Source: Pigoraptor chileana (lineage: Eukaryota > Opisthokonta > Filasterea). Taken from it: a stretch of 30,137 nucleotides of DNA. The translations under genes and the position numbers were made by a program. The notes under the pieces are model-generated. The model searched no databases, was not told where the DNA came from, and saw only the letters and a program-made list of their open reading frames with translations. Positions 1-30,137 of this stretch are shown here, one piece after another. Every line of letters begins with the position of its first letter. The stretch's first letter is position 1. Where the stretch lies: positions 29,329 to 59,465 of the forward strand of contig CALSCR010002063.1 in the NCBI GenBank assembly GCA_943704495.1, written 5' to 3'.

Positions 1-109
1 GGGGGGATCACGCAATGCGAAAATTACAAAGATTGATTGCTTTCAAGTCGCCACCACCCAGCCCACACTCCACCTATGCACATGCCGCTCGTACAGACTC
101 GCGCCTCAC

Positions 110-826
110 CCAGTTGTCGTTCTCCAGCTCTCGGATTAGTTCCTCCGTTGCTTGTCTCAGATTTTCCAGATCTTCGTCTGTCGGCACATACACATCTGGT
201 GTCTCGTGACCGGGCGCATACACCAGTGTTTCAATGACAGCTTCAGACGGAAAGACACCCTTTCGTCCATTGATTTCTGGCGGGGCAAAGCATCGCATAC
301 GCACGAAAGAATGGCATGGCGGGTCAGCACATGCTCGCCCATAAGCATTGCAAGCATACATAGCAGTTGTGACTATTGGTGATGTGGCTGTGGCTGTACA
401 GCATATCATACAAAGAAGCGCACCTCCATGCCAGAATCCTCGCGGAAGCCCCTTGACGTTCACCATAATTTCGTCGCCTGCGGAGATCATGAGCTCCCCC
501 CTTGGCACCGACGGCATGTGCGACCGAATGGCCTTCGCTCTGCTTAGCGCCTCTTTAGGATTAAAGATGTGTGAACGTTAGTAATTATTGTAATAAATAT
601 GCGACTCTCAAGTTTCCGCCCGCATGGGCTTCCACTATTACTTGCACACGCTGGTATCCATGCGTTGGGGAAGCACGACACAGCAGGTGCCATGAAGGAC
701 CCGTCACGCACCATCACACTGCGGCGGGTTTTTGCAAATGCGATGGGCGGCACTGCACACCACGAGTGCCGCTAAAACCAGCAGGGCCCACCGGGGCGAT
801 AGCGCGGTCCGCATCCTCCACACCAT
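110..826 (-). CDS. Secreted SH3 protein, TANGO1/MIA-like (partial, 3' part off window)
   Basis: Exons read as 826-712, 552-424 and 276-110, giving 137 in-frame residues. A further donor (GTGAGG) at 109 sends the gene beyond the left edge. The product opens with a hydrophobic signal peptide (core ALLVLAALVVCSA), then a short segment with two Cys (RICKNPPQC). An SH3-type fold follows at about residues 55-98, with GDEIMV, GFWHGE and GRKGVFPSEAV. Next comes VPTDEDLE and an acidic, probably helical stretch. A signal peptide, then Cys, then an SH3 ending in G-x-FP and followed by a VPTDE-like motif is the layout of the luminal domain of TANGO1/MIA3 and MIA, which act in ER export of bulky cargo. 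The family link is inferred from layout and short motifs. A different secreted SH3 protein is possible. The start could also be the second Met at 814. Confidence 0.6.
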
Positions 827-1284
827 CGGCGGTACTTGTCAATTAGCACGCTGACTGCACGCCAACAAAATGCAACGCGAAACGCGCAGATACGATATGG
901 TACAGCTGTTGTGTCCTTGTTATTTTTTGATTGATTTCATATGCACTGGTGTTAGTTTGATGAAATGGCGCTTTCTTCTGTGCGTATGTGTATGTCTGTG
1001 TGTGTGGGGTGTGTGTCTGTGTCTGTGTTTGTGTGTTCAGCAGCTGATGACGTGCCCAAACTACTTAATACGGGGGTTTGTCCTGAGTAGTTCTTGAAAT
1101 TATATCTGCCGAGATTTCGTTTATATGCTCAGTTGTCGCCCTGACAACAGCAATTGGCACGTGATGGTTTTTGTATTTATGTGTGCTCAGCGCCAGCGAA
1201 ACGGTTACACTGAACGCGAAAGAGAACTACTTTTATGATGTTGTTGAATCTCGAGGGAGTATAAGGCATTCAAAGCAAGTTGAA
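827..1284. other. Divergent intergenic region with GT-rich stretch
   Basis: This 458 bp gap lies between the heads of the TANGO1-like and LRR genes, so it should hold both promoters. About 980-1038 is an imperfect (GT)n/GTCTGT run. Reading frames across it are made of the repeat and are not credible genes. I see no clear TATA box or RNA gene. Confidence 0.6.
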
Positions 1285-3701
1285 ATGCCGCACACGGAAG
1301 CTGTGGTAGAAAAGGAGAATGATGGTGGCGCCGAGAGCGCAGATGCTCAAAACGGTTCCAATGGTGGGCCACATTCCGACGTCATGGATGCAGTTTGTCG
1401 ATGTATTTGTGACGTGATACTCACTCCCTGTCCCTCTCCTACGCCCACGGCATGCACTTACTTGAATCGCACGTCTCTCGTACCGCAGAGCCCTACGAGC
1501 CGACGGGTGTGTTTGACGACGACTACCAGGCTTTGTGCAGTCGGGCACGCATAGCTGGGGCACAGATCACCCGTCGTAGCAACGCCGCCGCCATTGTTCC
1601 ATCGACGGGGGAGGACGCACCGGTGACCCCGGTACCTGAGGCCGACTTCGATGAGCAACGCATTGTTGTTGATTATGATCCGGAAGAAAAGGGCGCTGCA
1701 CACGAGATCGCCGTCCGCGGTTGGAAATTGGACATTCACAATGCAGCCGTACTAAAGGCACTGGTACCATCGAGCACGCGACTGACAACGTTGAGGTGCG
1801 TGGCAGTTTTTGCCTCACTTGTCAACGAGCTGTATGTGGGATCCCTCATTGATCCATCAAACTGAACTTTTTTACATCGCGCAGTTTTTGGAATGCGGGC
1901 TTGACAGACGCAACGTTTGGTGCAATTGCCGAGGCTATCCCACACAGCACGATCCGTGTGCTTCATCTTGACTGGAATCCCGTGTCGGAGACGTTGTATG
2001 CGCAGCTGGTACGAGAAGACTCCCCCTTGCGGACTTTGTCTCTCCGTGGGAACGGCATCACGTGCGAGGGCGCGAAGTCGATCGCAGAGGCGCTTAAGGG
2101 CAACAGAGCACTCGCCATTCTTAACATTTGGAAAAATAGGATCTGCGATGCAGGTGCCGTTAGCCTTGCGGAGGTTTGTATTTTGCGATAGTGTGTTGGG
2201 ACCATCGTCGCAGCTCACTGCACACTGCGTGACTCACCTGTATGCGCCTCTCTACGCAGTCTCTGAAAACCAACCGAACGCTCTTGTCACTGTCGCTGGG
2301 TCGGAATCTCATCAAAGATCCCGGTATTTGCGCTTTTGCCGAAGTCTTGTCGAAATATGCGCTGACTCACGACGAAATTGTGGCGCGTCGGAAGTACAAG
2401 ACGGAAATGGAGCAGCGCGAAGGCGAGGAGCAGGTGGGCATTGCAGTAGTGTGAGTGTGTGCTTTGGAGGGGGAGAGGGCTCACTGTTGTTTATTATGTG
2501 TATATATATAGAGAGAGAGTGAGTGTGTGTACGGCCAAATCCCCGCCAGCTCGATAAACTTAAATGGCTTTCATTCCATTACAATGCAGCAACAAGAGAC
2601 AGCAAAGCCCGGCGAAAAGCGACCGCCGAGTTCCAAATCCAAGTGGGTAACAGAGTAACATTTTCAAAAGGATGTGTAACGGCGGCATTCCTTTTCATCA
2701 GGGCCGAGGTTGTTGCACAGTGCCCCACTTATATTTCAATTACGTGTTCTGTAGGAACCCACAAGCATCGGCGGCTGACCTGTCCAAGAAGGGGGCGAAG
2801 TCTGCCGAGGCCAAGGATAAGGGCGCGGCCGCAAAGAAGGGGGCGGGCAAGGAGGTTCCCCTCAAGAAGGTTGAGGAGAAGGAGAAACCCGGGGCAAAGA
2901 AGGGTGCGGTGGAAGACAAGGCTGGAAAGAAAAGTAGGTGTTGGATCCCTGCGATTTGCGAACGTACACGTTTCAGCTCGGTAGGTTTGGTCTGCCGCAC
3001 TAACGGAGTGACTTCATTGCAGGTGCTGCGCCAGTTCCAGACAGCAAGTCTAAGAAGAAAGAAAAGTCATCTGCGGGGAAGAAACGCACGGCTGAGGAGG
3101 AACGAGAGGAACCAGAGGTTGGTATGCCCTTTGCCTGCTGTAACCTACTGCACTCAGTGCAATTTGGATGAGTGGGCAGAGGGGTCACGTGAATACTGGC
3201 GTGTTGCTGTCGTCTTTTAACTAGAGTGTGCAAATGCGTTTGCACAATGCAGGTCGACTATTTCAACCCTCTGCGCGAGCCCATGGAAGAAATCGATGGC
3301 CAGTGGTTTGTTACTGGAAATCGCACTCTCGCCAACCTTAACTTGTCGTACAACAGGATCACGGAGTCTGGTGTGGAGAGCCTGCTCGCCGCACTCAAGA
3401 AGGACATGGAGCGCGTGGGCCTCCTCCGTCTCTCCCTCGAGGTGTGTGCTTGTCTCTCCTCGTGTGTCACTGGTGCATACCAACAGCCGATGCATGTTTA
3501 ATTTTAACGCTTTGATAGAGATTGACCATTCAATTAATTTATCCGCTGTCTGTGATACACAATGCGCAGGGAAACTGTGCGTCGGAGGACAGCTCGGTCA
3601 TTCAACGGCTGCGTGCATTCATGGCAAGCCGCGATCCGACCGGCGGACCGCAGCAGTCGCCAGAGGAGCCCGAAGTTGTTGTAGAACAGGAGGCAAAATA
3701 G
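1285..3701 (+). CDS. Leucine-rich repeat protein, LRRC71-like
   Basis: Nine exons (1285-1413, 1491-1795, 1885-2173, 2260-2433, 2590-2642, 2755-2933, 3023-3117, 3253-3441, 3570-3701) join in frame to 514 residues. The repeats are ribonuclease-inhibitor type: LRTLSLRGNGITCEGAKSIAE, then LAILNIWKNRICDAG, LLSLSLGRNLIKDPG and, later, LANLNLSYNRITESG. Exons 5-7 (about residues 300-408) are a Lys/Ala/Glu-rich linker splitting the repeat array. That split array with a basic insert, plus the overall length, recalls vertebrate LRRC71 (about 560 residues), but generic RI-type LRR proteins cannot be excluded. The first ATG in the open frame is at 1285; upstream frame contains no ATG. The acceptor of exon 2 is the least certain junction. 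The C-terminus is acidic. No membrane segment or signal peptide is seen, so it is probably a cytosolic or axonemal scaffold. Confidence 0.8.
2496..2531. repeat. Compound TA/GA/GT microsatellite
   Basis: Adjacent TA, GA and GT dinucleotide runs inside intron 4 of the LRR gene (intron 2434-2589). Confidence 0.85.
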
Positions 3702-3805
3702 GCGTCCCTGTATGTATATATCGGGCTGCTGCGTAGCTGCGTGCGTGCATTGCGTGTGCCTTCAATGTACTTTCAAACAACACACACTCTCGTGAGACCT
3801 TGAAT

Positions 3806-6800
3806 TTAGCGTCGAGGTGCAAACCGATCGAGGGCGGCCCTTGGCGCCCGCTCGTCAGCACTTTGGCCGTCACGCCGTCGCTCCTTGTTCTCCCTCTCTG
3901 CCGTGGCCTTTTCGAGGCGCTCTCGCATTGCAATCTGTTCAATTTGAACAGTCATTATTTAGTGTGTGTGGTATATATTTATATATATATATATAGTGTG
4001 TGTGTGTGTATGCGAAGGGTGCGAGGTGCACACTTTACGAACCCTCTTTTCGTCCACGACATTCGTCTGCTTGCGCATGTATCGTCGCTGCGACGAACTT
4101 TTCCCTCGCGCGCGATACTTCGGCTCGTATTTGAGGCCGGGATTGTTTGCCTGCACACATATTGCAAGTAAAATGGCATGATAAGAATAGCTGGCGTTAC
4201 ACAACAGCAGCGGTCCGTGCATGACGAGAACAAACGGGCGGATTGTTCACCTCAAACTCCAGGCGCCGCTCCTCTGCCAATTCGTCTGACCGGGCTCGGG
4301 AGACGCTTCCGATTTGGTTGGGGTCGAGCGTGATCATAGCGGGTTGTATCTGCGAATTGCATTTGTGGCAGTGGTTGTGCAAAGGTTATCAACCAACAGC
4401 TCATGGAATAGAGATAGAACAGCTATTGTCGGGAAGGAGGGGGGGGATGCATAGATTGGTGTCGTGGTTGCCAACGGCGCAACGGCACGCAACCCACCTT
4501 CTCCAGGAGAGACTTGACCTCGCCCTCCTGGCGCTGCTTCTTTGTCTGGAAAGGATTGTTCTCGAGCGAATCGAAATTAGCCTCACCCGCACCTGCGCCA
4601 TTCCACCGAAGGTTAGCGCATGCGATGGTGAGCTCTCCAAAAAAACTGTCGGCACTTGAAACACCACTGAGCGCAGTCCATTGACCAAAATGCATTGCAA
4701 GAATAAAACGCAGCAGCATCCTGAATGTACGAGGGCAACCCACCAGGTACCACAATGGATGAGAGGCCCATTCTGTGTCCAATTCCAAGGACATCCTCAA
4801 ATGGGCAAAAGCGCACATCGTCCACCATGGACGACGGAATGAGGTGCGTCATGTAGGGCGACGGCTGCTTGGTCGCAAACGCATCCTTCCACACCTACAT
4901 TACCGGTTTGTTTTGTCGGAGGAGCAGCCTGTCAGCATCACATTCACATCCACACATGATATGAAGCAGGCCAATACAATCACTGCCAGACAAATCAATC
5001 CAATGTCGAAAACTCAGCAAAACTCGGAAGAATATACATGGCACAGTACCTGAACGTGTGGTCCAAAGCCCACCGCGACGAGACCTTGTTGGCTTATGTC
5101 CAGGCTCGTTGCCGGTGTGGGCGTGTAGTATGCCTGAAGTTCCTTGTACGTCCTCACATCATATACTTTCACTTGTCCGTCCGCTCCAGATGTAACCATG
5201 TGCCTGCAACAAGCAGTCGAATCGACACAAATTGTAAGAATGAGACTGCTTAAGGTGCGCAGAGAAAGCCGATAAACAGAAGAGCGCATCACCTACCGCC
5301 CCGAAGTATCCACGGCAACTGCCTGCACTGGGCCGCGGTGACACAGCATTTTGACGACCGGCGTGCTGATATTCGGCGTCCACATCGTAACGGTTCCTGC
5401 AATACAGAACGAGCGCGCATCAGCAAATAGTGCATGGTGCGTTGCTGTCGACTGAACCGCATAGCAGATCCAATCAGAGCTGCATGAATACCGTTTGCGT
5501 GGCCGAGGAGCGCCACTGCATTGTGAGGGTTTTGTGCCAACGTGTGGCACGGTCCGAGGCGGCTCTTGTGCTCCGCGACAAGTTGGCCCGTGGAGACATC
5601 CTGGTACTTAAGAACGCCTCCCGCACCCTACGGTCAAGGCGTATAAAATGATTCAGCACTTCGAGGCTACAGAATGCGAGTTGTAAATGGCACAGCGTAA
5701 AAGGCGGAAGCAGATATTCACATCATAGAAATATAGTAAAGCTCACCACAGACATGAGAAGATAGTGGTAAGGGAGAAACTCGATGCGTGTGGGCTCTGC
5801 ATGACCACGCAGGCAGTGCACTTCAACGCCGTTGTTGTCGTATATGTACAAATACTTTTTCTGGGCGACCGCGAACATTGTCTCGTTGTGCAGCCACCTG
5901 CACGCAGTAATATACCATTCGTCAGATTGCATCCCGCACATGGCAAGCGCACATAAAAGGGCGACCGACAAAAGCTCAACCCACTTGACATCCCGCACAG
6001 TCTCCTGCAAGAAGAGCTCGCAGCCAAGCTTCCCCGCACGCCAATCAAATGTCGCAACGTGGCCCTTTTCGCCACCAATTAGCATGTACCTGCAAATGAA
6101 TATTCGGCGCAGTTGGTAACAAATCTTCTTCTTACGCGGCTTGCGTGCATATTAAAATCGCTCACACACACACGCACAAACCACACATACACTTACAATT
6201 TACATGCACTTACACACACAAACAGTTCACACAGTTCACACAGTTCACTCACTTTCCATTCCTCGTGTAATCTAGCCGATATGGCCCGTACTTGTCCAAC
6301 TTGAGGTCGAAGATCTGTTTAATTAGTAGAAACAACAGTCAGCGAGGGCGTCGGCGTCAGATCAAGGCGCATCAAACTACAAAGTATGAACAAAACGACC
6401 AACCTTCTTTGCGCTGGAGATATCAACGTGCGCGGCGATTTGTGATTGCGTGAACTTATATGTCCGCTCCATACCCTCCGCTTCGAGTGCGCCGGCGTCT
6501 TCAGTGTGAAGAATCTCCATTTCGGCAGCGCGTATCTCGGCTTCTTTGATATAGCGCTCCGTTTTGCGCAGATTGCCCTTGAGTTTTCGATCGGCAAGCC
6601 CCTGCAAGCAGCATACAACGGTATCAAGTGTTAAAATGAAAGAAACTCGGAGGGAGGAGAGGATAGTCAACAACGTTTTGTTAGTTTGGCCCACCTTCAG
6701 TGTATTTGACTCGCCGCGCTTATACTTCTTCAACTTCTGTCGGATTTCGGGCGTGATCGTCGCATCCTTCGCCTTCGCTTTTCCATTTCCTGGAGCGACT

Positions 6801-6957
6801 ATAAAGGAAAATAAAGCCATGGAAAGAAAGATACGTCAACGTCTCATACAAGCACTTGATGAATCACTTTGGTGTTCAAGCACTCCAAACCTTTCTTAGG
6901 TTCGCCATGACCAAGACGCTTCGACTTCTTGTGTCGGACCGAAATTGGGGTGTCCAT
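3806..6957 (-). CDS. WDR46: WD40/BING4CT protein WDR46/UTP7, small-subunit processome
   Basis: Fourteen exons join in frame to 552 residues, close to yeast Utp7 (about 554): 6957-6891, 6798-6695, 6601-6404, 6314-6253, 6089-5985, 5897-5747, 5627-5492, 5396-5297, 5203-5050, 4894-4744, 4592-4498, 4349-4251, 4150-4043 and 3934-3806. The family acts in the nucleolus in U3-dependent maturation of 18S rRNA. Diagnostic stretches are [61 protein letters not shown] and [12 protein letters not shown]. The BING4 C-terminal block [20 protein letters not shown] and a terminal ALDRF follow. Both ends are basic, as expected for a nucleolar protein. The start ATG follows the last in-frame break. It is convergent with the LRR gene, with 104 bp between stops. 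Intron 4 carries CA-rich repeats and the last intron a TA/GT microsatellite. Confidence 0.97.
3963..4012. repeat. GT/TA compound microsatellite
   Basis: GT run, then (TA)n, then GT run, inside the last intron of WDR46 (4042-3935). Confidence 0.85.
6163..6252. repeat. CA-rich tract with a 9-bp tandem repeat
   Basis: CA-rich sequence in intron 4 of WDR46. It ends in three tandem copies of CAGTTCACA (last base T in the third copy) at 6223-6249, immediately next to the donor of exon 4 at 6252-6251. Confidence 0.8.
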
Positions 6958-7365
6958 CTTTGCTGTCAAAATAAGAGGCGCTGCGTAACGTTCAAGACAA
7001 AACCAGCAATTCTCAAACATGCTTCATCATGGTGCTGTTTGTTCTCTCCGTCCCAGCATCCATAATGGTGCTGCGTGCCAATTACGACTCAACTATGCTG
7101 AATGCACAGAGTAACAATTTTAGCACGTGCTGGGCCATCCACAATTATTGCGAGCATTCGCAAGGCTGAGTGATCAAGATTTGCTCAGGCACTTTTCAGT
7201 ACCCCAGACTTTACACCAGTGGTGCCTGCTTACTCTGATACAGTTGCTCTCAAGGGTGAGGGACACCTGTCCACCCGACTTCTTCCAGCAAAGGACCCTA
7301 ACATGAATTGAGCTTTCTCCAAACGCATAAGCACTCTGTTGTCCTTGTTGGCAAAGTCTTATTAA
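6958..7365. other. Intergenic region, no gene recognised
   Basis: About 408 bp between the start of WDR46 and the stop of ARL2, both on the minus strand; it should hold the ARL2 3' end and the WDR46 promoter. A 7-bp inverted repeat, CAGGCAC...GTGCCTG, lies near 7183-7225. I could not match it to tRNA, 5S, U1, U2 or U6. Confidence 0.55.
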
Positions 7366-8332
7366 TCAGTCCATCATGAACACTCGCGACGCAATATCTT
7401 CAACAATCCAATCAACGCCCTCGAGTAGGTTTTCACCCGTGACTGCGCTGCAGCGAAAAATGTGCCAGTGGTGTGTCTTGATTGCGTCCAGCTCAAGAAC
7501 CTGCTCAGTTAAGTCGCAAAAAAGCAAGACGGGAGGTCAACACGTGGGCGGGTCTATGAACCACAGCACAGTACATGTTGTACATAAGTCACATCCCACC
7601 ATACCTCGCGAATTTGATCGTGACTGAGAGCACCCGAGATGTCCTGCTTATTTGCAAATACAAGCAGGGAAGCCCCCGCCAACCGCTGCCCAATATCATG
7701 TAATACACATTGTTGAATTAGCATACATGAGTGAATAAATTGCAACAACAAATCATTTTGGCGCAAGCCGCACCTCTTCCTTCAGGAGAGCGTGTAGCTC
7801 CGAGCGACAGTCCTCGAGCCGCCTCCGATCCGCACTATCAACAACCCAAACAAGACCGTCGGTACACTCAAAGTAATTGCGCCAATACGACCGCAGTGAT
7901 TTTTGGCCTCCGACATCCCATACATTAAGCTTAAACCTGTCACAATCAAACAGCCACAGAGTCAAACGAGCGTCGCGTTTCAAAATGAAAGCAGTAACGA
8001 CGTGTTGGTAAACAAATGTCGTTCAAGAGTATATATATACAACAACGCACCCCTTATGTTCGATTGTAGAAATGTTAAACCCTAGTGTAGGAGAGATAGT
8101 GTTAATATCCTCCCCGTTGATGCGTTTCAGGATCGTTGTTTTGCCAGCATTATCAAGGCCTCTGTTGTTGATTGTGAAAATGTGGTCAAGAAAAACCAAA
8201 ATATGTGGCACTTGAATGGGCGCGGGCTGTACATACATTGACCACAACTGAGGTTTATGGTGGATACAGCATTAGAAGGCGCAGTTCCCTCTCCTTTTGT
8301 TTGACTTTCTTGAGAACGGTAAGCAGTCCCAT
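7366..8332 (-). CDS. ARL2: ADP-ribosylation factor-like GTPase ARL2
   Basis: Five exons (8332-8268, 8161-8051, 7936-7774, 7685-7605, 7500-7366) give exactly 184 residues, the length of human ARL2. The start [17 protein letters not shown] is the ARL2 N-terminus. GLDNAGKT (residues 23-30) is the P-loop, [10 protein letters not shown] is switch [19 protein letters not shown] is switch II, and FANKQD and CSAVTG bind the base. The N-terminal Gly2 is kept. ARL2 loads tubulin cofactor D and releases lipidated cargo from PDE6D/UNC119 carriers, so it belongs to microtubule biogenesis and ciliary traffic. It is divergent from KAT5 with 321 bp between starts. Confidence 0.98.
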
Positions 8333-8653
8333 TTCCCAAAAAGAAAATATGAAGAATTATACAGCATTCAAGCTTAACACTGCCGAATGGGTTGCGTGAT
8401 TCGCTAGCTTTATATAATCAGGAGCTAATGACTAGCATTAGTTCCTGATATAAGTCACCAGACCGTGGAATGTGACAGTTCCAAGCGAGACCCGCGAGAT
8501 CTCGCTCGAAATCAGAAACACAACTGCCGATCGGAAAGAGTGGAGTCCGGCTGCATTTTTCGCGATAAGTGATTGTGTGAATCAGTCCAAACTCGCAACA
8601 ACTAGACTTTACGCTTGGCAGTCGCCGGTCTCCTGGCTCTGAGAAGTGGGGAA
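8333..8653. promoter_or_regulatory. Shared ARL2/KAT5 divergent promoter region with palindrome
   Basis: Holds a 14-bp near-perfect inverted repeat, 8417-8430 and 8436-8449, separated by 5 nt. The only mismatch would be a G-U pair in RNA. A TATATAA-like run (8411-8417) abuts the left arm. The arms contain TAATG/CATTA cores. Role as promoter is inferred from position. Confidence 0.5.
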
Positions 8654-10809
<2,156 letters not shown>

Positions 10810-11426
10810 AGCACAGACTGCGCCTGCATGTTGTGTAACGGTTGTTTGCTTGTGTTGGCAGTTATTGCCTGCAGGAGTGCTGTTCCCCAGAAATGATGCC
10901 CGTCATTGAATCATACTCCATTTGAACATGGAGATGGGGCATGCTGTGCCGTTTGAGACATAGTAGTGATCGATGCTCAGTCACTTGTATGTGATGACGT
11001 CATGTCAAGCAGATATGGTCGCAGGGTGCGGCTCACTCAGGCAGGTCAATTTGCCAAACTGACACACAACCTTCGTCATAAAGCACAACATATTCCGAAT
11101 ACTCGAAAAGTTATTCGTGCGCCATGCTGAAGGTCTATGCTTTATCTGCGATGTATATTGCACATGCAAAAGCGAATCACGCAACACACGTCCGAGCTTC
11201 ACCGTTTACCAACAGCTAATGCATACGTGAGCAGATTTGATTCGGTGCATTGCACGCCGAACGCGACTGGAGCCAACGAAAACTGCGGCAGACTTCCCAT
11301 CCATTCTCATCCTTTCGAGAGCTGCGATTGTATGCGGTTTGGTCATGGCGTTTGTTGCCTCTCAGCCTTGAACGCCGAGGTGTCCGTCCTCACCGCCCAC
11401 GAGTGCGTGGGGAAGGCGACGGAATT
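10810..11426. promoter_or_regulatory. KAT5-VPS54 intergenic region with CRE-type palindrome
   Basis: 617 bp between two plus-strand genes. A perfect 10-bp palindrome ATGACGTCAT, the full CRE/ATF site, is at 10994-11003, about 420 bp before VPS54. An open frame runs into VPS54 from 11250 but has no ATG before 11427. No RNA gene is recognised. Confidence 0.45.
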
Positions 11427-14400
11427 ATGGTGCCCGCTGATGCACGGGTGATGCGCGGGAGGGTATTGTCGCGTGTGGGTAGTGTGGGCGAAATGGGTGT
11501 GCCCAATGGCGCGAGGAATAATGCCGGCGATGCGGGTGCCCACTCTGCCGCGGCGTATGCGCTCCAGGCTAATCTCGTCGCGCTTCTCAATGATCCGACC
11601 CCCGAGGTGCGCTGTTGGAGTGAATGGGATCGCAAGGCAATCTTTTGGCCCAGGGTCTTATTTATGTTGATGCAAGTGTAGCGCTGATTCCATTTCTGTT
11701 ATCTTCCCAAACCTGTGTTCTTCCACAGGGACGGAAGGAGAATCAGATGATCTATGCGAAAGCTTGGGGGGAGGCGTGGACTCGCCCGGTCCTATCTCCC
11801 CATCCCGACATACCGCGGATAGCGCGATCGGACTTTGAACGATACTTAACGCGCATTTATGGGGTGCGTAGGCCAGTATTTCCTTGCGATGGTGTAGCCC
11901 TAATTTGATTTGCGCTGATTCCAGTCTGGATTGGATTGGCCTCTACAACAAAGGCTTGCATAGTACTGAGAGTTCTCCATCCCATCCGACACTTACAAAC
12001 ACACACAGGACAATCCGTACCGCCAAAAGCCGCTTGGTCGGCCGCTAGCGCCCGAGCCAATCGGCCTTCCTGATGTGTCTGACAGCGACGAGGCTGTGCG
12101 TGACCCGGCAGCTGTGCGGAGGAAGCTCGAAGGTGGGTATCCTCGTGAATTGTAGACCCCATGCATAATGGCGCCACGTGCCGTGTCGGGCTCATCGATG
12201 ACCGAAACTAGCATGCTCGAACAAGTCACTCACCCTTGCGCTTTTTTGTTTGTGCGCTCCGTTTGTGAATTTAGAAGCTGCGCAAACCATCAATGATGCA
12301 CTTGTAGATGTTCCGCAAGAAGTGTTTTCGCCTGAGTTTCGGCTGAGCGATCCTGCCATATTCGAGTCAATCCTGCGTGTGGAGGAGCACATGCGGCTTG
12401 AGGCGGAAGGTCGCGCCCACTTTATGTCCTCATGCAAGCTGCACCAGGAGAAGGTGGGTTTGTGTCCGTCACAGTAAACATCAATTGCAAATAGGCTTAG
12501 AATTTTCACTCGTTGCTCACTCGCAGTGCACGCGTGTCAATTTTGTCCCATGCAGCTCTCCCATTACCTCGATATGGTGGAGATGCAGCTCGCCCGACAG
12601 ATTTCCCTCCGCTCGGGTGCTTTTTTTGGGGCCATGCGGTCCCAGGATGATTTGTACGATGAGGTTGACAGCTGTTGTCTGGAAATTCACACGCTCCGAC
12701 GTCAGCTTGCGGTTGCGGATGGGGCTCTTGTTGTCGGCGCCCTGGATATTCCACAGATGCTGCGACAGCGGACGAACACGGTGTTACTGTACCGGAAGGT
12801 GGGAGCGCAGCCTCTGTCTCCTCATTGTCAGGACTGTGGAACTGGTCGTCCATATTGGATGATATGACTTGTTATATATTGTGGGTTGGGTTGCGCATTT
12901 CATGGGGCTGCAATGGCGGCGGCTCCGTGTGTCCTTCTGATTGAATCTGATGGAACCGTCGCCCACCTGATCTGGGCTTGTCTCTATTGCACTCTTGTCC
13001 GTTTGCAGCTGCGACTTATGATGAGCGTGCAGCAAACCCAGCCGACCATTCAGCTGCTCCTTGCATCGTCCGATTACGTGCGCGCCCTCGAGCTCATCGC
13101 GGCAACGCATGAAATTCTGCACACGGAGCTTGCGGGGGTCCAGTGCTTCAGGTGATTGATTCGAAAATGATAGTCTTTTCCGTGTGGTCTTCTGTTTTCT
13201 CCGCCTCATTCTCAACCGATGGATGATCAATGTGTCGTGCAGGCATTTGGGGTCGCAGCTCGCCGAAATGGGACGACTTATAGGTACGATGATGGAATCC
13301 GACCTTCTCGCGTGTGCTCTCGATTGTGCAACAGCCGCGGGAGACGGCAGTGCGCTTGATGAAAGCACTGCACTTGCCGCTGTCGAACATCGAGCCGACA
13401 GATTCCACGACCGCTTGGCGCCAATTCTTCTTGGGCTTGTACACGCGCACAAGACGGCATCACTTGCGGCATATCGGGAGGCGGTTCACACACGCATCAA
13501 GCTTGCCATCAAAGAGGTGGGTGGCAGTCCCTTATTGTGTAACCGTGGTGAGAGCGTGCGCGCCGGGTGTACTGTGTCGCGAACTCATTTCCTTGAAGTT
13601 GACTGTAATATGTACCTTTCATTTTTGCAGTCGGTATCCAACTACCTCTCATCTGTCAATGATGACGTTCTTCGGACCGAAGCAAGTCTGGGTGACGAAA
13701 AAAAGACAAGGTAGTCCAATGTGTCTACCATGGAATTCGCTCGGTGCTCACACAATCAGTCACCATAACAATGTGTCTGCTCGGTGATGTTGGTAGTGCG
13801 ATTATTCTCATTTATAATCATAATTGTTTATTAACCAATTATGGCCTTATAGATTAACCCGCTATGTTTGTATTGCAGCTCTCTCACTGAGCAAATGCGA
13901 CAGTTGGGGTTTCGTCACTGGCTCCAGATGCTCGCGTGCATCTATGCAGCACTTGGCGACATTCTCGTTGGTTTGCGGGCAGTGCACTCGATCATTGCGT
14001 CGGTTGTCGGTGATGGGCTGCAGGCGCCGTCGTTTTCGACTGCGCATGTGCAGCGCGACGAGGACGCATCCGGACGGAGTGGTCGAGGTCACGTGCCCCC
14101 GGGAAAGAGCGCATCTGCACCGACGTTGGATTCGTCCCACAGCGATGTTGTGACTGGCGCGTCGTCAATCTACGCCGGCGATGCACTGGAGGGCGACGAG
14201 TTGATTGCGGCGCTTGCGGGGAGCGCGCCGCCCAGTCATGTGCCGAATGCAGCCGTGAAACCCGACTTTATTGCGCCGTCCATTCCAGATGCGGGTGGCA
14301 GCACATCGGCACATGACGCCATGGGCGTGCCTTCGGTCATTTCCTCTGATTCTGGTGACCGGGTGCGGTTTTTGCGAGATAGCGACGAGTTACTCGCGTC

Positions 14401-16123
14401 TGCGGTGGAGCTTGCCCACGCTCGGTGCGCAAAACTGCTTGGAGTGCGGTCAAATCAAACCGAACGCCTTTCGTCAGGCGATTTCGTTCAGTTTTTTCGC
14501 TCATGTGATGCATTTATTGCCGCAACCGAGCTGGTCGCGCGAAGAGGAGGCCTTGGGTTGAGAGGTGCGCTGCTGTCCCAGGCGAAGCGCTTCATGCTGA
14601 GTTTTCACGACCAGCGCGTTGTGTCGCTCTCAGCTCTGTTGAGGGAGGAGCGCTGGGTGCAGTCGGAGGTCGCTTCAGAACTGCAGGCGATTGTTTTGCG
14701 CCCCCTGGAGCTCATCCCTGACGGCATCGCCGCGTCGGCGGGTCTCTTGTCTGGTAGTGTCGACCGGACCGATGCTGGCACCCTGCGAATTCAGGGGCGC
14801 GACTACAGGGTTGCGGGATGTGCCCTCATGTTTTTGAAAATGGTCACCGAGTACTGCGAGTGTGCTGCCGGGATACCCGCGCTCGCCGTGGATGTCATGA
14901 GTCGGCTATGTCTCCTTCTGAAGGTGCGCTAGAGAATGAGTGACGACTTATGAACTTTGCTTGTCTGTTTTTGAAGCATTGTTAATGTTGTGAACCCACT
15001 TGCAGCTGTTCAACACGGAGACGTGTAAGCTTATTTTGGGCGGCGGCGTTGGACTAAAGACCATCACTGCGAAGCATCTCGGTTGGTTGCCTGCAAATAT
15101 CCTTCTGCTCTTTTGAGATGAAAATGACCATTATTTGTTCTTATCCCGTTTTCTCGGTTTGCTGGATGTTGGCCGATCGTAGCTTTGACAGTCCAGACGC
15201 TCTCGGCGGTCGTGGCGCAAATCCCTGTTGTGCGCGCATTGTTGTCGTCGCAACTACCTGAACGACAGCGGGTGATGCTCTCCGAGCTTGACCGCATCAA
15301 CAAGGTCTGTTACGCACATGCATGTTGTCCCGTCCATTGATGTAGATGTTGTTGGTGACCGTTCTGCTCTATGCTCTGCTGAATGTACGTGGCTTGTATA
15401 CCCCCCTTTTGTTTCTGTGCAGGATTATGTGGACCATATCGATCAAATTCGGAAGAAAATTGTGTCCATAATGAATGACGTTTTCTCCCACGTTCTAAAG
15501 GTACGTTGGGTCCGTGACCTGGCTTGTCATCTTGTTTTACATTTGTTTGGCACGTCTCGAGGTCTGAGACATCTGACAACGCGCAACTGTCTGTCAGGAT
15601 TTTCGGTTGGTAGACGATCTCCCGAGTGGAACGGCCTCAGCATACATGCGCGCTCTTGTCAAGGAGACTGGCAAGCTGCACAAGGTTCTGCAGGACCTTT
15701 TACCAGCAGACGACATGAAGGTGCGTCATCTTTGGCGACAACCCCGTTGCCATTGCGGCCCAAGTTACCTTCACCTTCGGACACTCATCCACATATGGTT
15801 GTGCTGTTTGTATCTGTAGTTGATCTTTGGACAAGTGTTTTCGCTCTACAACTCAAGGCTCCAAGAAGCATATTCTAAGGTGGACCTGCGCCAATCATCG
15901 CTTCAAAAACGGTAAGTCTCGCCTTGCTGTACTCACGATGGCCGCCTTGTCCGTCTGCAGCAGAGAACTATCCTCGCACCCGCCAGGCCGGGCACTCACC
16001 TTCTATACATTCATGTGCAGGGTAAATACGGACGTTCGTTTTTTCATTGACAATCTGACCGGCCTCGGGGGTGGGATGCAGGGTCCGGGGAACGACCTCT
16101 TGGCGTTCGCACGGGCACATTGA
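11427..16123 (+). CDS. VPS54: GARP complex subunit VPS54
   Basis: Fifteen exons join in frame to 998 residues, close to human VPS54 (977): 11427-11606, 11729-11863, 12009-12132, 12275-12453, 12556-12798, 13009-13151, 13243-13516, 13631-13710, 13879-14923, 15006-15081, 15183-15304, 15423-15500, 15598-15720, 15820-15911 and 16021-16123. The family forms the GARP tether that captures endosome-derived vesicles at the trans-Golgi. Diagnostic blocks are LSHYLDMVEMQLARQIS, QQTQPTIQLLLASSDYVRAL, HEILHTELAGVQCFRHLGSQ and, in the C-terminal Vps54 domain, DYVDHIDQIRKKIVSIM, with KLHKVLQDLLP and DVRFFIDNL after it. Residues about 505-610, inside exon 9, are a Ser/Gly/Asp-rich, probably disordered insert. 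The stop lies 165 bp from the stop of the convergent receptor gene. Confidence 0.96.
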
Positions 16124-16254
16124 GTACAGTAAAGGAGCATGTTCGGACAGCTGAATCACCCAATTGAACCACACTAGCAAAGGGCATTCACATCCACATG
16201 AGAAGCGAGTCGAATTCCATTAGACTGTATGTGCTTGTTTAATAATTGCAGGCA

Positions 16255-16276
16255 GCGGCGGCGGCGGCGGCGGCGG
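16255..16276. repeat. (GGC)n trinucleotide repeat
   Basis: About seven GGC units a dozen bases past the stop of the receptor gene, so its mRNA would carry a (GCC)n run in the 3' UTR. Confidence 0.85.
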
Positions 16277-16288
16277 TAGAGGCGCCAA

Positions 16289-19200
16289 TTAGTCCTGGTC
16301 GGGCCTAACCACAATTTCGGATAGGTCGGGTCGTTTTGATGCGATTGCGTGACCCTTGTCGACGTGGCGATTGCCATGTCGCATCATTATCTGCCTGAGC
16401 TGCATGTGATTAATGTGCAACAAGAAGGTAAGATGGGAAAGAACAGGATCATAGCGGAGTCCAATGGCACGGCACAACAACCTATGGTGCAACAGGGCAC
16501 ACCTTTTCATTGTCTCGCATGAGTCGCTTGCACTCGTCCTGGAGGAGAGTGAATGCACGGGCATCACCGGTGCCGCTGAGCTTCGAGTCCATGTCCGTCA
16601 TGCGTGTCTGCGATGAGTCTCCCGTCGCCGACGTGGACGTTCCGTCGCCCTTGCCCAGCCGATGGGCGCGATGTTTCGGGAAGAATATCAGCGCAACGGC
16701 CATCCCCACGGTGAGGTCGACCTGAATCGCAGTGAGCGCAAACGTGATGTTGGAATCCTTCGAAACGGCGAACTGAATGATGAGCTGTACAATAACGCTC
16801 ACGAAAAACCAATTATATACAGAAGCGCTGATAAATTTCGACTCGTTGAAGGCGTTGGGGGTCTTCCGCACGACAAACGCAAGGCGGATACCGTAGAGAA
16901 GAACGATCAATTCGACGATCATGATGACATAATTCCACCAGTTTGTGTGGCACTGCGAGTTGATCTTATCATCCACGAGTGTATATCCGCTCGACGACTC
17001 AGTGACTGTCAGCCCGGAAGTGGTCTCCACGTACGGTGCACCCGCAGCAGACCATATGATCATGTAGGCAATGAAAACGGACACGGCACCCGCAAAATAG
17101 CGAAAGAGAACGACGTCGTTGAGGCGCACTTTTTTGTTGAGCTTGGAATTAAAAATGATTGCAATGCTGCACAGAAAACCGTACCAACGTGATTGGAGTC
17201 AATGCTCATGCATGGCGAAGAGAACGCGATTCAAACACAGAGGGGAACACAGACCAACAGCGCATAACCAGGCACAGAATGGCCCACTCACCGCTGCGTT
17301 TTGAGCACGAGTGCACAGAGGATAAATGCAAACCCAATATGAATGCACCACTGCTGCACAGTGCAAAGGGCAGACGTTGGAGTTGGGTAGGCAAAGAAAA
17401 CCCATGAATACGATATGCACGATCTGCAAAAGACAAAAGAGGCAGGTACCAGAATCCGTCGTGTTTAGCAGAATTGTTGCAGAAAGCACTCTTAAATCGG
17501 ACGGTTATGATCCAAAAGCTACACAGACAAACGTCATTAAATAATTGATATAGTCATCACGTCTGGCAAAGAGCACAAGAAAAAGCCTGACTTGAATCCT
17601 CTCTCACCCCGCCAAAATGAGCGCCAAGAACTGTGGACTCGCCGATTTGAAGATCTTGACCTCACGTGATTGATACAGGCGGATGCTCATAACAATCGAC
17701 ACGCAAACGAGAACGCAGCCCAGCGAAAGAAAGAAAATGTAGACTCCCTCCACACGGTTGTCCGTCGCTGTGTTATTCGGAATAGCCGCCAACAAACGGA
17801 GCTCACGATCAGCCAAGTCAACGACCCAAGCCTACTGAGCATGCGTGTCTAAACACACCTTTGCACACACGCACACTACATATATAAATACATATACAGA
17901 CACAGACACAAACACAGACACACAGAGACACACATACTGAGGCACACATACACACACACAGAGCAACGCATACCCTCTGGCAGCACAAGTAGCTCAAACG
18001 GAGACCCAGAAATCGAATCGTTTCCATAGAGGACTGTGACATTGTAAGTCCCTGGCATGTTCACCGTGAACCAGACCGGGTATCCATCATCAAGGCTTGT
18101 GTAATCGCTCACGGAGACAGATTGCTGCATGGATGGAAATTCGTTGCTGACAAAATTCACCGTAAAAATCTTGCCGTTTTTGGCGGGGGAAGGGTTGCCA
18201 AACTTGTCCGCACTGTAAACGAAGAAGCGCGCGGGGTAGGTTGCGACAACCTTTTTAATGCCTGGTCCGTACGTATACGTCTGTGCAACATCTGGCTCCT
18301 GTATGGTTGAATGTTGATCCATGAATCCGCTAAAATGTTATTCGCCGCGTTCGCTCGCATATAAAAAAACACCAAGAGGTTCATAAGCACATCAAACTTT
18401 CAAAGCAACTTTGGATCCCAACTAGTCAAGTATCACTAGTAGGCAGATTATGCTCATGGACTCAGACCATATCACCCTCCGAGTGAATGCATACTATAGC
18501 TCGACAACTCCCTTATCAGCACTGAAATGAAATGGTGAAAGGAAATAAATAACATCAAAGAGGCCTCTATACATGTGCACTGGTGCCAGCAGAGAGAACA
18601 AGACACAAGAGTGTTAATAAAAAACAGACCTCAGGAAGGACAGAGATGTTGAATGGACTCCCCACGATATCCACGCGGTTGAGCGTAATCGACAATTTGT
18701 ACGGTCCCGACACCGTCGCAAGATAATCAATTGCGTATGTGCCGTTGGAAAAGTCCTTAATGTCCGCACGAAAGTATGCCTGATACTGCCCAATGGAAAA
18801 CCCAAACGCAGAGAGTTCCTCTCCACCAAACTCGACAAATCGTCCCATCGTATCACGGACGCGGACCAAAATGCGGCCCGTCTGACCAGCGGTGCCAAAA
18901 GTCAGCGCATCTCCAGTTGCGGTGGTCTGCAAGGGGTCCGTCTGTACTGCATAGAGCAGGTCGGTGTCATCGAAATAGCTCCCCGGGGGTTTGCAGCCGC
19001 CATACATCAATAGCCCCTCACTGACAGAATCAATTGTGTGTGACCAACGGCGCGGTGGGGCAGTTCCCTTGACAACCGGGACCGACCATGTGAGAGTGGG
19101 AAGGTGCAGTGCATACACAGCATCATCATAATACCTGCATTGGTTGACGTGATTACTAATGGGTCAATTCGGACACCAGGAACAAGGGAGGCCTGTTGTG

Positions 19201-21501
19201 ACTGTTGCACTGCAAGCAAACATCAGTATGTTCTCATAACGTTCAAGATTAGTCAGAAACGAACCAATCTCCAGCGCTATCGAGGTATCCGCCGCCCACT
19301 GAAAACGCAGTGTTATTCACGAGAGCAAGTCCACCAAATGATGTATCCGGCGGCACGGCCCCATCTGGCATTGCCGTCTGCACATTCCCTACAGTCCATT
19401 GATTTGTGGTCACATTCCACACATAGACCTCATGATTGAAGCAGTCGGGCCCGCCAGTGTCTGCAATCATAATGCAACAGCAGGCAAGCGAGAGTGATTA
19501 GTAGCCCACCAACACACACGCAGCCATGCATCACAGAATGTCCATCGCCAGAGGAATAGTAACATGCTCAACCCACTGGCGGAAGAGCAAGTCCAGCCTC
19601 CGACGATATAGACGGCCCCAGAGTAGTACACGCAACGGGCGCCGCTCAATGGAGGCGGCACAGTGCAGTTTGCGGGGGTGCATGATGCGAGACCGCAGTC
19701 GGTGGACGGGGCATTGGTGTTCGAAGTGTTTGTCCAGTATGACAGAAAATTCTGCACAACAATCGAAATGCGTTCCATGACGGGTAAGATTGCAAGGATA
19801 TTCAAATAGACACGCACGGTCACCATGCATAAAAGGTCCTCACATCATACGTCGCATTGATTGTAGCCGCACTATCCGCATCGGTCAGAGAGCCAAGGAA
19901 AGCCCGCGAAGCAGTGATGGCGTCTGCGGATGATTTTGCGGCAGCCCTGCACACAAGACGGTCACAGATCGCCGCATCACATTATTTTAGTGATAAACGT
20001 CGATTGCGTACCACAGTGAGAGCAAAAAAGGTCGAACGGAGAAAACTTACGCGTTCTGGGCAGCAGCATCATCAAGCCACGATCTCACTTTAGTAACGTT
20101 GAATGGCGTGTTTCCCTGTGATTACAGACATGCGGAGAAGTGCACACTCGTTAGTCGAAATCCGCACCCATTGCCTCACTTGTGACACGACACAGTCGCG
20201 CAGTAGGAGGATCACATGTGCTGCTGCTGTCGAGTGGGTCACCTTTCGCTGCGAGATGACCAGTGCACTAATGCCATCTGCAAGGGTTGCCACATCGCGA
20301 AACTTGGATGTCTCCCTGGCCGTGTTTGAAAGGGGTGTGTAGGTGGACCCGTCCGGACAATTATATGCCACTACAGACCACGACCAGTTCGATGTTTCTG
20401 CAGAAAAAATACACAGGTGACGACAGATTGTCATTTATGTGACAAAACGACTTGTCATATCCGAGATCGACACGAGCGACACCTTACCGAGAGTGTATGC
20501 GCGGTTCTGCAGTATGTGATTGTGACCGCGGAAAAAGCAGTTAGCACAGTTGCATGCGCATCAATGGGTGGTGCAAGCAAGCAACGAAATTTTGCGACAG
20601 AAAACACAGACAGACCTGGTCCGTTTCATAGTAATAGCCCCCGAAAATGAAAACTTTCGAGCCGAACGAAGTGACAGTTCCCCAGGAGACCCCGGGAGGT
20701 GCATTTGCAGTACCCGTGACGGAGGGCTGCGGCGGTAAGATGACAAAAGTGAGCATTGGAAATTCCAGCGCTTGAACTAATTCGCTTACAAAAGTTTCGA
20801 TCAGAGGTAGCGCTGTTGCAAAAGCACCTGTATCCACGTTGGGTTTGAAGAAGACAGATTGACGTAGTGAACGTCATTAAGTGTGGTATCAGTCTCGTCG
20901 ATTCCGCCAATGACAACGAAAAGGGATCCCACGATTGCCTGCATTTCAAAAGGGAAATTTCAGATGCAATTCCATTGCGGGGCGCATCTGGCCCAGGGGC
21001 AATGCAACCAAAGACACACCCACCGCGGCTGAGGCGGACCGCGGTGATGGTTGGGTTCCATTGACGGCGATCTCAGTCCACTTCTCGTTCAGCGGGTCAT
21101 ATCTGAGGAGCGAATTGTACCTGCGATATTGCATTGGAGCTGTTAACAAGTTGCTTAAGAAGTAAAATGACCGAATAGACTCTCAGGTGAACCCACTTCA
21201 GCAGTGCACCATCTTTCTCAGAATAGCCGCCAAACACGTAGACTTCATCTCCGAACACGCTGCTGGCATGATCGCAACCGGGGTGTGGACGGATTCCATT
21301 CTCTTCAACGACCCTGCGTAGGAAAACACCCAATCACACTTCAGCGCTCTGCAAAACATGGCGTCAAACAGATGAGAAGGCAGCAAGTGTTGGAGCAAAG
21401 GCGAACCTCCAGGCGTATTCGGTGGCCGCACACTGTGTTGACAAGAACACGGCGGCCAGGATCACAATTGAACAGCGCACCAAGCAGCGCATTCTTGACA
21501 T
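16289..21501 (-). CDS. Class C-type seven-helix receptor with Kelch and filamin-repeat ectodomain
   Basis: Seventeen exons give about 1072 residues: 21501-21407, 21313-21197, 21120-21024, 20938-20828, 20726-20616, 20506-20488, 20397-20243, 20115-20051, 19946-19844, 19751-19577, 19460-19265, 19134-18630, 18298-17960, 17831-17608, 17423-17292, 17166-16503 and 16399-16289. A signal peptide (VILAAVFLSTQCA) leads into Kelch blades at about 40-470: VYVFGGYSEKDG, LFVVIGGID, VFIFGGYYYET, VYIVGGW, FSVGGGY and GLLMYGG. A non-Kelch insert lies at about 200-325. Two filamin/ABP280-type repeats end in GSPFNISVLPE and GSPFELLVLPE. A family 3 seven-helix core follows: SASPQFLALILAG, then Cys-x3-QQW-CIHIGFAF in TM3, KTQRIAIIFNSK, and NESKFISASVYNWFF in TM6. 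There is a Ser/Thr-rich tail and no Venus-flytrap domain. The end of exon 13 (17960 or 17974) is uncertain. ATGs at 21534 and 21525 could also start it. Ligand unknown. Confidence 0.85.
17880..17962. repeat. CA-rich imperfect microsatellite
   Basis: (CA)n/(CAGA)n tract filling the intron between the second filamin repeat and TM1 of the receptor gene. It obscures the exact 3' end of exon 13. Confidence 0.8.
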
Positions 21502-21534
21502 AGCGCCCGTATCGAGGCGAGCCATTGAGCACAT

Positions 21535-21985
21535 CCGAATCTTCACAGTGATTTATGCGACATGTCGCCTTTACTACTGATGTATTTTCTTGTCAGTTTG
21601 GGGTCTCCCATTGTAGCCACACTGTTGCACCACAGTCAGGTTACGCGCGCCCAGTCAAACAATCACCCGGGGGTGTTGATTTGAAACATTCGGCGTTTTC
21701 AGAGCCGTTGACTCATTTGAGTCTGCGCCCACTCTTGATCGACTGGCTGTTCAAATCGAATGAGGGGACTTTACCCAGGGGTACTCACTCACTCACGCTC
21801 TGACTTTACCTCTGTTCAAATACCACTGCATAAAATCCATCAAAAATCACTTTTCGTGGAGTGCAGAGTGTGCCGACATGGTCTGTGAATTTCAGTCCAC
21901 GTTAATAGCCGGTACAATCTTTTCAATTTGTATCTTTTTTGATACTGCACGGTTGGTCGGCACCCATGTTTAGTGCGAGCGGCCG
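21535..21985. other. Intergenic region, nothing recognised
   Basis: About 450 bp between the receptor start and the TXNDC15-like stop, both minus strand. It presumably holds the receptor promoter. I see no RNA gene, repeat or further exon. Confidence 0.5.
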
Positions 21986-23209
21986 TCAGTAAGGCTTGCA
22001 CACGTACCAGCACATGAAGGCGAACACATAGAGTGACGATAGGCACAGCAGTATGTCGTCACCGAAGCGTTCTTCAGGAGTCGAGTGCGGCTGATCCGCG
22101 TCGAATCCAGTAGGGTTGCTTGGCCCCCGTGCCGATTTCTTAGGGGCGCCAAAGTCTGCGAAGAAAACAATTTAAAAATTGCAGAACGTATCAATTGCCT
22201 GAATAGAAAGGAGGGGGGAGGGGGGAGGGCCAGATTGCTGAGCACCGAAAAATAGCAAACAACGCACCATACAAAACGGTAGCAAACTGGAGCACATCGT
22301 CAAGGGTTCCTGATCCCGACCGACGAGCAACAACACGGCCATTACGTATTGCCAGGATTGAAGGCACTGACCACACTCCAAATCGCCCAATCAATCTGGC
22401 AGACGGGGAGAGATGTAGGATTCAAGTCAGTGATCCATCAAATATAGTGGCGGAGTCATGGATGGGTTTCATCATGCAATTCTTCGTACAAAGCAGCATA
22501 TTCACCCTCGAGCTTCTTGCACGTCCACAACAGCTGCCGCAGATATTAGGAGAGCACGACTTGCTTCTTGGAAGACATTTTTCAATTGTCTTGAGAAAGG
22601 GCACCATTCTGCATTCACCTAAAAATAATGGCCAAGAAGTGAGTATCACCAACCAACAGCAAACTGTGAACAGAAGGAGGACATTCGATCGACGTACTAG
22701 GATAAACACAGGTTCCGGAAAGTTGGCGTAGTCTTTTAGTAGGGTTGCCAGTGAGTCCTCCGTCACATTAAGCAGAGCATGGTCCCTGTCGCAACCGCTT
22801 TCCGATACTGCAACTGGAAAGGGAACATGGCTGAGCACGAAGTATGGATGATCGCTGCAGCGTTCATACACAACTCAAAAGAAATATTCTCAAGATTGCA
22901 AGGAGTAGTTGTAATGGAAGCGGGTTGCTTACCAATCGAGCAAGACGACCATCTGTGCGGTGCAAATGTGCGGCTCTGGTGGTTGGTGGACGTGCAAGGC
23001 AATGCCCAAGTGACACTTTCAGTGATGACTTCACGCCCACAGTCCGAATGTGCACCTTTGAAACTGTGCTTGCTCCATTCGGCATCGATAACGCAGCTCC
23101 GTGCCGCCGGACATACAGTGGTGGTGACAGTCACATCCCCACTGCAGATGCCTAAGGAGCACAGCACAGCAGCGGCAAGAAGCAAAGCAGTGCTGCTGCG
23201 ACAACCCAT
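21986..23209 (-). CDS. Membrane-anchored thioredoxin-fold protein, TXNDC15/APR-like
   Basis: Five exons (23209-22933, 22813-22698, 22618-22506, 22395-22268, 22155-21986) give 267 residues. There is a signal peptide (TALLLAAAVLCSLGICSG), then a Cys-rich lumenal segment of about 80 residues with six or more Cys. A thioredoxin fold has NAEWCPFSRQL (Cys about 137, C-x-x-S) and the cis-Pro loop GVWSVPSI (Pro about 180). A single C-terminal membrane helix at about 245-263 and a five-residue tail complete it. The C-x-x-S site has one Cys, so a full disulfide cycle is unlikely. The topology matches TXNDC15, an ER/ciliary transition-zone protein mutated in Meckel-Gruber syndrome, while WCPFSR is also typical of plant APR-like proteins. 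I cannot decide between these. It is divergent from the RDM1-like gene. Confidence 0.8.
22207..22230 (+). repeat. G-rich run with quadruplex potential
   Basis: GGAGGGGGGAGGGGGGAGGG on the plus strand. In the minus-strand TXNDC15-like transcript this is the pyrimidine tract of the last intron (22267-22156), which may be its main role. Confidence 0.6.
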
Positions 23210-23581
23210 ATAAAATTGGCAACGAGTAACCGCGGACTTCATGCGGCCGCTGTTGAAGACTGCAGTCCGTTTCAGACTGCCAATCGCATTCGGTTTATCA
23301 CAGTGCCGCAGACGGGCGGCTTCGCCCCTGGTTGCGATGCACAATTGCCGACTGAGATGACAGACTTTGATGAGTATGGATCATCAGCGGTCATCAATAA
23401 AATTGGCGCCATTTGGTGAATTTGAACCGCGGGAGGTCAGTGAGTCGTCAACTCGCTCCGTACCCTTTTGAGTTGTGTACAATATCACTCCGATCATGAA
23501 CAGACTTATTATTAAGGTGCAATCAAATAAATACCAAAGAGAATAGTCAAAGTTGTATTGTTTACGAAGCCTCCCGCCGTT
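23210..23581. promoter_or_regulatory. TXNDC15-like/RDM1 divergent promoter with E2F-like motifs
   Basis: 372 bp between divergent starts. TTGGCGC at 23403-23409 fits the E2F consensus TTSSCGC, and GCGGGA at 23429-23434 is an E2F core on the other strand. The TATAAAA-like run next to the TXNDC15 ATG is AT-rich sequence of unclear role. Confidence 0.35.
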
Positions 23582-24741
23582 ATGGAAGTACTTCTCTTTG
23601 AAGCCCCTCTTGCGGACGAGAACAACTTGTGCGTAAAGAATGCGCCTTGCGATCTTGACGTCGAGGTGGGTCCATTGGCCTCAGTCGTTCTCTTCGAATA
23701 TAATGGCAATTGATCCGTGATTCTGCAATCTACCTTGTACATCCAGGATATATTTGGCCGATTCGGTCTCGTGTACGAAGTGCAGGTGGTCTCGTATAAT
23801 ATACCTGGGATCGGCGCACCACAAAGTGAGCTGCCGGACATGTTGTTAACTCGGCCATAAAAGTTTGGTCCTGTAGTCTTATTTCATTATGTGTCGCGTT
23901 TCCAGCCAGTACAGTAACGTATGTGAAGTATTATTCGGCACAAGATGCGAGAGCTGCTCTCACTGCGCTCCGGAAAACTACAATTTGTGGACGAACAATC
24001 CAGGTTAGTGAATTGCCAATAATTGAACGTGTCCTCATTTCGCTTACGACTGGAACCCAGTTTCCGGTTCTAATTGATAGCGACGTCAACGAATTTCCAC
24101 AGGTCTCTCGCGTGAAACGATCTTGCGCCCCTGCACCGTTTGCGCTGCCCCTGTTTAAGTGCATTGACTTGGCGAACCACTTTTTTGGGTTCAATGGATG
24201 GTCCTGCGAAGTTGTCGAGGTAAGGCTGATAATATATGCCTGTGCTGACTGTCGTACTGCATCTTGAAGGTACACAGCCAAACTTTTTGGCTCTTATGGC
24301 CGACCTGGCTCTTCTATCTTTCTTCCCCGAAAGGCATCGACATCCAGATTGAATGGACCACGGCATCAACCACATTACGAATGCCAGTGCAGTGTGCGTG
24401 TTTTCGTCGCTGGTTTTGACGGCTGCGCACAAGGTACCGGTGCAGTAACCACCATGCATGCCGCAAAATGCATCGGAGAATCCAGTCCGGGTGAGTCAAT
24501 GCGTCGCAAGATGGCGAGAGCGATTAGGGTGTGAGCTGCGCTCATGAAAGCATTCGGCTGCAATGCAGGCATCCCCACGCTCGTGCGATATGCGCGTCGT
24601 GCAGCGGCATCGCTTGCCAGCCAGCGTGCATTCGGCTGCATCGCGATTGTACGGCGGACATCCCATCCAGTCAGCGTTCGCTTTTTCGATAGGGCGGTAT
24701 CGCATCATCCCGCACCCGACGGCGAGTGCCCTGCCCTGTGA
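23582..24741 (+). CDS. RDM1: RDM1-like protein, RRM plus RAD52 motif
   Basis: Six exons (23582-23665, 23747-23825, 23906-24003, 24103-24219, 24334-24490, 24569-24741) join in frame to 235 residues (human RDM1 has 284). Residues 1 to about 87 form an RRM, with IFGRFGLVYEVQV and YVKYYSAQDARAAL. A Lys/Arg patch leads to CIDLANHFFGFNGW at about 107-120, which matches the RAD52-motif segment ELANYYFGFNG of RDM1. The last part has CQCSVRVFVAGFD, then a helix (RRAAASLASQRAF) and IAIVRRTSHPVSVRF, as in RDM1 after its KRKTAQKLA helix. RDM1 binds nucleic acid and is linked to the cellular response to cisplatin damage. The fifth exon uses an AAAG acceptor after a strong pyrimidine tract; it is the only AG that keeps the conserved frame. 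The stop is 101 bp from the PP2C stop. Confidence 0.85.
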
Positions 24742-24842
24742 CATGCCCTATGATATTGGTGACAAACCGCGATTGCGCAATGCATTCATTGATGGAACCT
24801 ATCATACAAACGGCTACCAAGGCAGAGACAGCTGATAGCATC

Positions 24843-27045
24843 TCACAGCGGCACGCCCTCAATTTCGTCCTTGGCCTCGTCGTCGTCCTTCTCTGGCGCG
24901 GGCTTGATGGGCACTGCGTCGGTCGCGGGGACGGAGCCCCTTCGCCCCTGTTGCAGAGCCACGCGCGCCAATGCTGCGGACGGGTCGTCCTGCGAGGCCC
25001 ACCGCCCGCTTGTGGCGTCGGTATCTGTGCGGGACCCCCTGCGCCCGCCTGCGCCCTGGGCAGACTGATCGACGTCCGCTTTCGAACCGCGGCGGGACGA
25101 TTTGTACTCGACGTCGACGGCGGGCGCTGCGCACGCCGGTTCGCTCGATGGGGCAGCCGCGCCTCCTGCAGCATGGGCTGGGGGGGCAACGCTAATCGGC
25201 TTTGATGACGGCGGTTTGTGGAGAAAGACAATGATGACCGACACGTTGTCCGTCGACCCCAGTTCGAGTGCGTTCTCCACAAGTGCTTCGGCACTGCCCT
25301 TCGTGTCCCCGTCATTGTTGTCAAGATATTGGTGCACAAAATCCACGACTCCCTGCGGATCCATGACATCCCACAAACCGTCGCAACCGAGTACCAAAAA
25401 CTCGTCGGAATTCTGCAGTCCAAACTCTAGAATATCGGGTTCTCCAATGACGTATTTCTTGAGATGTTTGTCGCCAATGGCGCGCGCGACTGACAAAACG
25501 CCATTAACGCGCCACGCCCCATACCACACGACGATTCCACCCGCATTCTCAATGCGCAGCTTTTCGTCCTGCCGATGAAAAAGTGGCAAATACGAGGACG
25601 TAAGACGGCGTTGAGCACCTTCTTTGCCACATGTTCCTTACGAAATATCTGCAAACTACATGTCCGTCAACAGCACCTAGTCCACATCAACGTACCTCAC
25701 GATCTGGTTTGTGTGGAAACGAAAGCTGCAGCGCTTTGCCGTCGCGACAGAGAATCGCCTGCGAGTCACCAAGCCAAGACACGTATAGCTCCTTGCCCCG
25801 AATCAACGTCGAGATGCACGTTGCCCCACTTGTTATACCCTGCAAAAGCACACCCAGCGCGCCATGAGAATACAGTCCCTAGCCAGATGCAATGAAAACC
25901 CTTGCATGCACGAGCGCAGTGAAGCCAGTGTCAGAAATCAGAGTGGGCCATACCGACCTCCCGCTCCGCCTTGGCCAGAAACGACTCATCCGCCCTCAAA
26001 AAACCGTCCATGAGAGCCTTGGTAATGTCCTTTTTGAACGACTCCTGCCGCGATATGAACACATGGAGGTGCGTGCGTGCATACTCCGCAGCCTCGATGC
26101 CGCCATGGCCGTCATAAACGGCAAAAAATGCTTGCGGAGGAAAGCCCTGGTGCAAAAATTGGATGCGAATAGAAAAACACTCAGGAAACACACAACGGGT
26201 ACAAGCGAGACATGGAATGAACGACACAGCCGTGCCACACACCTCCAGCCCAAGCAGTTCATTGAGGTCCAAAATGGACACGTGCTTGTCCTCCATTGAC
26301 GGCCGACGGCCCTGCGCTGCAAACGTCTGCACGTCGTAGACCATACTCGGCCTAGCAGAGGAACATTCATAGAGGATAAGTAAAGAATACATTGCAAAGA
26401 TTGAATTACAAAGGCGGGCCCTACTTACTTCTGGGACCGGCCAGCTCGCGTATCTTTCCATGTCTGGATGCCCTTGTCAACCTCCGAGAATACAGTCATT
26501 GCAAGCTTTTCACCATCAAAAAGAACGCCCTCGGGGCCTGCGCACGGAAAATAAAAGCAATCCAGCAAAGTAATAATTAAGATCATTAATCAGTAAGATC
26601 ATCAGTAAGATCATACCGTGTAAAAATGCGACCAAGACACCACTAAGACATGCAACTCACCACTGTCAAGAGCATAATCCGTGAGGTCCATCTTCATTAG
26701 TTTCGCCACAACCGAGCCGGTGATTGACAGCATGCCTTGCTCGTCAATGTCGCTGGCGCCCCCAGCGGTTTCCTCAGCGCACATGTCCTCATTACGCTTT
26801 CGAATGTACTCGAGCGCCAGATACATAGCTTCTGCTTCCGCCTCTTCTTTCGTAAACTTCTCGGGCGGTCGAACTGGTAGAGGGACAGTTGGGGTTCCGC
26901 TACGTTGTTGTTGCGCAAATTGCTTCAAGAACTGGCGATGCTTTTGCAATGTCTCGCCACGTAGGTCATTTGAGCGGCGCCTGCCCAGTGGAGGCAAAGA
27001 TCCGCCTGCAGCCGGCGCCCCGAGGGTGGTGGGGTTAGATGCCAT
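24843..27045 (-). CDS. PP2C-family protein phosphatase with RRGS-rich tail
   Basis: Six exons (27045-26661, 26537-26429, 26351-26243, 26146-25958, 25839-25696, 25568-24843) give 553 residues. PP2C motifs appear in order: RRPSMEDKH, FFAVYDGHGG, SGATCISTLI (most relatives have SGSTA), VSWLGDSQAI, SVARAIGDKHLKKY, LVLGCDGLWDVM and STDNVSVIIV. The acidic metal ligands (YDGHGG, DGLWD, STDN) are intact, so it should be an active Mg/Mn-dependent Ser/Thr phosphatase. An N-terminal extension of about 165 residues is polar, with an RRRS motif. The last 120 residues are Ala/Pro/Asp-rich, with three RRGS motifs and an acidic end. No signal or membrane segment is seen. It is convergent with RDM1. The subfamily (PPM1-type) is not resolved. 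Confidence 0.95.
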
Positions 27046-28846
27046 CGGCCTCGCTGGGTTCCAGACGGCAATGGAAAATGGGGACCCCGTTTTCGCGAGA
27101 CGGGAGGCAGCGCAGCGGCCGCCTGTCCGCCCAGTGGAGAAGTTATAATAATAATGCGAGGCAGTTGTATGGGCTCTGTTAAAGACAATATGCAGCAGCA
27201 GATAACATTTCGTACTGTTGTCGTCTTTCAGATGTTACAAACTTATCTAAACGCTGTTGATGGGGATCTTCTCAAGAGTGTGGACAAATATGGTTCGCAC
27301 TGATGAATTGAGGTCTTGGTCTTTTGTTTGATGAAATTTGATCATTAGTCTCAGTCCTCGTACCGTGTGACGGAATTTCCATGCCAACAACCTGCCAACC
27401 CCAAACATAGTAATTGTTGGAAATCAATTTCTTAATGAAGACAACTTTAAACACGGCATTGGCAAGGTACTGGCAAGGGCCTTGGTACTGGCATGTACCC
27501 ATGGCATTGGGTAAGTAACCGGTCTTGGCAAAGACTTGGCAGGCAGTCCCTTGGCTTAGGTGTCTAGACGACCGGAGATAACAACACACCATACTGGTTG
27601 GCTTCTCGAGTAGAGTGAGTGATACTTGAAATGTCCAATTTTACATTGTCGAATCAGCAAAGCCTGCAGTCAAAACCGAAAGCCTGATCTGTGGACTGTG
27701 CAACCGAAGCACGTTATGGGCTGAATGAAATATAGGTAGGGAAATGCACAGATAATGATAATGTCCACGTTTGCACATTGTATTATATCACCCACCCATT
27801 CAATTTTAATAATTTAACAACTTTCTTTTTACAGTTCGTTCCTTCAGCTCCTTGGTACAGCAAACCATGGGGGGAGTCCAAATCCATTTTTTCGACTCTT
27901 TGTGACCAAGGACTGCAGTATATCGTCCCTGATTCTGGCGCAGAAAGAAGAAGCGACTATTTGAAATCAATAATTCTATCGCTGTATTTCGACCATTTCT
28001 TTGAAAGGGGATATAAAAGGTCGCCACAAATGGAAATATTATAGTTATTCATTCCCGATTTGTACCCCATTAAAACCACTAATACCAAGGTTACTTACCG
28101 AGGGCTAGCAAGGGTACTTACGAACCCTCAATAATACGTACCATAAAAGCCTGCGGATGCTGTATGTATAGCTTGCGATTCACGAAGTTAAACGCACCTC
28201 AAAATACATGAAACTAAATTGTTTTCACTAAAAGCTCCAGTTCAATTCTCCCTCTCACCAACCAGGACTTTTTTCGCAATCTAGATATCAATCGAATAAC
28301 AATACTATATATAAGCAGAAGAACCATTTAGGATTAGCGTGAAGATCTGAAAGTCATCCATGACATTCGCAAGCACACATAAATAATAGGTAGCTATTCT
28401 GTTCAAATTCATTTGAAATAGAAAAATAACAGAATGTAATTCATTAATAATACAAAATTTTTTTGTGTTCACATTTCAATGTGTTAGAGAACATGTACGT
28501 GTTGATTTGACGAAGTTTCATCACTGCAACACGCATTTTATACAAAAAACGCAACAAAAACCCGTTGCGACACATCAACGGTACTTGTTGTATCCCATTA
28601 CGTTTTTTTGTGTTTATCTTCATTCAATTTCTAGTCGCTTTTACCGTCGTTACAAATAACAACTTGTACCACGTAACAATATAGTGTAGTTGGGATGCAT
28701 TGCTTTTGATAGCTGTCACTGATGAGAACTAAAAGCAACCTGTAGTAGAAAGACAGAGGATAATGATCGCTGCGAATATGTATTTGTCCCTTCGAAGAAA
28801 AAGATCTTTCTTATTTACTCTGCAAGAGGGTTGTCTGTCTTTACGA
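27046..28846. other. AT-rich intergenic stretch with no recognised gene
   Basis: 1.8 kb between the PP2C start and the CaaX gene stop, visibly more AT-rich than the genes around it. Short open frames at 27272-27592 (minus) and 27778-28044 (plus) lack recognisable domains, and I leave them out. The left part contains a TGGCA-rich repeat block, and an imperfect inverted repeat pairs 27497-27520 with 28089-28115. It is the one place in the window where an old mobile element might lie. Confidence 0.5.
27454..27556. repeat. TGGCA-rich degenerate tandem repeat
   Basis: At least six copies of TTGGCA/CTGGCA/ATGGCA in about 100 bp, including the direct repeat GGTACTGGCA at 27466-27475 and 27484-27493 (18-bp period). 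Confidence 0.65.
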
Positions 28847-29169
28847 TTACAGAATTAAACAACAAGTTGAACGATACAACGGGTCTTGAGGCGTACTGTG
28901 ATCGGTTGTGGTAGTTGTGAGTCCAACCGACGGATCGAAGACTGAAGTTTGGGTTCCGCCTTCAACAGCTGGTTTGCTCACAAATCCAGCAACGTCGGCC
29001 CAAGATTCAACGTTTTCAGTAGGAATTTCTGCGTTGAAGATACCAACCATTAGCGTGATTGAAATCATTTTTTTTTTGATCTCCCGGAATTCCGTTGGGG
29101 AGGAGTTGGTGAATATATCAAGCTATCTCTCTACACCATCATCTCACCCTCATCGTCCAAGGAATTCAT
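28847..29169 (-). CDS. Two-exon microprotein with C-terminal CaaX box
   Basis: Exon 1 is 29169-29148 (MNSLDDE) with a GTGAGA donor. Exon 2 is 29028-28847 with a CAG acceptor. The phase-1 intron of 119 nt removes an in-frame stop and gives 67 residues ending CCLIL. CLIL is a CaaX box; Leu in the last position usually directs geranylgeranylation, and the Cys before it could be palmitoylated. DPLYRST precedes it. Size and tail (DP-L...CC-aaX) are reminiscent of heterotrimeric G-protein gamma subunits, but the middle is Thr/Ser/Gly-rich with no coiled coil, so this is only a hint. It faces YIF1 across 235 bp. It may be a chance frame. Confidence 0.45.
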
Positions 29170-29404
29170 ACTTAGCTCGGTTCCAAAACAATTGAGTGCA
29201 TCGGATCGGCCACGCAGAAAGGGCGGACTTTGTAAGCGCAGAAGCCAATCATCACGTGAGGTCTGTTACGTCACGATGACGCACAATCGTGACGCACAAG
29301 CGTTTCATCTCCATACTCCGGACGAACTGGAGAGGCAGTAAAAGAAAAAAGGATAATAGATTCCCACGTCTTGCAACGTCAAGTCGTCCTTAACATAAAA
29401 TATA
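29170..29404. promoter_or_regulatory. CaaX/YIF1 divergent promoter with bZIP-type sites
   Basis: Cluster of ACGT-type motifs: palindrome TCACGTGA at 29252-29259, TTACGTCA at 29266-29273, GATGACGC at 29275-29282 and CGTGACGC at 29288-29295. GACGCACAA is directly repeated at 29278-29286 and 29291-29299. CCAAT is present at 29245-29249. These resemble CRE/E-box/UPR-element half sites. Function is inferred. Confidence 0.45.
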
Positions 29405-30137
29405 ATGGCGTATCAACCTCAGACACAGCCATCTTTTGCAGGTTAGTTTTTTTCTCAATTTTTTCGAATAGGCTTCCCTTACTGTTGATCTAAAATTCTT
29501 GCTGCTGTACACCGTGTGCAGCCGTACACCATCGGGGCGGTGTTCCCCAGCCGTATGGGAGCGAATATGGTGCGAATGCGAATGCGTACGGTGGGCCGGG
29601 TGGCCAATTCTTTCAGGATCCGGTTGCAACCGCTGCGTTTGCCTATGGTACAACAATGGCGGCGTCAGGAAAGGACTACGTTGAGAAGAATGTGGGACCA
29701 CTCATCTCGTTATGCCTGGCGCACTATTCTTTTTTTTATATTGCAGCAGTGCCATGTTGACCCTTCTTTTGTTGATATGGTCTGCAGATTGAAAAACTGA
29801 TCTCTCGTGGTAAGTTGAAGTTCTACTTCAACGTCAGCAATTCGTACGTCCTTAGCAAGCTCAAACTCATACTGATGCCCCTCGGACATAAGGTGAGAGA
29901 CTTTTGCTATTGTGCATGTATGGGCTACCACGTGTCTCCTTTTGTTTGCTTTCTTGATTGGTTAGGGCTCGACTGATGCGAAATTACACTACACAGAACT
30001 GGGCACGGCAAATTTTCAATGGACAGGGCGGCGCCGAGTACGCTCCGCCTCGCGACGACATCAATGCCCCGGACCTCTACATTCCTGGTATGTCTCATCA
30101 TTCTCTGTGTCTGTTTTACCCTCGCGAGAGTATATAA
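29405..30137 (+). CDS. YIF1: YIF1 family Golgi/ER vesicle protein (partial, 3' part off window)
   Basis: Exons 29405-29438, 29522-29691, 29788-29892 and 29997-30087 stay in frame. A GTATGT donor at 30088 continues the gene past the right edge. The N-terminal Gly/Tyr/Gln-rich segment leads to FFQDPVATAAFAYGTTMAAS-GKDYVEKN, then KLKFYFNVSNSYVLSKLKLI and PPRDDINAPDLYIP. These are the cytosolic YIF1 signatures that precede its five membrane helices, which are outside this window. YIF1 partners YIP1-family proteins and Rab/Ypt GTPases in ER-Golgi transport. The first exon codes only 11 residues, and the ATG is the only one available before the donor. Confidence 0.95.

Follow-up and report, generated by a model that had tools for sequence, protein, structure and literature searches.

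A predicted class C receptor from Pigoraptor chileana with a Kelch propeller and two filamin repeats outside its seven-helix core

The window analyzed here, a 30,137-nucleotide stretch of a Pigoraptor chileana contig, contains a receptor gene on the minus strand (21501..16289). Its many short introns, densely spaced, mark the window as eukaryotic. The following genes and features lie around it.
9076-9717, plus strand: MYST-type zinc finger (3.2e-21), belonging to a gene, probably for a histone acetyltransferase, that seemingly extends to about 10809.
13000-16123, plus strand: Vps54-like gene (GARP complex), convergent with the receptor gene and ending about 165 bases from the receptor stop; its 359-aa frame at 13853-14932 matches PF07928 (1.7e-6).
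16252-16277: GGC trinucleotide run between the convergent Vps54-like and receptor genes, just past the receptor stop codon.
21970-23226, minus strand: gene whose product, putatively secreted or membrane-bound, has a signal-peptide-like start, MGCRSSTALLLAAAVLCSLGICSG; two of its frames gave no Pfam match at E <= 0.01.
23830-24267, plus strand: frame matching the DSRM domain of RDM1 (6.6e-8), with a weak Rad52 match.
24843-26476, minus strand: multi-exon PP2C phosphatase gene (1.4e-33 and 8.4e-11).
Rfam and tRNA scans were empty. No paralogue of the receptor was found within the window, where the significant tblastn matches were the gene's own exons only.

In our splice model, 17 exons join into one open frame of 1046 aa. 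This model has the same gene, strand, and ends as an earlier sequence-only reading. All introns are GT..AG and span 76 to 331 bases, the shortest, apart from the options for intron 13, being 76 nt. The exons, all on the minus strand, are listed below, together with the least certain intron.
Exon 1, 21407..21501: start codon, signal-peptide-like segment CLVRCSIVILAAVFLSTQC, and first propeller strand (EYAW).
Exon 2, 21197..21313: Kelch blade 1 (VYVFGGYSE).
Exon 3, 21024..21120: end of blade 1 and linker toward blade 2; joined in phase through a GTGGGT donor.
Exon 4, 20828..20938: Kelch blade 2 (LFVVIGGIDE).
Exon 5, 20616..20726: Kelch blade 3 (VFIFGGYYYE).
Exon 6, 20488..20506: 19-nt micro-exon of blade 3 (NRAYTL).
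Exon 7, 20243..20397: last part of blade 3 and first part of the insert.
Exon 8, 20051..20115: insert, helical-looking.
Exon 9, 19844..19946: insert, Ala-rich and helical-looking.
Exon 10, 19577..19751: Cys-rich end of the insert and Kelch blade 4 (VYIVGGWTC).
Exon 11, 19265..19460: remainder of blade 4 and blade 5 (FSVGGGYLD).
Exon 12, 18630..19134: final part of blade 5, then blade 6 (LLMYGGCKPP) followed by filamin repeat 1 (ending GSPFNISVLPE).
Exon 13, 17974..18298: filamin repeat 2 (ending GSPFELLVLPE; Filamin 2e-12).
Intron 13, 17768..17973: TG-rich; least certain junction.
Exon 14, 17608..17767: TM1, intracellular loop 1, and start of TM2.
Exon 15, 17292..17423: TM2 and TM3 (CTVQQW..LVLKTQ).
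Exon 16, 16503..17166: remainder of TM3, TM4 through TM7 (FNESKFISASVYN, FFPK), and the greater part of the cytoplasmic tail (7tm_3 6e-21).
Exon 17, 16289..16399: end of the tail, extending a leucine-zipper-like stretch from LLQDECKRLMRDNEK into LRQIMM.

The micro-exon provides the Y and L that are expected ahead of the Trp in a Kelch blade; automatic gene predictors may miss an exon of this size. If the last splice is omitted, translation stops at 16482 and yields a protein of 1016 aa. Exon 17 is mildly supported because the short leucine-zipper-like stretch carried by the tail crosses the last splice site (NEK joined to LRQIM).

The junction between exons 13 and 14 was rightly flagged as uncertain in the sequence-only reading; the acceptor proposed there (17831) and its donor (17974) do not match in phase. 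We enumerated every in-frame GT..AG pair for this intron and scored each with a matrix built from the other 15 introns. There are 21 such pairs, so that in-frame joining is by itself weak evidence. The top-scoring pairs share the acceptor ending at 17768, which scores 2.7, compared with 6.8 to 14.1 at the other introns, and would place the start of exon 14 at 17767. With exon 13 ending at 17974 and the intron running 17973..17768, the product has a tight linker, VLPE-ATDNRVEGV (VLPE-ATDNRVEGVYIFF); an alternative in-frame donor lies a few bases downstream of 17973. A TG-rich low-complexity stretch within the intron (17870-17960) may mislead gene predictors.

Pfam search of the whole protein matched all three families named in the sequence-only reading: Kelch (Kelch_KLHDC2_KLHL20_DRC7, 4.5e-45), Filamin in two stretches (5.8e-23), and 7tm_3 (1.5e-39; 136.6 bits against a cutoff of 33.5, covering profile positions 6-251 of 251). 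Several Kelch models scored above cutoff, and the attractin/LZTR1 (ATRN/LZTR1) model matched the propeller at 6.2e-28. The domain calls are independent of our splicing choices, because all three families also come up in single unspliced exons (7tm_3 at 6e-21, Filamin at 2e-12 and 2.3e-10, Kelch at 3.8e-8). The fusion of Kelch and filamin modules is not in doubt, since both lie in exon 12 within one uninterrupted frame (Filamin 2.3e-10, Kelch 3.8e-8). Sequence matches to solved structures point the same way for each part: the propeller matches Kelch proteins (down to 1.3e-23), the filamin part matches gelation factor and filamin A/C (down to 6.7e-13), and the core matches GPR158 (4.8e-18), GABAB2 (9.5e-17), and mGlu2 (1.6e-9). 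AlphaFold2 models of single exons, made without an alignment, had pLDDT values of 32.5 (exon 12) and 58.9 (exon 13), too poor for confirmation of the fold, and Foldseek with the low-confidence exon 13 model gave no match at E <= 0.001. Scans with the full protein yielded neither relatives nor a homologous locus nor a transcript in viral and prokaryote contig collections, which contain no protist genomes, so that this result says little.

By its core, the predicted protein is a class C (glutamate-family) GPCR. TM1 to TM7 occupy about residues 695-953. Seven hydrophobic spans and the positive-inside pattern of the loops (4, 5, and 3 Lys plus Arg in intracellular loops 1-3 versus 0, 1, and 0 in extracellular loops 1-3) indicate, as sequence statistics, an orientation with the N-terminus outside and the C-terminus inside. 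Conserved class C residues are present: C765 at the start of TM3 and C861 in extracellular loop 2, the expected partners of the disulfide between the two, along with LVLKTQRI at 783 (TM3), FNESKFI at 895 (loop 3/TM6), and FFPK at 950 (end of TM7). The K, R, E, and PK of these motifs align with GPR158. The TM3 QQW signature described earlier is found in exon 15 as CTVQQW.

The architecture described from the letters (a signal peptide, a Kelch propeller, two filamin repeats, and the class C core) holds in the spliced protein. Residues 1-24 are signal-peptide-like, and the exon 1 segment has a hydropathy of 1.93 over residues 6-24 in an open frame. Six Kelch GG motifs follow, at residues 60, 114, 169, 342, 405, and 460, and thus exceed the four or more repeats, able to close, by which a Kelch propeller is recognized; blade 6 lacks its last strand, which probably comes from the N-terminal EYAW segment. 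Blades 3 and 4 are separated by an insert of about 130 residues (about 197-330), Ala-rich and helical-looking at first and then Cys-rich. The filamin repeats, at about residues 481-583 and 585-685, close with the reported GSPF-x-x-x-VLPE (GSPFNISVLPE and GSPFELLVLPE); they are only 23% identical to one another and so are not a recent duplication. Repeat 2 also matches Ig_GEX2_N (1.2e-6, Pfam). The ectodomain contains 13 N-X-S/T sequons versus 6.7 +/- 2.3 in shuffled sequences (p 0.008). Both the positive charge of the intracellular loops and the excess of N-glycosylation sites in the ectodomain fit a surface receptor.

The lack of a Venus-flytrap domain, also claimed earlier, is borne out: ANF_receptor, Peripla_BP, and NCD3G had no match in the whole protein up to E = 1 (Pfam), which excludes a receptor of GABAB or mGlu type. 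Pfam likewise gave no match in the whole protein to GAIN/GPS or 7tm_2, excluding an adhesion (class B2) GPCR, and none to Cache or EGF, excluding a member of the mGlyR/GPR158/GPR179 subfamily. Filamin proper is excluded as well: there are two filamin repeats but no match to the actin-binding CH domain in the whole protein (Pfam), and the N-terminus is signal-peptide-like.

Among known receptors, GPR158 (the metabotropic glycine receptor) gives the best solved-structure match to the core (4.8e-18) and, with GPR179, shares the lack of a flytrap and the presence of a small linker domain beside TM1. Their ectodomains, however, are Cache/PAS plus EGF rather than Kelch plus filamin, and GPR158 differs further in binding RGS7 through its intracellular side and a cytoplasmic coiled coil. 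GABA-B receptor subunit 2 is similar in its core (9.5e-17), in lacking a cysteine-rich linker domain, and in having a coiled coil in its tail, but the Venus-flytrap ectodomain of that subunit is missing here. The two added modules each have an extracellular precedent. The Kelch propeller of attractin lies outside the cell, and its model is among those matching the propeller described here, although attractin crosses the membrane once and contains CUB, EGF, and lectin domains, with no seven-helix core and no filamin. GEX2, a membrane protein with extracellular filamin-type Ig repeats, shares the module seen in repeat 2, but it has a single membrane span, no seven-helix core, and no Kelch propeller. 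GEX2 is a plant gamete adhesion protein, and its filamin-type repeats have been described as extracellular (PMC4160995). The Kelch and filamin modules noted earlier are present, whereas the statement that such modules are usually found inside cells was too strong.

The earlier presentation of a replaced flytrap as exceptional is similarly overstated. Within the animal class C receptors, GPR158/179 have Cache plus EGF in place of the flytrap (PMC12716839), and glutamate-family receptors outside animals have diverse ectodomains that include Pentaxin, TIG, 5_nucleotid_C, Cache, type II SBP, pectin-lyase, and Ephrin_rec-like modules (PMC12716839, PMC3251606, PMC5168858). As in the present receptor, 7tm_3 lies below a non-flytrap module in receptors of Capsaspora (Pentaxin, TIG, 5_nucleotid_C), diatoms (Cache_1), and gut fungi (pectin lyase, type II SBP); the TIG module of Capsaspora is Ig-like, as filamin repeats are, yet belongs to a different family.

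We favor, as the somewhat more probable account, a single protist gene encoding a class C surface receptor with a Kelch propeller and a filamin stalk, which would respond to a contact-type ligand and couple to G proteins. The N-terminal EYAW strand would close the propeller ring at blade 6. By analogy with attractin-like and gamete-adhesion proteins, the propeller face and the insert would bind an extracellular ligand, likeliest a partner protein or a glycan displayed by another cell or surface. The two filamin repeats would form a short rigid stalk that relays a positional change to the helices, taking the role that falls to a Cys-rich or EGF linker in the class C receptors of animals. The receptor would probably act as a dimer, perhaps aided by a short coiled coil in the tail, and would activate a heterotrimeric G protein through its conserved intracellular side (TM3 KTxR, loop 3/TM6 FNExK, and FFPK at the end of TM7). 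We prefer a ligand of the contact or adhesion kind because the nearest extracellular uses of Kelch and filamin modules, in GEX2 and attractin, are of the adhesion type; the adhesion or glycan sensing suggested in the sequence-only reading appears reasonable.

The main rival retains the fusion as genuine but casts the protein as a chemoreceptor that detects small molecules or sugars in solution and in which a pocket of the propeller or the insert replaces the flytrap. The ligands of Kelch propellers of known role are mostly proteins or peptides, and the filamin repeats resemble those of adhesion proteins such as GEX2. Both points weigh against a chemoreceptor, although small soluble ligands are what most class C receptors detect and class C receptors of gut fungi have putative sugar-binding ectodomains (PMC5168858). 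We regard this reading as possible and rather doubtful. A mechanosensitive receptor, in which a pull on the propeller would unfold or slide the filamin repeats and alter seven-helix activity, appears unlikely: intracellular filamin repeats do serve as mechanosensors (PMC5011733), but there are just two repeats here, with no evidence of pairing like that of the force-sensitive filamin A repeats, and no specific feature of the sequence points to mechanosensing.

Very unlikely, finally, is the wrongful joining of two neighboring genes, of which the first (exons 1-13) would encode a Kelch-filamin protein for secretion and the second (exons 14-17) a class C seven-helix protein, to which the weakest acceptor in the gene and the TG-rich low-complexity stretch of intron 13 would lend themselves: the exon 14 frame has no ATG from its upstream stop (17834) to TM1, the first Met lying inside TM1; an out-of-frame ATG near 17840 (MLSRLGSLTW..) could be used only in the wrong phase and with an intron of about 39 nt, far shorter than any other; and no more than about 206 bases would have to accommodate polyA site, promoter, and start codon. 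The Kelch-filamin and seven-helix parts very probably belong to one gene.

The receptor is in line with what is known of class C receptors outside animals, whose outer parts vary. The combination of Kelch and filamin with a class C core seems to be undescribed: a Kelch or filamin ectodomain is not mentioned in the main text of PMC12716839, PMC3251606, or PMC5168858, and no class C or other GPCR with either module was found in the literature searched, which did not extend to the eukaryote-wide GPCR survey of de Mendoza 2014. The same combination of Kelch, filamin, and 7tm_3 may already be present, unremarked, in databases. More tentatively, the protein could represent a receptor class not described before, its Kelch propeller recognizing another cell or surface from an Ig-like filamin stalk and driving the class C core.

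The nearly complete gene model adds to the evidence that extracellular modules with no relation to each other have been joined to the class C core many times, the flytrap being one ectodomain solution among many. A ligand, if found, would show how a propeller carried by Ig-like domains, in place of flytrap closure, switches the class C core, a question of mechanism beyond the reach of flytrap receptors alone. If recognition of a cell or surface proves true, the glutamate family would have evolved adhesion-type GPCR signaling independently and with no GAIN domain.
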